Origin: Desulfovibrio gilichinskyi
GTDB lineage: Bacteria; Desulfobacterota; Desulfovibrionia; Desulfovibrionales; Desulfovibrionaceae
Direction of reading: 5' to 3'
Length of the DNA stretch: 64,000 nt
Assembly: GCF_900177375.1 (NCBI RefSeq)
Contig: NZ_FWZU01000002.1
Location: 186,001-250,000 of the forward strand
Shown here in pieces: positions 1 through 64,000 of this stretch. The position numbers and the translations under genes were made by a program. The notes under the pieces are model-generated. The model was not told the DNA's origin. It did no database searches and saw nothing but the letters and a program-made list of their open reading frames with translations. The number at the start of each line of letters is the position of its first letter. Position 1 is the first letter of the stretch.

Positions 1-273
1 CTGTTTATGGTGGCATACATCTTATTTGACGGGCTTGTACTTGTTTACTCAGGGGCGCTCAAAGGAGCAGGAGACGTTGTCTTTGTCATGAAGGCTGTAG
101 GTTTCTTCTGTGTAATGCTGATGGTTATACCTTGCTACCTCGGCGTTGAGGTCTTTAATGCCGGACCTAATTTTCTATGGACAATTTTTACTGCCTATGT
201 GGTTGTGCTCAGCTTGGTATTTTATACCCGCTTCAAAGGCGGAAAGTGGCAACGCATGAGGGTTATAGAATAG
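1..273 (+). CDS. MATE-family multidrug efflux transporter, C-terminal fragment
   Basis: The reading frame is open from the first base of the window and ends at a TAA-type stop at 273, so only the last ~90 residues are visible. They form two to three hydrophobic helices (FDGLVLVYSGALKGAGD, then a helix ending in YTRFKGGKW). The short SGALKGAGD stretch between helices is typical of the C-terminal half of MATE (NorM-type) sodium- or proton-driven drug exporters of the inner membrane. The N-terminal half lies upstream of the window. A strong palindromic terminator follows 28 bases after the stop. Family assignment rests on a short stretch, so it is probable, not certain. Confidence 0.7.
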   Translation: MFMVAYILFDGLVLVYSGALKGAGDVVFVMKAVGFFCVMLMVIPCYLGVEVFNAGPNFLWTIFTAYVVVLSLVFYTRFKGGKWQRMRVIE

Positions 274-300
274 TATAATTAAGTTTCAGGTGAAAATGCA

Positions 301-339
301 AAAAAGGGCATAAGAGGAATTCCTCTTATGCCCTTTTTT
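301..339. terminator. Perfect palindromic bidirectional terminator
   Basis: A perfect inverted repeat with 19-base arms (AAAAAGGGCATAAGAGGAA and its complement, 301-338) has an A-run on one side and a T-run on the other. It sits between the convergent MATE gene and cbiM and can end transcription from both. Confidence 0.9.
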
Positions 340-364
340 TATGAAGGTATTGCGAGTGTATCTG

Positions 365-976
365 CTAAGCCTGTTCCTGAGTGATCATCAGCATTTCAGG
401 CCGTACTTTATATATGAAGCTGTAAGTAAACAGGCAGATAAATCCTTCGATAATCATAATCGGAATATGTGCATAGATTATAATCTGAGCCGCTCCGATG
501 AAACTGTCATCAGTGAAGGATAATGCAAATGAAGTTAAGACAGCTGAAAGACCTATTGAAAGTGCTCCGCACATGAAAGAGCCGATGCCCATGCTTCTGC
601 CGCCTCTAGTTAGCATTGAGCGGAACAGGTAGTGGCAGAGAACCGCAGGCAAGGCCATTGTCGCGGTATTTACTCCGATTACTGTAAGTCCGCCGTACTG
701 AAAAAGGATCGCTTGCAATAGCAGTCCTATAAATATCGCAGGAAAAGCGGCCCACCCCAGAACCAGTCCGATGAGACCGTTTAAAATGAGATGTGCGCTT
801 GAAGGTCCGATAGGAATATGAACGAGTGATGCAACAAAGAAAACAGAAGAAAGGAGAGCAACTGTAACTAATTTCTCTGAATCCATTTTTTTGAGCCCGA
901 TAACTAATCCCACGGCGGTCACCGCAGCACCTGTAGCAAGCACAGGAATCGAGAGGACTCCCTCTGAAATATGCAT
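365..976 (-). CDS. cbiM: CbiM-type cobalt/nickel ECF transporter substrate-specific membrane protein
   Basis: 203 residues, about six membrane helices. It starts with MHISEG, whose N-terminal Met-His-Ile chelates the metal in the CbiM/NikM family; the conserved GPSSAHLILNG and GVNTATMALP segments are also present. In the family this S component binds Co2+ or Ni2+ and works with CbiN, CbiQ and the ATPase CbiO. None of those partners is adjacent here: downstream is a convergent MATE gene, upstream a divergent small gene. It may use an energizing module encoded elsewhere or work as a solitary CbiM. The start ATG at 976 is fixed by the MHISEG terminus. A candidate operator lies about 75 bases upstream. 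Confidence 0.93.
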   Translation of the reverse strand: MHISEGVLSIPVLATGAAVTAVGLVIGLKKMDSEKLVTVALLSSVFFVASLVHIPIGPSSAHLILNGLIGLVLGWAAFPAIFIGLLLQAILFQYGGLTVIGVNTATMALPAVLCHYLFRSMLTRGGRSMGIGSFMCGALSIGLSAVLTSFALSFTDDSFIGAAQIIIYAHIPIMIIEGFICLFTYSFIYKVRPEMLMITQEQA

Positions 977-1050
977 GATTCAAATCCTTATTTACTTCGT
1001 GTTTAATTAAACAGAAGCAGTGGTCCTGAAAATTAAATAACAACTCAGTA

Positions 1051-1080
1051 TGTGTATACGTTTTTTAAAATTATGACACA
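1051..1080. promoter_or_regulatory. Inverted repeat upstream of cbiM, candidate metal-regulator operator
   Basis: TGTGTATAC (1051-1059) faces TGACACA (1074-1080), giving outward TGTGT/ACACA half-sites separated by an AT-rich spacer. NikR-type operators in deltaproteobacteria have been described as GTGT...ACAC inverted repeats, and the site lies in the cbiM promoter region, so a nickel or cobalt regulator is conceivable. The match is imperfect. Confidence 0.25.
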
Positions 1081-1219
1081 CGGTTTTTAGTGTCAAGTTG
1101 TTTTAAAATATAGAAGTTAATTATAGTCTAATTTTATTTAAATAACACCATAGAATCATTGAACGACTGTTCACTATTGACTAATTGCGGCATAGAAAAA
1201 AAATTCTAGAGGTGGAATT

Positions 1220-1588
1220 ATGGGGCGGTTTAAATCAATCATACTTATTAGTTTGTGCTTACTTTCATGCTGGACAAGTAAGTTGTCAGCAAATGCAGAT
1301 GATATACTTATTGCTGATTGTTCAACTAAGGTTTTGACAAATCAAAAAGATAATTCTCAAGTCGCATTCAAAGGTTCTGTGGATACAGATTTGGTTCCGG
1401 TTACTACGGATGGTAAAGAATTGTATGGTTCTTTAGGAGACACTACACTAGAAGTACTGAAATTTTATTACCCCCGGTCTTCAGGTCCGGGAGGGTGTGT
1501 TATGAACCCTACTGCAGGTTTCGGTATAGATTGGGCTCTGCTTGCCATTATAATTTTAATGGGATTTCTGCGGTCTCGCATGCGATGA
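1220..1588 (+). CDS. Small exported protein with a C-terminal sorting-signal-like anchor
   Basis: 122 residues; function not recognised. An N-terminal signal peptide (hydrophobic residues ~6-24, cleavage near SANA-DD) precedes a short hydrophilic domain of about 70 residues. The C-terminus has a PGGC-x-MNP-x-AGF motif, then a hydrophobic helix (WALLAIIILMGFL) and a basic tail RSRMR. That tripartite end (Cys/Pro-Gly motif, helix, arginines) resembles the GlyGly/Synerg/JDVT-CTERM class of protein-sorting tails, in which a rhomboid or CPBP protease cuts after the motif and the Cys may be modified. The start ATG follows a GAGGTGG ribosome-binding site. It is divergent from cbiM and ends at its own terminator. 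Confidence 0.7.
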   Translation: MGRFKSIILISLCLLSCWTSKLSANADDILIADCSTKVLTNQKDNSQVAFKGSVDTDLVPVTTDGKELYGSLGDTTLEVLKFYYPRSSGPGGCVMNPTAGFGIDWALLAIIILMGFLRSRMR

Positions 1589-1616
1589 GTTCTCATTCAT
1601 ATTCGAGTTTACGTTA

Positions 1617-1646
1617 AGCAGCCTGAGTTCTCAGGCTGCTTTCTTT
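1617..1646 (+). terminator. Intrinsic terminator
   Basis: An 11-base-pair stem (AGCAGCCTGAG / CTCAGGCTGCT) is followed by TTCTTTT. It ends the small exported-protein gene. Confidence 0.85.
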
Positions 1647-1717
1647 TATGAAAAAACTTTATGCAAATTAATATCCAGTGGTTCGTAAGTTGCAATAAGA
1701 TGCAGAGGAGGAAAAAA

Positions 1718-1891
1718 ATGCGCAAAGTTAGATTGTCAGAAAAAACCATTCCTATTTTGTTTGATATTGTAGTCTATGGCGGCTTTGTGGCGTTTTTGCT
1801 CGCCAGTTACGTAACATTTCAAACTTTTTTAGAACGATTCTCAGGTCCTGCCCAGAAAATTATCGGTGTTTTGCACAAGTTTTTAGCTTGA
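1718..1891 (+). CDS. Single-helix membrane peptide of unknown function
   Basis: 57 residues counted from the ATG at 1718, which has a GAGGAGG ribosome-binding site six bases upstream; an in-frame ATG at 1661 has none. A basic N-terminus (MRKVRLSEK) is followed by one membrane helix (ILFDIVVYGGFVAFLLASYV) and a short amphipathic tail. It has its own ribosome-binding site and terminator, so it is probably a genuine monocistronic gene. I do not recognise the family. Confidence 0.55.
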   Translation: MRKVRLSEKTIPILFDIVVYGGFVAFLLASYVTFQTFLERFSGPAQKIIGVLHKFLA

Positions 1892-1910
1892 GTAGCATTA
1901 TTGATTATGA

Positions 1911-1951
1911 AAAAAAATCTCCTTTGTCTAAATGGCAAAGGAGATTTTTTT
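1911..1951 (+). terminator. Intrinsic terminator
   Basis: A long stem (ATCTCCTTTG / CAAAGGAGAT) is flanked by an A-run and a T-run (TTTTTTT), so it may act in both directions. Confidence 0.85.
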
Positions 1952-2059
1952 GTGAGTGGCCAGCTTACAATTTATACATTACACAAAGGTTGACTTAGAC
2001 AGAATAAATACTAATTATAAAACAAATGAAATTGACTTTCTATATCGCTAGGAGCGCTT

Positions 2060-2245
2060 ATGCAGGATGTAATAGTTTTTATTTTGATCGGTATTGCAGC
2101 GATTTATCTTGGTTATAAATGGTTGCGTAAAGGCACTTCAGGATGTGGTTGCGGTTGTAGCTGTGGCAGCACAAAGAAAAGTACAAGGGAAGATTGTGGG
2201 ATTTCATGTGACTCTTCTCGCGCAGACTTCAAAAAAAATAAATAA
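2060..2245 (+). CDS. FeoB-associated Cys-rich membrane protein
   Basis: 61 residues. One N-terminal membrane helix (VIVFILIGIAAIYLGYKWLRK) is followed by a glycine/cysteine cluster GCGCGCSCG and further cysteines (CGISC). This is the pattern of the small FeoB-associated Cys-rich proteins that usually lie next to ferrous-iron transporter genes and are thought to assist iron uptake. No feoB is visible nearby, so it is solitary here. The ribosome-binding site AGGAG lies eight bases before the ATG. The Cys-rich tail could alternatively bind other metals. Confidence 0.75.
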   Translation: MQDVIVFILIGIAAIYLGYKWLRKGTSGCGCGCSCGSTKKSTREDCGISCDSSRADFKKNK

Positions 2246-2288
2246 ATACCTTATGAAAGAGTGCTGTTTCGTGTATGGGATATTCTAA

Positions 2289-2921
2289 ATAAAAGCTGTC
2301 CACTGTCGGATGGCTTTTTCTGTTAAAAATGCATTTTGCATTTTTATGATATTATAGAGAAATATAATATCTTTTCCCCTTCAAAACTGTCTGAATATTA
2401 ATCAAAGCGTAATTGTTCATTATTTTGAATACAAATTTGTTAAAGTAAAATTTTATGGGCTCAATTTTCTTCTTTATTGATTGGTAATCCTGTGCTTAAC
2501 CTTAAGCAGTCAATATGAAGTCCGTTTATGGTTGCGGAATGCGAAATTGTCTATTTTTTGTTGTTATAATCATGCTAATTTTTTTAAATTATAATTTTGA
2601 TAATAAAAAAGGCATGTTGCAAGTCTAGACTTTTTTTAGATTATGTTTTTATGTTAACAAAAAAAAGACATATTTTCATTTTCCTTATCAAAACCGGCAC
2701 TAAATTTTTTTTATGCTGCTGTTTCTTGCTGAATTTGTAACTGAATTATGCTACACCGTGTTCACTTTCAGCTTGTCATAATGTCATGTGATATTCCTAC
2801 ATGGCGAAAATGTTCTCGTAACTATTTGGTTTCTTTAAAAGAGATATGTTTAACAAGAATGTTTAAACGTAGGCTGTCGAGTCTGCGGTGAATAATTCAT
2901 TCACGTACAACGGGAGGGGAA
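2289..2921. other. AT-rich intergenic region before oadA
   Basis: 633 bases with no convincing gene on either strand. It holds a weak hairpin with a T-run at ~2296-2321 (possible terminator of the Cys-rich gene), a short palindrome AAAAATGCATTTTGCATTTTT near 2323, and a perfect 9-base-pair hairpin GATATTATA/TATAATATC near 2348-2373. The length suggests a long leader or complex promoter for the oad operon. I did not find a confident promoter or riboswitch. Confidence 0.4.
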
Positions 2922-4754
2922 GTGGCCAAGAAGAAAATTAGGTTCATGTGTACTGCATTCCGTGACGGTTTTCAGTCCGTTTACGGTGCCAGAGTGAAGA
3001 CCGATGATTTCCTGCCCGCAGTTGAAGCTGCAAGGGAAGCAGGGATAAACTGGTTTGAAGCTGGCGGTGGAGCACGGTTCCAGGCTCTTTATTTTTATTC
3101 AAATGAAGATGCTTTTGATATGATGGATCGATTCAGGGCAACTGCCGGACCTGACGCAGACTTACAAACTCTGGCTCGCGGAGTTAATGTTGTAGGTCTC
3201 GAGTCTCAATCCAGTGACGTTATCAAAGCGCATGCGGATCTTTTTGCTAAACATGGTATTACTACCATCCGAAATTTTGACGCTCTTAATGACGTTAACA
3301 ATCTGATTTACAGCGGTCAGTGTATTGCAAATGCCGGCTTGAAACATCAGGTTGTTGTTTCAATGATGGAACTTCCTCCGGGATGTTCCGGCGCGCATGA
3401 TGCCGCATTCTATGAAAAAACTCTCCGGCAGATTCTGGACGCAGATATTCCTTATGATTCCGTCTGTTTTAAAGATGCTTCCGGAACTTCTACCCCCTCA
3501 AAAGTTTTTGAGACAGTCAAGCTTGCACGCAAAATGCTGCCTGCTGATGTGATGCTCAATTTCCATACGCATGAAACAGCCGGAATAGGTGGACTTTGTT
3601 ATAAAGCTGCCATTGATGCCGGAGCTGACGCAATTGATTTATCTATGGCTCCTGCCTCCGGCGGAACCTGCCAGACCGATATTATCACTATGTGGCACAT
3701 TCTGCGCGGTACAGATTATACTCTTGATATCGATATAGATAAAATTATTGTTGCTGAAGATGTTTTCCGTGACTGCATGAAGGATTACTTCCTGCCGCCT
3801 GAAGCAACACAGGTTGATGCTATGATTCCTTTCAGCCCTATGCCTGGCGGCGCGCTGACTGCGAATACTCAGATGCTCCGTGATAATGGTCTCATGGACC
3901 GCTATCCAGAAATAATCCGCGCCATGAGCGAAGTCGTGCGCAAAGGCGGTTTCGGTACTTCCGTTACACCTGTTTCCCAGTTTTATTTCCAGCAGGCATT
4001 CAATAATGTTATGTTCGGTCCTTGGGAAAAATTTGCGGATGGCTACGGTAAAATGGTTCTGGGATACTTTGGTAAAACTCCAGTTGCTCCGGATGCTGAA
4101 ATTGTTAAGCGTGCTTCCGAACAACTCGGACTTGAACCTACAACTAAAAGTCCTATTGAACTTAATGATGCAGACCCTTCAAAGGGACTCGCTCCTGCTC
4201 GTAAGCGTCTTGAAGAAGAAGGTCTTCCTGTTACTGACGAAAATGTTTTCATTGTTGCGACTTGTAAGGAAAAAGGAATCACTTACCTTAAAGGTGATGC
4301 CCGTATAGGAATCCGTTACAAGAAAGACGTTGAAGCTGAACAGGTCGCCAAGCTGACAGGAGCTGCTTCCAATTCCAGTTCTTCCGGCTCTGGTACCGTC
4401 AATGTATCTGTAAACGGTTTATCGTATGCAGTTACTGTCAACGGCGATACCGCTACGCTTAATGGGAAAACTTTCAACATCGGTTCCGGAGATGCTGTTC
4501 CTGCCGCTGCAACTGCAGGCGCACCTGCCGGCGGAGCCAATGAACCTATTGTGGCTCCTATGCCCGGACTTATTGTCCGTTTGGTTGTCAGCCCGGGAAC
4601 TGTCGTTCAGGAAGGTCAGACTCTGTTGACTATGGAAGCTATGAAGATGGAAATTGAAGTTAAGGCTCATAAGCCCGGAACACTGACCTCTTTTTCGGTT
4701 ACACCCGGAGATCAGGTTCAGCAGGGGCACGCTTTAGCTCAGATGATCATCTAA
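2922..4754 (+). CDS. oadA: Biotin-dependent oxaloacetate decarboxylase alpha subunit (carboxyltransferase plus biotin carrier)
   Basis: 610 residues. An N-terminal TIM-barrel carboxyltransferase carries FRDG with metal-binding Asp15, Lys184 in CFKDASGTSTP (the lysine carbamylated in the family) and the metal ligands His215 and His217 in HTHETAG. A Ser/Gly/Ala linker (~475-530) leads to a C-terminal biotinyl domain with AMKM, biotinyl lysine 575. Members move CO2 from oxaloacetate to biotin. With the gamma and beta genes directly downstream, this is a membrane Na+-pumping decarboxylase rather than a pyruvate carboxylase half. The usual RDAHQS motif reads RDGFQS here, a divergence also seen in related paralogues. 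The start is GTG at 2922 behind GGGAGGGG. Confidence 0.9.
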   Translation: MAKKKIRFMCTAFRDGFQSVYGARVKTDDFLPAVEAAREAGINWFEAGGGARFQALYFYSNEDAFDMMDRFRATAGPDADLQTLARGVNVVGLESQSSDVIKAHADLFAKHGITTIRNFDALNDVNNLIYSGQCIANAGLKHQVVVSMMELPPGCSGAHDAAFYEKTLRQILDADIPYDSVCFKDASGTSTPSKVFETVKLARKMLPADVMLNFHTHETAGIGGLCYKAAIDAGADAIDLSMAPASGGTCQTDIITMWHILRGTDYTLDIDIDKIIVAEDVFRDCMKDYFLPPEATQVDAMIPFSPMPGGALTANTQMLRDNGLMDRYPEIIRAMSEVVRKGGFGTSVTPVSQFYFQQAFNNVMFGPWEKFADGYGKMVLGYFGKTPVAPDAEIVKRASEQLGLEPTTKSPIELNDADPSKGLAPARKRLEEEGLPVTDENVFIVATCKEKGITYLKGDARIGIRYKKDVEAEQVAKLTGAASNSSSSGSGTVNVSVNGLSYAVTVNGDTATLNGKTFNIGSGDAVPAAATAGAPAGGANEPIVAPMPGLIVRLVVSPGTVVQEGQTLLTMEAMKMEIEVKAHKPGTLTSFSVTPGDQVQQGHALAQMII

Positions 4755-4784
4755 GCCGACGCTTAAACGCAAAAGGAGATCCTA

Positions 4785-5051
4785 ATGCAGGAAGTGATAT
4801 TCAGTTGGCAGCACGTAGTCAATGGTAACGGTGTTGCTCTTTCCGTAACCGGTATGAGTATCGTGTTTGTGGCTTTGATGCTGGTGAGTCTTTACATAGC
4901 TATGCTTCCGAAGCTGGCTAGTTTATTTGATAAGATTATCCCGCCTGCAGTTCATCACTGCGGGGAGCAGGCTCCGCCGGCTTCGTCGGGACCGGTTGAG
5001 GCTGAAATAGTCGCAGCTGCAGTGGCATATCTGCAAAAAAATAAGAGCTAG
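4785..5051 (+). CDS. oadG: Oxaloacetate decarboxylase gamma-like small membrane subunit
   Basis: 88 residues. One membrane helix (GMSIVFVALMLVSLYIAML) is followed by a Pro/Ala-rich cytoplasmic segment and a short helix (EIVAAAVAYLQ), the architecture of OadG-type subunits that hold alpha on the membrane-bound beta subunit and bind Zn2+. It lies between alpha (30 bases upstream) and beta (9 bases downstream) with an AGGAG site, clearly the same operon. The His-His-Cys group at ~57-59 (VHHCGE) is a possible metal site. Sequence conservation in this family is low, so the call rests on topology and position. Confidence 0.8.
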   Translation: MQEVIFSWQHVVNGNGVALSVTGMSIVFVALMLVSLYIAMLPKLASLFDKIIPPAVHHCGEQAPPASSGPVEAEIVAAAVAYLQKNKS

Positions 5052-5060
5052 ACGGACGAC

Positions 5061-6188
5061 ATGGATATACTTCTTGATTTTCTAAGTACAACGGGCTTTT
5101 TTCAAATGACGATGGGCAATTTCATAATGATTGTCATCGGTATTTTTTTTATCGCCCTTGCAATTATAAAGGACTATGAGCCGCTTTTGCTTCTTCCCAT
5201 CGGGTTCGGCGCAATTATAGGTAACATCCCTTCAATCGCGGGGATGCCTCTTAGCGTTTATGATGAAGGAAGCGTGCTCTCTTATTTATACTTCGGGGTC
5301 AGCAAAGGTATTTTCCCTCCGCTGATATTTCTTGGAATCGGAGCAATGACCGACTTTTCGTGCATGCTCTCCAACCCTAAGTTAATCCTTCTGGGTGCTG
5401 CGGCGCAGATGGGGATATTTGCAACCCTCATCGGGGCCTTGTATCTGGGATTCAGCCCGGCAGAAGCCGGCGCAATCGGGATTATCGGCGGGGCTGACGG
5501 TCCTACTGCCATATTCCTTGCTTCAAAGCTTGCACCGCACCTGCTGGGAGCTATCGCCATAGCCGCATACTCGTATATGGCTCTTGTTCCTGTTATTCAG
5601 CCTCCGATTATGAATCTGCTGACAACCAAGAAAGAACGTTTGATCCGTATGGCTCCGCCAAGACAGGTTACTGTTCGCGAGAAAATTCTTTTTCCCGTCG
5701 GAGCACTGATCATCACAACGTTAATCGCACCGGGTGCACTTGTTCTGGTGGGGATGCTTTTCTTAGGCAACCTTCTTAAGGAATCCGGTGTAACTGAGCG
5801 TTTGGCGGAAACTGCGCGTACTTCGCTTATTGATTCCGTTACTATATTGCTCGGAGTCTCAGTCGGAGCGTCAACTCAGGCTCAAACCTTTTTGACCCCC
5901 GGCAGTTTGCTGATCTTCGGTCTTGGCGCGGCGTCTTTTTGCGTCGCAACAGCAAGCGGAGTGCTCTTTGCAAAGCTTATGAACCTTTTCCTTAAAGAAA
6001 AGATCAATCCTCTTATCGGGGCTGCCGGTGTTTCAGCTGTGCCGGACTCTGCCAGAGTTGTGCAGATGGTTGCACGCAAAGAGGATCCTCATAACTTCCT
6101 GCTTATGCACGCGATGGCTCCGAATATCGCCGGTGTACTCGGTTCTGCTGTCGCAGCCGGTGTCCTCTGGTCTGTATTGGGGTTATAA
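5061..6188 (+). CDS. oadB: Sodium-pumping decarboxylase beta subunit
   Basis: 375 residues, about ten membrane helices. Family hallmarks are the long N-terminal KDYEPLLLLPIGFGAIIGNIP, the GGADGPTAIF segment in the middle (Asp of GADGPT is a Na+ ligand in OadB), and the C-terminal GAAGVSAVPDSARV and APNIAGVLGS. The beta subunit releases CO2 from carboxybiotin on alpha and couples this to export of two Na+ across the inner membrane. Length matches the OadB/GcdB/MmdB family. It is the last large gene of the operon and is followed by a strong terminator after a short basic reading frame. Confidence 0.93.
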   Translation: MDILLDFLSTTGFFQMTMGNFIMIVIGIFFIALAIIKDYEPLLLLPIGFGAIIGNIPSIAGMPLSVYDEGSVLSYLYFGVSKGIFPPLIFLGIGAMTDFSCMLSNPKLILLGAAAQMGIFATLIGALYLGFSPAEAGAIGIIGGADGPTAIFLASKLAPHLLGAIAIAAYSYMALVPVIQPPIMNLLTTKKERLIRMAPPRQVTVREKILFPVGALIITTLIAPGALVLVGMLFLGNLLKESGVTERLAETARTSLIDSVTILLGVSVGASTQAQTFLTPGSLLIFGLGAASFCVATASGVLFAKLMNLFLKEKINPLIGAAGVSAVPDSARVVQMVARKEDPHNFLLMHAMAPNIAGVLGSAVAAGVLWSVLGL

Positions 6189-6311
6189 ATGAATACGATG
6201 GTAGTACTCAGAATTCGAGCGCGAATGAAAAAGCTCAGGCGAGCTATAATCATCAAAAAGCTTGGTCAGATGACTACCATGTCTATAGAAAAAACTAGCT
6301 TTGTTCGTTAA
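6189..6311 (+). CDS. Possible 40-residue basic peptide directly after oadB
   Basis: An ATG begins at the base after the oadB stop and stays open for 40 codons, ending just before the operon terminator. The product is strongly basic (RIRARMKKLRRA and KK pairs). There is no separate ribosome-binding site, so translation would need re-initiation. It could be a translationally coupled small protein or just a chance frame; conservation in relatives would decide. Confidence 0.25.
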   Translation: MNTMVVLRIRARMKKLRRAIIIKKLGQMTTMSIEKTSFVR

Positions 6312-6313
6312 CG

Positions 6314-6357
6314 AAAAAAAAGCGCATTCTCGAAATGAGAATGCGCCTTTTTTTTTC
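6314..6357 (+). terminator. Terminator of the oad operon
   Basis: A 10-base-pair stem GCGCATTCTC / GAGAATGCGC with loop GAAAT has an A-run before it and nine T after it. Confidence 0.9.
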
Positions 6358-6547
6358 ATAATAAATCAGATTTAAACATTTAATTTCAGGATTTGGGTGG
6401 CAGATTTTCAGTATTGATATTAAGTTTATTCAGCCTTTAGCCAGATCATGACGTAGGGCTGTCAAGTGGAGTGGATTTTTGTAAATAATAGTATTAGGCG
6501 GTTCATAACATTTAGTCATTCTTATATTTTTTTTGAAGGAGTAACTT

Positions 6548-8284
6548 GTGGCAAGTCAATCAACATATGAGTTTTATAAAGAAGACCTTTCTAAAATACC
6601 CCCTTTGCGGGCAATAGCAGAAACTCTTGTTAATGATAAAAGAGTAAGAAAAGTAAATGCTGCGGAAGCATACCTGCTAGCTAAAACGCAGTGGGATGTA
6701 ATGGATACTGATCAGGAGATTTATCCTGAGGCTGCCAAACGCTTAGGTTTGCCTAAGGGCGCAACTGTTTTGAACAATTGCCAAGGCAAGATAGTCGGTC
6801 GCACAGGACAGGCTCGCAGGTTTTACAGTAAGCTTAATGGGCCTGATCAGCGTAAAGTGCTAGGCGACCTCAGGGAAGCTATCTCTGACATGCAGAAGCG
6901 TCCCTTGATCAAGGCTGAAGCCATAATAGGTCTAGATAAAGACCTCATGATCAGAGCGACCATTGTAGGCGGAGAGGACGATGCAGCTAATATTTTCAAT
7001 TGGCTGGTAAACTTTACCCCTTACGAGGAGCTTGCCGCAGAATACGAAAAAAGTGCTAAGCTTCCTATTCAGGATATTATTATCATCGGGGATAATGTGT
7101 GGCGCAATGACGATCCTTTTTATCACAATCAGGGTTTTCCGCAGCTCGCACTTGTCGATGAAGAGTGTAACGTTATCTATAATTTCGGCATGCGTTATTT
7201 CGGTGAACGTAAGAAAGGAACTTTAACCCTTGCATGGACTTCCGGTATCCGTGTCGGTATGGCGGCTTGTCATGGCGGAATCAAGGAACTTGATTTTTCC
7301 AAGTGCGCGGATGAGAATGCAAAGAAGATAGGACAACGCTCTATTGCTTTCTTCGGACTTTCCGGTACAGGAAAATCTTCTCATACCAATTCGCATGATA
7401 ACGGCGGAACACTTCCTGAAGGATTTGCAAAAAAAGTTCTTCACGATGATGCCTTTCAGATTGACATTAAGAATCGTGTCTGCCGTGCATGGGAACCGAC
7501 ACTGTTTGATAAGACAGATTCAAGACCACTCGGTCATCCTGATTGGAAATACATGGTTTCAGTTATGAACCATGCAACGATAAATGTTGACGGGAAAATT
7601 CTGCCTCTCGGACAGGATCTGCGTAATCCAAACGGAAGAGCCTTAATTGACCGAGATGTTTTGGGAAATTACGTCAACCGTTGTAAGTTTCCTGAAGTTT
7701 TATGCTGGCTCATGAAAGATACCTGTCTGCCGCCGATTATACGCTTTACTGATACATATCTGGCTGTAGCAATGGGCGCAGCCTTGATGACAAAGCGCAA
7801 TCTTGCTGAAAATGTTTCAGAAGAAGAGCTTAAGAAGCTGGTTTTCGTCCCTTATGCCAACCCGTTCCGAGTTTATGAGCTCTGGAAAGATGTTGAAGCA
7901 TTTGCAAATGTTTTTGAAAATGGCGCAACAGGATACAGTTTTAACTCAGTCGGTTTCTGGAAATCTTCTGATGTGAATCTGCATGCTATTCCGCTAAAGA
8001 CATCACTGACTTTACAGTCTTTGATCCTGCTTGATAAGCTGGAATGGGAAGACTGGTCCCTTCTTCCGGGTGCGCAGTTGCCTAAACGTAATTGTATTGA
8101 AAAAATACTTCCCGGATTTTACGATACATACAATCCGCAGAACACAGATAATCAGAGTGAGTATATTCAGACTCTTAAAGATAGATTTGCCCAGCGCAGA
8201 CATTTTCTTGAGGAGACCGAGGACCTTAATTGCAAGCCTGAAATATTGGCAAAGCTTACTAAGGTTCTTAGAATCAAAGAATAA
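6548..8284 (+). CDS. pckA: Phosphoenolpyruvate carboxykinase (ATP type)
   Basis: 578 residues, slightly longer than the ~530-540 of typical ATP enzymes. It shows the substrate loop YFGERKKG (~217-224), the P-loop GLSGTGKSS (270-278) and the metal/Asp motif HDDAFQID (299-306), in the order and spacing of the ATP-dependent family. The enzyme interconverts oxaloacetate plus ATP with PEP, CO2 and ADP. It starts at GTG 6548 behind GAAGGA and is flanked by terminators, so it is monocistronic. Next to the Na+-pumping oxaloacetate decarboxylase it suggests control of the oxaloacetate pool. The first ~35 residues and several surface loops diverge from textbook members. Confidence 0.88.
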   Translation: MASQSTYEFYKEDLSKIPPLRAIAETLVNDKRVRKVNAAEAYLLAKTQWDVMDTDQEIYPEAAKRLGLPKGATVLNNCQGKIVGRTGQARRFYSKLNGPDQRKVLGDLREAISDMQKRPLIKAEAIIGLDKDLMIRATIVGGEDDAANIFNWLVNFTPYEELAAEYEKSAKLPIQDIIIIGDNVWRNDDPFYHNQGFPQLALVDEECNVIYNFGMRYFGERKKGTLTLAWTSGIRVGMAACHGGIKELDFSKCADENAKKIGQRSIAFFGLSGTGKSSHTNSHDNGGTLPEGFAKKVLHDDAFQIDIKNRVCRAWEPTLFDKTDSRPLGHPDWKYMVSVMNHATINVDGKILPLGQDLRNPNGRALIDRDVLGNYVNRCKFPEVLCWLMKDTCLPPIIRFTDTYLAVAMGAALMTKRNLAENVSEEELKKLVFVPYANPFRVYELWKDVEAFANVFENGATGYSFNSVGFWKSSDVNLHAIPLKTSLTLQSLILLDKLEWEDWSLLPGAQLPKRNCIEKILPGFYDTYNPQNTDNQSEYIQTLKDRFAQRRHFLEETEDLNCKPEILAKLTKVLRIKE

Positions 8285-8319
8285 GATTCAGTTTAAAAGA
8301 TTAAGCAGAATAATTACAG

Positions 8320-8362
8320 AAAAAAGTCCCGATAAAGAATTTCTTTATCGGGACTTTTTTTT
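8320..8362. terminator. Bidirectional terminator between pckA and the chemoreceptor gene
   Basis: Arms of 19 bases (AAAAAGTCCCGATAAAGAA and its complement) around a single central T, with A- and T-runs on the outside. It serves both convergent genes. Confidence 0.92.
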
Positions 8363-8394
8363 GTCTGGTTTAGCCGTAAATTTCTGTTATCGGT

Positions 8395-10341
8395 TTAAAA
8401 CCGCTGAAAGTCTGAATCAGAATCCAGTTCAGTTTCCATGTCTAAAGAAAGACCTGATGGTGCTGATTTAATCGGTCTAATAATTTTTCTCGCGGGGGTT
8501 GATGGCTTTCTTCCAGAAGCTCCCGGCTTCGGGCGGGTATAAGCAGATCTTTGGTCATTCCCTGAAAGGTGAAAGAAGCTGATTGCATTTGTTAAATTTT
8601 CAGCTTGAATTTGAAGTTCTTCAGATGAAGCACTGACTTCCTCAGAAGTTGAAGCGCTATTTTGAACAGCTATATCGAACTGTTGAAGAGCGCTGTTGAT
8701 TTGTTCCGCACCGGAATTCTGCTCCGCGCTGGAAGCAGTAATTTCTTGTACCAGCTCAGCTGTTTTTTGAATGTCCGGCACGATAGCTTTAAGCATGTTA
8801 CCTGCTGTTTCTGCAATCTCGACACTTGTGCTGGAGAGTTCACTGATTTCTGCCGCTGCAACTCCGCTTCTCTCTGCCAGTTTGCGAACTTCCGCAGCAA
8901 CAACAGCAAACCCTTTACCATGCTCTCCGGCACGTGCAGCTTCGATTGCTGCATTAAGTGCTAATAGGTTTGTTTGGCGTGCAATTTCTTCAACTACGGA
9001 AATTCTGGCTGCAATTTTATGCATGGCTTCAACGGTCTGAATAACAGCTGTTCCGCTTCTTTCCGCTTCAAGTGCGGCTTTACGGGACATGTTGTCAGTC
9101 TCTTGTGCATTTTCTGCATTATGAGCAATTCCGGCCACCATTTCTTCCATTGATGCAGAAATTTCTTCCATTGAAGAGGCTTGTTCTGCAGCACCCTGAG
9201 ACATGATTTGTGATGTAGAGCTTAATTCATTACTACCGGATTCGACGAATGATGAGGCTTGCTGCACTTCACGTACAACGTCTGAAATACGGCTTACCAT
9301 TTCGTTAGTAGCTGAAGAAAGTTCAGCTATTTCATCTTGTCCTTTCACTTCAGCGTGCACAGAAAGATCACCTCTGGCAATTTTTCTAAAAAGCTCCAGA
9401 ATTGTAGTAATAGGGGATATAATAATTTTCCCAGTCAATAAAATAATGATTACGGATAGTACTACTACTGAACCAAGGCCCAGCCACAAAAGTGTCCATG
9501 CCATGCGTGTGCTTTCTTTGAAAATATCATTATGAGTGACTGTTGATACGACATACCAGCCGGTTTTAGGATCTGTCTGCCAACTCATGCGTTTCTTTAT
9601 TCCCTCGTAGACGTAATCAATTGATCCTACTGGGGTCGCCATAATCTTTCTACCCCAGTCGAAATCTTTAAGATTGGCTTTTAATAGCATATCCTTATTA
9701 GGGTGGCTGATTAAAAGACCTTCAGTGTCAGCCATGAATAAATATCCCTCTTCACCTATTCTGGAATTTTTAAGGTACTTATTGTTATAATCAGAAATCT
9801 TAGGAGTTATGCCGAGAATACCGATCAGTTTTCCAGATTGCATGATGGGAAAAGTCTGCAGATAAATTGCATTTCCATTTTCATCTTCATAGGCTTTGCC
9901 CATATATTTTTGATTTTGTGCTGCTTTTTCTATATTAACGCGTCCACCGGAAGTTGACGATATATTAGAACCTACGGCTGTACCTTGTTTTCCGCCTGCT
10001 TTAATTGTTCCGTCAGGAGTCATGAGGAAGACATTTTCGTAAGTTGGTGAGTCTTTTAAATATTTGCTGAGAGTAAGCTCTACTTCATCATAGTTGTCCG
10101 TAGTTAAAGCTTCATTAATTTCCGGAAAAGCCGGTAAAATTTCCCCATCTCTCATTACCGCAGTATACCAGAAGTCTAAAGAGGAGACAGCCTTTTCACG
10201 CGTGTTGATCATTGCAGCTGTAAGTTCTTTTTCAAGACTTCCTGCCCCTGAAGAGTAAGCAACCCATGAGAGTATTCCGATTGTAAGTGCTACCAGCGGG
10301 ATAATTGAGAAAATAAACTTTACCTTTAAATTAAATCGCAT
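8395..10341 (-). CDS. Methyl-accepting chemotaxis protein with dCache sensor
   Basis: 648 residues. The order is a membrane helix at ~9-29, a periplasmic dCache-type sensor (~30-275, with [10 protein letters not shown] and [13 protein letters not shown] segments), a second helix (~283-305), HAMP (~306-358) and a long helical signalling domain. The hairpin tip motif [15 protein letters not shown] and [17 protein letters not shown] are intact, so coupling to CheA/CheW is expected. The ligand cannot be read from sequence; dCache domains often bind amino acids or organic acids. The C-terminal ~45 residues are basic then acidic and carry no NWETF-type tether. It is monocistronic with a shared terminator downstream. 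Confidence 0.93.
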
Positions 10342-10568
10342 ACTCTAGCTTCCTTATGGATGATGGGGTTGAAAAAAGTATAAAAGTCAGCAGCACGAAA
10401 TCCTTAAGGTGCGCGCACTAGGTATTAGCCTAAATTACATATATTGAGTTAATATATAATGTTTGCACCTGAGAAACAAATTAATTTTAAGTTATTTGCT
10501 GTATTATTGTGTTATAACGACTTTAAGTATTCATTAATATTAAGTAAGTTTAAAATTACCGTATAAAT

Positions 10569-11564
10569 TCAGTTTTTGGAAGACTCAAGATATTTTTGCT
10601 TAAGAGTCGGATCTTGGACAGCTTCGGCCCAAAGCAGGTAGATGCTTCTCATAAAATTTTTGCGAATTAAGGGTGCTGCTTCTATTCGAGCCGATACTGA
10701 TTTCTCTACATCCATGCTTAATATTGTATTTTTAAGAGTTTGAGCTCTGTGAATTATCCGGTGCGATGATTCAATAAGTTTATTTCCTTGTGCCGCAATT
10801 TTGTCGCGCAACTCTTTGCTGGCAAGCAGCATCTCAAGTTTTCCTGCAAGGTCTGCAACATTGTTAGCTTCGTATGTAGTAAGATGCACGCCGTCTGTAA
10901 AAATATCAGATAATCCATGCTTGATATACGGAGTCAGTAGACATGAACCGCATGCCAATGCTTCAAATACTCGGAAATTTAAATCTCCGCGCTCCGCAAT
11001 ATTAAGGACTACTCTGGCTTTAGGAAATAGTTTTCGATATTCACCTTGAGTAACGTGAAGACCGGGAACATGTTTCGCCACTTCATCAAGAAAAATCATC
11101 CGCTCAGGAGTCAGGTCCGGGTCTACTTTACCGACAAAAAGAAGATCCCATTCTTTTTCCATGGCAAGAGGTACATCGTTATCCATAACAACCGGTGGAA
11201 ACCATAAAAGTCTGGAGTTAGGAAGGCGGGGAGTAAATCTATCTAGATGATCTTTTAAGCTGACAAGACAGATGTCAAAACCTTGCGCATAAAGTGGATA
11301 CCAGCTGTGAATGTGTGTATCTATGCAGTAGAAAACTGTCAGACATGGAAACGTTTCCACTCCTGCCAATGGCGGGGCTATGCTTCGATCAGCGTAAACC
11401 ACCATATCAGGAATGCATTCTGATTTTTCGACAATATCAGCCCATGTAAAAACTTGTTGTCCGCGAATTGGAATATGGATTGTTTCATATCCAAGCTGAT
11501 CCATTCCTGTGCGGAAAAAGGTATTGCCGATCCATGCGATTTTTTTGATGTTTGTTTTCTTCAC
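10569..11564 (-). CDS. CgeB-like glycosyltransferase-family protein
   Basis: 331 residues. The C-terminal half has the GT-B-type segment NFRVFEALACGSCLLTPY followed by LSDIFTDGVHL and a region rich in REL/RDKIAAQG, typical of glycosyltransferase group 1-like (CgeB/DUF3880) proteins that act on surface or spore polysaccharide or on flagellin. The N-terminal half has the Rossmann-like KKIAWIGNTFFRTG. The donor and acceptor are unknown. It is transcribed alone between a chemoreceptor and a PilZ gene. A second, diverged relative lies at 37616-38800 and shares the ACGSxLLT core. Confidence 0.72.
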   Translation of the reverse strand: MKKTNIKKIAWIGNTFFRTGMDQLGYETIHIPIRGQQVFTWADIVEKSECIPDMVVYADRSIAPPLAGVETFPCLTVFYCIDTHIHSWYPLYAQGFDICLVSLKDHLDRFTPRLPNSRLLWFPPVVMDNDVPLAMEKEWDLLFVGKVDPDLTPERMIFLDEVAKHVPGLHVTQGEYRKLFPKARVVLNIAERGDLNFRVFEALACGSCLLTPYIKHGLSDIFTDGVHLTTYEANNVADLAGKLEMLLASKELRDKIAAQGNKLIESSHRIIHRAQTLKNTILSMDVEKSVSARIEAAPLIRKNFMRSIYLLWAEAVQDPTLKQKYLESSKN

Positions 11565-11679
11565 AGATATGAAGATACCAAATTATTTGAATGTGATAAA
11601 GTATGTATTTAAACATTTGATAGCTGAACTGAAATCGCATATATATTGTGCACTGGTTTTGTGCTGACTGTTGTTTAAG

Positions 11680-12033
11680 CTAATTGCTGAGCATTTGGCG
11701 GATTGTAGCATTGTCAAAATCAAGTTCCGGAGTAAAGCGCAGTCCTACAAAAGAGTTTTCTTTCCAAACGGCAATCGCCTTTTGGCTGCTCAGAAATCCT
11801 ATGAGGTCGTTAAATATGCATCCACGGATAAAGACTTCAGAATTAAGTTTCAGGTTGCTGAAGTCTCCTTCTGAGTTGAGTTTTACTTTCATCCCGTGAG
11901 AAGAAATATTTAAAATGGTGATGTCCAGATCTGAGTCACATGACGATACGGAAATATCGCATTGCTTAAAAAAATCGTCAATTTTTTCAAGACCTATTCT
12001 AATTGAATCTCGTCTTTCATAAGTTTTGTTCAT
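11680..12033 (-). CDS. PilZ-domain protein
   Basis: 117 residues. An N-terminal RRDSIR (the RxxxR c-di-GMP loop) and NISSHGMKV (the [D/N]xSxxG motif) are followed by a beta-rich region ending in VGLRFTPEL. These are both c-di-GMP-binding motifs of the PilZ family, so it is probably a single-domain effector that binds the second messenger and controls motility, adhesion or polysaccharide output. The partner is unknown. It lies beside a chemoreceptor and a glycosyltransferase but in separate transcription units. A second PilZ protein is at 46478-46846. Confidence 0.8.
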   Translation of the reverse strand: MNKTYERRDSIRIGLEKIDDFFKQCDISVSSCDSDLDITILNISSHGMKVKLNSEGDFSNLKLNSEVFIRGCIFNDLIGFLSSQKAIAVWKENSFVGLRFTPELDFDNATIRQMLSN

Positions 12034-12240
12034 TTTTTATCTTCCTCGATCAAAATTTGATATAATTTCTACTTGAAGTGTATTATTTTAAAATTTAGCA
12101 GGGTCGAGCTATTTCAATCCTTGGCTAAAGACGATAAAGCAGTTAAGTAATTGCAATGTAGCTAAAATCGTATGCGTTTATAAAGTAGCTAAGCCTCGAT
12201 TGCAAGGTTACCTAAATTTTATTTCTTCCAGGAGTTCGGG

Positions 12241-12813
12241 GTGCAGAAGTTATTAACGGTTTTTATTTTGATCGGTTTGATGCTTTCAGGTTGTGTCTAT
12301 GTCGACATGAATGTCGTTAATAAGACTGAACCTGGCTTAGATATGAGTTCAGTTCATACTTTTGCCTATAAAAAATCTAATGATTCAAGAAGTGATCTTG
12401 AGACTGTTTTGCTTCAAACTGCACGGGCAGAGCTTGAAGCAAAAGGGTTTGTTTACGATGCAGTGTCGCCGGATTTTCTTATGATCGTTAACTTCGGTTC
12501 CAAAACAGTGGTTGAACGAGGTGTTTCATATAAACGTGATTCGTATAATTACAATTACCTGAGCAAGTCATACAGTGACGTAGGTGTTGTTAAAACGGGT
12601 GATGCTGATAAAAATGATAACACCGTGAGAATTTATATGGTTACACCGGAAAATGAAGGTATGAGAACCTTTCTGTGGCGGGGAAGTGCTACCAGCCAGA
12701 ATCAGGAAGGGGTGGCTGTCTTCGGTAAATGTCTTGTAAAAGGGGTACTGCTTAAATTCCCAGCCCCGAATGTTTCCTTTCGCGAAAAGCTTCGTTTCGG
12801 AACATGTGAATAA
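12241..12813 (+). CDS. DUF4136-like lipoprotein
   Basis: 190 residues with a lipoprotein signal peptide (LIGLMLSGC, lipobox Cys17). After the Cys come VDMNVVNKTEPGLDMSSVHTFAY and LLQTARAELEAKGF, the pattern of DUF4136-type lipoproteins (a conserved strand with Phe-Ala-Tyr, then the ELxxKGF helix). The molecular role of this family is not known; members are anchored in the outer or inner membrane. The start is GTG at 12241 with AGGAG upstream. It is monocistronic with a strong terminator. Confidence 0.75.
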   Translation: MQKLLTVFILIGLMLSGCVYVDMNVVNKTEPGLDMSSVHTFAYKKSNDSRSDLETVLLQTARAELEAKGFVYDAVSPDFLMIVNFGSKTVVERGVSYKRDSYNYNYLSKSYSDVGVVKTGDADKNDNTVRIYMVTPENEGMRTFLWRGSATSQNQEGVAVFGKCLVKGVLLKFPAPNVSFREKLRFGTCE

Positions 12814-12840
12814 AATTTATTTTCTTTTATAGTCGGTTCT

Positions 12841-12880
12841 AATCCCTTCAAAAGTATCGCTTTTGAAGGGATTTTTTTTA
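12841..12880 (+). terminator. Terminator of the lipoprotein gene
   Basis: The stem AATCCCTTCAAAAG / CTTTTGAAGGGATT is followed by seven T. Confidence 0.9.
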
Positions 12881-13171
12881 GGTGGTTTAATTCGCCTTTA
12901 CAAACAAAATTAAAATCAGGCTTGACTTAAATTAAAAGTCTGGGCATTTTTAATTCTCTATATGTCAATATGTTTATATAGTGAATTATTGATATTTATT
13001 CCGCAGAAAACGGAAGGCGGTGAAAACTGCAGGTGGAAGAGGTTGAGCAACATCTTAAAAATATGGCTAAGGCAGATAAATTTACGTCTAAAAATCCTAT
13101 AAAGTTAAACCTCCGCCAATTAGGATATTAACTGTCAGGTTCGGGGAGGAATTATATAAGGGGATAATATA

Positions 13172-14050
13172 ATGAATGTGGCAAGCAGTATAAAAGAAGT
13201 CGGACAATTTTTTTCTTTTGAGTTTTTTCCGCCTAAAGAAAAACAGGCATGGGATAACTTTATGGAGAAGGCGGAGAGACTGGCTGATTTAAGACCTTTA
13301 TTCGCCTCTGTCACTTATGGAGCAGGCGGCTCAAGTCATGAAAATTCTCTTGATGTCTGCGAAACGCTTAAAAAGGAAATGGGGATTGATATTCTTGCTC
13401 ATCTGACATGTGTGGGAGCAAGTGAGCACTCTATTGATGATTTTGTAAGCAGATTAAAGGACGCAGGCGTTTCAGATATTTTAGCACTTGGCGGAGACGG
13501 GCGGTGCGAAGAAGGGAATAATGAGAGTAGATTTTTACGTGCCGCAGATCTTGTTGACTATGTTGAGAGTAAATTTTCAGATGTGGGAATAGCCGTTGCC
13601 GGATATCCGTCCGGTCATCCTGATTCTCCTACTATCGCGCAGGACATTAATTATCATTGTGACAAGTTGTCTAAAGGTGCTGAGTTTACAATTACGCAGC
13701 TTTTTTTTGATAACAGGCAGTATTTTGATTACGTGGACAGGGTTGGAGATATGGGATTTGATCAGCCGGTAATTCCCGGAGTTCTACCGATTCAATCATT
13801 AGGCTCACTGCGAAGGATTATGTCACTGTGCGGCGCATCAATTCCCGGTGATTTATATTGCGGAGTGGAAAAAGCATTTAAAAACGGCGGTGACGAGGCC
13901 GTAATGGAGTTTGGTTTTAATTTTGCGCAAAATCAAATTGCGGGGCTTCTTAAAGGCGGAGTTCCGGGAGTTCATATATACACTCTTAACCGCGCCGCAA
14001 TGTGTGAAAGGTTAATCGGAAGTTTGAAATCTGACGGTTATTTTGCTTAA
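13172..14050 (+). CDS. metF: 5,10-methylenetetrahydrofolate reductase
   Basis: 292 residues, normal length for MetF. It has FSFEFFPPK near the N-terminus (Glu of FEFFPP is the catalytic acid), SVTYGAGGS, HLTCVG, ILALGGDGR, and ITQLFFDN in the second half, all hallmarks of the flavoprotein that reduces methylene-THF to methyl-THF. In a sulfate reducer it can serve methionine synthesis and C1 metabolism. The FAD and folate residues look intact. The start ATG at 13172 follows GGGGAT. The 290-base leader contains small hairpins but no SAM-I or cobalamin riboswitch that I can recognise. Confidence 0.95.
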   Translation: MNVASSIKEVGQFFSFEFFPPKEKQAWDNFMEKAERLADLRPLFASVTYGAGGSSHENSLDVCETLKKEMGIDILAHLTCVGASEHSIDDFVSRLKDAGVSDILALGGDGRCEEGNNESRFLRAADLVDYVESKFSDVGIAVAGYPSGHPDSPTIAQDINYHCDKLSKGAEFTITQLFFDNRQYFDYVDRVGDMGFDQPVIPGVLPIQSLGSLRRIMSLCGASIPGDLYCGVEKAFKNGGDEAVMEFGFNFAQNQIAGLLKGGVPGVHIYTLNRAAMCERLIGSLKSDGYFA

Positions 14051-14060
14051 GTTTTTCTTA

Positions 14061-14106
14061 ACGTCCCCGCTCACTATGATTAAGAAAACGGGGACGTTTT
14101 TATTTT
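14061..14106. terminator. Terminator after metF, shared with the convergent gene
   Basis: ACGTCCCCG (14061-14069) pairs with CGGGGACGT (14089-14097) and is followed by TTTTTATTTT. It lies at the junction with the convergent exported-protein gene. Confidence 0.8.
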
Positions 14107-14773
14107 AGATAAAACCTTTAAAAGCTTCGGCTAACTTCGCAGCAGTCTTGATTTGTTCAGGACCGTTTTCCAGAATGAACGGTAAAATGTCATCAGAGTA
14201 GTCGCTGAGATTTGAAAGCAGTGAGCCTCCTAAGCTTTTAGAAGAAGGAGCTGCAACAAACTTTTTTATTTCCGAATAAAGAGTTTTGGCTTCTGCAACA
14301 GATTTATTGCCTGTCGTATAAGAGTTTGTTGCATCGGTATAGATCGATTTTGCTTTATCAAGACTTGTAGAATCAGTAAGAATTTGGCTGAGTTTATTTG
14401 TCAGGTTCATGCCGTTCATTTCAGATTTCATGCTCTGGGAAAAAGACGTCATTTGCATCAGTTTATCAAGGCCGGTTGCAGAATTATATGATCCGAGCTG
14501 TTTAACATAACCTGCATTCTTGGTCGGATTGATAAGGTCCATGGTGGCAGTCTGGGCACTGATGAGACTTTTAGTCGAGTCTGAAAAACTTGAATAAACA
14601 TTCTTAGCGCGGTTTAGCAGAGTAGCTCCTTCAGTGGCGGATTTAGCTGATTCTGCCGTGGATGAAAGATCGCTAATACTGAAAGCGTCAGCTGCCGACT
14701 GGTGAGCCAGTAAGAATGATAAAGCTATAAATGACAAAAATAAAGTTTTTGTGAATAAGGTATGAATTTTCAT
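14105..14773 (-). CDS. Exported helical protein of unknown function
   Basis: 222 residues. A signal peptide (basic MKIHTLFTK, hydrophobic LFLSFIALSFLLA, cleavage near SAADA) leads a low-complexity mature domain rich in Ser, Thr, Ala and Lys, largely helical with repeated SAKSAT / NSYTTGNKS-type stretches. There are no cysteines or catalytic motifs. It is probably periplasmic or secreted. Its stop lies a few bases from the convergent metF terminator. I do not recognise a family. Confidence 0.6.
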   Translation of the reverse strand: MKIHTLFTKTLFLSFIALSFLLAHQSAADAFSISDLSSTAESAKSATEGATLLNRAKNVYSSFSDSTKSLISAQTATMDLINPTKNAGYVKQLGSYNSATGLDKLMQMTSFSQSMKSEMNGMNLTNKLSQILTDSTSLDKAKSIYTDATNSYTTGNKSVAEAKTLYSEIKKFVAAPSSKSLGGSLLSNLSDYSDDILPFILENGPEQIKTAAKLAEAFKGFI

Positions 14774-14855
14774 AAAGGTTTCTCCGTTTGTTAAAGTATA
14801 TTTAATATATACTTAAAAGAGATTTTTTTTGCTATTAGAAAGAGAATTAAATGCC

Positions 14856-14890
14856 AACAAAAAAGCCGCAACATTTGTTGCGGCTTTCTT
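14856..14890 (-). terminator. Terminator of tRNA-Leu (first copy)
   Basis: AAAGCCGCAACA / TGTTGCGGCTTT stem; on the minus strand the hairpin ends in a T-run directly after the tRNA gene. Confidence 0.85.
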
Positions 14891-14899
14891 ATTCTCGAT

Positions 14900-14985
14900 T
14901 GGTGCCGAAGAGAAGATTCGAACTTCCACGGAGTAACTCCACTAGACCCTGAACCTAGCGTGTCTACCAATTCCACCACTTCGGC
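14900..14985 (-). tRNA. tRNA-Leu (anticodon CAG), copy 1
   Basis: 86 nucleotides including an encoded CCA. Read on the minus strand it has acceptor GCCGAAG/CTTCGGC, the D-arm TGGTGGAATTGGTAGACACG, anticodon stem CTAGG/TCTAG with loop TTCAGGG giving CAG, a long variable arm (TGGAGTTACTCCA), and the T-loop GTTCGAATC. The long variable arm and CAG define a class II leucine tRNA. An identical copy is at 32375-32460. Confidence 0.95.
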
Positions 14986-14999
14986 ACTCGGAAGCATTG

Positions 15000-15028
15000 T
15001 CTATATTGATTTAAAGGGTCTTTGGCAA
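15000..15028 (-). promoter_or_regulatory. Sigma-70-type promoter of tRNA-Leu copy 1
   Basis: On the minus strand, TTGCCA and TATAGA are separated by 17 bases, ending about 15 bases before the tRNA. Confidence 0.65.
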
Positions 15029-15188
15029 GCTTTTTTTATGGATATATGGCGGTAGTAAACAAATATATCAATTGAAGTAAAATGTTTGGCCCATATGATA
15101 TTACGAATTCAATTAATTTTCTAATTGTTTGTACTGACTAGACTTGGTATACCTTCATAAATCAGTAAAATATTCAGGGGGAATATCT

Positions 15189-16229
15189 ATGATCCCATCT
15201 TCACTTATTCCGGCTATACACAATATTGCAGTTGCTCCGATCTGGCTGGAAACTTTTTTGATAATTACCTTTGCGATACATCTTGTGCTTATGAACATAG
15301 CTGTCGGCGGGACTGTTATTGTCGCGTGGCACAGTTTCAGCGGGGGGAGTAAAGTTTCACGAGAGCTCTCCGGTAAGCTGCCGACAATACTTGCGTTAGT
15401 CATTAATGCCGGAGTTCCTCCACTTCTATTTGTAAAAGCAATTTATGCTCAGTTTAATTATACCTCATCGGTGCTTATGGCTGTTTACTGGCTTGCGGCT
15501 ATAGTTGCTTTGCTTGTGGGGTACTACGGGCTGTACTGGCATTATTACCGCTATGAAAGTTTGAAAGACGTTGGCCGGAAAGGTCTTATCTTAACGGTGC
15601 TGTGCACACTCTTATATGTAGGGTTCATGCTTTCTAATAATATGACTTTGATGCTCAGACCTGATCACTGGGCAGAGTATTTTGATAATCCGCATGGATT
15701 TATACTCAATTTAAATGACGCAGCACTCTTGCCGCGCTACTTGCATTTTATGGTTGCATCGCTTGCTGTGGGCGGACTTTTTGTGGCTGTTCTGGGTAAA
15801 ATGAAATCTGATCAGGATTATATTGAAACCGGTTTTAAGTGGTTTGTGCGGGCAACTGTTTTGAATACTGCTGTCGGGCTGGCGTTTATGATGTCGCTTC
15901 CCAGAGATTTAATGCTGATGTTTATGGGAAAGGATATGCTTGCAACCTCATTGTTTGGAGTAGGAATAGTGGGCGCAGCAGCTCTGATTTATGCCGGAAT
16001 GAAGCGGAAAGTGGTGACGGCATCAATTATTACCGTTGTTATGGTCTATGTGATGGTAATTATGCGGCACATGCTAAGACAGGCATACCTTGAACCATAC
16101 TTCAAACCTGAGGATTTGATAGTCACAAACCAGTATTCTTCCTTATATTTATTTCTCATTTCACTCGTTATAGGAATTATTGCGATAACCTACATGCTTA
16201 AGCTTATGTGTAAGTCGGGGAGGAGTTAA
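15189..16229 (+). CDS. Cytochrome bd-like polytopic membrane subunit
   Basis: 346 residues from the ATG at 15189, preceded by AGGGGGA; an in-frame ATG at 15144 lacks a site. About eight to nine membrane helices. The N-terminus (LETFLIITFAIHLVLMNIAVGG) has the helix-plus-His pattern of bd-type oxidase subunits. It ends two bases before the next gene, which is a CydA-like/multiheme fusion, so the two form one complex. Known relatives are annotated as bd-oxidase subunits in deltaproteobacteria without classical CydB. It probably binds haem and quinone and passes electrons to the c-type haems of its partner. Whether it reduces oxygen is unclear. Confidence 0.72.
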   Translation: MIPSSLIPAIHNIAVAPIWLETFLIITFAIHLVLMNIAVGGTVIVAWHSFSGGSKVSRELSGKLPTILALVINAGVPPLLFVKAIYAQFNYTSSVLMAVYWLAAIVALLVGYYGLYWHYYRYESLKDVGRKGLILTVLCTLLYVGFMLSNNMTLMLRPDHWAEYFDNPHGFILNLNDAALLPRYLHFMVASLAVGGLFVAVLGKMKSDQDYIETGFKWFVRATVLNTAVGLAFMMSLPRDLMLMFMGKDMLATSLFGVGIVGAAALIYAGMKRKVVTASIITVVMVYVMVIMRHMLRQAYLEPYFKPEDLIVTNQYSSLYLFLISLVIGIIAITYMLKLMCKSGRS

Positions 16230-16231
16230 TC

Positions 16232-18700
16232 ATGGAATATCCAATTTGGCACCTCACTACTTTCGGTGGCGGTTTCTGGATTGCTTTTATCGCTACCATC
16301 CATGTTTTTGTGGCTCAGTTTGCTGTAGGCGGCGGACTGTTTCTGGTTATAAGCGAACAGATGGCTTATCGCACCGGGTCTGAGGAACTGCTCGGTTACG
16401 TTAAGAAGCATTCAAAATTTTTCCTGCTCCTGACGATGGTTTTCGGAGGAGTCAGCGGTGTTGCCCTCTGGTTTAGTATGGCATTGCTCAGCCCGCAGGG
16501 AGCACTTGTCCTTGTAACCGAATTTGTATTTGCATGGGCAACAGAGTGGGTCTGGTTTGTCGGTGAAATTGTAGCCTTGCTGATTTATTTTTATTCATGG
16601 CACAAAATGACACGCTCTGATCACGTTAAAATAGGCTGGTTCTATTTTATTTTCGCGTGGCTGTCACTTTTCACCATCAACGGTGTGGTCGGCTTTATGC
16701 TTACACCCGGAGAATGGGTACAAACACATAATTTCTGGGATGGTATTTTTAATCCTACATTCTGGCCGCAATTGGCGTTCCGCTCGTTTATATCCGTTAT
16801 GCTGGCAGGTATTTTCGGTTTTGTAACTGCTTCCTGGCTCAAAGATCCGGCAGTGCGGTGCAAGATGATTCGCCTTTGCAGCATCTGGACTCTGCTCGGA
16901 CTTATTCTCGTTTTGCCGTGCGGGTATTGGTATCTGATGGCTTTGCCGCCTGAGCAGGCTTCTATGATCATAGAAAAATCCCACCGCGTTGCATATTTTA
17001 TGAAGATGTTCGAAATCACCGCCCCGATTGTTTTGATCGGAGGCTTGATTATGGCTATTTGTATGCCGCGGAAGGTAAAGTTCCCGTCAGCGTTAATTTT
17101 ACTTTTAATTGCACTTGTCTTTTACGGCTCATTTGAGTTTATCCGTGAAGCAGGCAGAAAACCTTATGTTTTGTGGGGTGTTGTTTATTCCAACTCGGTC
17201 ATGGTTGATAAAGCCGCCGCAATGGAAGGCAAATCACTTTTACAGAATGCCAAATGGGTTCCGGATGATTTGCGAAAGATCACAAGTGAAAATAAACTGA
17301 AGGCCGGAGAATGGTTGTATCAGATGGAATGTATTTCATGCCATGCCATTAACGGGCCTATGAATGATATTGTGCCGAGAACCGCTAAGTACAACGCTGC
17401 AGGTCTGGATGCATTTCTATCAGGAATGGGTAAACTCAGTAAGTATATGTCGCCTTTCTTAGGTGATGAGACTGAGCGCATGGCTCTTGCTGAATATATA
17501 GACAGCCTCAGCCCTCAGGCTAAGGTTGTACTTCCAGAAATTAAAGAATCTGACGCTAAACCTGCTCCTTTTGCGACTGATCAAAAATACACTTTACTGG
17601 CGTGGCCTGTTGAAGGATTACGTTTAGTTGTTGAGAATAAAGGACGGGTGATCCTTTCCGACGGCGGCAGTAAAGTGCGCGCTCAGTTGATTTTGCGTGG
17701 CGACTCTCCTGAAATTGTGACTGATGATGTAAAGATAGTTTGTGAACTAAAAACGATCAATCAGCCTTATGAAATGAAAGTTAAGGATGGATTTTTTGAG
17801 TCTCCGCCTATAAATGCGTTGCCGTATTCAAATGACGGATATCAGCCGTTGCCGCTGGTGGAAGTAGACGCTGTGAACAGTGCAGGCGAGATTTTCGCGA
17901 CAACTACAATTGTTCTCCCTGTTTCAACCAGAGCTACCTGCAACAATTGTCATGGCGGAGATTGGGCCGTTAAGGATCAGGGCGGACTTGCCACGCAGAC
18001 CGCGGATGATTTCTTGAAGATTCATGACCGCGACAACCATACTGATTTTATGGCGCGGGTTAAGTCTGTAAACGGAGATACAATCGATTGCGTAAGTTGT
18101 CATGACGGCGACACTCAGCTTGATTTATCTGCCGCGTTACATGGTTTTCACGCAGTATATCTGTCCGGTAAAGGAAACGACGCTTGTTCCATGTGTCACC
18201 CTCCTGAAAGTTTACGCGGTCACCATCTAAATGTCGGTATGGAATGCGTGAATTGTCATGGAGTGATGGAGAACCATGCACTGGCTCTGCTTAAAGGTGA
18301 AGGCGCTCAGCCTGCCGCAAAAGGGCTGATAGCTTTGCTGACTCCGGTTGATATGGATAAGGAAGAGATTAATCCCCGTAAACCGTGGGTGCAGGAACCG
18401 GATTGTCTGACCTGCCATGCTGATTTCGCAGCGCCGGATACGGATTCTGCTTTCAACGTCTGGAATGAAAAGAAGTCAGATCTGTTCCGCAATCGCAAAG
18501 ATGAAATGAGCGCAGTTATGTGCGCCGCTTGTCATAACGCACCTCATGCAATCTTCCCTGCCGAGGATGAACGGGATAATTTGCGCGCACTTCAATATAT
18601 GGGCGAAGCCAAGCCTATAGGTTCCGGCGGAACTTGCACCGTTTGCCACGAAAGTGATATGGAATACGCAGCGCACCATCCAGGTATGGGGCTGGAGTAG
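16232..18700 (+). CDS. CydA-like membrane domain fused to an octahaem cytochrome c domain
   Basis: 822 residues. Residues 1-320 form about nine helices with a CydA-like N-terminus (helix with His24, EWVWFVGEIVALL) and a long periplasmic tail. CxxCH haem sites lie at 367, 570, 620, 652, 672, 725, 764 and 802: one in a mono-haem cytochrome-c-like linker and seven in a C-terminal periplasmic multihaem domain. No CydB is adjacent; the preceding gene supplies the second membrane subunit, two bases upstream with GAGGAG. The design suggests quinol oxidation coupled to periplasmic c haems or the reverse, as in OR-N-type bd relatives. A terminator follows. Confidence 0.8.
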   Translation: MEYPIWHLTTFGGGFWIAFIATIHVFVAQFAVGGGLFLVISEQMAYRTGSEELLGYVKKHSKFFLLLTMVFGGVSGVALWFSMALLSPQGALVLVTEFVFAWATEWVWFVGEIVALLIYFYSWHKMTRSDHVKIGWFYFIFAWLSLFTINGVVGFMLTPGEWVQTHNFWDGIFNPTFWPQLAFRSFISVMLAGIFGFVTASWLKDPAVRCKMIRLCSIWTLLGLILVLPCGYWYLMALPPEQASMIIEKSHRVAYFMKMFEITAPIVLIGGLIMAICMPRKVKFPSALILLLIALVFYGSFEFIREAGRKPYVLWGVVYSNSVMVDKAAAMEGKSLLQNAKWVPDDLRKITSENKLKAGEWLYQMECISCHAINGPMNDIVPRTAKYNAAGLDAFLSGMGKLSKYMSPFLGDETERMALAEYIDSLSPQAKVVLPEIKESDAKPAPFATDQKYTLLAWPVEGLRLVVENKGRVILSDGGSKVRAQLILRGDSPEIVTDDVKIVCELKTINQPYEMKVKDGFFESPPINALPYSNDGYQPLPLVEVDAVNSAGEIFATTTIVLPVSTRATCNNCHGGDWAVKDQGGLATQTADDFLKIHDRDNHTDFMARVKSVNGDTIDCVSCHDGDTQLDLSAALHGFHAVYLSGKGNDACSMCHPPESLRGHHLNVGMECVNCHGVMENHALALLKGEGAQPAAKGLIALLTPVDMDKEEINPRKPWVQEPDCLTCHADFAAPDTDSAFNVWNEKKSDLFRNRKDEMSAVMCAACHNAPHAIFPAEDERDNLRALQYMGEAKPIGSGGTCTVCHESDMEYAAHHPGMGLE

Positions 18701-18727
18701 ACAGTAGATAACGGATTTAAAAATCAG

Positions 18728-18772
18728 GCAAAAAAAAGCCCGTCCAAGTAACCTTGGACGGGCTTTTTAAAT
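18728..18772. terminator. Bidirectional terminator between the bd-like operon and deaD
   Basis: AAAGCCCGTCCAAG and CTTGGACGGGCTTT form a 14-base-pair stem around loop TAAC, with A- and T-runs outside. It ends the two convergent units. Confidence 0.92.
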
Positions 18773-18787
18773 ATCTTAATCTATCAA

Positions 18788-20356
18788 CTAAGCGCGTTTA
18801 AGAAGCGGCTTGCCGTTGTTGGAAGATTTGTTAACTGTACGCATTACTTTGTCAGAGTCATCACCGGGAACGGAGAAGGTTGACTGCTGACCGCTGATCT
18901 TAACATTCTGAATGCGGACAGGGCTGATTTTGGATCTTACACAGATCATATCAACGAGCTTGCGAGGTGTCATGCCGTGTGCGCGACCTACGCAAGCAGT
19001 GAATCTGACTCTGCCGCGAGTTGTGTCGGAGCTGCGTGCGCCTTCATCGATCTTGCGGTAGCTCTTTTTGTCAAGAACGCTGCCCTGTGAATGCTGGAGA
19101 AGAGCTGCAATAATTTCAACAGGGTCACTGTTTTCGAGCAGTTCATTTGCAAGAGGAAGGTATGACAAATGCTTGCCGTTGGTAACGATTTCGTTGAGCT
19201 CAGCACCCATGTGCTCTTTTTTGGCATCAATGACTTCGTCAATGGTCGGCAGAGGCTTTTTGTTGATTTTCGCGCCGGTGATTTTGGCGATATATCTGAG
19301 TTTACCGAATTCATGAGGGTTGATCAAAGTAACAGCGATACCGCTTTTACCTGCACGCCCGGTACGACCGATACGATGAACATAACTCTGCGGGTCCTGA
19401 GGAAGAGCAAAGTTGACAACATGAGTAAGGTCAGGAACGTCAATGCCTCGTGCTGCAACGTCGGTGGCAACAAGAATTTTGCATTTACGGTTTCTGAACT
19501 TGCGGAGAATTTCTTCACGGCGGGACTGTGAAAGATCACCATGAATCGGCTCTGCAGGGTATTTTCTTTCGGTAAGAGCAGCCGCTACGCGGTCAGCATC
19601 TGCACGGGTTCTACAGAAAATAAGTCCGAAAAAGTCGTTCTGTGAATCGATAACACGGCAAAGAGCTTCCAGACGGTCGCGTTCAGGCATTTCATGATAA
19701 ATCTGTTCGGTGAGAGGAATCTCATTTTTTTCAGGTTTAACAGAAACTACATCATAATCGCCCATGAATTTACGGGCAATACGCATAACAGCCTGAGGCA
19801 TGGTTGCGGAGAAAAGCAGTGTGCGATGATTGTCTCCGGCACTTTCCATGATTTCGCTTACGTCTTCAAGGAAGCCCATGTTACACATTTCATCTGCTTC
19901 ATCCAGAACAAAGAATGAAATTTGGTCAAGTTTCAAAGTTTTACGTTTGAGGTGGTCAAGAACACGTCCGGGAGTACCGACAACGATGTCTGCACCGGCT
20001 TTGAGTGCCTTAAGCTGAGGAAGCATAGCCTGTCCGCCGTAGACGGTAGCAATGCGGATTTTTCTGTTGCCGCGGAAGGAGCTGAGTTCGTCAGCAACCT
20101 GCATAGCAAGTTCGCGTGTAGGAGCTAGGATGATAGCCTGAACATGGCCTGCGCCTTCGCGGACATTTTCAAGGATTGGAAGACCGAACGCAGCGGTTTT
20201 ACCTGTTCCGGTCTGAGCCTGACCAACGATATCTTTTTCACCGGAGAGGAGCATCGGAATTGTCTGTGCTTGAATAGGTGTAGGTTCGGTGAAACCTTTT
20301 TTTGCAAGTGCTTCGATAATAGATTCTGAAAGGCCGAGATTTCTAAATTTTTCCAT
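18788..20356 (-). CDS. deaD: DEAD-box RNA helicase (DeaD/CsdA type)
   Basis: 522 residues. All DEAD-box motifs are in order: Q-motif FTEPTPIQAQ, AQTGTGKT, PTRELA, GG, TPGR, DEAD, SAT, FCRT, ARGID, HRIGRTGRAG. The C-terminus (~440-510) is a DbpA/CsdA-type RNA-binding domain (RVRFTACVGRAHG, IQNVKISGQQSTFSV) ending in a basic tail. The enzyme unwinds structured RNA in ribosome assembly and mRNA decay, often at low temperature. It starts with ATG at 20356. The ~600-base leader upstream is highly structured, as in cold-induced relatives. Confidence 0.95.
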   Translation of the reverse strand: MEKFRNLGLSESIIEALAKKGFTEPTPIQAQTIPMLLSGEKDIVGQAQTGTGKTAAFGLPILENVREGAGHVQAIILAPTRELAMQVADELSSFRGNRKIRIATVYGGQAMLPQLKALKAGADIVVGTPGRVLDHLKRKTLKLDQISFFVLDEADEMCNMGFLEDVSEIMESAGDNHRTLLFSATMPQAVMRIARKFMGDYDVVSVKPEKNEIPLTEQIYHEMPERDRLEALCRVIDSQNDFFGLIFCRTRADADRVAAALTERKYPAEPIHGDLSQSRREEILRKFRNRKCKILVATDVAARGIDVPDLTHVVNFALPQDPQSYVHRIGRTGRAGKSGIAVTLINPHEFGKLRYIAKITGAKINKKPLPTIDEVIDAKKEHMGAELNEIVTNGKHLSYLPLANELLENSDPVEIIAALLQHSQGSVLDKKSYRKIDEGARSSDTTRGRVRFTACVGRAHGMTPRKLVDMICVRSKISPVRIQNVKISGQQSTFSVPGDDSDKVMRTVNKSSNNGKPLLKRA

Positions 20357-20965
20357 ATTGTTTACTTTCTTTTATGTGTTGAATAGGTTGAATTATATAA
20401 GTTGAATAATGAAAACAGGGCAATAAACATCACAAAGGGGCCATTTACGAATGGTCCCGTGTTTAATTCCCGTTATTCAGCTAATCCGGATTTATTATAA
20501 ACCATCAGTCGGTTATCTAAAACTTTTGCGCTTAGCAAAAATAATAAAGGCGCGATCAACTCTTCGTGATCGAAGGTTCCGGGTCGGCGGAAATTGCGGG
20601 GTGCAAACAAAAGAAAAGCCCACCCCAAAAAAAGGGGAAGTCTTTCTACCGTAATTAATGTCCGGTATCTGAGGGGACCGTCCGGTTATCGCGATCTACA
20701 AACAGCAAGCGTTAGCAAGCCAGTCAAAGGCAGATCGTACTTATCCTTAGAACAGCCAAGCGGGGTGCTTAGCGTAACTGGTCCCTGTAATTTAAAAGGA
20801 GTTCTAAGGTCTATCGTCTATTAGGTAGGACGGAGTACGAAACAGGTACACTGCCCTTGCAATGATTCGATTCTGTAAAAAACAGAATCAACACAACCGG
20901 ATTTGGACGGACGATGACCTTCTAAGCACTAAAAGTGAAGCGGGTCAAGTGTTTTCTTTGATGGG
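20357..20965 (-). ncRNA. Long structured leader or RNA element upstream of deaD
   Basis: About 600 bases without a credible gene but with many hairpins: GGGACCATT/AATGGCCCC near 20436-20461, TTTTGC/GCAAAA at 20525-20541, CGATCA/TGATCG at 20552-20573, a CCCC/GGGG hairpin followed on the minus strand by a T-rich tract at ~20608-20648, a 9-base-pair CCTTAGAAC/GTTCTAAGG pair spanning 20744-20809, and GATTCTGT/ACAGAATC near 20870-20888. It fits a 5' untranslated region read with deaD, perhaps with an internal attenuator, but could also be an independent RNA. I could not match it to RNase P, tmRNA, 6S or SRP RNA. Confidence 0.5.
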
Positions 20966-21084
20966 AGAATTGTAATAATCATTCAATAATAAAGCAGAAT
21001 TAGTTTTTAATTTTTTAATTTAAATTAAGGGGCTATATAAGATAACTAATCTATAATATTCTTAGTGAACTGTTTCAATATATT

Positions 21085-21530
21085 AAGTCGTTTTGGCAGA
21101 TAGTAGTTGCAAAACAGCACTCACATTTCTTAAAAAATAGAGGAAAATCTTTGGCTGGGATATCATCAAATTTTCTATGTAACGTTTGGCTTGTTTCCAA
21201 AAGATCTTAATTCCATTACCCATTAATATGTATATACTTTCCCGTCCTGTTTAAGAAGTTCAAAAACGGGAATTTTATCTGCTACATTACGAGCTCTCTT
21301 GTCATTTAGACTGCCACTAAAATGACTTTCATCTATTTCTAATTAACCAGAAAGTAATTCTTTATTCTTTGACTTTCGGTGATGATTTCTTCGAGTCGAT
21401 GAAATAGTAAACGGCTATTTTTAATATTTGTACCAACATGATCAGTTGCATAATGGGTTGTGGCGCCAATTACAAAAAGCTATAGTAACTATAGTTGCTT
21501 TTCTTTTGTTGTCACAGCCTCTTTAGGACT
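21085..21530 (-). pseudogene. Degenerate IS1595-family (ISXO2-like) transposase, copy 1
   Basis: No open gene, but the minus-strand translation in shifting frames gives recognisable stretches of an ISXO2-like transposase: GATTHYATDHVG and RLFHRLEEIITE at the N-terminal side, then IDESHFSGSLNDKRAR (the DES motif with catalytic Asp), VADKIPVFELLKQDGKVYT, and WKQAKRYIENL near the end. Several stops, frameshifts and an internal deletion between KVYT and the C-terminal region make it dead. It lies just downstream of the sulfotransferase-like gene and mirrors copy 2 at 22440-22775. Confidence 0.7.
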
Positions 21531-21577
21531 TTTACTGGAGCTAAGTCAGGATCTTTAAGCCCAAATCTATTCTTACT

Positions 21578-22372
21578 TTAGCTGGCTGTATTTTTTGATT
21601 TTTCAAATTCTTCGAGATTCTTTGAAATAAAGTTTTTGTAGAAGTCTTTTGTAATGTTTCTTGCATAACTGTATAATTCAACGTCGTATTTGTTATATGA
21701 GATAATTTGATTGAACAATTCATCTCCAAGTTCTTTTCTGTAGTTTCTATATGATTTAGGTTTTGAAATTACATTTAGTTTTTCATAAAAAATATCATCA
21801 AAGTTGCATAGCTTAGACAATATGAATGTCGACTCATTGTATTTTTCTAGAAAACCAATGAAATCAAAATAGTAATGCATGTTAGTGATTGCATTGGTAT
21901 AGTTGTTCTGGTTTATAAAATTTATATCTTTTCCTAGATTGTTCGTGAACGATCTAACATAAACATTAGTAGCTTGTTTGAAATAAGCTAATGTTGCTGT
22001 TTTTTTATATTTTGATTGTATTGGAACATCAAAAAAGAATTCTTCTAAAGTTAGCGGAGATGTGAAATGGTTTGATTTTTTGAGATAATAAAACCATGAT
22101 ACGGCTCTAGATACAGGCTCGCGTAAGAAGGTAAATCTAAAAAAAGAGTTGGGAATTATGGGCAGTATGTTTGATCTATAGTGCCCCATAAAGCAATTCT
22201 TTTGGGGGAACAGGTCTAAATTGTTTTCATATAAAAGGTCTGATCCTGCGTTAGGGCCTCTACTGTTAGCACAGCTATCATATATTTGGTTTTCGCCATA
22301 ATTTTTTAGGAGTAAGTTCCTGAGAGAAGTTCCAGCAGTTTTGGTAATATGGAAAAAAAATATTTTCTTCAT
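21578..22372 (-). CDS. Sulfotransferase-family protein
   Basis: 264 residues from the ATG at 22372, which has AGGA upstream; a TTG further 5' at 22399 is less likely. The N-terminal FFHITKTAGTSLRNLL is the 5'-phosphosulfate loop of PAPS-dependent sulfotransferases, and FTFLREPVSRAVSWFYY is the 3'-phosphate-binding motif. The family transfers sulfate to carbohydrates, and bacterial members often decorate lipopolysaccharide or capsule. The gene is clearly more AT-rich than its neighbours and lies between two dead IS1595-type transposases, so horizontal acquisition is likely. No polysaccharide genes are adjacent. Confidence 0.8.
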   Translation of the reverse strand: MKKIFFFHITKTAGTSLRNLLLKNYGENQIYDSCANSRGPNAGSDLLYENNLDLFPQKNCFMGHYRSNILPIIPNSFFRFTFLREPVSRAVSWFYYLKKSNHFTSPLTLEEFFFDVPIQSKYKKTATLAYFKQATNVYVRSFTNNLGKDINFINQNNYTNAITNMHYYFDFIGFLEKYNESTFILSKLCNFDDIFYEKLNVISKPKSYRNYRKELGDELFNQIISYNKYDVELYSYARNITKDFYKNFISKNLEEFEKSKNTAS

Positions 22373-22439
22373 TTTTGATGTCCTATTTATACTATTCAAG
22401 TGAAAATATTGGGGGCAGTACCAGATAATTGCCCATATG

Positions 22440-22775
22440 TTTCTTAACCTACTTATTAATAGTTAAAATGCCATTCATTGCCATTTAAAAATAGATGAAA
22501 ATGTTTTTGGATACCATTAAATTTTCTTATTTGACGTTTGGACTGTTTTCCAAATGTTTTTAATTCTATTAATATACTTGTAACTGTCAGAAACAATTTT
22601 GAGTAGTTGATTCTGAAGAGCTTGAACTCAGAAATATCTAAAATATTATATCTGCGTAAATAGTTAGAGTAGACAATGGTGTTTGGCTTAAGCTTTTCTT
22701 AAATAATTCGCTACAAAGTTTTGTACATGGCGTAATAATTCATCTGTATGTATACTTTTTAGGCTAGTTTAAGAA
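22440..22775 (-). pseudogene. Degenerate IS1595-family transposase, copy 2
   Basis: Minus-strand frames give the C-terminal half of an ISXO2-like transposase: ITPCTK, then ILDISEFKLFRINYSKLF, KTFGKQSKRQIRKFNGIQ and NEWHFNY, matching the family's usual HINGIENFW-x-AKRRL-x-KFNGI end. It is cut by stops and frameshifts and lacks the N-terminal half. Its 5' edge runs into the broken gene at 22776-23095. It shares sequence and orientation with copy 1 at 21085-21530, so the two bracket the sulfotransferase-like gene as in a decayed composite element. Confidence 0.7.
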
Positions 22776-23095
22776 TTCAAAAGCAAGTTTCATTCCTATC
22801 TCAAACATTACGTTAGAATTTTTACTGCTTACATCATACAACAATTTCATTGTTATATATGTTGGTTACGATTCTTTGATGGATGATTCCGATTTCATCT
22901 TTCATCAGCGTCGCTTACGAGTCTACTCTCAAATCCAGACATGGTAATAGAACTTTTAAGAATGGTTTGCTCATTTTTCCAGTGGTGCTGAGGGCAGTCT
23001 GGCATCCCAGAGATGGGCATTATCAGTCCGCATATTGGTTTATTGCTAGACTTGTCATCCGAGGGGGCTTTGTCATTTTTTTTGTTTTGAGTCAT
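22776..23095 (-). pseudogene. Broken gene for a nucleoside-deoxyribosyltransferase/TIR-like fold protein
   Basis: An ATG at 23095 opens a product with PICGLIMPISGM, ESRLVSDADE, then in other frames EIGIIHQRIVTNIYNNEIVV and CDVSSKNSNVMFEIGMKLAF. Read together this matches the N-terminal ~100 residues of a family with a nucleoside 2-deoxyribosyltransferase-like (NAD/nucleotide-processing) fold that I associate with defence islands; this is recalled family knowledge. The frame is destroyed twice: by a 7-base tandem duplication TTTCATC (22893-22906) and by a 2-base loss near 22838. The rest is replaced by transposase copy 2. Not functional. Confidence 0.6.
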
Positions 23096-23262
23096 ATTTA
23101 ATATCCAGACTTATTTATAAATTTAAAATATTCTCAATTATATAATATATAGTCAAGGGGTAGTATGTTATTATCTAATTATCAGTTCAGACAAATCCTA
23201 CCCTCTAAAAAATATTGATCTACTCCATTTCTATAGATAATAAACTCTATTAGGAGTGAATT

Positions 23263-24678
23263 ATGAAAAATCTTCTTTCTTGCCTTTTCATCAGCTTATG
23301 TCTCATTTTCCTGACTTCAGCCTGCAATTCCACTCCCGAAAGTTCTACCAGAACTTCTAAAAAGTGGAAACTGGACCTGCCTGATATTTTAAAAGACAAA
23401 CTCCCGATACGTGTTCTGGTCTGTTATAACCGCACAAATTTTTTCACAGTTAAAGGGGCAACAAAGGGTCTTGAACATGATCTTATGCTGGCTTACAAGA
23501 AATACTTGTCTAAAGAATCAAAAGACGAACAAGTGCGTATGGTCTTTATTGCCTTGCCGTTTGAGGAACTTATCCCTGCACTTCTTGAAGGCAGAGGGGA
23601 TATTATAGCCGCAGGGCTGACGGTTACGTCTAATCGTGAAAAGAAAGTCGCTTTTGCCTCTTCATATATGGAAGGGATATCTGACATAGTTGTCGGATCG
23701 CGAAAAGCTGATCCTATTTCAAAGTTGACTGATCTTGCAGGTAAAACTGTTTATGTGATGGCGGGGAGCAGCTACAAAGCTCGTCTTGAAGCTTTAAATT
23801 CCGGTTTTAAAAAGAAAGGGCTTAAGACCGTAAATATAGTTCAAGCAGATAAACATCTTGTCACAGAAGATCTGCTGGAAATGGCCGAACGCAGTATGAT
23901 TGAATATACTGTCGCTGAAAGCCATATTGCTGAACTTTGGAAAACCGCTTTGCCGGATATTAGACTTTATAAAGACGCCCCTTTGCACATCGGCGGCGAG
24001 GTCGCATGGGCTGTTCGGCCTTCCAGCAAAGAATTGCAGAAAAGTTTGAGCGAATTTGCAGCAACAGTCCGGCAGGGAACGCTTATGGGGAACATGGTTT
24101 TTAAGCGTTACTTTGTAAATACAAGCTGGGTTCTTAGTCCATCTATGGTTATAGGGTGGAAGGAAATGCAGCCTCTGACTGAAGTTTTTAAGAAGTACGG
24201 GGAGAAATATAATTTTGATTGGCTGAAGCTTTTGGCGGTTGCGTATCAGGAATCAGGTCTTGATATGAATAAATCAAGCCATAGAGGAGCTGTCGGCATT
24301 ATGCAGATTAAGCCTTCGACCGCGGCGGATAAAAACGTTGATGTTAAAAATATTAATACGCTTGATGGCAATGTACATGCGGGGGCTAAGTATCTTAGAT
24401 TTTTGCGTGACAGATATTTTAAAGACGTAGCAAAAGATGCGCAGGCTGATTTTGCTCTTGCCGCTTATAATGCCGGGCCTAACCGTATCATTAAACTTAG
24501 AAAGCAAGCTGAAGATATGGGGCTTGATCCTGATCAATGGTTCGGAAACGTGGAATACGCCGCTTACAAGGAAATAGGGGCTGAAACTCCTACATATGTC
24601 GCCAATATTCAAATGAACTATGCTTTTTATAAATCAGCGGCCAATGTTCTTGTTAAGCGGATTGAAGTGAAAAAGTGA
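23263..24678 (+). CDS. mltF: MltF-type membrane-bound lytic transglycosylase
   Basis: 471 residues. A lipoprotein signal (lipobox LTSAC, Cys21) is followed by a periplasmic solute-binding-like domain (~45-285, IRVLVCYNRTNFF, GDIIAAGLTVTSNREKKVAFA) and a C-terminal SLT domain (~310-460) with AYQESGLD, catalytic Glu330, GAVGIMQIKPSTA and ALAAYNAGPNRI. MltF enzymes cleave murein glycan strands to 1,6-anhydro products, and the N-terminal domain modulates activity by binding muropeptides. All key residues are present. The start ATG follows AGGAG. It is monocistronic. Confidence 0.93.
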   Translation: MKNLLSCLFISLCLIFLTSACNSTPESSTRTSKKWKLDLPDILKDKLPIRVLVCYNRTNFFTVKGATKGLEHDLMLAYKKYLSKESKDEQVRMVFIALPFEELIPALLEGRGDIIAAGLTVTSNREKKVAFASSYMEGISDIVVGSRKADPISKLTDLAGKTVYVMAGSSYKARLEALNSGFKKKGLKTVNIVQADKHLVTEDLLEMAERSMIEYTVAESHIAELWKTALPDIRLYKDAPLHIGGEVAWAVRPSSKELQKSLSEFAATVRQGTLMGNMVFKRYFVNTSWVLSPSMVIGWKEMQPLTEVFKKYGEKYNFDWLKLLAVAYQESGLDMNKSSHRGAVGIMQIKPSTAADKNVDVKNINTLDGNVHAGAKYLRFLRDRYFKDVAKDAQADFALAAYNAGPNRIIKLRKQAEDMGLDPDQWFGNVEYAAYKEIGAETPTYVANIQMNYAFYKSAANVLVKRIEVKK

Positions 24679-24686
24679 GAAGTCAG

Positions 24687-25339
24687 CTACCAATACATAA
24701 TTAATGGAAGGTGCGGCCTTAAGTCATATATTTTTTGCTGTGTGTGCTCATCAAATTCAAGTTCAAGCAAATATTCTTTGCCTTTGGTAATTGCAAAATT
24801 ATGTAGTTTTGAAGCACAAATTGCTGCTGGCGATAAATTTTCTGAGTCTGGCGTTATCAGCCGTACACTGGTTAGCTCATTAATACCTGCAGGATGTTCT
24901 AACGGCTTTCGGCCGGGGGTTCATCAGGGTGTTTAGAAAACGATAAATAAAACCACATCGGTTCAGCGAGATTTATAGGGGCTACGTCAATATTTAGCGA
25001 CGTAGGTAAATAGCGCGGTTTATAATCCCGGCAAGGGAATGGAGCTGCGGACTCGTCTTGACTCGTTGGTCTGAAGCAAATTCCGAATGGAGCGATATCA
25101 AGGGAATTTGAAGTAAGCCGTTCAAAAAGATGTAATTGGTTTGTGGTTTCATTCTGACACTCATCAATCTTTTCGACAAACAGCAGCTCAAGACAAAAAT
25201 TCTTAAAAAAGAACCTTCGGTTTGCTGTTCCTTGCCCTGCATGTTGATTAGAAGATCCTTTATTTAAACCTATCTTTTTAAGAAGTTCAGCCTCAGGCGC
25301 ATTGTGCTTGGCTTTTATGAATATATGGTCAGTTTCCAT
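24687..25339 (-). pseudogene. VOC/glyoxalase-like protein, frameshifted near its C-terminus
   Basis: The first 146 codons (METDHIFIKAKHNAPEAELLKKIGL, then FFKNFCLELLFVEKI and EPMWFYLSF) look like a small glyoxalase/VOC-type protein and end at TAG 24899-24901. The next frame continues without stop (RKPLEHPAGINELTSVRL, ITKGKEYLLELEFDE) to a TAG at 24687, exactly the expected C-terminal strand pair. A one-base shift in the C-run near 24905-24915 would restore one ~217-residue protein. It is either a genuine frameshift mutation or a sequencing error in a homopolymer. The substrate is unknown. Confidence 0.65.
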
Positions 25340-25395
25340 TATATATTATCATAACAATATTAATATATTAGGACATAATTGATGCCATATTGTAG

Positions 25396-25491
25396 CTAAC
25401 TCAAGATGCACTTGAAGCATTGAATGAGCTTTCAAAAGCAGCACTTCCTCCGCTTCCCGATCCGGCACGCAATAAAGAAGTTATACTCTGA
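25396..25491 (+). pseudogene. Remnant resembling a TonB C-terminus
   Basis: An open stretch without a start, preceded by a stop, reads LTQDALEALNELSKAALPPLPDPARN and ends at TGA 25489. The alanine-rich helix followed by PPLPDP resembles the end of a TonB energy-transducing domain. It overlaps the end of the convergent ABC gene by 11 bases. Probably the last scrap of a deleted tonB-like gene; identity is tentative. Confidence 0.35.
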
Positions 25492-27298
25492 TCAGTGATT
25501 CAACTTGTTTAGGACCTAATTCCATACGGTAAAACAGACGGTAGAACTCTCTGGTTTCGCGTACAATGTCCCAGTTGAACCACTCTGGGTAGAGCAGATT
25601 TGTAAGCCAGATTAATCCCATAAGTCTATTGATGGATGGAGGGCGATCGAACCAGTTGTACATGGCCCCCGGTGGTTCGTAGATATTATCGCTTCGGGTA
25701 GCTTTAAGCTGGGACCAGAATGGATCGGTTTTAACCCGGTTGTATAGCCGCTGTTGTGATTTACCTTCATCTGAAAGCATGATGATAAAGTCCGGATTCC
25801 AGCGTGCCAAGTCCACAGCGCATACTGGAGTGCGTCCGCATCCGCGCTGTTCGTGAACTTCGGCAATATTTATTCCTCCGGCGTATTCTATAATTTCGCC
25901 ATGCCGTGATTTTCGCGGCTCTGTGAGCAGTCCAGTCGGGGACTGGGCATAATAGACGGTGCGGCGAGCTCTTAGTGGAATTTGTGCAATGGTTTTCTGA
26001 ATTTTGAAAAATTTATCCTCGAAATACTCGGCTAGTATGTTGCCTCTGTCATTTGCGCCAACTATTGATCCGACCCTCCTCAGAACTTCTGCGGTGCATT
26101 CGAGTCCTCCGTCGTAGATCAGCACCGGAATCCCTAATTCCTGCTGAAGCTGTTCTGCCTCGTTTACTTCAATTTCGTCTATGGCGAAAAGTGATAAGGA
26201 GAGTATCAAATCTACCTTATTTTGCTGTACGGCTTCCTTGTTGAAGGTGTTTTTGCCTCCCCCGAAGTTTCCACCAATGACACCTAGAACAGGTAATGAA
26301 AGGTAATCTTGATCTGCCAGCATGCGTTCGGGCGGCATAGGCGGCATGCCTAGTCCTGCTATTTTTTCAGGAGCCAAGGCGAAGAGCAGTGATGTGACCA
26401 TGGGATTATATCCAAAAACTTTGTTGATCTGAATTTTGACTGAGACATTACGTCCGGCCATGTCTTTGGCTAATCTTGTTTCAGGCATGTTTACGGGTTT
26501 GAATTCCACCATGTTAACCTCTTTTATTTTATGCTGTAAGTTCATTTTTGTATCCGGTGTGTCGTAGTTTTTTTTATTGTTTCCAAATGCCGATCCGACT
26601 GTATTGTCAGACAGTAGTTCGGTCACAGTCTTATGAATGAAGTCTGTTGTCCTGTTTGAAGAAGAATGTGAAATTTGTTTTTCGTATACAATACGGCCCG
26701 GCGACGGGGCGAGAATCACGATGCGGTGACTTATCCGCACGGCTTCAAACAGATCGTGGGTCACGAATACCGCTGAAAGCCCGCGCTCAATAATAAGTTC
26801 AAGGACAAGGTCTTGGAGTTCGCGCCGCAGACCGATATCAAGTGCGCTGAACGGTTCATCCAGTAGCAATAAATCCGGTTCAACAGCCAGAGCCCTTGCA
26901 AGGGAAACACGTTGCTGCATACCGCCGCTTAATTCATGCGGATATTTAGTCATATCACATGGGCGCAGCCCTATACGTTCAGCCAGCTCTCCCGCTTTTG
27001 CCAACCTGCTTGCGCTGCTTTTACCCATGGCTTTAAGGCCGAAAGCAATATTATCCAGAGAGTTACGCCAAGGCAGAAGGCGAGGGTCTTGAAATACGCA
27101 GGCCGTGTGTGAAAATGAGTTTATGACTTGCCCGTCTGTAGGAACCAGCAAACCAGCGGCCATGTTCAGAAGTGATGTTTTACCGCAGCCGGAACGCCCT
27201 GTCAGTGCCAGAATTTCTCCTGGATTTACTTGCAGGTTTATTCCGGCAAGCACCGGATTTGCTCCGTAGTCGTGAGAGATGTTTTTCCAAGTCAGCAT
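25481..27298 (-). CDS. ABC importer ATPase fused to a BtuF/FepB-like substrate-binding domain
   Basis: 605 residues from ATG 27298; a TTG at 27352 would add 18. Residues ~1-235 are a SsuB/TauB-type ATPase: Walker A TGRSGCGKTS, Q-loop FQDPRLLPW, signature LSGGMQQR, Walker B LLLLDEPFSALD, H-loop VTHD. After a ~30-residue linker, residues ~265-605 form a periplasmic-binding-protein domain of the iron-siderophore/cobalamin type (DMAGRNVSVK, NKVDLILSLS, RTVYYAQSPTG). The second part has no signal peptide although such domains normally work outside the membrane. An internal ATG at 26512 follows AGAGG by five bases and could start it separately. Confidence 0.8.
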   Translation of the reverse strand: MLTWKNISHDYGANPVLAGINLQVNPGEILALTGRSGCGKTSLLNMAAGLLVPTDGQVINSFSHTACVFQDPRLLPWRNSLDNIAFGLKAMGKSSASRLAKAGELAERIGLRPCDMTKYPHELSGGMQQRVSLARALAVEPDLLLLDEPFSALDIGLRRELQDLVLELIIERGLSAVFVTHDLFEAVRISHRIVILAPSPGRIVYEKQISHSSSNRTTDFIHKTVTELLSDNTVGSAFGNNKKNYDTPDTKMNLQHKIKEVNMVEFKPVNMPETRLAKDMAGRNVSVKIQINKVFGYNPMVTSLLFALAPEKIAGLGMPPMPPERMLADQDYLSLPVLGVIGGNFGGGKNTFNKEAVQQNKVDLILSLSLFAIDEIEVNEAEQLQQELGIPVLIYDGGLECTAEVLRRVGSIVGANDRGNILAEYFEDKFFKIQKTIAQIPLRARRTVYYAQSPTGLLTEPRKSRHGEIIEYAGGINIAEVHEQRGCGRTPVCAVDLARWNPDFIIMLSDEGKSQQRLYNRVKTDPFWSQLKATRSDNIYEPPGAMYNWFDRPPSINRLMGLIWLTNLLYPEWFNWDIVRETREFYRLFYRMELGPKQVESLIRV

Positions 27299-27314
27299 GG
27301 CATGTGTATAGTCT

Positions 27315-28106
27315 TCATGATGTTTGCGAAATTTTTCTGCGCCAAGGTTCAAGACGGTGCTTTAAAGGTTCAAGGAGTAAAAATTCAACAGCTAGAAGAA
27401 GGGCAACAACAGCGGTGACCCAGGCTAATGCCTCTGCTGTATCCATATTAACTCTTGCAATCGCCATGTTGGCTCCTATGCCGTCTGTTGAGCCCAGCAG
27501 TTCTGCCATGACCGTAACTTTCCATGCCAAGCCCAGTGCGGTTATCCAGCCGGGGAAAAGATAAGACAGAATATGCGGCAGATATACATCCCACAGCAAC
27601 ATGGCACGAGGTGTTTTGAAGGAACGGGCCATGTTCTCCAGCTCTTCATCTCTGGTGCGGGCTCCTTCAACAGCCACTGCGAAAGTGATGGGAAGGGTGG
27701 TAACTATCACGGTGAAAACGGGAGTAAATCCGGTTGTGCCGAACCAGAGTAAGGCTAGAACTATCCATGCAATCGGTGGTATGCCCAGCAGAATGGCGGC
27801 TATCGGTTTGAGTGTTTGTGCAAGTTTCGGTCGAAGACCAGCGAAAATACCTACGCTGCTGCCGATGATGCTTGCAATGAGAAATCCTCCCAAAGCTCGT
27901 TCAGTGGTAATCCACATGGCTTTGAGAGCTTTTCCCTCAAGAATGAGCTGCCATAGGGCCTTACATGTTTCCAATGGAGAGGGGAGGATAAATGAACCGT
28001 AACTCGCGCTCCCCATCCACCACAGGATAATGAAAAGAGCCACTCCCAGCGACGGGTACCATATGCTGTTTAGCTTTTGCCAAGCCGTTTTTGCCGGGTG
28101 TAACAT
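27315..28106 (-). CDS. ABC importer permease (nitrate/taurine/sulfonate type)
   Basis: 263 residues, about six membrane helices of the SsuC/TauC class. The coupling loop near the middle (EGARTRDEELENMARSFKTPRAMLLWDVYLP) has the EAA-type pattern that contacts the ATPase. It lies between its binding protein (upstream, 13 bases) and the ATPase fusion. If the ATPase starts at 27298 the two do not overlap; if at the TTG they overlap by 38 bases. The imported solute cannot be inferred from the permease alone. Confidence 0.88.
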   Translation of the reverse strand: MLHPAKTAWQKLNSIWYPSLGVALFIILWWMGSASYGSFILPSPLETCKALWQLILEGKALKAMWITTERALGGFLIASIIGSSVGIFAGLRPKLAQTLKPIAAILLGIPPIAWIVLALLWFGTTGFTPVFTVIVTTLPITFAVAVEGARTRDEELENMARSFKTPRAMLLWDVYLPHILSYLFPGWITALGLAWKVTVMAELLGSTDGIGANMAIARVNMDTAEALAWVTAVVALLLAVEFLLLEPLKHRLEPWRRKISQTS

Positions 28107-28119
28107 TTTAACCTGCTCT

Positions 28120-29106
28120 CTAACCTAGGTAGAAAGCTTTATCCGGCAGCTTACCGCCGATCAGTTTTGGCGACATTCCCATGAGAGTAGTGTAATAGAA
28201 TTCAAGGTCCTTTTGGGCGGCCTTAGCCGGAAGCTGGCTTATGGGGAATGTTTCAAGGGATTTTTGCAACACCTGAGCTTTGAGCCCGAAGAAGCCTGCA
28301 AACTCCTGCGCGGCTTCTGCCGGATGTTGATTTATCCATTCTACGCTCTGCCTGATGCCTATTTGTAATTCTTTTATGATTTTCGGATGTTCCTGCGCCA
28401 AAGCCCCCTGACATATTGTTCCGCCGAGAGGCAGCGGCAACTTGCTGCCTGTAACTTGTTCCCAGACGTCCTGAAGGACGATACGCGTAAGTTCTATGCC
28501 CTTAGATTTTGCCTTCATTATTGCTGCGGTAGCTGCCGGCTCCGGCAGTAAAACGGTGTCTGCCCGCGCGGACAGCAGCATTTGCAACGCTTCGAAGGGC
28601 GAATCAACATAGGATGGACTCATATCTGTATCAGGATTTATTCCCTGTTTTGTGGCAAGGTAGCGCACAATCATATCCGGCGTATCACCCCGGAAAAACA
28701 AAACAATTTTTTTACCTTTAATATCCGTGAATTTTTTTATCGCCGGGTTACTGGTGAGAATGCTTAAGATGCCGCCATTGTTTACATCCAGCAGACGTAC
28801 AGGTAATCCTTTATTGTAGAGGATGGCTGCTGCGTTGGAAGGAGCCGCCGAAACTTGAACTTCATCGGAAATCATCCATGCCCGCATGATGTCGGGGTTG
28901 CGCCACTGTTTCATTTCCATGCTCGGTAAGGACTTAGATAGATCTGTTCTTTTTGCCAGACGGGCCAGAGGAAGACTCAGCGGTGCCGGCGGCCCTGCAA
29001 GCACTAATTTTGACAGGCTTTCAGCATTAGCACTGGTGGCAAGCAGGAAAGGAAGCAAGGTCAAGGACTTCGCGCTCATTGAGAGAAAATTTCTACGTGT
29101 GATCAT
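28120..29106 (-). CDS. ABC importer substrate-binding protein (NitT/TauT type)
   Basis: 328 residues. An N-terminal signal starting MITRRNFLSMSAKSL (twin-arginine-like RRNFL) with cleavage near SANA precedes a two-lobed binding protein of the NMT1/SsuA class (AGPPAPLSLPLARLAK, ALQMLLSARADTVLLPEPAA). The Tat-like signal suggests export in folded form, perhaps with a bound ligand. It is the first gene of the SBP-permease-ATPase operon, with AAGGAAG upstream of the ATG. The substrate is unknown; sulfonates, riboflavin-like or thiamine-precursor compounds or a metal complex are possible. Confidence 0.85.
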   Translation of the reverse strand: MITRRNFLSMSAKSLTLLPFLLATSANAESLSKLVLAGPPAPLSLPLARLAKRTDLSKSLPSMEMKQWRNPDIMRAWMISDEVQVSAAPSNAAAILYNKGLPVRLLDVNNGGILSILTSNPAIKKFTDIKGKKIVLFFRGDTPDMIVRYLATKQGINPDTDMSPSYVDSPFEALQMLLSARADTVLLPEPAATAAIMKAKSKGIELTRIVLQDVWEQVTGSKLPLPLGGTICQGALAQEHPKIIKELQIGIRQSVEWINQHPAEAAQEFAGFFGLKAQVLQKSLETFPISQLPAKAAQKDLEFYYTTLMGMSPKLIGGKLPDKAFYLG

Positions 29107-29300
29107 TTGGTATACTTCCTTGCGATGGAGTGTCAGGTGTAGGGCCGTTGTGAAATATAGTTTGATAATAAATTAAATTATGTAGTTGCGGGAATTGGAT
29201 ATTGCAACGGCGTCACGCAAACAGGAATATTCGTGACATATAAGCAGGTAATTGCTTTTGTGCTCGGTCGTGAGTACAAAAAACTATGGGGGATTAAAGT

Positions 29301-30641
29301 GTGAGTGATGATAAAAAAGGATCAATAGGGCTTTACGGAGCTATAGCCATAGGAATCGGCGGTATGGTCGGCGGGGGGATTTTTGCCGTGCTCGGTCTTG
29401 CTGTGTCAATGGCCCACGGTGCAACTCCTATTGCCTTTGCCATTGCCGGAGCTATTGCGATGTTGACGGCATTTTCTTATGCGAAGCTGTCGGTAGCTTT
29501 TCCCAGCCAAGGCGGAACGGTTGTCTTTCTTGACCGCGCATTCGGGCATGACAGCATTGTGGGCGGGCTCAACTTTGTATTATGGCTCAGTTATCTTGTT
29601 ACGCTGTCACTCTACGCCACTGCTTTTGAATCATATGCCAAGACATTTTTCCCTGTCGGTTTACAAACAGCATGGCTGCATCACGGGCTTATCAGCATTG
29701 CGATTATTATTCCCGTTGTTATCAATCTTCTTGGCGCAGAACTTATCAGTAAATCAGAAACATTTATCGTTGTGCTTAAGCTTATCCTGCTCGGCATAGT
29801 GGTTTCATCCGGTGCAATGTTTATTGAACCGGCTCGTTTAGCCGTATCAAGCTGGGCTCCTATGTCAGCGGTCATTCCTGCCGGAATGGTTATATTCGTA
29901 GCATATGAAGGCTTTGAATTGATATCCAATGCGGCTGAAGATGTCCGCAATCCCTCTGTTACATTGCCGCGAGCATATTACAGCTCGGTAGGTATCGTTG
30001 TCGTTTTGTATATTTTAGTGGCAATTTTAACTGTCGGAGTGGTTCCGGAGAATCTTATTGCAACATCGAAAGATTATGTGCTTGCCGAAGCGGCCCGTCC
30101 TGCCCTAGGTCAATTCGGTTTTTACCTTGTCGGCGTGGCTGCAATGCTTGCTACCATTTCAGCCATTAACGCGACTATTTACGGGAATGCCAGATTGGGA
30201 TTCATTCTTGCCAAGGACAAAGAATTGCCTGAGTTCATGGAGCGGAAAGTATGGGATCAACCGTTCGGGGTGCTGGTAGTCGGCGCAATTACGTTGTGCA
30301 TGGCTAACCTGCTTGATATCGAATCCATATCTGTGATTGCCAGTGCCGGTTTTCTGCTGATTTTTGCAGCAGTGAATCTGGCAGGAGCAAAGCTGGCCCC
30401 GACTATTCATGCACGAAGATACCCTATGCTGATCGGATCAATAGTCTGCTTCGCTGTGTTGTGTATTTTGCTATGGCAGTCCGCAACGGATAATCCGAAG
30501 GCCTGCGCAGCTTTTTTTGCTGTGCTTGTCTGCGCCTTTTTATTCGAGTTTTTTCTGGCGAAGTTTTATAAACCTTCGAAGCGCGCTTGGCATAGTTTCA
30601 GAAAGAGTGCTCCTAAGAGTGCGTCATCATCAGACTCGTAA
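29301..30641 (+). CDS. APC-superfamily amino acid permease
   Basis: 446 residues, about twelve membrane helices. The first helix has the family's unwound segment GIGGMVGGGIFAVLG, which binds the substrate backbone, and helix 6 has FVAYEGFELISNAAEDVRNP. These place it in the APC family of cation-coupled amino acid transporters; substrate unknown. The start is GTG at 29301 behind GGGGGA. It lies next to a convergent GNAT-nitrilase gene, which could hint at amide or amino acid metabolism, but they are separate transcription units. Confidence 0.88.
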   Translation: MSDDKKGSIGLYGAIAIGIGGMVGGGIFAVLGLAVSMAHGATPIAFAIAGAIAMLTAFSYAKLSVAFPSQGGTVVFLDRAFGHDSIVGGLNFVLWLSYLVTLSLYATAFESYAKTFFPVGLQTAWLHHGLISIAIIIPVVINLLGAELISKSETFIVVLKLILLGIVVSSGAMFIEPARLAVSSWAPMSAVIPAGMVIFVAYEGFELISNAAEDVRNPSVTLPRAYYSSVGIVVVLYILVAILTVGVVPENLIATSKDYVLAEAARPALGQFGFYLVGVAAMLATISAINATIYGNARLGFILAKDKELPEFMERKVWDQPFGVLVVGAITLCMANLLDIESISVIASAGFLLIFAAVNLAGAKLAPTIHARRYPMLIGSIVCFAVLCILLWQSATDNPKACAAFFAVLVCAFLFEFFLAKFYKPSKRAWHSFRKSAPKSASSSDS

Positions 30642-30654
30642 GTGCTAAAGTCTT

Positions 30655-32190
30655 TTACTTTCCACCCTTCCAGCGCAGTTCATATAGATCTGTTCTACGG
30701 CTGGAGATGTTGCGCACGCTGCCTTGAGAACGGAGTTCTTTGAGCAGGTCCAGATCCACATCGGTTATGAGTGTGGTTTCAATGCCCGGTGTTACTTCCG
30801 AAGCAATGGCATCATGCGGGAAGGCAAAATCTGACGGGGTAAAGATGGCGGACTGGGAATACTGAATGCCCATGGTTTCAACTTTAGGGATGTTGCCCAC
30901 GCTTCCTGATATCGCTACGAAGCATTCGTTTTCAATTGCTCTGGCCTGAGCGCAGCGGCGTACTCGGAGGTAACCGTTTTTGGTGTCCGTCCAGAAAGGG
31001 ACGAGCAATATTTTCATTCCCTCCATAGTTTGCAGCCGCGCTAATTCAGGAAATTCTATATCGTAACAGATGAGGATTCCCACTTTACCTACATCGGTAT
31101 CGAATACTTTAAGGTCATGCCCACCGCTAAACCCCCAATGAGTATCTTCCTCAGGAGTAATGTGCAGTTTGGTTTGGCTGTCCCAAGTACCATCGCGCCT
31201 GCATAGAAAACTGACGTTGTGCAGAGTTCCGTCTTCCTGAAGTTGCGGAACGCTTCCGGTGACAATATTAATGTTATAGCTGAGTGCCATTTCCAGCATA
31301 GCCTGACGCATGTCTTCGGTGTGCTCGGATAGCAGGCGCATTGCATCGGCGGGGCGTTTGTCTGCATACATGCTGATGAGTGGAGCATTTAGCAGCTCTG
31401 GGAACAGGATAATGTCCGCTTTGTATGCGCTGACGGTATCCACGAAAAATTCCACCTGCTGCATGAACTCGTCAAAGGAATTGAAACGGCGCATTTCCCA
31501 TTGGACTACGCCCAGTCGCGCAATGGATTTTGTCCGGCCTACTAAGCGTGTTTTTTTCTGGTAGTAAATATTAATCCACTCCAGAAGAACGGCGTTTCCT
31601 TTTGAAGGGTTGTCATCCGGCCAATAGTCGTCAAGCAGGTTGCGGACATGAAAGTCGTTGGAAAGTTGAAAGGTGAGTACTGAATCGTATATTTCGCGAT
31701 TTTTGACCTTGAGGATATATTCTTGGGGACTCATATCCTTTGACACGGTGTGATAACCGGGAATGCGTCCACCGAGAAGGATTCCTTTAAGGTTGAGGTT
31801 TTCCGAAATTTCTTTACGGGCATCATATAATCTCCGTCCAAGTCTCATTCCATGGAATACCGGGTCCACGAAGACTTCAATGCCGTATAAATAGTCTCCT
31901 TCAGGGTCATGAGATTTGAATGTTCCGTTGCTTATGATCTGATCATAGGTGTGATGATCACCGAATAGGCTGAAATCGATTATTATGGACAGGGCGATTG
32001 CAATCGGAACACCGTTATCTTCAATGCAGACCTGCCCTTCAGGGAAGATGGTGGTCAGCAGAGCTATTTGTTCCTTGGTCCATGGAGAGTCTAATCCCTT
32101 GTATACACGCTTGTATATAGTACGCAGTGTCTCATAGTCATCCATGCGAAGGTGTCTGGTTTGCAGTTTGTGTTCTATTTCTTCGGTCAT
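30655..32190 (-). CDS. GNAT acetyltransferase-like domain fused to a nitrilase-family amidohydrolase
   Basis: 511 residues from ATG 32190, which has AAGGA nine bases upstream; a GTG at 32211 is less likely. The N-terminal ~200 residues resemble a GNAT fold (EVFVDPVFHGMRLGRRLYDARKEI is the acetyl-CoA loop). Residues ~220-500 are a CN-hydrolase domain with the triad Glu in LFPELLN, Lys in TKLHITPEE and Cys in LICYDIEFPE. The fusion is widespread in bacteria and probably hydrolyses a carbon-nitrogen amide; the acceptor of the GNAT part is not known. All catalytic residues are present. Confidence 0.9.
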   Translation of the reverse strand: MTEEIEHKLQTRHLRMDDYETLRTIYKRVYKGLDSPWTKEQIALLTTIFPEGQVCIEDNGVPIAIALSIIIDFSLFGDHHTYDQIISNGTFKSHDPEGDYLYGIEVFVDPVFHGMRLGRRLYDARKEISENLNLKGILLGGRIPGYHTVSKDMSPQEYILKVKNREIYDSVLTFQLSNDFHVRNLLDDYWPDDNPSKGNAVLLEWINIYYQKKTRLVGRTKSIARLGVVQWEMRRFNSFDEFMQQVEFFVDTVSAYKADIILFPELLNAPLISMYADKRPADAMRLLSEHTEDMRQAMLEMALSYNINIVTGSVPQLQEDGTLHNVSFLCRRDGTWDSQTKLHITPEEDTHWGFSGGHDLKVFDTDVGKVGILICYDIEFPELARLQTMEGMKILLVPFWTDTKNGYLRVRRCAQARAIENECFVAISGSVGNIPKVETMGIQYSQSAIFTPSDFAFPHDAIASEVTPGIETTLITDVDLDLLKELRSQGSVRNISSRRTDLYELRWKGGK

Positions 32191-32327
32191 GTTTAAAATA
32201 TCCTTATACACTTGTTTTTAATGCTGGAAGTGCTTCGCAGCAGGTGACTAAAGGGTTATTTCTGTAGTTTTATATCCCGTCAGGCAAAAGGCAAGGGGAA
32301 TTTTTTTATAATTGAGTTCAAGATAAG

Positions 32328-32366
32328 AAAAAAGGGTTGCAACTATTAAGCTGCAACCCTTTTTTC
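32328..32366 (-). terminator. Terminator of tRNA-Leu copy 2
   Basis: AAAAAAGGGTTGC / GCAACCCTTTTTT stem around a 12-base loop. On the minus strand it lies directly after the tRNA. Confidence 0.85.
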
Positions 32367-32374
32367 TTGAAAGA

Positions 32375-32460
32375 TGGTGCCGAAGAGAAGATTCGAACTT
32401 CCACGGAGTAACTCCACTAGACCCTGAACCTAGCGTGTCTACCAATTCCACCACTTCGGC
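32375..32460 (-). tRNA. tRNA-Leu (anticodon CAG), copy 2
   Basis: 86 nucleotides with encoded CCA, base-for-base the same as the copy at 14900-14985: acceptor GCCGAAG/CTTCGGC, anticodon loop TTCAGGG (CAG), long variable arm, GTTCGAATC T-loop. Only the flanks differ, so it is a gene duplicate within the chromosome. Confidence 0.95.
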
Positions 32461-32470
32461 ATGGAGAGAG

Positions 32471-32499
32471 GATATAGATTGAACTCTCTGTGAAAGCAA
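32471..32499 (-). promoter_or_regulatory. Sigma-70-type promoter of tRNA-Leu copy 2
   Basis: On the minus strand TTGCTT and TATATC are separated by 17 bases, ~11 bases before the tRNA. Confidence 0.6.
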
Positions 32500-32530
32500 G
32501 TGTTTTCTGGTCGGTTTCACTTAATGAAAT

Positions 32531-32568
32531 AACCAAGGCTGCATTCTGTAACAGGTGCAGCCTTGGTT
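32531..32568 (-). terminator. Terminator of gltA
   Basis: AACCAAGGCTGCA / TGCAGCCTTGGTT stem around a 12-base loop, just after the gltA stop on the minus strand. Confidence 0.85.
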
Positions 32569-32580
32569 TATCTTATTAAA

Positions 32581-33870
32581 TTATTTTCTGAAATTGATAG
32601 GAATGTAGTTTCTTTGGGTCTGTCCGGTGTAAATCTGTCTCGGACGGTTGATTCTGGTGGTCGGATTTTCGAAATCTTCATACCAGTGAGCAATCCATCC
32701 GGGCAGTCTTCCGATGGCGAACATTACTGTGAACATTACAACCGGAATACCGAGAGCGCGTAAGATGATTCCCGAGTAGAAGTCCACATTGGGGTAAAGA
32801 CTGCGTTCGGTAAAGTAATCATCGTTGATTGCCTTTTCTTCAAGTTCCAGAGCAATATCCAAAAGCTGATCGTCAAATCCGTTTGCAAGCAGATTATGAG
32901 CGGCTTTTTTAAGGATGCGTGCACGCGGGTCAAAACTTTTATAGATGCGATGACCGAATCCCATGAGTCTGACTTCTTTCCGTTTAACCCTTTCTATGTA
33001 GTCATCAATAGTGATGTTTCCTGCTTTAATATCTTCAAGCATTTCGATAACAGCCGCGTTTGCTCCTCCGTGCAGCTTGCCCCACAGAGCGCAGATTCCG
33101 GCTGATACAGACGCAAAAATGTTTGCCTGAGTAGATCCGACCATGCGTACTGTTGAAGTAGAACAGTTCTGTTCATGATCGGCATGGAGCATAAATACTA
33201 ATGAAAGAGCCTTAACTGCTTCAATCGGCGGATCATAATGTTTGTTCGGAATGGAGAACATCATGTGCAGAAAGTTATGGCAGTAGCTGAGGTCCGGGTT
33301 GGGGTACATAAAAGGTCTGCCGATGGATTTTCTGTATGAAAATGCGGCGATAGTTCTGACCTTGGAGATCATTTTACCCACAGCAAGGAAAAATTCAGAC
33401 TTATTGTGGATGTCGTAAAGATCAGTATGATAGCTGCCAAGTGCATTGATTACCGCAGAAAGAATCGCCATAGGCTGACTCTTGTGCGAAGGGAAGCCGT
33501 TGAAGTGATGGAGCAGATCTTCGTGAATCAGTTCTTCGGCGCAAAGCAGTGCTCTGAATCTGGCAAGGTCTTCCTTAAGAGGCAGTTCTCCGAAAATCAG
33601 CAGCCATGCGGTTTCAATAAAATTGCCGTGTTCGGCAAGCTCTTCAATCGGATAGCCTCTGTAACGCAGAATTCCATTTTCACCGTCAACAAATGTTATG
33701 TCACTTTTGCAGGCTCCGGTATTTCCGAATCCGGGATCAAAAGTGATTAATCCGCTTTGCGCTCGCAGATTGGAAATATCCAGACCGACTTCGCCTTCAG
33801 ATCCGGTTATGATCGGCAATTCATATATTTTGCCTTTGTAGTTCAGGGTAGCTTTTTCTTCATTGCTCAT
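32581..33870 (-). CDS. gltA: Citrate synthase (Si type)
   Basis: 429 residues, the length of the hexameric bacterial type I enzymes. It shows GILRYRGYPIEELA, HADHEQNCST (catalytic His), KLHGGANAAVIEML (oxaloacetate-binding His), GFGHRIYKSFDPRA and NVDFYSGII (catalytic Asp). It condenses oxaloacetate and acetyl-CoA to citrate. All three catalytic residues are present. With PEP carboxykinase and oxaloacetate decarboxylase in the same window, oxaloacetate metabolism is well covered. The ATG is preceded by GAGGAG. A 390-base gene-free region lies upstream. Confidence 0.96.
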   Translation of the reverse strand: MSNEEKATLNYKGKIYELPIITGSEGEVGLDISNLRAQSGLITFDPGFGNTGACKSDITFVDGENGILRYRGYPIEELAEHGNFIETAWLLIFGELPLKEDLARFRALLCAEELIHEDLLHHFNGFPSHKSQPMAILSAVINALGSYHTDLYDIHNKSEFFLAVGKMISKVRTIAAFSYRKSIGRPFMYPNPDLSYCHNFLHMMFSIPNKHYDPPIEAVKALSLVFMLHADHEQNCSTSTVRMVGSTQANIFASVSAGICALWGKLHGGANAAVIEMLEDIKAGNITIDDYIERVKRKEVRLMGFGHRIYKSFDPRARILKKAAHNLLANGFDDQLLDIALELEEKAINDDYFTERSLYPNVDFYSGIILRALGIPVVMFTVMFAIGRLPGWIAHWYEDFENPTTRINRPRQIYTGQTQRNYIPINFRK

Positions 33871-34263
33871 TGGTGGAGTCTCCTCTGAAGGTTTAATCCC
33901 ATGTGCGTTGCCTTTTCCGGTCTTGATGGCAAGCTTTTAAGTTTAGTTGTTCTTTGCTCATATCGTATAGAAAGAACTGAAATTTACTTGATGCCGGGGT
34001 ATTGCGATTTCCGGTTTCAGAGGGGGCCCCTTAAATCCGGAAGCTATGCGGGCAATCTTGTTGCTTTGGCACTGGGATCAAGCCAGTGTATAAGATGTAC
34101 GGCTGAAAAAGCGGGGTTGAAGGCTGGAGCTTCCTCCCCTGATGTTCAAAGATGACTACTTAATTTGTTGGAAAATGTCTAGTATTAACAATTATCGTTT
34201 TCTCTTCTGAAAAGTGGTTGTTCGCCTGAATAATTATGACAAATACGGAAGATTAAATCTAAA
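33871..34263. other. Region between gltA and the sigma-54 regulator
   Basis: About 390 bases without a convincing gene. It should carry the gltA promoter and leader (minus strand) and the 3' end of the convergently positioned regulator gene. An 84-codon plus-strand frame (33901-34155) has no ribosome-binding site and unlikely composition. A GGGGCCCCC-type hairpin sits near 34024-34034. Confidence 0.4.
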
Positions 34264-35649
34264 TTATTCGTAAATGCGGTACTCAATGCGATGCTTTCGA
34301 ATCCTGTTGTGAACTGTTCCGCGGCTGACATTTAAGATACGAGCAGTTTCACTTTTGTTGCCAGATGTTTTTTTTAATGCGGAGATAAGTTCTTCTTTTT
34401 CTGTCAGCTCGCGAGTCTGTGCTTCCTGTGAGCGAACTGTCGCAATATTGCAGTATTCACCTGAAAAATAATTAATTTGCGGAGGTAGATGGTGCGGCAG
34501 CATCGGCCCTGATTCTTTTACCACAGCGGCATATTCCAGAGCACTCTTGAGTTCACGTACATTTCCCGGCCAGTCATACTCAATGAGTTTTCTCATCGTC
34601 TCCGGCGTTGGGCTTTCGCTTTTGTCAAGATTAGGATTGATGCTGATGAAATGTTCAACCAGTCTATGCAGGTCTTCCTTGCGTTCGCGCAACGGCGGTA
34701 AATGCACGGGTATTACATTGATGCGGAAAAAGAAATCTTCGCGGAATTTTTTGTCCCGCACCAGTTCCTGCAGATTCTGATTAGTGGCAGTAATGAGTCT
34801 TGCCTTCATTGAAAGAGTGAGGCTGTCGCCGACGCGTTCAAATGATTTAGTTTCAAGTACACGCAGCAGTTTAACCTGAATCTGTAGGGGAACATCACCT
34901 ATCTCATCCAGAAAAATATCTCCGCTTCCGGCTTCTTCAAATCGTCCGGCCCTATGCCTGTATGCTCCGGTGAAAGAACCTTTTACATGTCCGAACAGTT
35001 CGCTTTCAAGCAATGCGTCGTTAAGAGCTGCGCAGTTGAGTTGTACAAAAGGTTTGTCCTTTCGCGGGCTGAGCTGATGGATGGCCTGTGCTGCCAATTC
35101 TTTTCCTGTTCCTGACTCTCCGAAGATAATGACAGGTGCATCTGATTGAGCGGCTTTAGTAATAAGCGCATACACTTTCTGCATGGCCGGGGAATTACCT
35201 ATAAATCCGCAAAATTGATTGTCATCACGGTGCAGCTGAAATGATAACTCTTGTATTTTAAGTTCCTTACGATCAAGCTCAGATATATCTGTAAGCGTTT
35301 CAACCGCACCGATAATTTCCCCGTTATCATTTTCAAGGATGGAAGCTTTTTTGAGCACGTGCAGGTAAGAACCGTTTTTGCTGATTATATAGCAGTTCTT
35401 GCTACCTTCTGTGCGGGTATTGAATAATCTGCACCAATGCTGTTTACCAAGTTCTCTTGACCGTTCACAGGCATCACAGCCGAACACTGAGCAGGGCTTG
35501 CCAAGCAGCTCTTCCTGTTTGAATCCTGTCATTTTGAGCAGGGCATCGTTAACCATCATGATGGTTCCGTCCGGGCGAATAAGGAAAAGACCTTCGTTCA
35601 TGGTATCAATTACTTCACGCATATATAAATTGATTTCCTGATCTTTCAC
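34264..35649 (-). CDS. Sigma-54-dependent transcriptional activator with PAS domain (OhcR-like)
   Basis: 461 residues. A PAS domain (~10-120, with a PAC-like end) contains CSVFGCDACERSRELGKQHWC, a cysteine cluster that could hold an Fe-S cluster or sense redox. A central AAA+ domain (~145-380) has Walker A GESGTGKE, GSFTGAY (the GAFTGA loop that contacts sigma-54, with Ala replaced by Ser) and Walker B GDIFLDEIGD. The C-terminus is a Fis-type helix-turn-helix (NKSETARILNVSRGTVHNRIRKH). It starts at GTG 35649 and is divergent from the ohc-like operon, whose promoter is of -24/-12 type, so it is very probably its activator. Confidence 0.92.
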   Translation of the reverse strand: MKDQEINLYMREVIDTMNEGLFLIRPDGTIMMVNDALLKMTGFKQEELLGKPCSVFGCDACERSRELGKQHWCRLFNTRTEGSKNCYIISKNGSYLHVLKKASILENDNGEIIGAVETLTDISELDRKELKIQELSFQLHRDDNQFCGFIGNSPAMQKVYALITKAAQSDAPVIIFGESGTGKELAAQAIHQLSPRKDKPFVQLNCAALNDALLESELFGHVKGSFTGAYRHRAGRFEEAGSGDIFLDEIGDVPLQIQVKLLRVLETKSFERVGDSLTLSMKARLITATNQNLQELVRDKKFREDFFFRINVIPVHLPPLRERKEDLHRLVEHFISINPNLDKSESPTPETMRKLIEYDWPGNVRELKSALEYAAVVKESGPMLPHHLPPQINYFSGEYCNIATVRSQEAQTRELTEKEELISALKKTSGNKSETARILNVSRGTVHNRIRKHRIEYRIYE

Positions 35650-35738
35650 TTCTTGTCTTCTTCCTTTTTATTGAAATATGTCGGTTTCGTTTTGCTGATT
35701 AAAAAAGTGTTCAAAGGTGTTCAATTTAAATTTTGCTA

Positions 35739-35774
35739 TGTCCAAAATTGAACATATGTTTAAACATATGTCCA
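35739..35774. promoter_or_regulatory. Upstream activating sequence of the ohc-like operon
   Basis: TGAACATATG (35749-35758) and CATATGTCCA (35765-35774) form a near-perfect inverted repeat around TTTAAA, preceded by TGTCCA at 35739. Two direct TGTTCA half-sites lie at 35708 and 35718. It is ~100 bases upstream of the -24 element, the usual position for a sigma-54 activator. Confidence 0.6.
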
Positions 35775-35874
35775 GATTCTTCTGTTCTTTCAAAGTATGA
35801 TTCTGAATAAAAAATAATCAAAAGTTGGCGTTAATCGTAGATTTTGTGGTACTTATATATAAAATAAACTGTTC

Positions 35875-35890
35875 GGGCACGGATTCTGCT
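35875..35890 (+). promoter_or_regulatory. Sigma-54 (-24/-12) promoter of the ohc-like operon
   Basis: GGCACG (35876-35881), four bases, CTGC (35886-35889): the invariant GG and GC dinucleotides have exact sigma-54 spacing. One base differs from TTGC. It lies 96 bases before the first gene and faces the operon. Confidence 0.75.
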
Positions 35891-35985
35891 TTGATACGAA
35901 AGTACAAATTGAAAATAGCAATCGAAAATTCAATGATTTATCAATTAAGTCTGAGTTTAAATTTTAATGTGGAGCCAGAAAATAT

Positions 35986-36984
35986 ATGACAGGAAAAATG
36001 AAAGGGATATCGAGGCGAAATTTTTTAAAAGGGCTCGGGGCAGGAAGTGCCGCTATGCTTTTGCCTTCAGCTTCTCCAGCAGCAGCCGCTTCTTCAGCAA
36101 CAGAAGAACTGGCTACTTTGCTTGATATTTCAAAATGTATCGGCTGCGGAGAGTGTGTAAATGGATGCTCTGAAGTTAACGGGTCGAAATATCCTGAACC
36201 TAAGAAACCTTTTCCGGTAATGTATCCGACATCGCGTGTTAAGGTTGAAGATTGGTCGGATAAGCGGGATGTGGATGACAGACTTACGCCGTATAACTGG
36301 CTTTTCATTCAAAGTGCGGAAGTAGAGTATAAGGGTGAAAGTTACGAAATAAATATTCCGCGTCGCTGTCTGCATTGTCAAAATCCTCCGTGTGCAGATC
36401 TTTGCCCGTGGGGCGCGGCGGCAAAGCAGAAAAACGGTATTGTGCGTATCCAGCCAAATGTCTGCCTTGGCGGAGCAAAGTGCAGGACTGTCTGTCCTTG
36501 GCATATACCGCAGCGGCAGACAGGAGTGGGGCTATACATGCGCCTTCTTCCCAAGTTTGCAGGTAACGGAGTTATGTATAAATGCGATCGTTGTTACAAT
36601 CGCATTAACGAAGGCAAACTCCCTGCCTGCATAGAAGTTTGTCCTGAACATGTTCAGACCATAGGCCCACGTAGCGAAATTTTAGCCAAAGCTCATGAAT
36701 TGGCAGATAAAAACGGTTGGTTCATTTACGGCGAAGAAGAAAACGGCGGAACCAATACTATTTATGTCTCACCTGTACCGTTTGATCTTTTGAATAAAGC
36801 AATAGAGAAAGGTGCTGGAAAACCGGGGCTACAGCCAGTTGCAGATTCAATGGCGGATGAAGAAAATCTTGCCAGTGCAATAGCTATTGCACCGCTTGCA
36901 GGTATCGCCGCCGGAATTATCAAAGCAGGAAACTATCTGTCCTCTGCTGCAGATAATAAGAACAATGATAAGAGTGATGGTTAG
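35986..36984 (+). CDS. ohcB: Periplasmic four-cluster ferredoxin-like subunit of the ohc-type complex
   Basis: 332 residues. A twin-arginine signal (ISRRNFLKGLGAGSAAMLLP) is followed by four cysteine motifs: CIGCGECVNGC, CLHCQNPPCADLCP, CLGGAKCRTVCP and CDRC...CIEVCP, so up to four [4Fe-4S] clusters as in HmcB/HybA-type subunits. The C-terminus has a hydrophobic stretch (IAIAPLAGIAAGIIK) that may anchor it. The gene opens the sigma-54 operon. By analogy with OhcBAC of Desulfovibrio it passes electrons between the membrane cytochrome b and the octahaem cytochrome; the name is inferred from context and architecture. Confidence 0.82.
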   Translation: MTGKMKGISRRNFLKGLGAGSAAMLLPSASPAAAASSATEELATLLDISKCIGCGECVNGCSEVNGSKYPEPKKPFPVMYPTSRVKVEDWSDKRDVDDRLTPYNWLFIQSAEVEYKGESYEINIPRRCLHCQNPPCADLCPWGAAAKQKNGIVRIQPNVCLGGAKCRTVCPWHIPQRQTGVGLYMRLLPKFAGNGVMYKCDRCYNRINEGKLPACIEVCPEHVQTIGPRSEILAKAHELADKNGWFIYGEEENGGTNTIYVSPVPFDLLNKAIEKGAGKPGLQPVADSMADEENLASAIAIAPLAGIAAGIIKAGNYLSSAADNKNNDKSDG

Positions 36985-37000
36985 AACAAGGATAAGAACA

Positions 37001-37471
37001 ATGAATAAAAAAATATTTGTCTGGATATTTAAAATCACGGTCTTTTTTATGGCCCTTACCGGAGTGGCTCAGATGCCTATCTTCAAAAGATATTACATCG
37101 CAAGTATCCCCGGTTTAAGCTGGCTTTCCAATTTCTATCTCACCAATAAACTTCATTATATGCTGGGAGCATTGCTGATCTTTCTGGTCATGTATCTGGC
37201 GACGGATTTTATTATGAGTAAGCGCGGGAATATGCGTTTATCTCGTTGCGGGAAGGTTCGCGCATTTCTTTTCGCAGCCGTAATATTCACCGGTGTTTTT
37301 CGCGTAATAAAGAATCTTCCGTATGTAACCATGGACCCGTTTACGGTAATGATGATAGACTGGACTCATCTGGGCTTTGCGATCCTTCTTGGAATCGCTG
37401 CACTTATTGCCTTGATTCGAGGACGTTCATCATATTTTGAAAGTGGCCGAGTTGGAACTAATGCTCGTTAG
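37001..37471 (+). CDS. Four-helix membrane subunit of the ohc-type operon
   Basis: 156 residues from ATG 37001 (AAGGAT upstream), about four membrane helices (WIFKITVFFMALTGVA, HYMLGALLIFLVMYLA, FLFAAVIFTGVF, HLGFAILLGIAALIALI). The histidines in helices 2 and 4 could bind haem as in small FdnI/cytochrome b-like proteins. It follows the Fe-S gene by 16 bases. Its 3' end (from 37325) is duplicated at 38842-38988 after an inserted gene; the present tail SGRVGTNAR differs from the ending SGKGLYGGS in the second copy, so the native C-terminus may have been replaced. Confidence 0.72.
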   Translation: MNKKIFVWIFKITVFFMALTGVAQMPIFKRYYIASIPGLSWLSNFYLTNKLHYMLGALLIFLVMYLATDFIMSKRGNMRLSRCGKVRAFLFAAVIFTGVFRVIKNLPYVTMDPFTVMMIDWTHLGFAILLGIAALIALIRGRSSYFESGRVGTNAR

Positions 37472-37615
37472 TGGGAGGTTTTTTTATAGCCTTATAGAGC
37501 GTAAAGAAGATTAAGGAATTAGGGCATAAATTTTTCTTAGTGATACGTATCTGTGGAATATTCAGTGTGTAATCTATGGTAGACTTTGTTTGTTTCGAAA
37601 GATAATTATTAATAG

Positions 37616-38800
37616 ATGATTAATATTCCACATATAAAAGGGCAGCGTCCTCGGGTTCTGCTTATCACTCAAGATTATTTTATTGTTCCTGAGCTTGCCA
37701 GAGGTTTAAGGTCTCTTGGAATTTCCTTTGTCTCAGTCGAATTTCAACAGACCCCTTCTTTTCTTAAGGAGTTATTTGATAAAGTCGCGTTTTTAAAACC
37801 TCACTTTATTTTATCCGTCAATCATGCCGGACTGGATGGAGATGGGCAGGTTCTGGGACTGTTAAAACGTTGCGGGGTTCCGTTTGCAAGCTGGTTTGTA
37901 GATCGTCAGGAAACGTTCTTGAGATCAGCTGTTGAGTCAAATTCCCTACTTGCTGTTTTCAGTTGGGACCCAGAGGCCATTTCTTCTTTGAATAAGCGAA
38001 ATGTACCTTATGCTCAGTATCTTCCGCTTGGAACTGATACTTCTATTTTTCATCCAGTGAGGGGAGATCATGAATACTTATATCCTGTTTCTTTCGTCGG
38101 TTCTTCGTGGACATCAAAAATAGTTGAGGTGCTGCGTGCCGGAGGTTTTTCCGCTGCTTTGCTGCGCAAGTATAAGATTCTTGGCGGATTGTTGGAGGAA
38201 GATTTCTCAATTAATATAAATGAATTGCTTGACCTTGCAGGGGATGACGCTTCCGAAACGTATATGAGTTTACCTTCAGGTAAACAGGAAATGTTTTTTC
38301 GTCTTATACAGCTTCAGGCTACAAGGTTAAGGCGTATCAAGGTTGTGTCTGGATTATTGGAGTTTAACCCTGCGATTGTGGGGGATGTTTATTGGGCTAG
38401 GGCTTTGTCTAAGAAGAGGATGGATTTTACATGGTGGAATCATCTTAAATATGAGGATGAATTACCTGCTTTTTATAGGCAGTCTATGCTGAACTTTAAT
38501 ACAGTAAGTCTTCAGTCTGCCGCTTCCTTAAATCAACGTATTTTCGATGTGCCTGCTTGCGGTTCTTTTTTGCTGACTGAGTATAACTCAGCACTTGAAA
38601 ATCTTTTTGAACCAGGCAGAGAGGTCGCATGCTATGACGAACCTGATAATATCCCGGAAGTTATATCGAAATGGCTTTCAGATGAGAAAGGACGGAAAAA
38701 AATAATCCGTGCCGGTATGAAAAGAATTTTTGCTGAGCACACTTATCAGCACAGAATTGTAGAAATTATTTCAAAGATGAATCTGGTTTTTTATAAGTAA
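37616..38800 (+). CDS. CgeB-like glycosyltransferase-family protein inserted in the ohc-type locus
   Basis: 394 residues. An N-terminal RPRVLLITQDYFIVPELARGL with ILSVNHAG and a C-terminal NQRIFDVPACGSFLLTEY and LFEPGREVACYD match the CgeB/DUF3880 glycosyltransferase-like family also seen at 10569-11564. It has no respiratory role that I can infer and sits between the membrane subunit and the octahaem cytochrome. Both sides carry a copied piece of the membrane-subunit gene. It is therefore probably an insertion by recombination, with the ATG at 37616 behind weak signals. Sugar and acceptor unknown. Confidence 0.72.
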   Translation: MINIPHIKGQRPRVLLITQDYFIVPELARGLRSLGISFVSVEFQQTPSFLKELFDKVAFLKPHFILSVNHAGLDGDGQVLGLLKRCGVPFASWFVDRQETFLRSAVESNSLLAVFSWDPEAISSLNKRNVPYAQYLPLGTDTSIFHPVRGDHEYLYPVSFVGSSWTSKIVEVLRAGGFSAALLRKYKILGGLLEEDFSININELLDLAGDDASETYMSLPSGKQEMFFRLIQLQATRLRRIKVVSGLLEFNPAIVGDVYWARALSKKRMDFTWWNHLKYEDELPAFYRQSMLNFNTVSLQSAASLNQRIFDVPACGSFLLTEYNSALENLFEPGREVACYDEPDNIPEVISKWLSDEKGRKKIIRAGMKRIFAEHTYQHRIVEIISKMNLVFYK

Positions 38801-38841
38801 GTATCAATACCCTGATCATGGATTGACTAAAAATATAATAT

Positions 38842-38988
38842 GTAACTGTGGACCCGTTTACGGTAATGATGATAGTCTGGACTCATCTGGGCTTTGCGAT
38901 CCTTCTTGGAATCGTCGCGCTTGTAGCCTTGATTCGGGGACGTTCATCATATTTTGAAAGTGGTAAGGGGCTTTATGGAGGCAGTTAG
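38842..38988 (+). pseudogene. Duplicated 3' fragment of the membrane-subunit gene
   Basis: An open frame without a start reads VTVDPFTVMMIVWTHLGFAI and continues to IRGRSSYFESGKGLYGGS before a stop at 38986. It is about 90% identical in DNA to 37325-37446. The ending SGKGLYGGS probably represents the original C-terminus, left next to ohcA when the glycosyltransferase gene arrived. The differences show that the event is not recent. Confidence 0.8.
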
Positions 38989-39017
38989 AATAAGCTTTTA
39001 ACGAGTGGAGGGCGGTA

Positions 39018-40646
39018 ATGAGGTTCATACTGAGATCAGTTTTAGCACTGGTAACAGTTGCTTTCCTGTGCGTGCCTGTGTTCGGAGCTGGTGATGATGC
39101 TCCGGGCATAGAAATGGCCCGTCAGGCGACAAAGGGCAAAGAACTTTGGATCACAGCGGATCATTCCAAGTTTGATGTCCTTAAACAGCCGTTTACCAGC
39201 GGCCCGGAAGTTACAAAAGCTTGTCTGACCTGCCATACCGAGGCCGGACATCAGTTTCACAAAACCATTCACTGGACATGGCTTGACCCCAAAGCTGAAA
39301 AAGAAATGGGAATAGGCAAGGGCGGTCTGGTGATGAATAACTTCTGTATCAACATTCAATCCAATGAACCTCGTTGTACTTCCTGCCATGCCGGATATGG
39401 GTGGAAAGATAAGAATTTTGATTTCGAGTCTCAAGAAAAAATAGATTGTCTGGTTTGTCATGAGCAGACAGGAACCTATAAGAAGTTTCCTACCGGAGCG
39501 GGGAATCCTGCTCCTGCCCCGGGAATGGAGTTCAAGGGGAACGGAAAATATTATAAGTCTCCTGACTGGAATAAGGTTGCACAGTCTGTCAGCCGTCCAA
39601 CGCGTGCGAATTGCGGAACCTGCCATTTCTACGGTGGCGGCGGTGACGGTGTAAAACATGGTGATCTTGATTCTTCCATGCGCATGCCGAGTAAGAATCT
39701 TGATGTTCATATGAGCATGGAAGGGCAGAAATTTGAATGTACCCGTTGCCATACAACTGTGAAACATCAGGTTGCTGGCCGTATTTATTCAAATCCTGCG
39801 GCCACCAATCGTAAGTCTCTGCTCGAAGATGATTTAGGGGCGAAGATTATGTGTGAATCCTGCCATAGTTCAACTCCGCATAAGTCGGAAATCGGTATGA
39901 AGCTTAATGATCATACTGATAAAGTTGCCTGTCAGAGCTGTCATATACCAACCTTTGCACGTGAACTTCCAACCAAAATGTGGTGGGACTGGTCACAGGC
40001 AGGCAGAAAGAAAGACGGCAAACCTTATGAGGTCAAGGGTGAGTGGGGCAAGCCTACTTATATGACCATGAAAGGGGACATGCGCTGGGAAAAGGATGTT
40101 GTGCCTGAGTACTACTGGTTTAACGGAACAATCGAATCTATCACAGCCAAGACTGTTATTGACCCGGGCTTTCCCGTACAGGTCAGCAGACCTTTAGGAA
40201 GCAGTAAGGACAGCAACTCGCGTATTATGCCTTTTAAGGTACATCGCGGAAAGACTCCTTATGACGTGGTTAACAAGAATATGATAATTCCTCACTTGTT
40301 CGGCAAGGATGATGCTGCATACTGGAAGGGATACGATTGGACAAAGGCATCCGCTGCCGGAATGGCATATGCGGGTCTTCCATTCAGCGGAGAGGTAGGT
40401 TTTGTTGAAACTGAATATGTTTATCCTATTACGCATATGGTCGCACCCAAGGATAATGTCCTTGCCTGTGAGGCGTGTCATAGCAGACAGAGCCGCCTAA
40501 GCAATCTGAATTCGTTCTATATGCCTAGACGAGACGCAAACCGCGTTGTTGATGCCGGCGGCTGGTTTATAGTTATAGCTTCAGCTGTAGGAGTGATACT
40601 GCATGCACTCGGACGAATCTTCATAAAGGGACGTAAGGAGGAGTAG
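39018..40646 (+). CDS. ohcA: Octahaem cytochrome c (tetrathionate-reductase-like, OhcA)
   Basis: 542 residues. A signal peptide (ILRSVLALVTVAFLCVPVFGA) is followed by eight CxxCH sites at 69, 120, 144, 199, 241, 279, 305 and 484, plus a C-terminal membrane helix (WFIVIASAVGVILHAL) with a basic end. The haem spacing and the segment NEPRCTSCHAGYGWKDKNFD match octahaem tetrathionate-reductase-type cytochromes, where one haem has an unusual lysine ligand. In Desulfovibrio such proteins are the electron-transfer hub of the Ohc complex; a reductase activity is not proven. It is followed two bases later by the cytochrome b gene. Confidence 0.9.
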   Translation: MRFILRSVLALVTVAFLCVPVFGAGDDAPGIEMARQATKGKELWITADHSKFDVLKQPFTSGPEVTKACLTCHTEAGHQFHKTIHWTWLDPKAEKEMGIGKGGLVMNNFCINIQSNEPRCTSCHAGYGWKDKNFDFESQEKIDCLVCHEQTGTYKKFPTGAGNPAPAPGMEFKGNGKYYKSPDWNKVAQSVSRPTRANCGTCHFYGGGGDGVKHGDLDSSMRMPSKNLDVHMSMEGQKFECTRCHTTVKHQVAGRIYSNPAATNRKSLLEDDLGAKIMCESCHSSTPHKSEIGMKLNDHTDKVACQSCHIPTFARELPTKMWWDWSQAGRKKDGKPYEVKGEWGKPTYMTMKGDMRWEKDVVPEYYWFNGTIESITAKTVIDPGFPVQVSRPLGSSKDSNSRIMPFKVHRGKTPYDVVNKNMIIPHLFGKDDAAYWKGYDWTKASAAGMAYAGLPFSGEVGFVETEYVYPITHMVAPKDNVLACEACHSRQSRLSNLNSFYMPRRDANRVVDAGGWFIVIASAVGVILHALGRIFIKGRKEE

Positions 40647-40648
40647 TC

Positions 40649-41305
40649 ATGGCTGTAACACCGCATCATATGAAAAAAATATATCTGTACTCACGCTTCG
40701 AGCGTTTCTGGCACTGGACACAGTCGGTGCTGATTATCATGCTTATGGTCACAGGGCTTGAGGTTCACGGGCTCTTTAATTTGTTCGGTTTTAAAAGAGC
40801 GGTAGATCTGCATAACACCTTGGGACTTAGCTGGCTGGTATTGTTTGTATTCATCATCTTTTGGCTGCTCACAACAGGTGAGTGGAAGCAGTATATACCG
40901 ACAACCAAAAAGCTGTTTGCGGTGGCGAGATATTACGCCGTAGGAATATTCAAAGGGGAAGATCATCCAGTTCACAAAAGTGCTGGAGCCAAGCATAATC
41001 CGTTGCAGCGGCTTGTTTATCTGGGCTTATCTGCAATTCTGCTGCCTTTGCAAATGGTAACGGGACTGTTGTACTGGACTTATAATGACTGGACCGCTTA
41101 CGGTATTAATTTTGTAAGTCTGGAAACAGTTGCTAATGTGCACATGGGCTGCGCTTATGCATTGCTTGCCTTCCTTATAGTGCATGTCTATATGACCACA
41201 ACAGGGCATTCCATAACCGGTCATATTGCCGCTATGTTCAGCGGATGGGAAGAAGTTCCTGAGGATTACAAAGCCGAAGAGTGGGAAGTTCATAAGAAAA
41301 GTTAA
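40649..41305 (+). CDS. ohcC: Cytochrome b subunit of the ohc-type complex
   Basis: 218 residues, four membrane helices in the pattern of Ni-Fe hydrogenase/thiosulfate-reductase b-type cytochromes. Histidines likely to ligate two haems lie in FERFWHW, DLHNTLG and VHMG/HVYMTTTGH. It should exchange electrons with menaquinone and feed the periplasmic octahaem cytochrome and Fe-S protein. It starts at ATG behind GGAGGAG, two bases after ohcA, and ends at the operon terminator. The symbol follows the Ohc nomenclature and is inferred. Confidence 0.85.
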   Translation: MAVTPHHMKKIYLYSRFERFWHWTQSVLIIMLMVTGLEVHGLFNLFGFKRAVDLHNTLGLSWLVLFVFIIFWLLTTGEWKQYIPTTKKLFAVARYYAVGIFKGEDHPVHKSAGAKHNPLQRLVYLGLSAILLPLQMVTGLLYWTYNDWTAYGINFVSLETVANVHMGCAYALLAFLIVHVYMTTTGHSITGHIAAMFSGWEEVPEDYKAEEWEVHKKS

Positions 41306-41326
41306 AAGCTTTAAGCTTTATAAAAT

Positions 41327-41363
41327 AAAACCCCGCCGGATTATAATTCAGCGGGGTTTTTTG
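41327..41363. terminator. Bidirectional terminator between ohcC and the moeA operon
   Basis: AAAACCCCGC / GCGGGGTTTT stem around a 14-base loop, with flanking A- and T-runs, between two convergent units. Confidence 0.9.
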
Positions 41364-41370
41364 ATTGAAA

Positions 41371-43302
41371 TCAGCCGAGGCCCATACCGGGTTTCATAAT
41401 TTTTCCTGTCATGGGGACTTCGTAACCACCAAGGATTTTGATAGCTTTTTTAATTTCATCTGATTTCAGCAGATCGATAAGTGCTATAATTCTTTTATCC
41501 TGTATATATTTGTCCGGTATTATAAGGTCATATCTTTCATGAGCCAAAGGCACAAAGTCCAGACCTAAAGCTTTTGCCGCAGCATATATTCCAAGTCCGC
41601 AATCTGCAGTTCCTGTCAGCACATTCGCTGCAACAGCCATGTGAGTGAATTCTTCCCTATCATATCCTGTTACTGACTCAGGATCTATTTTTGCTTTTTC
41701 CAGATGATAGTCGAACAGAATTCTTGTTCCTGCTCCTCTCTGCCTGTTGATAAAGTTCACCTTGCCGTCACTGAGGCTTTCAATTCCGGTTATCTTCTGC
41801 GGGTTGCCCTTAGGGACAATAAATCCCTGATGGCGGATAGCCAGATTGATCACCGTCACATCCAAGTTGGGAAGGTATCTATCAATGAATGGAAAGTTGA
41901 AATCTCCGCTTTCAGGATCGAAAAGATGGGCTCCGGCGAACAGAGCTACATCGTTTTTAAGGGCTGTGAGCCCGCCCATTGAACCTGCATGAGTCGAGAC
42001 AAGGCGTATGGGAGTGTTTGCACCCATAAGGATGTCTCCCAGCAGATCAATAGTGTTGTCATGACTTCCAACGTGCATGAGTATGTTTTCTAAAGTCTGC
42101 TTACCGGAGAAAAGCTCAACTTCAACTGACTCATTAAGCTCGATTCCTTCGCTTCCGGCCGGAACTCTGGTAAACCCTTGAGCTTTGGTAAGAGTTGTGA
42201 TCATTCCGGCTCCTCTGGCAAGCGGCACGCCTGTATATCCGGTACCGACTTTACCGACCGCAAGCCTGATAATTTCTTCCATACCGGGTTTCGAAGGAGT
42301 GCGTCTGGCAAGCCTTACCTGAACTTTTTCCCTTTCCGGAGGATTTTTGCCTGAAAGCCATGAAATTACCGGCGTAAGTATATCTTCAAAACAGACTACA
42401 GCACTTACCGGATACCCGGGGGCTCCGACGAGCAGTTTGTTCTTAGCGACACCGAGCACCGTCGGCTTACCCGGCATTATGGCTATGCCATGAACCAGCA
42501 GGGTTCCTATTTGTTTAATGACTTTGCTTGTAAAATCTTTACTTCCTGCTGAGGAACCTGCGCCGATGACTACTATGTGAGAATTATTTAAAGCCGTTTC
42601 AACAGACTTAACCAGAAGATCTTCGCGGTCGCGTACTGGAGAAGTTGCGGTGAATTCGATGCCCAGACCAAGAGCGAGCGCACGGAAAACTTGTGAATTA
42701 GATTCAATAACTTCCCCCGCAGAAGGCGTAGGACGGTCTGCAAATGGAAGAATCTCATCCCCTGTTGGAATGAAAGTCATGCGTATTTTTTCATGTACTT
42801 TGATGTCGTATATACCGGCGGAAAGGAGTGCTCCGATGTCAAAAGCGGAAATGGTGTGGTTACGCGGCAGAAGCATTTCAGTTGCGACAATATCTTCACC
42901 TATTCTGCGGACATGTTGCCATGGAAAAGCAGGAGCTTCAATGCTGATGGTGTCACCGTTGTCGACGATATTTTCTATCATTATAACAGCATCCATACCA
43001 TCCGGAAGCGCATTGCCGGTATTGACAGAGATGCAGGTCTTATTTTTGATCAGCTCAAGAGGAAGTCCCTCACGGGCGGAGAAAGTTGTATCGCTTTTAA
43101 CAGCATATCCGTCCATTGCGGCTGAGTGATACGTGGGGGAGGAACAGCGGGCACGGACAGCTTCGGAAGTAACGCGGTTAAGAGCTTCATGAACAGGTAT
43201 ATTTTCAGGTTTAACGAGAGTTGCACGGTCAAGAGCCGCAATAGCAATGGCTACGGCTTCAAGAACTGGAATCGTTTTCAGATAAATATTGCGATCAGAC
43301 AT
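41371..43302 (-). CDS. MoeA-like molybdopterin molybdenumtransferase fused to a periplasmic-binding-protein-like domain
   Basis: 643 residues. Residues ~1-400 are MoeA (SPTYHSAAMDGYAV, SVNTGNALPDGMDAVIMIE, PTGDEI, GAGSSAGSKDF, PGKPTVLGV, GAPGYPVSAVVCFE). From ~410 a LysR/ModA-like PBP domain follows (THAGSMGGLTALKNDVALFAG, FINRQRGAGTRILFDYHL, GTADCGLGIYAAAKALGLDF). The MoeA half inserts Mo or W into adenylylated molybdopterin; the PBP-like half may bind oxyanion or substrate and direct cofactor maturation. Such fusions are common in sulfate reducers. A second MoeA lies upstream by 25 bases. Confidence 0.9.
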   Translation of the reverse strand: MSDRNIYLKTIPVLEAVAIAIAALDRATLVKPENIPVHEALNRVTSEAVRARCSSPTYHSAAMDGYAVKSDTTFSAREGLPLELIKNKTCISVNTGNALPDGMDAVIMIENIVDNGDTISIEAPAFPWQHVRRIGEDIVATEMLLPRNHTISAFDIGALLSAGIYDIKVHEKIRMTFIPTGDEILPFADRPTPSAGEVIESNSQVFRALALGLGIEFTATSPVRDREDLLVKSVETALNNSHIVVIGAGSSAGSKDFTSKVIKQIGTLLVHGIAIMPGKPTVLGVAKNKLLVGAPGYPVSAVVCFEDILTPVISWLSGKNPPEREKVQVRLARRTPSKPGMEEIIRLAVGKVGTGYTGVPLARGAGMITTLTKAQGFTRVPAGSEGIELNESVEVELFSGKQTLENILMHVGSHDNTIDLLGDILMGANTPIRLVSTHAGSMGGLTALKNDVALFAGAHLFDPESGDFNFPFIDRYLPNLDVTVINLAIRHQGFIVPKGNPQKITGIESLSDGKVNFINRQRGAGTRILFDYHLEKAKIDPESVTGYDREEFTHMAVAANVLTGTADCGLGIYAAAKALGLDFVPLAHERYDLIIPDKYIQDKRIIALIDLLKSDEIKKAIKILGGYEVPMTGKIMKPGMGLG

Positions 43303-43327
43303 AGTTATTCTCCGTATGTGAAATATA

Positions 43328-44569
43328 CTAAATCAACCAAACCTGAATTTGTTCCCCGGCATATGAACCTTCCATATCTGCGGGGATGATCATAAGTCCG
43401 TCGGCTTTAATCATAGTTCTAAGAAGGCCGGATTTGCCGTAAACCGGCTCTGCAAGGGGGATTTTACCTTTTCTCTGTTTAAGTATAACCCGGACATAGT
43501 CTTCACGTCCTTGCCTGGATGGAGTGTTGCGTTCAAGTTCAGCCAGTAATATTGGTCTGTCCAGACAGGCAAAGCTGTCTTTTTGTCCCATAAGGTGTCT
43601 TATAAACGGCATTACTATAGAAAGCATAACTACCTGAACAGACGTTACCTGACCTGGAAGACCAAGTACAGGTTTACTACCTACTTTACCTAAAATTGTC
43701 GGTTTTCCGGGGCTTATTGCCACGCCGTGAGCGAGAATTTCAGAGTCCTCCATAGACTCGATGGCTCTGACGGTTAAATCTCGCATTCCGACAGAGCTTC
43801 CTCCAGAGAGGAGAACCAGATCATTTTCCGCAATGGCTTTAGCAAGCGTTGTCTTGAGTTTATTCAGGTCATCACGGACTATTCCGTAATTTGCGGGAAT
43901 CCCCCCGGCCTTGGATACAAGACAGCGCAATGTGTGTGAATTTACGTCACGAATAGTTCCGGCGCGGGGCGGAACTTCAATTTCAACAAGTTCATCTCCG
44001 GTGGATATTATGCCTACGCGCGGTTTAATGTGTGCTTTAACACTGCCTATGCCGAGTGCTGCAAGTAAGCCTACATCTTGAAAGCGGACTGTATGTCCGG
44101 CTTTATATATATTTTCACCCTTTGCAGCATCCTCACCTTTAAGCATGGTGTGCTCACCGGGAGTGGAGGACTTGCGCACTTCAATAGTGCCGGACCCCAG
44201 TTCCTGAGTATGTTCAACCATTACAACTGCGTCTGCTCCATCAGGAAGAGTTCCTCCTGTCGGAATTGCTGCACAGTCGCCATGTTTTAAAGTAAAGTCC
44301 GGAGCTTCATCAACTCTAAGCTGTGCACACTGTTCAAGGTAAGCCGGGTTCCCTTCTGTTGCTCCGAAGACATCACGGGCGTGCACTGCGTAGCCGTCCA
44401 TGCAGGAACGGTTTGCCGGCGGAAGGTCTTCAGGTGAAAAAATATCCTCACCAAGCACGAGTCCATATGCATCGGAAATTGATTTTATTTCAATGGATGT
44501 CGGCGCAAACGAAAGCAGCAGAGATTCAAATTCTTCGCGGCTGATTATGTCAAAAAAATCATGAAGCAT
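43328..44569 (-). CDS. moeA: Molybdopterin molybdenumtransferase MoeA
   Basis: 413 residues, the normal single-domain length. Hallmarks are SCMDGYAVHARD, IPTGGTLPDGADAVVMVEHT, GDELVEI, LLSGGSSVGMRDL, HGVAISPGKPTILG and GLPGQVTSVQVVM. It joins molybdate or tungstate to the molybdopterin dithiolene. It is four bases from mobB and 25 bases from the fused MoeA; paired MoeA proteins may specialise in Mo and W. All key motifs are present. Confidence 0.95.
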   Translation of the reverse strand: MLHDFFDIISREEFESLLLSFAPTSIEIKSISDAYGLVLGEDIFSPEDLPPANRSCMDGYAVHARDVFGATEGNPAYLEQCAQLRVDEAPDFTLKHGDCAAIPTGGTLPDGADAVVMVEHTQELGSGTIEVRKSSTPGEHTMLKGEDAAKGENIYKAGHTVRFQDVGLLAALGIGSVKAHIKPRVGIISTGDELVEIEVPPRAGTIRDVNSHTLRCLVSKAGGIPANYGIVRDDLNKLKTTLAKAIAENDLVLLSGGSSVGMRDLTVRAIESMEDSEILAHGVAISPGKPTILGKVGSKPVLGLPGQVTSVQVVMLSIVMPFIRHLMGQKDSFACLDRPILLAELERNTPSRQGREDYVRVILKQRKGKIPLAEPVYGKSGLLRTMIKADGLMIIPADMEGSYAGEQIQVWLI

Positions 44570-44573
44570 TGAC

Positions 44574-45284
44574 TTAACTACCGCTCTTAATAGTTATTTT
44601 CAGATCACCCGGTGCGTATCCTTTTAACTGGGAAAGCATTGCTGAAATTCCTGCTGAAAGGATATCGGATACAAATGGATTGAGAGCCAAGGGCAGGCCG
44701 TTGCAAGTAACATCCATTCTGCCGGATGTTGCTTTACATCCTTCAGGTCTCGCTTTGCCGGAATTGATGTCTGCGGCAAAATCTTTGCATGATTCACGTC
44801 CGCATGCTTTGCAGTTGAGTCCGGGCAGTAAAAATCCTTTTTCCATAACAAGCTGTGCTAATCTTTCAATTTCATTTGAGCTCGGGGGATTGTCTTTGGT
44901 GCAGGCTGGAATCTGGGCTAAAGCGAGTTCCGGGAAAAAATCTTTGTCGTCGTTATCTTCACGGACGGTTATAAAACGCGGCATCCAGCCGAGCATGTTT
45001 CCGCCTTCCATGATAATAACATCCGCATCAAGCAGCGGCAGAAGATCTTGAAGTGGTTTTTCTTTATTCCATGAGACAAATGATTGCGAAGGAGAGTACG
45101 CCGCAACACATGAAGCAATCTGTTTATACTGCTGCGTATCGGTTCCTTCCTCTTCGTCAAAGCCGTGATGAGAATGTTTAACTACTCCGACTTTTAATCC
45201 TTTGTCTGTAAAATATTGAGCCAGAGCCAGGCCTAAAGTAGTCTTTCCGGTTTTCTTTTTTCCAACTATAGCAACAGCTTTCAT
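44574..45284 (-). CDS. mobB: MobB-type GTP-binding protein with C-terminal Fe-S domain
   Basis: 236 residues. The N-terminal ~150 are MobB: P-loop GKKKTGKTT, GVVKHSHHGF and VIIMEGG. The C-terminal part has LNCKACGRESCKDFAADI with Cys158, Cys161, Cys166 and Cys183, the spacing of the PF04060-type [4Fe-4S] domain. MobB acts in molybdenum cofactor delivery, and the fused cluster domain may sense redox or help hand over the cofactor. It lies between argB (18 bases upstream) and moeA (four bases downstream), so the genes are probably cotranscribed. Confidence 0.9.
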   Translation of the reverse strand: MKAVAIVGKKKTGKTTLGLALAQYFTDKGLKVGVVKHSHHGFDEEEGTDTQQYKQIASCVAAYSPSQSFVSWNKEKPLQDLLPLLDADVIIMEGGNMLGWMPRFITVREDNDDKDFFPELALAQIPACTKDNPPSSNEIERLAQLVMEKGFLLPGLNCKACGRESCKDFAADINSGKARPEGCKATSGRMDVTCNGLPLALNPFVSDILSAGISAMLSQLKGYAPGDLKITIKSGS

Positions 45285-45302
45285 GCTAGTCTCCAGATTT
45301 GA

Positions 45303-46181
45303 TTAACTTACGACTTCAGTGCCGATACCGTTTTTGGTGAAAAGTTCAAGAAGAACGCAGTTTTCAACTCTTCCATCAATTATGTGAGCTTTTTCAACTC
45401 CGCCATGTACTGCCTCAATGCAGCATGTCAGTTTAGGAATCATGCCGCCTGTGGCAACTCCGGATGATATTGCTTCTGCAGCTTCGCGGCAGGTCATTGA
45501 TGAAATGAGATTTTTATCTGCATCAAGCAGCCCTACTACATCGGTGAGCAAGTGGAGCCTTTTAGCATTCATTGCAGAGGCAACCGCTCCGGCTACGGAG
45601 TCAGCATTGATGTTATAAGTGGAACCGTAGTCATCGACTCCGACTGGAGCAATTACCGGAATGAAACCGTCTCTTTGTAATGATTTAATCAGAGTTGTAT
45701 TCACTTCAGTAACTTCACCGACTTTGCCGAGATCGATTATTTCAGGAGCTTTTGCTTCTGACTCGATAACCATCTGTTTCTGTTCAGCTTTAATAAGCAT
45801 TCCGTCTTTTCCTGAAAGACCTACAGCTTTGCCGCCGTTAAGGTTGATCAAGTTGACAATCTGTTTATTTACCTGCCCGACGAGAACCATTTCAACAACA
45901 TCCATGGTTGCTTCGTCTGTTACGCGGTATCCGTTCTTAAAATGGCTGTCGATGTTAAGCGCGCTGAGCATTTTTTGAATCTGTGGGCCGCCGCCATGAA
46001 TAACCACGGGGTTTACGCCGATATATTTAAGGAGAATTATATTAAGCGCGAAGGCACGTTTAAGGGTTTCGTCAATCATGGCATTGCCGCCATATTTGAT
46101 GACAACTGTTTCTCCGAAAAATTCTTTTATGTACGGCAGTGATTCAATCAAAAATTTAGCTTTCATTATCTCTCTATCCAT
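45303..46181 (-). CDS. argB: Acetylglutamate kinase
   Basis: 292 residues. It has [10 protein letters not shown] (phosphate-binding lysine and glycines), [32 protein letters not shown], and [19 protein letters not shown] near the C-terminus. It phosphorylates N-acetylglutamate in arginine synthesis. Either the ATG at 46181 or one at 46166 may be used; GGGAG precedes the former. It stands at the head of the mobB-moeA-moeA cluster, an unusual pairing of arginine and cofactor genes. Key residues are intact. Confidence 0.95.
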
Positions 46182-46477
46182 AACCTGAACTCTCCCTGAT
46201 ATTGATCTTAAAATTTATGTTTTGTATAAGTATTTTTAAAGCGGTGCAGTTAAATTCAATAATTGAATACGCAGATTCTGTATAATTTAAAAAAGAGTTT
46301 AGGGAAAGTCCGTCTTTTGTGTCTTCAGATTATGCAAATACATTTTTAAGTGTTTCGTTATAATTCTGCTAAATATTAACGTATATGGAATTGTTTATTT
46401 TAAGGATAGTAGGTATCATTTTTTTGAAATTAATTTTGTAGTGAGCGTTGTTTAATTTAAGAAAAGAATAATACCGG

Positions 46478-46846
46478 ATGGAGTCGCTGATGGATCAAAA
46501 TAAAAGACGCAGAACCCGTATTCAAGTTGAATTTACGGTTAAGCTTAGTAAGAGCGGGCTGAGTGTTATGGTTGAAACTCAGAACTTAAGTCTGAAAGGT
46601 ATTCTCTGTAATAGCGTTGAAGGGTTTGCTGTAGGAAACATATGTGAGGTTTCGATCATCCTGTCTGAAGATGTTGTTATTCACATTGAGGGGAAAGTTG
46701 TCCGGTCTGATGAGTCCGGTCTGGCTGTAGACTTTATTGTGATGAATGAGGTAAGTTTTACCCACTTGCGTAAGCTGGTTCAATACAATTCCACAGATGC
46801 GGATGCTATTGACAGTGAACTTACTTCACCTGCTTTTGATGCCTGA
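46478..46846 (+). CDS. PilZ-domain protein
   Basis: 122 residues, or 118 from a second ATG at 46490. RRRTRIQVEF (RxxxR-like) and NLSLKGILC (the [D/N]xSxxG motif) are followed by beta strands ending in GLAVDFIVM. Both c-di-GMP motifs are present, so a soluble second-messenger effector is likely. The target is unknown. It is monocistronic with a terminator. Confidence 0.8.
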   Translation: MESLMDQNKRRRTRIQVEFTVKLSKSGLSVMVETQNLSLKGILCNSVEGFAVGNICEVSIILSEDVVIHIEGKVVRSDESGLAVDFIVMNEVSFTHLRKLVQYNSTDADAIDSELTSPAFDA

Positions 46847-46879
46847 TGGCCGGGATGCAAAATATTGCAGGTTTAAATA

Positions 46880-46912
46880 AAAACAGCTCGTAAAAGCGGG
46901 CTGCTTTTTTTG
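46880..46912 (+). terminator. Terminator of the PilZ gene
   Basis: CAGCTCG / CGGGCTG stem (one G-T pair), loop TAAAAG, then CTTTTTTT. Confidence 0.75.
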
Positions 46913-47135
46913 CCGTGCGAGATGGAATTCCACAGTCAACAAGCCTGCAATAGATGTGGAGCGGGTTAAATATATGCTCCATAAATTTAATAATTCCGGC
47001 TTTCATGTAGTCTTCTGCATAGTTATGGGTTGTCTTTAAAAAAATTCAAATTTTGACATTAATTGAGACAATAATTTGGCTCTAAATATTTTTTAAGTCA
47101 ATTATATTCATTGTCATAGTGTTCTATGCTCTTTT

Positions 47136-48302
47136 TTAAGCTTCGAATCCATTTATGGTCATGAGTGTAATAACCAAAGTTATTGCAGCCACTGCCACGC
47201 CGGCATAAAAGACCGCCGTCAGTCCAAATCCTGAATAAACCATCCCCATAAGTAACGGAGCAATTGTTTGTCCTGCTCTGAGCACCATCCCGTTCATAGA
47301 CATGAAAATTGCCCTGTGTTCCATGGGGGCTATTGCTGTCAGCATGGACATTGAGTTCGGAATATTAAGTCCCTGTCCAAGACCGAAAAAGCAGACTGGG
47401 ATTATGCACCAAAGCGCAGAACTGGATTCAGGAATAAATATCATTGCCGCGGCATATGCAAATGTTGACAGAGCGATCATGCGCGGCTGTGAGATCAGGC
47501 TTGCGAGTCTTCCAAGCTGTGATGCTGCTATTGCGGTTACAAAGGACGCACTTGAAATGACAAATCCTATCATCAGCGGAGAAGCCTCAAAACGCGAGTG
47601 CAGAAGTATTGGCAGATAGGTTATGATCGGGCCGTATAAAATAATAAATGTCAGTAGGGAAATTGCGAAAAGGCCCAGTACCTGTTTGTTTTTCATCCCC
47701 TTTAGAGCTTCACGCATGTATTTTTTAAATGCCGAGCTTGCTGAAGGTTCAGGGTTATCAAGTCTGAAGGCGACAACCCATGCAAGCGGCAGAGCTGTAA
47801 GCGCAAGCATAAATGGAACATGCCAGTTGATTTGAGCCAGAACCCCTCCTATTGCAGGGAAAAGCGCTGTTCCTATGCTGAGGACTCCTGCGTTAAGACC
47901 CATAGCAGCAATTCTGTCCTGCCCAGTGAAAAGGTCACCTATGATTGTAAGGTTTATGACTCCAATGGCCGCAGCTCCAACTCCTTGGATAAGACGCAGA
48001 GTAAGCAACCATTTATAATCTGGGGCAAAATAACAGGCAGATCCTGCTATCCCGAAAAGGATCAAAGCGGGGACAAGAATTTTTTTTCTGCCGATTCTGT
48101 CAGCAAAAATTCCGGCTAGAGGCGAAAAAATGATTCCCGGAAGAGTAAAAATGGTGAAAACTAAACCAATGGACGAAGCTGGAATATTCAGATCCTTCAT
48201 CATGCTCGGCAGTGAAGGCACAATGCTTGAGACTCCCATGATCGCAATAAGGGTAACTGAGAATAAAATACGAAGGTTTTTATTTTTATAGAGATGATTC
48301 AT
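47136..48302 (-). CDS. Major facilitator superfamily transporter
   Basis: 388 residues, twelve membrane helices. The loop 2-3 motif GIFADRIGRKK, and the later ASLISQPRM and GLGQGLNIPNSMSM segments, are of the drug:H+ antiporter (12-helix) type. It is probably an exporter of a small molecule or drug; the substrate cannot be named. It is divergent from the ion-channel gene, with a 150-base shared promoter region. No regulator is adjacent. Confidence 0.88.
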   Translation of the reverse strand: MNHLYKNKNLRILFSVTLIAIMGVSSIVPSLPSMMKDLNIPASSIGLVFTIFTLPGIIFSPLAGIFADRIGRKKILVPALILFGIAGSACYFAPDYKWLLTLRLIQGVGAAAIGVINLTIIGDLFTGQDRIAAMGLNAGVLSIGTALFPAIGGVLAQINWHVPFMLALTALPLAWVVAFRLDNPEPSASSAFKKYMREALKGMKNKQVLGLFAISLLTFIILYGPIITYLPILLHSRFEASPLMIGFVISSASFVTAIAASQLGRLASLISQPRMIALSTFAYAAAMIFIPESSSALWCIIPVCFFGLGQGLNIPNSMSMLTAIAPMEHRAIFMSMNGMVLRAGQTIAPLLMGMVYSGFGLTAVFYAGVAVAAITLVITLMTINGFEA

Positions 48303-48454
48303 TAATATTATCCTTTAGAAAAGATGACTGAAGTGGCAAGCTACTCGTAAATTTTAGACACTGCAACCGCAGCATATGCGCATTACATAATAAGTAGATA
48401 GCTCATGAAAAATTAATATGATTTATAATTTATATAAGTTAATTAAGGGTTATT

Positions 48455-49174
48455 ATGTTAAGATTACACAAATTATTCAGATACAGTCCATCTAAGTTCA
48501 CAGTGCTTTTAGGATTTTTGATCTCACAGATTTTTTTAACTCCCATAGCAGGCAAGTCAATTTTTCTTCAGCAGATTTTATATTTTTACACATATCTAGT
48601 GTTGCTTTCGGCTGTTGCGGCAATTGTTGAAAACAAAGTTAAGCTTTCAATTTTTATCGCATTCTATATAGCGTCGTTTATCAGTTCCGTTTTATTCTTC
48701 AAAATGCATTCCATACACTGGCTGGCTATAAGCGAAGCTTCAGATATGATGATGATTGCAATCACTGTATGGGGAATATTGATTTTCATGCGCAGGCAGA
48801 AAAAAGTTACCAGTGATTTAATCTCAGGGGCAATCTGTGTTTATATGCTTTGCGGTTTGCTTTGGGCGAATGGATACAGCTTATGTATGATCTATGATCG
48901 CAGTGCTATTTCAGGAATTAGTCTTAGTGAATCAATCTTCGCGGTTCGTAATTTAATGGTATATTTCAGCTATATAACGATGATGACAATAGGTTATGGA
49001 GATATGCTTCCGGTTACATCTATGGCACGGTCGCTGGTGATGTTGCAGGGGCTTTTCGGACAGATGTACCTGGCTGTTTTTGTAGCAGGAGTAATCGGAA
49101 TGTTTCTGGCTCAGCGCGATGAGGATAAGATTATTGAAAAGATAGAGGAAGATGCAAAACTTAGAAGATATTAA
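48455..49174 (+). CDS. Voltage-independent K+ channel-like protein
   Basis: 239 residues. About six helices, with the selectivity filter TIGYGD followed by a last long helix (VAGVIGMFLAQR), the two-helix pore of the ion-trans_2 family preceded by extra N-terminal helices. The short charged C-terminus (DEDKIIEKIEEDAK) lacks an RCK domain. It probably conducts K+ passively across the inner membrane. The ATG at 48455 is behind weak AGGG. Confidence 0.85.
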   Translation: MLRLHKLFRYSPSKFTVLLGFLISQIFLTPIAGKSIFLQQILYFYTYLVLLSAVAAIVENKVKLSIFIAFYIASFISSVLFFKMHSIHWLAISEASDMMMIAITVWGILIFMRRQKKVTSDLISGAICVYMLCGLLWANGYSLCMIYDRSAISGISLSESIFAVRNLMVYFSYITMMTIGYGDMLPVTSMARSLVMLQGLFGQMYLAVFVAGVIGMFLAQRDEDKIIEKIEEDAKLRRY

Positions 49175-49179
49175 GTCAG

Positions 49180-49222
49180 ATTTTTTGCTCCGCGGCAGAA
49201 ATTTTTTCTGCCGCAGAGCAAT
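49180..49222. repeat. Inverted repeat between the channel gene and proB
   Basis: TGCTC and CGCGGCAGAAA pair with TTTCTGCCGC and GAGCA around a short T-rich loop, giving a ~15-base-pair hairpin. It lacks a clean T-run after either arm, so it may end transcription of both convergent genes only weakly. Confidence 0.55.
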
Positions 49223-49228
49223 ATAAAA

Positions 49229-50371
49229 TTAAAGAGCTGCGTCTAAAAGCAGGTTGTCTCTGTGGATTGCTTCGTGGAAAGGGCATTTGCCCAGAATTGA
49301 ATCTATCTCGTCTGATTTACGTCCGAGAATCATGGTCATATCGGTTGAACTGTAACTGGTGATTCCAACGGCAATAGGCTTTCCGGATTTATTAACAACT
49401 CTTACCAGTTCACCGGCTTTAAAATCACCTTCAACCGCGGTAATACCGGCGGGAAGCAGGCTTTTTCCTCCGGCCATCAGAGCCTTTTGCGCGCCTTCGT
49501 CTATGATTAGATCGCCGGCAGGGTCGCAATGATACGCAAGCCAGAATTTGCGGTGGGAAACACTTTTTTGATCAGGTTCAATCCATGTTCCGCATTCTTC
49601 ACCGTTAAATACACGCTCAATGATCATGCGCTGTTTACCGGATAATATCAGGGTTGGAACTCCGAGCTGTGCAGCTCTGTGAGCTGCTCTCATTTTAGAG
49701 AACATGCCGCCTGAACCTACAGCCGTTTTTCCGTCGCACATTGCGTCGAGATCAAGAGAACCTATATTCTCGACATAGGAAAGTTTTTTTGCGTCTGGGT
49801 TAGTGTCTGGGTTCTTATCAAATACCCCGTCAGCGGAAGTGAGGTTAATGAAAAGATCCGCTTCCACAACATTCAGAATCAAACTTGCCAGAGTATCATT
49901 GTCTCCGAATTCAAGTTCCTGAACAGCGACAGTATCGTTTTCATTAATGATAGGAATTACCCGCCACTCAAGAAGTTGTGAGAGAGTATTGCGGACGTTG
50001 AGAAAGCGGTCACGCTGTCTTAAGTCCTCACGGGTAAGTAAAATTTGTGATGAAATCAGGCCGAATCTACGGAATGTTTCATCATATTCGTGCATCAGGC
50101 GGCTTTGTCCGATAGAGGAGGCCGCTTGTTTCGCAGGCAGGTCTTTAAGCTTAAAACCTGCAGGAATAGATCCTCTTCCGGCCGCAACAGCCCCGGACGA
50201 AACAAGAACGATATCAACTCCGCGTGCATGCAAAGCTGATAACTGATCAGCCAGTCTGCATATAAGGCCGAGATTGATTCCTTCAGCTGTAGTGAGAACG
50301 GCACTGCCGATTTTTATTACAATTCTTTTAGCTTCGCGGAGGGTATCAAGCCTGTTGCTCATCTTGCTCAT
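49229..50371 (-). CDS. proB: Glutamate 5-kinase
   Basis: 380 residues. The kinase domain has RIVIKIGSAVLT, VLVSSGAVAAGRG, PIINENDTVAV and GTGGMFSKMRAA (written here as VGSGGMFSKMRAA), and a C-terminal PUA domain (~280-375). It makes gamma-glutamyl phosphate, the first step of proline synthesis. The start overlaps the obg stop by 26 bases, so the two are translationally coupled. Full length. Confidence 0.96.
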   Translation of the reverse strand: MSKMSNRLDTLREAKRIVIKIGSAVLTTAEGINLGLICRLADQLSALHARGVDIVLVSSGAVAAGRGSIPAGFKLKDLPAKQAASSIGQSRLMHEYDETFRRFGLISSQILLTREDLRQRDRFLNVRNTLSQLLEWRVIPIINENDTVAVQELEFGDNDTLASLILNVVEADLFINLTSADGVFDKNPDTNPDAKKLSYVENIGSLDLDAMCDGKTAVGSGGMFSKMRAAHRAAQLGVPTLILSGKQRMIIERVFNGEECGTWIEPDQKSVSHRKFWLAYHCDPAGDLIIDEGAQKALMAGGKSLLPAGITAVEGDFKAGELVRVVNKSGKPIAVGITSYSSTDMTMILGRKSDEIDSILGKCPFHEAIHRDNLLLDAAL

Positions 50372-51392
50372 CTTTTTCCTCTTGATTCATGGCGTTGAAT
50401 CTATCCCACATGTCTTTTACAAGCTTCTTAAGTCCGTCTTCGTGCAGTGCGGATATAAAATAGATTTCTTCGTTTGCTTCTGCAGCTTTAGCTTTCAGAG
50501 TCGCAAGATCTTCTTCAGAAAGTAAATCTATTTTGTTAATTACACGGAGCTGAGTTTTATTTGCAAGATCTTCATCATATATACGGAGTTCTTCATCCAG
50601 CATATTGAAACCATCAAAAGGGGATTCAAGGCTGAGGTCTTCGGAACTAAGGATATGAATGAGAAATCTGGTGCGTTCAACATGCTTTAGAAATCTGTGC
50701 CCCAGTCCCATTCCTGTGCTGGCTCCTTCAATGAGTCCGGGAATATCAGCAATGACCAGCTTGTTGCCGAAGTCATCGTCAATAACTCCCAGATTAGGAA
50801 CTAAGGTGGTGAAGGGGTATGCTGCAATTTTGGGTTTCGCAGCAGAAATTTTAGAAATGAAGGTTGATTTTCCGGCATTCGGAAGTCCAAGTAAACCTAC
50901 ATCTGCAATAATCTTAAGTTGCAGACGAAGTCTCTTTTCTTCGCCGGGGAAGCCGTCTTCAGCCTGTCTCGGCGTCTGGTTTATTGATGACTTGAAGTGG
51001 ATGTTTCCGCGTCCGCCGTCACCGCCTTTGCAGATGACAATCTCTTTTCCTTCTTTTGTCAGGTCTGCGAGCAGTTTTTCGGAACCGTCTTCTTTCATTT
51101 CATATACAAGTGTACCGATCGGCAGGTCGAGGATGGTGTCGTCAGCAGCTTTGCCGTACTTATCACTACCCATTCCCTGCATTCCGTTTTTGGCTTCATA
51201 GACTCTTTTAAGCCTGAAGTCATAAAGAGACAGGAGGTCGGCACTTCCGCGAAAGATTAAATCTCCGCCTTTTCCGCCGTCTCCGCCGCAAGGTCCACCT
51301 TTAGGGATGTACCTTTCACGTCTGAAAGCCACACATCCGTTACCGCCTTTTCCAGAGCGTACTGTGATTGTTGCTTCATCAAAAAATTTCAT
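50346..51392 (-). CDS. obg: GTPase Obg (CgtA)
   Basis: 348 residues. The glycine-rich Obg fold (residues 1-158: GKGGNGCVAFRRE, GGDGGKGGDLIFRG) precedes the G domain with G1 GLPNAGKST, G3 DIPGLIEG, G4 NKID and G5 SAL. It is an essential GTPase that links 50S ribosome assembly and the stringent response. The C-terminus is short and acidic (EEKDEQDEQ). It sits in the conserved rplU-rpmA-obg-proB cluster, although a terminator-like hairpin separates rpmA from obg. Confidence 0.96.
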   Translation of the reverse strand: MKFFDEATITVRSGKGGNGCVAFRRERYIPKGGPCGGDGGKGGDLIFRGSADLLSLYDFRLKRVYEAKNGMQGMGSDKYGKAADDTILDLPIGTLVYEMKEDGSEKLLADLTKEGKEIVICKGGDGGRGNIHFKSSINQTPRQAEDGFPGEEKRLRLQLKIIADVGLLGLPNAGKSTFISKISAAKPKIAAYPFTTLVPNLGVIDDDFGNKLVIADIPGLIEGASTGMGLGHRFLKHVERTRFLIHILSSEDLSLESPFDGFNMLDEELRIYDEDLANKTQLRVINKIDLLSEEDLATLKAKAAEANEEIYFISALHEDGLKKLVKDMWDRFNAMNQEEKDEQDEQQA

Positions 51393-51562
51393 AAAAGCCT
51401 TCCTTGAATGACCTGAGAAGGGCCTGGCCTTTCTCAGGCAGGAATATTCTCGGATAAAATAGATAAAGCTGTGAGTATGCCTTTCGAGTGCCTTACGAAA
51501 AAACAGGCTTGCACTCTAAGGGGCTTTCACAGCAGGGGATACGGGAAATCCAGTGTGTATTC

Positions 51563-51608
51563 CAGACAAGAAAAGGCAGAGGACGCACTTATAGATGCGA
51601 CCTCTGCC
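51563..51608 (-). terminator. Terminator between rpmA and obg
   Basis: GGCAGAGG-x-CGCA / TGCG-x-CCTCTGCC stem; on the minus strand it ends in CTTTTCTT just after rpmA. Confidence 0.75.
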
Positions 51609-51632
51609 AGAAAAACTTTCGGCCTGAAATAA

Positions 51633-51902
51633 TTAGGCTTCAGCAGGAACGATGAGAACTCTGGTTTTGCTACGATTGTTGCGAACATACTTTTCGTATT
51701 TTACAACACCGTCAACCAGTGCAAACAAAGTCCAGTCTCTACCTGTACCTACGTTCTTGCCGGGGTGGATTTTAGTTCCAACCTGACGAACCAAGATACT
51801 TCCAGCCAGAACTTCCTGACCAGCGTAACGCTTTACACCACGGTATTTAGCATTACTGTCGCGACCGTTTTTCGAGCTACCGCCCGCTTTCTTATGTGCC
51901 AT
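51633..51902 (-). CDS. rpmA: 50S ribosomal protein L27
   Basis: 89 residues with the standard N-terminus [15 protein letters not shown] and [15 protein letters not shown]. It reaches towards the peptidyl-transferase centre of the 50S subunit. No N-terminal extension is present. It is separated from rplU by 34 bases and starts at ATG behind GGAG. Confidence 0.98.
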
Positions 51903-51936
51903 TTTAAAATCTCCTTAGTTAGGACTTGTCGTCAAG

Positions 51937-52248
51937 TTAAGCTTGAATAGCTTCAACTTTGATTCTTGTATAATCCTGACGATGACCCTGTTTGGTCTGA
52001 GAGTCTTGTCTGCGTCTTTTCTTGAAAACGATGATTTTTTTATCACGGCCGTGTTCAAGGATTGTGCAGGCTACTTTCGCGCCTTCAACGTAAGGAGCTC
52101 CGATTTTTATATCTTCGCCCTGACCGATGAGAAGAATTTTATCAAGATCGACCTTGGTGCCTGCTTCAACGTCCAATTTCTGGATATTGAGTTCCAAGCC
52201 TTCTTCAACGCGGAACTGCTTGCCGCCAGTCTCTATTATTGCGTACAT
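51937..52248 (-). CDS. rplU: 50S ribosomal protein L21
   Basis: 103 residues, the usual length. MYAIIETGGKQFRVEEG at the start and GHRQDYTRIKVEAI at the end are diagnostic. It binds 23S rRNA in the 50S subunit. A sigma-70 promoter lies upstream. It is the first gene of the rplU-rpmA operon. Confidence 0.98.
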   Translation of the reverse strand: MYAIIETGGKQFRVEEGLELNIQKLDVEAGTKVDLDKILLIGQGEDIKIGAPYVEGAKVACTILEHGRDKKIIVFKKRRRQDSQTKQGHRQDYTRIKVEAIQA

Positions 52249-52284
52249 TTATAACTAACCTCCGTCATGTATAAGAGAGGGGAA

Positions 52285-52312
52285 AGTATCCGTAACTCGA
52301 TACAAAAGTCAA
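52285..52312 (-). promoter_or_regulatory. Sigma-70 promoter of the rplU operon
   Basis: On the minus strand TTGACT (52307-52312) and GATACT (52285-52290) are spaced by 16 bases, ~36 bases before rplU. Confidence 0.6.
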
Positions 52313-52319
52313 GCGCGAA

Positions 52320-55300
52320 TTAACTTTTTTTAACAGAATTAACGCTTAAATTCAGTTTTGGAGCAAGAAGAATATGATTCCCTTTATTGTTGAGGATTAC
52401 CGGGCAGTATCTGCCCATGCACTCCTGATTGCTGTCCATTTGGGAGCAGACCATATGCTTGTCTGCCGTAATACGCAAGCCAAGAATTTCCTTTGACACC
52501 TTCGCCGCGGCCTGAAGAGCCAGCCACGAGTCCCGCTGACAGCATCTTGCTGCTTTGATATCTGCAATTAATTCAAGAGCAGCAAGGGTTCCCTTCTGCG
52601 CAGTCGATCGTGAATCAGGCGTCAGAGGAGTTGCTTCAAGAATAGCACTTATTGCGACACCCACCCCTATGGCGGCTCCGCATATTCCCATAAATCCGCA
52701 GAACCCTCCAGCTATTTTGGCTCCGCGTGAAATAGCCGTTTCAATTACTTTGTCACTTATTTTTCCGCCGCTGTTGCGATAAGCGGCAACAATAATCCCC
52801 GGAACCAGCGCGTGGTGTTCCGGACCATGCATAGGAATCGCCGGATGGTTCCTAATTTTTATGAGAAGATCAACCATATCCGTTTCTGTACTGCTTATAA
52901 GGATATGCGGCAGGACTTCCAGTCCGTCTTCGCTGTGGCATTTATCGCAGACAAAGTGGTTGTTTTCGCAGCAACTGTTGGCTTCATGTTCTTCTCCGCA
53001 GAATGCACAGATCTTTTTTTCATATTCTGTCCGATATGTCAGTTCCGCTCCGCAGACCATACAGCCTGTTGTATTCTTCATGCTGACAACGTGTCCTGCA
53101 GATGGCAGAACAGACACTGCTGTATCAGCAGGTTTATCAAATGAATCAGGAGTAGGGCAGCAGCAGGATGATCCTACCATCATATTAGATATGTTGCCGT
53201 CTCCATCAAGAATAAAGACTTGATCTCCAAGTTGATGCGCTTCTTCTTCAGGGACTTCAGTAATGGTTCCGGGGACAAGTAATTCACCCTGCGCAGTCTG
53301 CCCCGTTGCAAACGGACCTCTGAACATGATTCTTGTCATCTTTTCTGTGGACGGTTTGCGAGCTGAAAAGGTCAAAGAATAAAAGTCATGTCCGCCGACT
53401 ACTCTGTATGGAAAACGTTTGAGCATAAGGATTGATTTGAATCCGGCTTCGTCCAGCAATCCTACAAGATTTTTAATGGTCTGTGCTCCGGCGATGCATT
53501 CACCGTGCAGTGTGTCGTCATTACGGATTTCAGGACCGGGTTCACTTTCGCAAACAACGTCCGAGATAGTCAGTCTGCCACCGGGTTTCAAAACCCTGAA
53601 CATTTCAGAAAAGGTTTTACGCTTGTCACCGGATAGATTCAGCACACAGTTTGAAAGCAGCAGGCTTGCATAATTATCTTCGAGCGGGAGAGATTCTAGA
53701 TATCCTTTGCGAAAGTCCATGTTGTCGTAGCCCAGATTTACCGCGACCGCTTGTTTTCCGCTGCGTGAACGGGCCAGCATGGGATCAAGCATATCTATTC
53801 CGGTTACTTTGCCTGAAGGTCCGACCATTTTAGAGGCTATGAAACATTCAATTCCGCGTCCGCTGCCAAGGTCTACAACGTATTCGCCGGATTTGATCTC
53901 TGCGTCCATAACAGGAGATCCGCACCCGTATCCACGGAACCTGAATTCTTCAGGTATGTGGTCCATCAGCTCTGGCGCGTAGCATGCTGGATTCAGGATG
54001 TCTTCTTTGGCCGTATCAGCCGCCGCAGTATAAAAATCTTTTACGATAGTAAGGCTGTCTTTACCGGCAACCGCTAACAGGCAGTTGGTATGGGTCAGAG
54101 CCACCTTACCGTGGTCTGAACATTTATCTAATCTGTCGCCCATTTTGAGCAGTAACCTTGGTGAATCATGGTCAGTGCTTTGTGCCGCTTTGTCTGTGAT
54201 AAGTTTCAGAGCTGTTTTTTCATATAACTTGGCGTATGGGTCTTTTCCTGTAAATTCTCCGCTGTGCATCCAGCTGTGATCAGTATCACCGCCGCCCAGA
54301 AGCAGTTTAAAAGGCGTGGAAAGATCTTTGCATGTTGTTTGGCGAAGAGCGGTCAGAACAGGACTTTTTAGCCAGCTTTCTTCGAGGTTCGCATCAATAG
54401 GAGTACCAAGCGCATCAATACCGACAGTGGCCGGTGAAGGGTAGATTTTGTTGTCAGGCCCGATGGCAAGTGACTCCCATCCTGCGGTAGATCCATCATG
54501 AATGGTCCCGCAAGGCGCAAAGATCATGCTCTTGATTGCTTCTATATTGTCGATTGTTACTCCGGTGCGCTCACTTGCTTCCATTGCTTCAAGCAGGTGA
54601 GTGTAGATGGTCTCCGAATCAACAAATCGCTGTGCTTTTCCTCTTCCGCGCACGAAATACCACATGAAATGAACATTAGAAGCTCCGGTCTCGGCTGCAA
54701 ATTCGATTACTTCTTTCATCTGCGTAACATTAGACTTTGTAACACACATGGAAAGTGTAAACGGTATTGATTCGGCTGAAAGCCAGTGTAAGGACTTTTC
54801 CAGAGCCGCAAACATGCCCTGTCCTCTGATTTCATCATGTGTATCTTTGATGCCGTCTACACTGATCTGCAGGTGGCAGCGTTCGAAATCGTAGCGGTGT
54901 TTTGAGAAGAATTTTTCTGCATTAAGGCCGTTGGAAAGGATTGCCACATGGCTTGACTCTATTTCCAGCATTCTTGTGATAATTCTATCTGCGCCCGGGT
55001 GAATCAGCGGTTCTCCGCCGGTAAGAGCAAAAAGTGTACACCCCAGTTTTTCAGCCTGTGCGGTAAGCTCAAGGACTCTTTCGGTAGCAAGTTCAGAAGT
55101 AGATGATATAGTCGGTGATGATCCGAACAGGCAGTGATTACAGCTGATATTGCACTTATTTGTCAGGTGGAACCAAAGCTCACGGAGATTGCCTGTTTGC
55201 AGCAGTTCTTTTCTGCCGTGGTAGGTGGTAGTTGCTTCATCCGGCAGCCGCATAAGAAATTTTTCTTCGGCAATAGATAAACAACTGTTTTCATCTAGAG

Positions 55301-55424
55301 ATAATTTTCGGAGAAGTTCGTCACCTGCTTTCGTAGGAACAAACCAGTCTGGTGATTCCGGTCTGATATAAACAGGGGTGTTGCCGTGTGTGATTCTAAC
55401 CCATTCGGTAAGCTTAAAAGGCAA
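52320..55424 (-). CDS. Radical SAM / ArsM-like methyltransferase / DUF5714-like fusion protein
   Basis: 1034 residues. Residues ~80-330 are a radical SAM domain with Cys91, Cys95 and Cys98 (NKCNISCNHCLF), then GGEPL and SVDGIKDTHDEIRG. Residues ~455-680 resemble arsenite methyltransferase ArsM: YGCGSP, VVDLGSGRG, GKVTGIDM, FRKGYLESLP, SNCVLNLS, VLKPGG, with Cys481, Cys593 and Cys643 at the places of the three arsenic-binding cysteines. From ~785 follow zinc-like cysteines (CMVCGAEL, CAFCGEEH, CCENNHFVCDKCH) and a helical domain I relate to DUF5714. The start is TTG at 55424 with GGAG eight bases upstream. It may modify a thiol- or metalloid-containing substrate. Confidence 0.8.
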   Translation of the reverse strand: MPFKLTEWVRITHGNTPVYIRPESPDWFVPTKAGDELLRKLSLDENSCLSIAEEKFLMRLPDEATTTYHGRKELLQTGNLRELWFHLTNKCNISCNHCLFGSSPTISSTSELATERVLELTAQAEKLGCTLFALTGGEPLIHPGADRIITRMLEIESSHVAILSNGLNAEKFFSKHRYDFERCHLQISVDGIKDTHDEIRGQGMFAALEKSLHWLSAESIPFTLSMCVTKSNVTQMKEVIEFAAETGASNVHFMWYFVRGRGKAQRFVDSETIYTHLLEAMEASERTGVTIDNIEAIKSMIFAPCGTIHDGSTAGWESLAIGPDNKIYPSPATVGIDALGTPIDANLEESWLKSPVLTALRQTTCKDLSTPFKLLLGGGDTDHSWMHSGEFTGKDPYAKLYEKTALKLITDKAAQSTDHDSPRLLLKMGDRLDKCSDHGKVALTHTNCLLAVAGKDSLTIVKDFYTAAADTAKEDILNPACYAPELMDHIPEEFRFRGYGCGSPVMDAEIKSGEYVVDLGSGRGIECFIASKMVGPSGKVTGIDMLDPMLARSRSGKQAVAVNLGYDNMDFRKGYLESLPLEDNYASLLLSNCVLNLSGDKRKTFSEMFRVLKPGGRLTISDVVCESEPGPEIRNDDTLHGECIAGAQTIKNLVGLLDEAGFKSILMLKRFPYRVVGGHDFYSLTFSARKPSTEKMTRIMFRGPFATGQTAQGELLVPGTITEVPEEEAHQLGDQVFILDGDGNISNMMVGSSCCCPTPDSFDKPADTAVSVLPSAGHVVSMKNTTGCMVCGAELTYRTEYEKKICAFCGEEHEANSCCENNHFVCDKCHSEDGLEVLPHILISSTETDMVDLLIKIRNHPAIPMHGPEHHALVPGIIVAAYRNSGGKISDKVIETAISRGAKIAGGFCGFMGICGAAIGVGVAISAILEATPLTPDSRSTAQKGTLAALELIADIKAARCCQRDSWLALQAAAKVSKEILGLRITADKHMVCSQMDSNQECMGRYCPVILNNKGNHILLAPKLNLSVNSVKKS

Positions 55425-55499
55425 AATGAATTCTCCGTTTGAGCGTTTCTTGAGTCTGATATAAAAATCCGAAAAGTGATGGAAGGCTGTATTAAGCGG

Positions 55500-56177
55500 T
55501 TAAAGCAGGGTTTTTGCCAAAACCATTACCTCAACTTTTACAGCTCCGGCCTTAATTAATGTACGGGAGCATTCGTGAATTGTCGATCCGGTCGTATAGA
55601 CATCGTCAATCAGCAGAATTGTTTTACCTGCTATGATTGATTTATCTGCCGTAAAAGCATTTTTAAGATTATCGGCGCGTTTTTCTTTGGAAAGTTTGGC
55701 TTGCGGAATGGTTTTACGATTTCTTACGAGTGCACGGTCAGAAAGCTTTGCACCTAAAATTGTTGCAACACTTTCAGCTATGATGAGGCTCTGATTAAAG
55801 CCTCTTTTGCGCAGCCGTGACGGATGCAGAGGAACCGGAATAATAATGTCAGGCCGCATTGTTTCAGGAATAGATTCAGCAACACTTGCTGCGAATTGTG
55901 ATAGTAATGAGCTGTACCCGAAGTTGTTATTAAACTTCCAGTCTATGATTAAATCGCGAAGCAGTCCTCTGTACGGCGCGTAAAAGTAAATATCCTGTTG
56001 CTTAGCTGTTTCATCATGTTCAGATTCATTGATGATTATATCGTAACAGTCAGGGCAAAGGAGTTTTTTATTTGAATGAGGAGTATGGCATACTGGGCAT
56101 CTTTTTTCTGTAAAGAGAGACTTCAGTCGCTCAAATACGGCGATCGGCGAAAAATATGAAATAAAACCGGATATCAT
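55500..56177 (-). CDS. comF: ComF-family amidophosphoribosyltransferase-like protein
   Basis: 225 residues. An N-terminal four-cysteine zinc motif (CPVCHTPHSNKKLLCPDC) precedes the phosphoribosyltransferase fold with VLIDDVYTTGST (written ILLIDDVYTTGST here). ComF family members act in DNA uptake or related processes in many bacteria and may bind nucleotides. It lies four bases after the response regulator, so it is probably the last gene of a three-gene operon. Confidence 0.88.
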   Translation of the reverse strand: MISGFISYFSPIAVFERLKSLFTEKRCPVCHTPHSNKKLLCPDCYDIIINESEHDETAKQQDIYFYAPYRGLLRDLIIDWKFNNNFGYSSLLSQFAASVAESIPETMRPDIIIPVPLHPSRLRKRGFNQSLIIAESVATILGAKLSDRALVRNRKTIPQAKLSKEKRADNLKNAFTADKSIIAGKTILLIDDVYTTGSTIHECSRTLIKAGAVKVEVMVLAKTLL

Positions 56178-56181
56178 AAAA

Positions 56182-56565
56182 TCAGTGAGAATCGGTTAAC
56201 TTTGAAATTATTTTAGTCAGCTCTGTTTTTATGATCGGCTTAAGCAGAAAGCTGTTGTATCCACAATTCAGACATTTGGTGAGCAGCTCTGCATCGTCAC
56301 CTGTGGTCATGGCAAAAACAGGTATAGTCATCCCTTCATTTCTGATTCTGGAAACTACTTCTGTTCCATTCATCTCTGGCATGTGAACGTCCATAAACGC
56401 TACGTCAAACTTTTCAGTGATGAGTTTCTGAAGGGCTTCAGTGCCGTTCTCAGCAAGAGTCGGTTCAAATCCAAGTTGTCCCAGATATGTTTTAAGTACA
56501 AGCCGGACAGGACGTGAATCATCTGCAACTAAAATTTTTAATTTTGATAAATCTTTACAACTCAT
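56182..56565 (-). CDS. Single-domain response regulator
   Basis: 127 residues from ATG 56565, which has AAGGAG nine bases upstream and overlaps the stop of the preceding gene (ATGA). It is a receiver domain: acidic pair DD in LVADDSRP, phospho-acceptor Asp in VAFMDVHMPEMNG, Thr/Ser in AMTTGDD, Lys in FLLKPI. No output domain is present, as in CheY-like proteins. The cognate kinase is not in the window. Confidence 0.88.
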   Translation of the reverse strand: MSCKDLSKLKILVADDSRPVRLVLKTYLGQLGFEPTLAENGTEALQKLITEKFDVAFMDVHMPEMNGTEVVSRIRNEGMTIPVFAMTTGDDAELLTKCLNCGYNSFLLKPIIKTELTKIISKLTDSH

Positions 56566-57164
56566 GCCTGAAGGCTCCTTTTCCATGCGTCTATTCCAGC
56601 CTGAATCAAAATCCCACATTTATCAGGTTGACTCTTAAGGTCGTTCGGAAAATCAATTCCCTTGAAAGTAATAGCAGGTTCAAGGGATGTTTTAAAATAT
56701 TTAAGAAAATATTTCAGTGAAAGTTCCGCCCCTTCGAACAGCTTTTCGCCCTTGGGCCTTCCTGCCACAAAGCATGCGTAAGAGTGGCGATCAGCTAAAT
56801 TGTTAAATAGAGGTGCAGACTGGCTGCTCGCTTCAAAAGCCCACTGCCCGCGGTCTATGAATGTTTTGAGCCGCGAAGGAAGGTGGTAAAAATATATGGG
56901 CGAGGCAAAGAAAGTGAACGGTGCATGGATAATTTTAAGGTAAAGATCCTGCGCTTCATCTTTGGTTGCAAAAATACAAAGATTGTCCTTTGATGTGCGG
57001 CATTTCAGACATCCAATACAGTGGTGTAAATCTAAATCACCTAGAGTAACTATTTCTGCATTCCCTCCGGCTTTTCGAATACCTTTAAGAAAAAGGTTTG
57101 CAGCTAAATCGCTGTTTCCTTTTCTGTGATGACTGCATGCAAAAATAACCGGAGGTTGTTTCAT
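56562..57164 (-). CDS. Iron-sulfur flavoprotein (NADPH-dependent FMN reductase family)
   Basis: 200 residues. Flavodoxin-like fold with FACSHHRKGNSDLAANLFLKG (FMN phosphate loop) and HCIGCLKCRTSKDNLCIF, the compact cysteine motif that holds a [4Fe-4S] cluster in ISF proteins, followed by ASPIYFYHLPSRLKTFIDR. It should carry electrons between ferredoxin-like donors and unknown acceptors. It is translationally coupled (ATGA overlap) to the response regulator. A selenoprotein candidate lies just upstream on the same strand. Confidence 0.88.
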   Translation of the reverse strand: MKQPPVIFACSHHRKGNSDLAANLFLKGIRKAGGNAEIVTLGDLDLHHCIGCLKCRTSKDNLCIFATKDEAQDLYLKIIHAPFTFFASPIYFYHLPSRLKTFIDRGQWAFEASSQSAPLFNNLADRHSYACFVAGRPKGEKLFEGAELSLKYFLKYFKTSLEPAITFKGIDFPNDLKSQPDKCGILIQAGIDAWKRSLQA

Positions 57165-57182
57165 ATTATATTAATGTCTTTT

Positions 57183-57461
57183 TTAAGTTTCATTTTTGTC
57201 GTTCGCAAGATTTTCATCTGAACGTTTGCCCCGCGCATATTTGCACGTAAAAACAGATTTTATATGGTCGCCTTTATCCTGAATTTTAAGTGACCATTCA
57301 GGCAATATTTCCAGTTGGTGATACAACTGCAGTTCCGTGCCCTTATCAGTCAGAGCAATTACTTCTTGAGTCTTAGCAAAACGGAGATACCAACCTACCT
57401 CCAGTCCGACTCCTCAGCACTTGTTACGGATGTCTACTGTTCGTGAATTGTTATTATCCAT
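57183..57461 (-). CDS. TusA-like selenoprotein candidate (in-frame UGA as Sec16)
   Basis: 92 codons from ATG 57461 to TAA 57183 with one in-frame TGA at codon 16 (57414-57416). The product begins MDNNNSRTVDIRNKCU and goes on GVGLEVGWYLRF; the D-x-R-x-x-x-C pattern of TusA/SirA/YedF sulfur carriers puts the Sec exactly where the catalytic Cys normally sits. Later LPEWSLKIQDKGDHIKSV fits the C-terminal TusA strand. A SECIS-like hairpin follows the TGA at the same distance as in E. coli fdhF. Without Sec it would be two useless fragments. It may handle sulfur or selenium; the last ~20 residues are basic and extra. Ribosome-binding site AGGA. Confidence 0.72.
57368..57416 (-). promoter_or_regulatory. 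Bacterial SECIS element after the in-frame UGA
   Basis: Counting from the base after TGA, GGAGGTA (12-18) pairs with TATCTCC (25-31) around loop GGTTGG, so the GGU motif is at 19-21, as in the E. coli fdhF SECIS. An outer GAGTC/GACTC pair (57408-57412 with 57368-57372) extends it. Confidence 0.72.
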
Positions 57462-57567
57462 TTGTATTCCATCCTGAGTATGTCCAAGGGTATATATCTA
57501 ATTTACTAAAAAAACAGATAGTGAAGCTTAATTATTATTAATGTATTTTAAAATATAGGGAAAGATT

Positions 57568-58191
57568 TTAAAATTGCATGTCACTGAAAAAAGGATTGTG
57601 ATTTTTCTCTTCTGCGACAGAAGTTGACGGGCCGTGTCCTGATAAAAGAGTGGTATTCTCCGGCAAAGTAAAAATATTTTCCTGAACTGACTTTTTAAGC
57701 ATATCAAGATCTCCGCCGGGGAAGTCTGTCCTGCCTATGGAACGGCGGAAAATTAAATCACCGACAAAGGCTGTCTCAAGAGCAGGGAAATGAAAGGTCA
57801 AACTGCCGGGAGCATGCCCTGGTGTAGAAAGAACATTACATTCAAGTCCGACCATCTCAGTCTTGCCGATTTTAATATGCTCTGACTTGAAAGGAGCAAC
57901 CTTTATACCGATCATGCTGCCGTCGCCTAACGGTGTATTCATAAGTGAAAGACCGGACTCATCAGCGTATATGGTTTTGCCAGTGGCTTCTGCAAGAGCT
58001 GCGTTCCCAACAATGTGATCGAAGTGCAGATGTGTGTTCAGAATACTTTCCAGTTCAAATCCTGATTTCTTTAAAAAAGCAAGTACAGCGGTAGGATCTC
58101 CGCCTGGATCAATTACAACAGCTTTATTGTCATTGGTGATTACGTAACAGTTTGTTTCAAGGGGACCGAGAGCAAATGCTTTAATATCCAT
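57568..58191 (-). CDS. MBL-fold hydrolase (glyoxalase II-like)
   Basis: 207 residues. NTHLHFDHIVG is the metal-binding HxHxDH motif, followed by VLSTPGHAPGSLTFHFP and GDLIFRRSIGRTDFPGG, then LLSGHGPSTSV, all as in short GloB-like hydrolases. Two metal ions (zinc or iron) are expected. The substrate may be a thioester such as hydroxyacylglutathione-type compounds, but many relatives hydrolyse other thioesters. Transcribed alone on the minus strand. Confidence 0.9.
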   Translation of the reverse strand: MDIKAFALGPLETNCYVITNDNKAVVIDPGGDPTAVLAFLKKSGFELESILNTHLHFDHIVGNAALAEATGKTIYADESGLSLMNTPLGDGSMIGIKVAPFKSEHIKIGKTEMVGLECNVLSTPGHAPGSLTFHFPALETAFVGDLIFRRSIGRTDFPGGDLDMLKKSVQENIFTLPENTTLLSGHGPSTSVAEEKNHNPFFSDMQF

Positions 58192-58310
58192 TAATAGTTC
58201 TCCAACATTATTTCAGAAAGTTTTTGTATTTTAACAAGTTGTGTAAAGATACGGCTGTATAAAACAGCTCGTACTAAGTTTTTATCCAGCGGCAGTCGAA
58301 GTATTTCTTA

Positions 58311-58901
58311 TTAAAACGGTACACCTCTAAAGACATTAATTTTGTTGACCGCATTGTCAAATTCGCTCGGATTCAGTTCGTTATCTAGGTCAGCATCGAA
58401 ATCTTTAAGGTTCACTTTCAGCTGAATCGCTTCTGCTTCTTTTGCGTCAATTTTACCGTCTTTGTTGAGGTCCGCCTCGTCAAAGGTGGGGAGAGGCTTT
58501 TTGATTTCAGAGTCTTTTATAATAGCACATTTAATATGGCGACCGTCATCGTCAAGGGTTACATCAATGTTTGCACCCGGCTCGATATAGAGCTTTACGC
58601 AGGTATCTCCTGACCATAGATCAAGCCCGTTTTTATCTTCAAGTGCCAGTTTTATTTTGGCTTTGTTTCCGTCTTTGTCAAAGCAGTCTTTATTATAAAG
58701 GGCATTGCAGGTGCAGTCTGTAATTGTACTGGCCTTTACTCTGCCGAATTCAAAACCGTTGCTTTTGCCCCATACTCTAAGCACGTTGCCGGTATGATTG
58801 ATTACAGTGAAAGTTTTTGTCTGCGCCATAGCAGACGGGGCAGTGTAAAGAATAAGTCCTGCGAGTAAAATAAAAATTATTGAAAGTCTGCTAAGCTTCA
58901 T
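58311..58901 (-). CDS. Exported EF-hand protein
   Basis: 196 residues. A signal peptide (LSIIFILLAGLILYTAPSAMA) is followed by a beta-rich domain with two disulfide-capable cysteines (CTCN...CFD) and two calcium-binding loops: DLNKDGKIDAKE and DADLDNELNPSE. It probably binds Ca2+ in the periplasm or outside the cell. The role is unknown; the beta domain with NHTGNVLRVWGKSNG could be a binding module. Confidence 0.75.
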   Translation of the reverse strand: MKLSRLSIIFILLAGLILYTAPSAMAQTKTFTVINHTGNVLRVWGKSNGFEFGRVKASTITDCTCNALYNKDCFDKDGNKAKIKLALEDKNGLDLWSGDTCVKLYIEPGANIDVTLDDDGRHIKCAIIKDSEIKKPLPTFDEADLNKDGKIDAKEAEAIQLKVNLKDFDADLDNELNPSEFDNAVNKINVFRGVPF

Positions 58902-58990
58902 GCGATTTCCCCTTTTAGTGCGAACGTAATAAATGCTGTACTGGTTTTAACCATACATGCGCTCAAAAGCAATGCAGGATTATCTATACA

Positions 58991-59036
58991 TAAAAAAGCT
59001 CTTTCTGCCGGAGTTTATTCTGAGCAGAAAGAGCCT
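58991..59036 (-). terminator. Terminator after the 90-residue unknown gene
   Basis: GCTCTTTCTGC / GCAGAAAGAGC stem around a ~15-base loop; on the minus strand it ends in TTTTTT. Confidence 0.85.
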
Positions 59037-59088
59037 TAAAAAAGCTTTCGGATGTTTTAAAATTAATTTGTGAATGTGGCCGACTGTA

Positions 59089-59361
59089 TTAGACCACCTT
59101 ACCAAAAGATAAAATTAAATTCTTACGGAATGTACGATTCTCCCATATTTCTTTGGGACCGCTCTCGCTGACTTCTTCATTAAGAATGTCGCGCAATTCT
59201 TTTTTCTGCGCGTCATCAAGGTTTAAAATTTTAATGTCACCAAGAAGAGTAAGAGGGTCGCTGTAATCTGTAGGAAGTTGTTCACAGGCGTTATCTTTAC
59301 ATAAAAATTTGATAACTCCGGCTGGACGATTGCATGATGCTTTTTTGACGATGTTTGTCAT
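59089..59361 (-). CDS. Hypothetical 90-residue protein downstream of a SAM-I riboswitch
   Basis: The ATG at 59361 has ACGGAG nine bases upstream. The frame is open further 5' to an ATG at 59484, but that start has no ribosome-binding site. The product has an N-terminal CNRPAGVIKFLCKDNACEQLP with three cysteines and a helical C-terminal half (DDAQKKELRDILNEEVSES). I recognise no family. It is the first gene after a SAM-I riboswitch and terminator, so its expression is probably raised when S-adenosylmethionine is scarce. Confidence 0.6.
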   Translation of the reverse strand: MTNIVKKASCNRPAGVIKFLCKDNACEQLPTDYSDPLTLLGDIKILNLDDAQKKELRDILNEEVSESGPKEIWENRTFRKNLILSFGKVV

Positions 59362-59570
59362 GTTGAAAATCTCCGTGTTTGCGGGTGCTCCCTTGAATGC
59401 CCTGGAGCGGTTCGCATAATAAAACCCTGAAATCTGTAAAGGATTAACGGGTTTTTTCCGTTGGCATGGGCATTTTAGCGGCATCTGTTTTTAAGGTGGG
59501 CGCGCAATTATCATAAATCTTCCCACCAATTAGCAGCCTGCAATGAGGCTGCTGAGGCACTAAAACAAAA

Positions 59571-59600
59571 AAAGGCATTTCCTTCTGGAAATGCCTTTAA
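59571..59600 (-). terminator. Expression-platform terminator of the SAM-I riboswitch
   Basis: GGCATTTCC / GGAAATGCC stem with loop TTCT; on the minus strand seven T follow. It lies ~25 bases after the aptamer, as an OFF-switch terminator would. Confidence 0.88.
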
Positions 59601-59624
59601 TGAAAATTATACGCTAAAGCTTCT

Positions 59625-59719
59625 CTCATGGTCCCTATACAGGAGGCATTGGCACCTTGCTGTACACAGCAGGTTGCCGGGTGGTCGACAGGCCAGATCC
59701 CTCGCACCCTCTTCATGAG
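59625..59719 (-). ncRNA. SAM-I (S-box) riboswitch
   Basis: On the minus strand P1 CTCAT/ATGAG encloses GAAGAGGGTGCGAGGGA, CTGGCC, CCCGGCAACC, AAGGTGCCAAT and the P3/P4 stems, matching the SAM-I aptamer consensus (AGAG, GGCAACC, AAGGTGCxAA). It senses S-adenosylmethionine and is followed by a terminator. The usual targets are methionine or sulfur genes, but here the next gene is a small unknown protein. Confidence 0.93.
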
Positions 59720-59870
59720 TATGATTGTAAAAAAGCTTCAATAAATTAACTGCTTTTGAACAATATGTGTTGTTATTTGTAAATCAAAGAACGTAAAGGA
59801 TAGGCTATTACTGCTTTGCCGTACCGTCAATAAGTTTTTTTGTTAAAATGTTAAAAAATATTATATCCTT

Positions 59871-61430
59871 TTATTCCTGACCCTTCATGCGCGAAATCTC
59901 TGCTGTGATTTCATTTTCATCAAGTTGTCTGCATGTTGTGAAAGTTTCTTTGTTTACTACGCCCTTATGAATCAGGAAGTGCCTGTCCGCAAGTTCTGCA
60001 AGCTGCGGCCAGTGGGTGATAAGTATCATTTGCTGACGTTTTGCAAGTTCCTGCATTTTTTCACCGACTCTGTTCAGTGTGGTTCCGCCTATTCCTGAGT
60101 CAATTTCATCGAAGATAAGCGTCGGTTTATCTGTCTCGCTTTGCAAGCCTGTAATGGCCAGCATAAAGCGCGAAAGTTCACCGCCGGATGCAATCTTTTC
60201 AAGTGGCTGAGGAGCTTGTCCGGGGTTTGGAATCCACATAAGCCGCCCTCTCATTTCATATAGGTCAGGATAAAGCTCATGGGGCTGAAACTCGAATTCC
60301 ACGCGGACATGTTCGGAAAATCCTAATCCTTTGAGTTCAGCTTCAATACGGGAAGTCAGTTTTGTTGCGGCAATTTTTCTGGCCTCGAAAAGACTCTCCA
60401 AAGTTACTCTAAGCTTATCGACAAGTTCTTTTTCTTTCCGTGAAATCTGGGCGAGTTCAATTGTGCAGGAATCAAGAAAGTTGAGATTGTCCTCAATTTC
60501 TTTTTGCATATCCATAATCTGATCTAAAGTGCGGCCCAGTTTTCGTTTAAGCTTCGAAAGGTCGTAAAGCCGCTCCTCTATGTCATCAATAGTTTCTTCC
60601 ATTTCAAAATCGAGCGGCTGTGAGCGGAGGCGCATTGCCAGTTCGTCAATGAAATGTTTGAACTCAACCACGGTTTCCCTGTCTTTTTCATAGTCCGGGA
60701 AAATGTCGCAAACCCTTTCCATTTCGGACGATAAGGATGAAAGCCCGCCTGAAAGATCTTGTTCGCCCCGCATAATATCCATAGCATTCTGGATACATTT
60801 GCCGGCATCTTCGTGCTGGCGGAGCAGATTCTTTTTTTCCAGAAGCTCATCTTCTTCACCGGGGTATGGTGCAACTTCTTCAATTTCTTTAAGCTGGAAT
60901 TCGAGGAAGTCTTTTTTTTCAAGCAGCGTTGCGGATCGTTTTTTCAGCTCGTTTTTTTTGGTCAGCAGCTCGCGCAATGAGCTTAAAATATTGTCTTTTG
61001 TTTTGGGAAGTGCGGAGTCCTTAAGAAAAGTATCAAGAATTGTGCATTGATATGAGGGTTGCAAAAGTCTTTGCTGTGCATGCTGACTGGTATGCAGAAT
61101 CATTGTCGCGCCCATTTCACGGATGATTGTCTGTGAGCTGAGTTTGTCATTTACATATACTTTGCTACGTCCTGTTTCCGCGGAAAGGACTCTGCGGACA
61201 ATTGATTCCTGACCGTCGGGGTGGATAAACATAGCTTCAACAAGAGCCTGTTTTTTACCCGGTCTAACCATATCGGCATTCATGCGCTGCCCTGTTAAAA
61301 AATCAATGGCGCGTAAAATGAAAGATTTACCTGCTCCTGTTTCGCCTGTGAGGGCGTTCATTCCTGGTGCGAATTCGATTTCAGCATCTTCAATCAGAGC
61401 AAGGTCACGTATTCTAAGCAGTTCCAACAT
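59871..61430 (-). CDS. recN: DNA repair protein RecN
   Basis: 519 residues. The SMC-like ATPase has Walker A GETGAGKSF near the N-terminus, a long coiled-coil middle (~160-400) and the C-terminal signature LSRFMLAI, Walker B TLIFDEIDSGIGG and an ITHWPQLAEL H-loop. It works with RecF-pathway proteins in double-strand-break repair. Length is slightly short of the ~550 average. It starts at ATG and lies 12 bases from the transporter operon. Confidence 0.95.
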   Translation of the reverse strand: MLELLRIRDLALIEDAEIEFAPGMNALTGETGAGKSFILRAIDFLTGQRMNADMVRPGKKQALVEAMFIHPDGQESIVRRVLSAETGRSKVYVNDKLSSQTIIREMGATMILHTSQHAQQRLLQPSYQCTILDTFLKDSALPKTKDNILSSLRELLTKKNELKKRSATLLEKKDFLEFQLKEIEEVAPYPGEEDELLEKKNLLRQHEDAGKCIQNAMDIMRGEQDLSGGLSSLSSEMERVCDIFPDYEKDRETVVEFKHFIDELAMRLRSQPLDFEMEETIDDIEERLYDLSKLKRKLGRTLDQIMDMQKEIEDNLNFLDSCTIELAQISRKEKELVDKLRVTLESLFEARKIAATKLTSRIEAELKGLGFSEHVRVEFEFQPHELYPDLYEMRGRLMWIPNPGQAPQPLEKIASGGELSRFMLAITGLQSETDKPTLIFDEIDSGIGGTTLNRVGEKMQELAKRQQMILITHWPQLAELADRHFLIHKGVVNKETFTTCRQLDENEITAEISRMKGQE

Positions 61431-61442
61431 TTATTATTCCGT

Positions 61443-62288
61443 TTACTGTTTCAGTCTGGGGTCAAGAATGTCACGCAATGCTTCACCAAGTAGATTATAA
61501 CCCAGAACGGTTAGAAGTATGGCCATTCCGGGGAAGATCGAGAGCCACGGAGCAATTTCAAGCACCTCTTTCCCGTCCATGAGCAGATTGCCCCACGACG
61601 GATCAGGAGGTTGCACTCCGAGGCCGAGAAAACTTAAAGATGATTCTACCAGTATCGCACCTGCCACTCCAAGTGTTGCCGAAACGAGCACAGGTGTAAT
61701 GGCGTTCGGCAAAATATGGGTTGCCATAATCCGAATCGGTCCGGCTCCTGCCAGCTTTGAGGCTTGTACAAAGTCACGTTTTCGAAGTGACAGCGTTTCA
61801 GCCCTTACCAGTCTGGCAACGCCCATCCATGAAGTGAATCCTATCACGATCATAATGTTCATAAGACCCGGTTCAAGGAAGGCTATAACTGCCAGAATCA
61901 GAAAGAACGACGGAAAGCAGAGCATTACATCAACGCCGCGCATAATTATTTCATCAACCAGACCCCCGAAATACCCTGCTGTCAGTCCGAGCACAAGACC
62001 TATCGCAGTGGAAATCCCAACTGCCACAAATCCTACCCAGAGTGAGACCCTTCCTCCATACAGAATACGGGCGAAAACGTCGCGGCCCAGTGCATCTGTC
62101 CCGAATAGGTGCGTACCGCTCGGAGCTTGCAGCAGATTATCAATATTCAGGGCAAAAGGGTCATAGTGTGTTAACAGAGGGGCACATATAGCCGCGATTG
62201 AAATGGTTCCCACAAGGGTAAGCCCAAGAATGAGCATGCCGTATTTTTGAAAGCGGGTAGGTGGAGTTAAAGGCTTTTTATTTAGCAT
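61443..62288 (-). CDS. Peptide/nickel-type ABC transporter permease, second subunit
   Basis: 281 residues, five to six helices of the OppC/DppC class with an N-terminal periplasmic segment (ALNIDNLLQAPSGTHLFGTDALGRDVF) and the EAA loop (VRAETLSLRKRDFVQASKLAGAG). It pairs with the gene upstream in TAATG overlap. Binding protein and ATPase genes are not in the window, so they must lie upstream of 63280 or elsewhere. It probably imports oligopeptides or nickel/opine-like compounds. Confidence 0.9.
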   Translation of the reverse strand: MLNKKPLTPPTRFQKYGMLILGLTLVGTISIAAICAPLLTHYDPFALNIDNLLQAPSGTHLFGTDALGRDVFARILYGGRVSLWVGFVAVGISTAIGLVLGLTAGYFGGLVDEIIMRGVDVMLCFPSFFLILAVIAFLEPGLMNIMIVIGFTSWMGVARLVRAETLSLRKRDFVQASKLAGAGPIRIMATHILPNAITPVLVSATLGVAGAILVESSLSFLGLGVQPPDPSWGNLLMDGKEVLEIAPWLSIFPGMAILLTVLGYNLLGEALRDILDPRLKQ

Positions 62289-63280
62289 TAGTCCTTCCCT
62301 CCAGCACGGATGCGAGGATCGGCAAACCCGTATGCCACATCTGCCAGCAGGTTTCCGGCAAGGGTGAGTAATGCTCCAAGTACAAGGCTGCCCATAATCA
62401 GTGAGTAATCGCGGGACATAACCCCGTTATAAAAAAGTTGCCCCAGTCCGGGCAGGGCGAAAATAGATTCAATGATAACACTGCCGCCGATAAGCCCGGG
62501 GATGGAAAGTCCCAGCAGAGTGATTACAGGCAGTAATCCGTTGCGAAAGGCATGCTTGAACAGCACCGTCCGCATGGGAAGACCTTTGGCCTTAGCGGTG
62601 GTGATGTAATCCTGCCGGAGCACTTCCAGCATTGAAGAGCGCATGAAACGGGACATCCCAGCCAGACTTCCGAATGTATAAATAAATATGGGAAGTGTCA
62701 GGTGGCGTGCTAAATCGAAAAATTTACCCATCGGTGAGAGCAGAGCATAATCAAGAGAAGTCAGGCCGGATATGGGCAGAATGGGGTAGTAAATGCCAAG
62801 CAGCAGCATCAGCAAAAGAGCGAGCCAGAAGCCCGGTATTGCAAAGCCTATGAAGACAAATACCGTCATTCCGCGGTCAAACCAGCCGCCTTGTTTCCAT
62901 GCCGAGTACAGCCCTATGGGGATAGCTATTAAAAGAGTCAGAAACAGTGAAGCCACATTCATACCGAAGGTAAGAGGCAACCGTTCTTTTATACGTTCCC
63001 ACACAGGACGATGGTCTCCGGACATCGATAATCCGAAATCGAAGCGGACCATACGGGAGACCCATTGCCCATATTGAATATACAGAGGCTTATCCAGACC
63101 ATAAAGCTTTTCAAGCTTCTGGCGGGTCTCTATTGTTGCCTTAGGGTTCAGGGTGGTCTGCATATCGGTAGGTGAGCCGGGGGCAAGATGAATTACCCAG
63201 AAGCTGATAACAGTGATGCCGATGAAGACAACGCCGACCCAAGCTATTTTTGAAGCTATTTTAAAGGCAATATCCAGCAT
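62288..63280 (-). CDS. Peptide/nickel-type ABC transporter permease, first subunit
   Basis: 330 residues, about six helices of the OppB/DppB class. It has [46 protein letters not shown] and the EAA loop ([20 protein letters not shown]). It overlaps its partner by one base (TAATG). No further gene precedes it for 250 bases; upstream is a divergent tRNA-Ala. The substrate-binding protein is absent here. Confidence 0.9.
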
Positions 63281-63494
63281 GATACCTCGTGAAAAAGTAG
63301 AGAGTTAGACTCTTAGAAAAACTTTATTAAGATAGTCTAAGTCCGCTGGCTAATCAACAGCTGAATGAATGAGTGGTCAAGTTGGCAATCAGATAAATAT
63401 TCAGCGAAACAGGTCAGCTCGCGGTGGATCAGCAGAAAACGGGTAAATACCGCAATAAGTTCAGAATAAAATTGAAATTAAATAGAGGAGAGTA

Positions 63495-63523
63495 TTGACA
63501 GTATGGGTAGGAATCTGTAAATA
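63495..63523 (+). promoter_or_regulatory. Sigma-70 promoter of tRNA-Ala
   Basis: TTGACA (63495-63500) and TAAATA (63518-63523) are separated by 17 bases, 16 bases before the tRNA. Confidence 0.7.
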
Positions 63524-63539
63524 CTCTTCCACAACGAGT

Positions 63540-63615
<76 letters not shown>

Positions 63616-63630
63616 TTAAAATTTCCAATA

Positions 63631-63670
63631 AAAAGGGATAGTTAGACTAACATCTAGCTGTCCCTTTTTT
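63631..63670 (+). terminator. Terminator of tRNA-Ala
   Basis: AAAAGGGATAG / CTGTCCCTTTT stem around a 16-base loop, then T-run. Confidence 0.85.
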
Positions 63671-63829
63671 CATGCGTGGTCAACCGAGTGGTGAACCTTG
63701 GGTTGACATCAGTGTTTGAGAGAACTGTTTAAGCAATTGTAATAACAGTGTTTGAGGGTGTTTGAGCTGTCAACATTTTACACGGTGTTAACTAAGTAAG
63801 TTTACAGCTAGAATTGATGAGTTGAAACT

Positions 63830-63864
63830 AACCGATTAAGTGTAAAAGCTTAGTCGGTTTTTTT
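63830..63864 (+). terminator. Intrinsic terminator in the post-tRNA region
   Basis: AACCGATTAAG / CTTAGTCGGTT stem (one mismatch) with an 8-base loop, followed by seven T. Nothing transcribed upstream of it is obvious except the tRNA read-through or a small RNA. Confidence 0.75.
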
Positions 63865-63928
63865 GATGCGGATGATCGAGTGGATAACATTATGAAATTT
63901 TGGACAACTGATAATGACAATCAAATTC

Positions 63929-63957
63929 TTGACATTTGCGATTAAGTATGTTATAAT
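63929..63957 (+). promoter_or_regulatory. Consensus sigma-70 promoter near the window end
   Basis: TTGACA (63929-63934) and TATAAT (63952-63957) match the consensus exactly at 17-base spacing. It points to a gene or RNA just beyond the window. Confidence 0.75.
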
Positions 63958-64000
63958 TGTTATTATTGTGTGGAAGTGCGTTTGTTTCTTAAAATTTTTA

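Follow-up and report, generated by a model that had tools for sequence, protein, structure and literature searches.

A probable selenoprotein of the TusA fold with a vicinal cysteine–selenocysteine pair in Desulfovibrionales

A Small Gene With an In-Frame TGA and Its Surroundings

The locus lies in a stretch of 64,000 nucleotides from Desulfovibrio gilichinskyi, which is called the window throughout. The following features carry the argument:

57183 to 57461, minus strand: gene of a selenoprotein, very probably of the TusA fold; ATG at 57461-57459, TAA at 57185-57183, 92 residues, selenocysteine at residue 16
57414 to 57416, minus strand: in-frame TGA at codon 16, almost certainly read as selenocysteine, within the motif D-I-R-N-K-C-U-G; conserved in relatives
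57383 to 57402, minus strand: putative SECIS hairpin with a 7-bp stem; counted from the TGA, the GGT of its GGTTGG loop occupies bases 19-21
56562 to 57164, minus strand: FMN reductase-like flavoprotein with the motif C-x2-C-x2-C-x7-C (FMN_red match over the Pfam cut-off); next gene downstream, usual neighbor
57568 to 58191, minus strand: MBL-fold hydrolase, GloB-like by a library match below the NCBIfam cut-off; upstream, frequent neighbor
55500 to 56177, minus strand: presumably a ComF-like phosphoribosyltransferase; frequent neighbor

An earlier note on this DNA had proposed a frame of 92 codons with its own start and a TGA at codon 16 and had named no strand: the frame is present on the minus strand, and a plus-strand reading of 57183-57461 is ruled out by three in-frame TGAs. 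While 92 codons precede the stop codon, only 15 do so if the TGA is taken as the stop. With the TGA translated as U, the protein reads MDNNNSRTVDIRNKC-U-GVGLEVGWYLRFAKTQEVIALTDKGTELQLYHQLEILPEWSLKIQDKGDHIKSVFTCKYARGKRSDENLANDKNET, and AGGATGGA, a putative ribosome-binding site by inspection, stands directly 5' of the ATG. Annotation software that treats TGA as a stop would overlook this very small gene.

Conservation of the TGA and of the Hairpin That Follows It

The gene was found in 28 of 40 near genomes, the host counted in, and each of the 28 copies contains the in-frame TGA, preceded at all 28 loci by the identical pattern D-x-R-x-x-C. In a sample of 247 genomes from the whole order, an order of sulfate reducers, 141 gave a match: the TGA form spans 140 of them, its position being confirmed by eye in the fetched loci, a subset of these 140, and a single genome (G471) has a stop-free form only. 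A second, weak stop-free match occurs in 7 of the 140. Among the 73 distinct TGA proteins that were aligned and placed, an Asp lies six residues N-terminal of U in all 73 and a Cys immediately N-terminal of it in 72; the triplet at this site is CUG in 67 proteins, CU plus another residue in five, and GUG in one, L164 from G520, where Gly-Sec replaces Cys-Sec. Six distant stop-free relatives (L153-L158), most of them with the motif [VC]-C-G-L-[VM]-P, come from genomes that also hold the TGA form; they were set aside as Cys orthologues, as none of the four operon neighbors lies within 6 kb. A seventh stop-free candidate (L159 from G593) gave no match in the later comparison.

An alignment of relatives displays protein-like conservation on either side of the TGA. 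Between 17 genes of the genus, compared in 136 non-independent pairs, the differences before the TGA number 573 at third, 176 at first and 128 at second codon positions; past the hairpin the respective numbers are 2765, 1209 and 895. The protein changes fast in this latter part: compared with 16 congeners, the window gene differs in 3-18 synonymous and 7-18 non-synonymous codons out of 37. Beyond the order, a scan of the phylum gave matches in 6 of 395 genomes, all from the family of D. gilichinskyi itself and none outside the order. A narrow scan of a species-level genome collection with one peptide pattern returned 35 loci; wherever a title indicates the order, family or genus, it points to Desulfovibrionales.

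The hairpin had been described in the earlier note with a 7-bp stem, a GGTTGG loop and the GGU at bases 19-21, and the sequence bears out each of these details. Its arms comprise bases 12-18 and 25-31 after the TGA (57402-57396 and 57389-57383), the loop GGTTGG corresponds to 57395-57390, and the letters GGAGGTA-GGTTGG-TATCTCC include one G-U pair within the 7-bp stem. The GGU takes the position that it also has in the SECIS of E. coli fdhF. RNA structure prediction adds an outer stem, whose pairs vary, both for the window gene and for many related genes.

Because the encoded peptide EVGWYLRF is itself conserved, the hairpin was assessed by synonymous recoding, whereby each gene was rewritten 300 times with synonymous codons of local or pooled usage. 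The stability of the hairpin exceeds that of the recoded versions with a mean z of -2.55; of the 87 distinct genes tested, 68 reach p<0.05 and 80 reach p<0.1. Outright loss of the GGU loop in close relatives, which the earlier note had considered, was not seen: nearest to it come the 7 of 87 genes with a weak or altered hairpin and p>=0.1 (L119, L132, L140, L150, L163 and the genes of L023 and L025). Across 78 distinct 48-mers, in-register pairing holds for 509 of the 546 stem cells, versus 209-378 when the arms are slid by 1-3 bases. The changes in the stem are coupled: A16, which belongs to an Ile codon, is accompanied by T27 in 24 of 24 cases and G16 in 20 of 54 (p 3e-8, relatedness ignored), and bases 18 and 25 covary as A-T (52), G-C (6), A-C (2) and G-T (1) (p 3e-6, relatedness ignored). 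This loop-closing pair is non-standard in 19 of the 78 sequences (C-C in 11, C-T in 6, A-C in 2). Judged from these sequence comparisons, the hairpin after the TGA is under selection as RNA.

Selenocysteine Machinery and a Cysteine Replacement

The host genome encodes the machinery that recoding would call for: it carries selA, a selB scoring 386 bits (cut-off 242) and a tRNA-Sec scoring 80 bits, for which ARAGORN gives the anticodon TCA. Within the order, selA occurs in 217 of 247 genomes, in 215 of them over the cut-off; it is present in 137 of 140 TGA carriers versus 80 of 107 other genomes (Fisher p 3e-8, relatedness ignored). The three TGA carriers lacking selA (G604, G470, G480) are fragmented assemblies in which selB and tRNA-Sec score over their cut-offs.

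The one genome with a stop-free form only, G471, encodes a Cys form at the same operon position: its motif D-L-R-Q-A-C-P-C has C-P-C for C-U and thus one residue extra. The assembly, which is 85% complete, gave no selA match, a best selB match of 92 bits against the cut-off of 242, and a best tRNA-Sec match of 46.8 bits (gathering score 47) that is a tRNA-Leu. Its two sampled congeners, G474 and G031, have the TGA form along with selA, selB and tRNA-Sec. As G471 combines the lack of Sec machinery with a Cys form, loss of Sec and replacement of Sec by Cys coincide here, in a single case.

The product of the window gene almost certainly carries selenocysteine, as far as sequence evidence can tell. 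Most of what the earlier note had said on this point, or had recommended for scrutiny, holds: the pattern D-x-R-x-x-C-U around the TGA is kept across relatives; random stops in orthologues are not seen, and the TGA together with codon-level conservation persists across the order; selA, selB and tRNA-Sec are all in the host genome; and alternation with Cys is represented by the one orthologue with its extra residue, L153-L158 not being counted. Its Sec call is supported by the conserved TGA, the coupled stem changes, the Sec machinery and the one Cys replacement. That the TGA is a true stop, with the gene being decayed or consisting of two short genes, is very improbable. A degenerate-looking member with a weak hairpin, L163 from G551, would fit such a reading; against it stand the retention of the TGA with both flanks across the order, the excess of third-position changes on either side of the TGA region, the selection on the hairpin, the Sec machinery and the Cys replacement. 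Chance or decay as the source of the TGA is ruled out by its presence in 140 of 247 genomes, the hairpin test and the third-position excess.

Predicted Fold and Relation to TusA

Sequence searches do not place the protein in a family: at E<=1 the window protein has no match to any model of Pfam or of NCBIfam (release of June 2026 for the latter), and for 20 family members (set A1) the library matches are scattered, at E 0.07 or weaker, with none to TusA/PF01206. A sequence search of solved structures had a best E of 0.026 and returned nothing useful. The catalytic motif of TusA, C-P-x-P, which is seen in the TusA domains of relatives that were examined, is absent; CUG stands instead in 67 of 73 proteins.

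An AlphaFold2 model built with 35 aligned sequences reached a mean pLDDT of 85.4 and a pTM of 0.74, the ten-residue blocks from 11 to 70 lying at 91-97. Its strands (6-10, 33-38, 56-62, 67-73) and helices (18-28, 43-52) follow the order E-H-E-H-E-E, and the model thus predicts a beta-alpha-beta-alpha-beta-beta fold as in the TusA family. Among the best 50 of 1151 Foldseek rows, a probability of 1.00 is assigned only to TusA from the IscS-TusA complex (3lvj_C, TM 0.59/0.69) and to TsuB (8j4c_A and 8k1r_A), with query TM values of 0.58 for 8j4c_A and 0.64 for 8k1r_A, the latter at an rmsd of 1.8 and the highest query-normalized value in these 50. The Smr domain of MutS2 follows at 0.99, and SirA-like 3hz7 and YhhP 1dcj at 0.98. 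No Foldseek match reaches E<=0.001, and the first by E is SpoVS with a TM of 0.35. A profile comparison by hhalign with 18 TusA domains from relatives yielded a single-comparison P of 0.0007-0.0008 and a probability of 10% in global and 27% in local mode; the forced global alignment sets U on the catalytic Cys of TusA, the local one leaves U uncovered.

The earlier claim that the TGA occupies the catalytic Cys position of TusA/SirA-type carriers is supported by the predicted fold and by the forced global alignment; the missing Pfam match and the missing CPxP speak against it. Given the lack of a Pfam match and the low hhalign probability, we speak of a TusA fold and a TusA-like position and not of a member of PF01206. 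The TusA assignment had been ranked below the Sec call from the outset, and at hhalign probabilities of 10-27% this order is unchanged. With these qualifications, the model supports a single-domain protein of the TusA/SirA fold; by alignment, Sec takes the place of the catalytic Cys within the loop that leads into helix 1. Taken together, we consider a selenoprotein with a TusA fold to be very probable.

Neighboring Genes

In 58 of 71 distinct members with sufficient flank, the flavoprotein gene lies downstream in the same orientation, at most 150 bases away, and the residues of its product C49, C52, C55 and C63 are invariant in 32 of 32 cluster sequences. Of 68 distinct members, 50 have the MBL hydrolase upstream at a distance of up to 1500 bases, and ComF is found downstream in 54 of 66; a nitroreductase-like gene, named by inspection, is located within 2500 bases in 40 of 64 and is absent from the window. 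Adjacency of the ComF-like gene probably reflects synteny and not function. Thirteen of the 71 members, including all five titled Solidesulfovibrio, have no adjacent flavoprotein. Conversely, nine fetched loci, chosen from genomes with a strong flavoprotein match and no TGA gene (G036, G434, G438 and G446 being among those left out), hold the flavoprotein without a selenoprotein match, together with the MBL and ComF genes in all nine, the order being kept, and with the nitroreductase in eight. These two observations rule out an obligatory link to the flavoprotein and leave a frequent one. As the neighbors were compared inside one order, part of it is shared synteny. At E<=1e-40, matches to the profile of the flavoprotein turn up in 216 of 247 genomes; this number probably includes paralogues and is thus no measure of co-occurrence with the selenoprotein.

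Three further features of the window were recorded. On the minus strand, 52320-55424 encodes, with no in-frame stop, a protein in which a radical SAM domain is joined to an ArsM-like methyltransferase and to DUF5714; its DUF5714 part also matches the MbdU selenoprotein model. A SAM riboswitch (RF00162, 67.3 bits) occupies 59623-59721 (minus strand). The product of 58311-58901 (minus strand) has a signal-peptide-like start by eye; its matches to EF-hand models stay under the Pfam cut-offs, and in NCBIfam it weakly matches lanmodulin.

Proposed Mechanism and Alternatives

In the mechanism that we propose, SelB and tRNA-Sec would decode the TGA at codon 16, aided by the hairpin directly 3' of it. 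The selenol of the Sec residue could make the attack and then bear the sulfane sulfur or selenide, after which the adjacent Cys would resolve the adduct as a Cys–Sec selenenylsulfide, releasing the reduced product. Re-reduction of the Cys–Sec pair would require an electron donor of low potential, for which the neighboring Isf-like flavoprotein is the probable candidate in most genomes, and a TusA-like carrier would in this way be converted to a reducible relay. We put forward this relay chemistry, comprising the carried sulfur or selenium, the resolution by Cys and the re-reduction by the flavoprotein, tentatively and with slightly less than even confidence.

Its main rival is a plain thiol–selenol oxidoreductase, in which the vicinal Cys–Sec pair shuttles electrons and carries neither sulfur nor selenium. 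Animal thioredoxin reductase has such an electron-shuttling pair in its C-terminal Gly-Cys-Sec-Gly. A CU pair, which 72 of the 73 distinct proteins possess, would be expected of such an enzyme, as would the flavoprotein next door with its four invariant Cys and the nitroreductase-like gene that is often nearby; the GU member L164, however, fits a monothiol-type carrier better, and the predicted fold resembles sulfur carriers, with no thioredoxin among the best 50 of 1151 Foldseek rows. We take electron shuttling as a serious possibility but lean against it. Improbable, in our judgment, is the lesser rival that the Cys–Sec pair binds soft metals or metalloids with the radical-SAM/ArsM/DUF5714 gene as its partner. 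Metal binding has likewise been suggested for some other selenoproteins, and the fused gene at 52320-55424 lies in the window itself; yet a gene of this fusion cluster occurs within 8 kb at 7 of 87 context loci, some of them short-flanked, and the frequent neighbors are not metal genes. The same count rules out a general partnership with the radical SAM/ArsM/DUF5714 gene.

A Second TusA-Like Family With an In-Frame TGA

A PF01206 search of relatives brought to light a frame with a TGA (L190) and thereby a second TusA-like TGA family, which is represented in the host outside the window at G000:C2:104017-104232 on the minus strand (L207; members L203-L220). It occurs in 18 of the 40 near genomes with one TGA each, and its motif is [WC]-x-x-C-U-x-G-[FL], mostly CWxDC-U-xGF. 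A hairpin follows the TGA in the predicted structure of 18 of 18 members. At the two loci inspected, the gene is adjoined by a gene that looks like a TauE/SafE-type permease. When five members were compared with the Pfam TusA model, one reached 27.7 bits (E 2e-6) against a cut-off of 28.6, and another 12.6 bits; the same five had just two weak NCBIfam matches, both of one member and to unrelated models. A profile comparison of the second family with that of the window gave a probability of 0.6%.

That a single lineage has two TusA-like families with Cys–Sec makes it more plausible that such carriers have a selenium branch. At least two independent TusA-like Sec families might exist in Desulfovibrionales in which the Cys–Sec pair makes a sulfur or selenium carrier reducible and allows a flavoprotein-driven relay for sulfane sulfur or selenide beyond the reach of ordinary TusA; we offer this as a conceivable generalization that we hold with considerable doubt. 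If it is true, sulfur-carrier chemistry gains a selenium branch, which annotation would so far have missed owing to the near lack of Cys homologues.

Comparison With Known Systems

TusA-type carriers deliver sulfur as persulfide for tRNA and cofactors and to dissimilatory sulfur metabolism. With TusA/SirA/YhhP (PF01206) the window family shares the predicted beta-alpha-beta-alpha-beta-beta arrangement, the single small domain and the D-x-R ahead of the active site; it differs by Sec in place of Cys, by the vicinal Cys ahead of it and by CUG instead of CPxP. The best query-normalized TM-score among the best 50 of 1151 Foldseek rows belongs to YeeD/TsuB (8j4c, 8k1r), the TusA-like partner of the thiosulfate transporter YeeE/TsuA; no transporter, however, is found among the frequent neighbors of the window family, and the solved TsuB contains Cys and not Sec. 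The neighboring flavoprotein, with its FMN_red match and a C-x2-C-x2-C-x7-C motif whose Cys are invariant in 32 of 32 sequences, resembles the iron-sulfur flavoprotein Isf, a comparison in which the cluster and the activity of the partner are putative. The SirA-like protein linked to SelD is of the YedF type and uses Cys; the host genome also encodes a CPQPV protein in a 209-aa frame.

A tie between a SirA-like protein and selenium through selD, with a SirA-like domain fused to a DsrE-like domain, is described in the part of PMC2432076 consulted. The likeness to the window protein consists in a TusA-type domain connected with selenium use; the window protein differs as a standalone domain with Sec in its own chain. 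Cys directly before Sec also occurs in the CU-motif selenoproteins MbdU, SaoL, SaoC, HgcA and KCU-star, which in Table 1 of the 2026 review PMC13188914 are assigned to other domains, none of them TusA/SirA. By the count of the review itself, this table comprises 119 families and subfamilies, with rhodanese and DsrE entries present; it has no entry for TusA or SirA, and neither word occurs in the parts of section 7 that cover it. A Salidesulfovibrio genome was among the material of the deep-Sep paper, yet no such protein appears in Table 3, where that paper presents its new families; the Salidesulfovibrio member of the present set (L072) is from a different species. Every new selenoprotein reported there, in the parts consulted, has Cys-containing homologues. 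As Sec is almost the sole form in the order sample, the family would tend to escape any search built on Sec/Cys pairs.

Within the consulted parts of PMC13188914, PMC12013277, PMC2432076, PMC9312934, PMC1914089 and PMC11097638, and of the families of Haft and Tolstoy 2025 as given in Table 1 of PMC13188914, the window gene probably represents a Sec family that has not been described before, that of a TusA-like carrier in which Cys and Sec are adjacent and whose gene often stands beside one for a four-cysteine flavoprotein. According to section 7 of PMC13188914, the system that donates selenium to SelD is incompletely elucidated. Sec at the reactive site of a carrier fold that is not named among the 119 families of Table 1 would constitute a new use of selenium.
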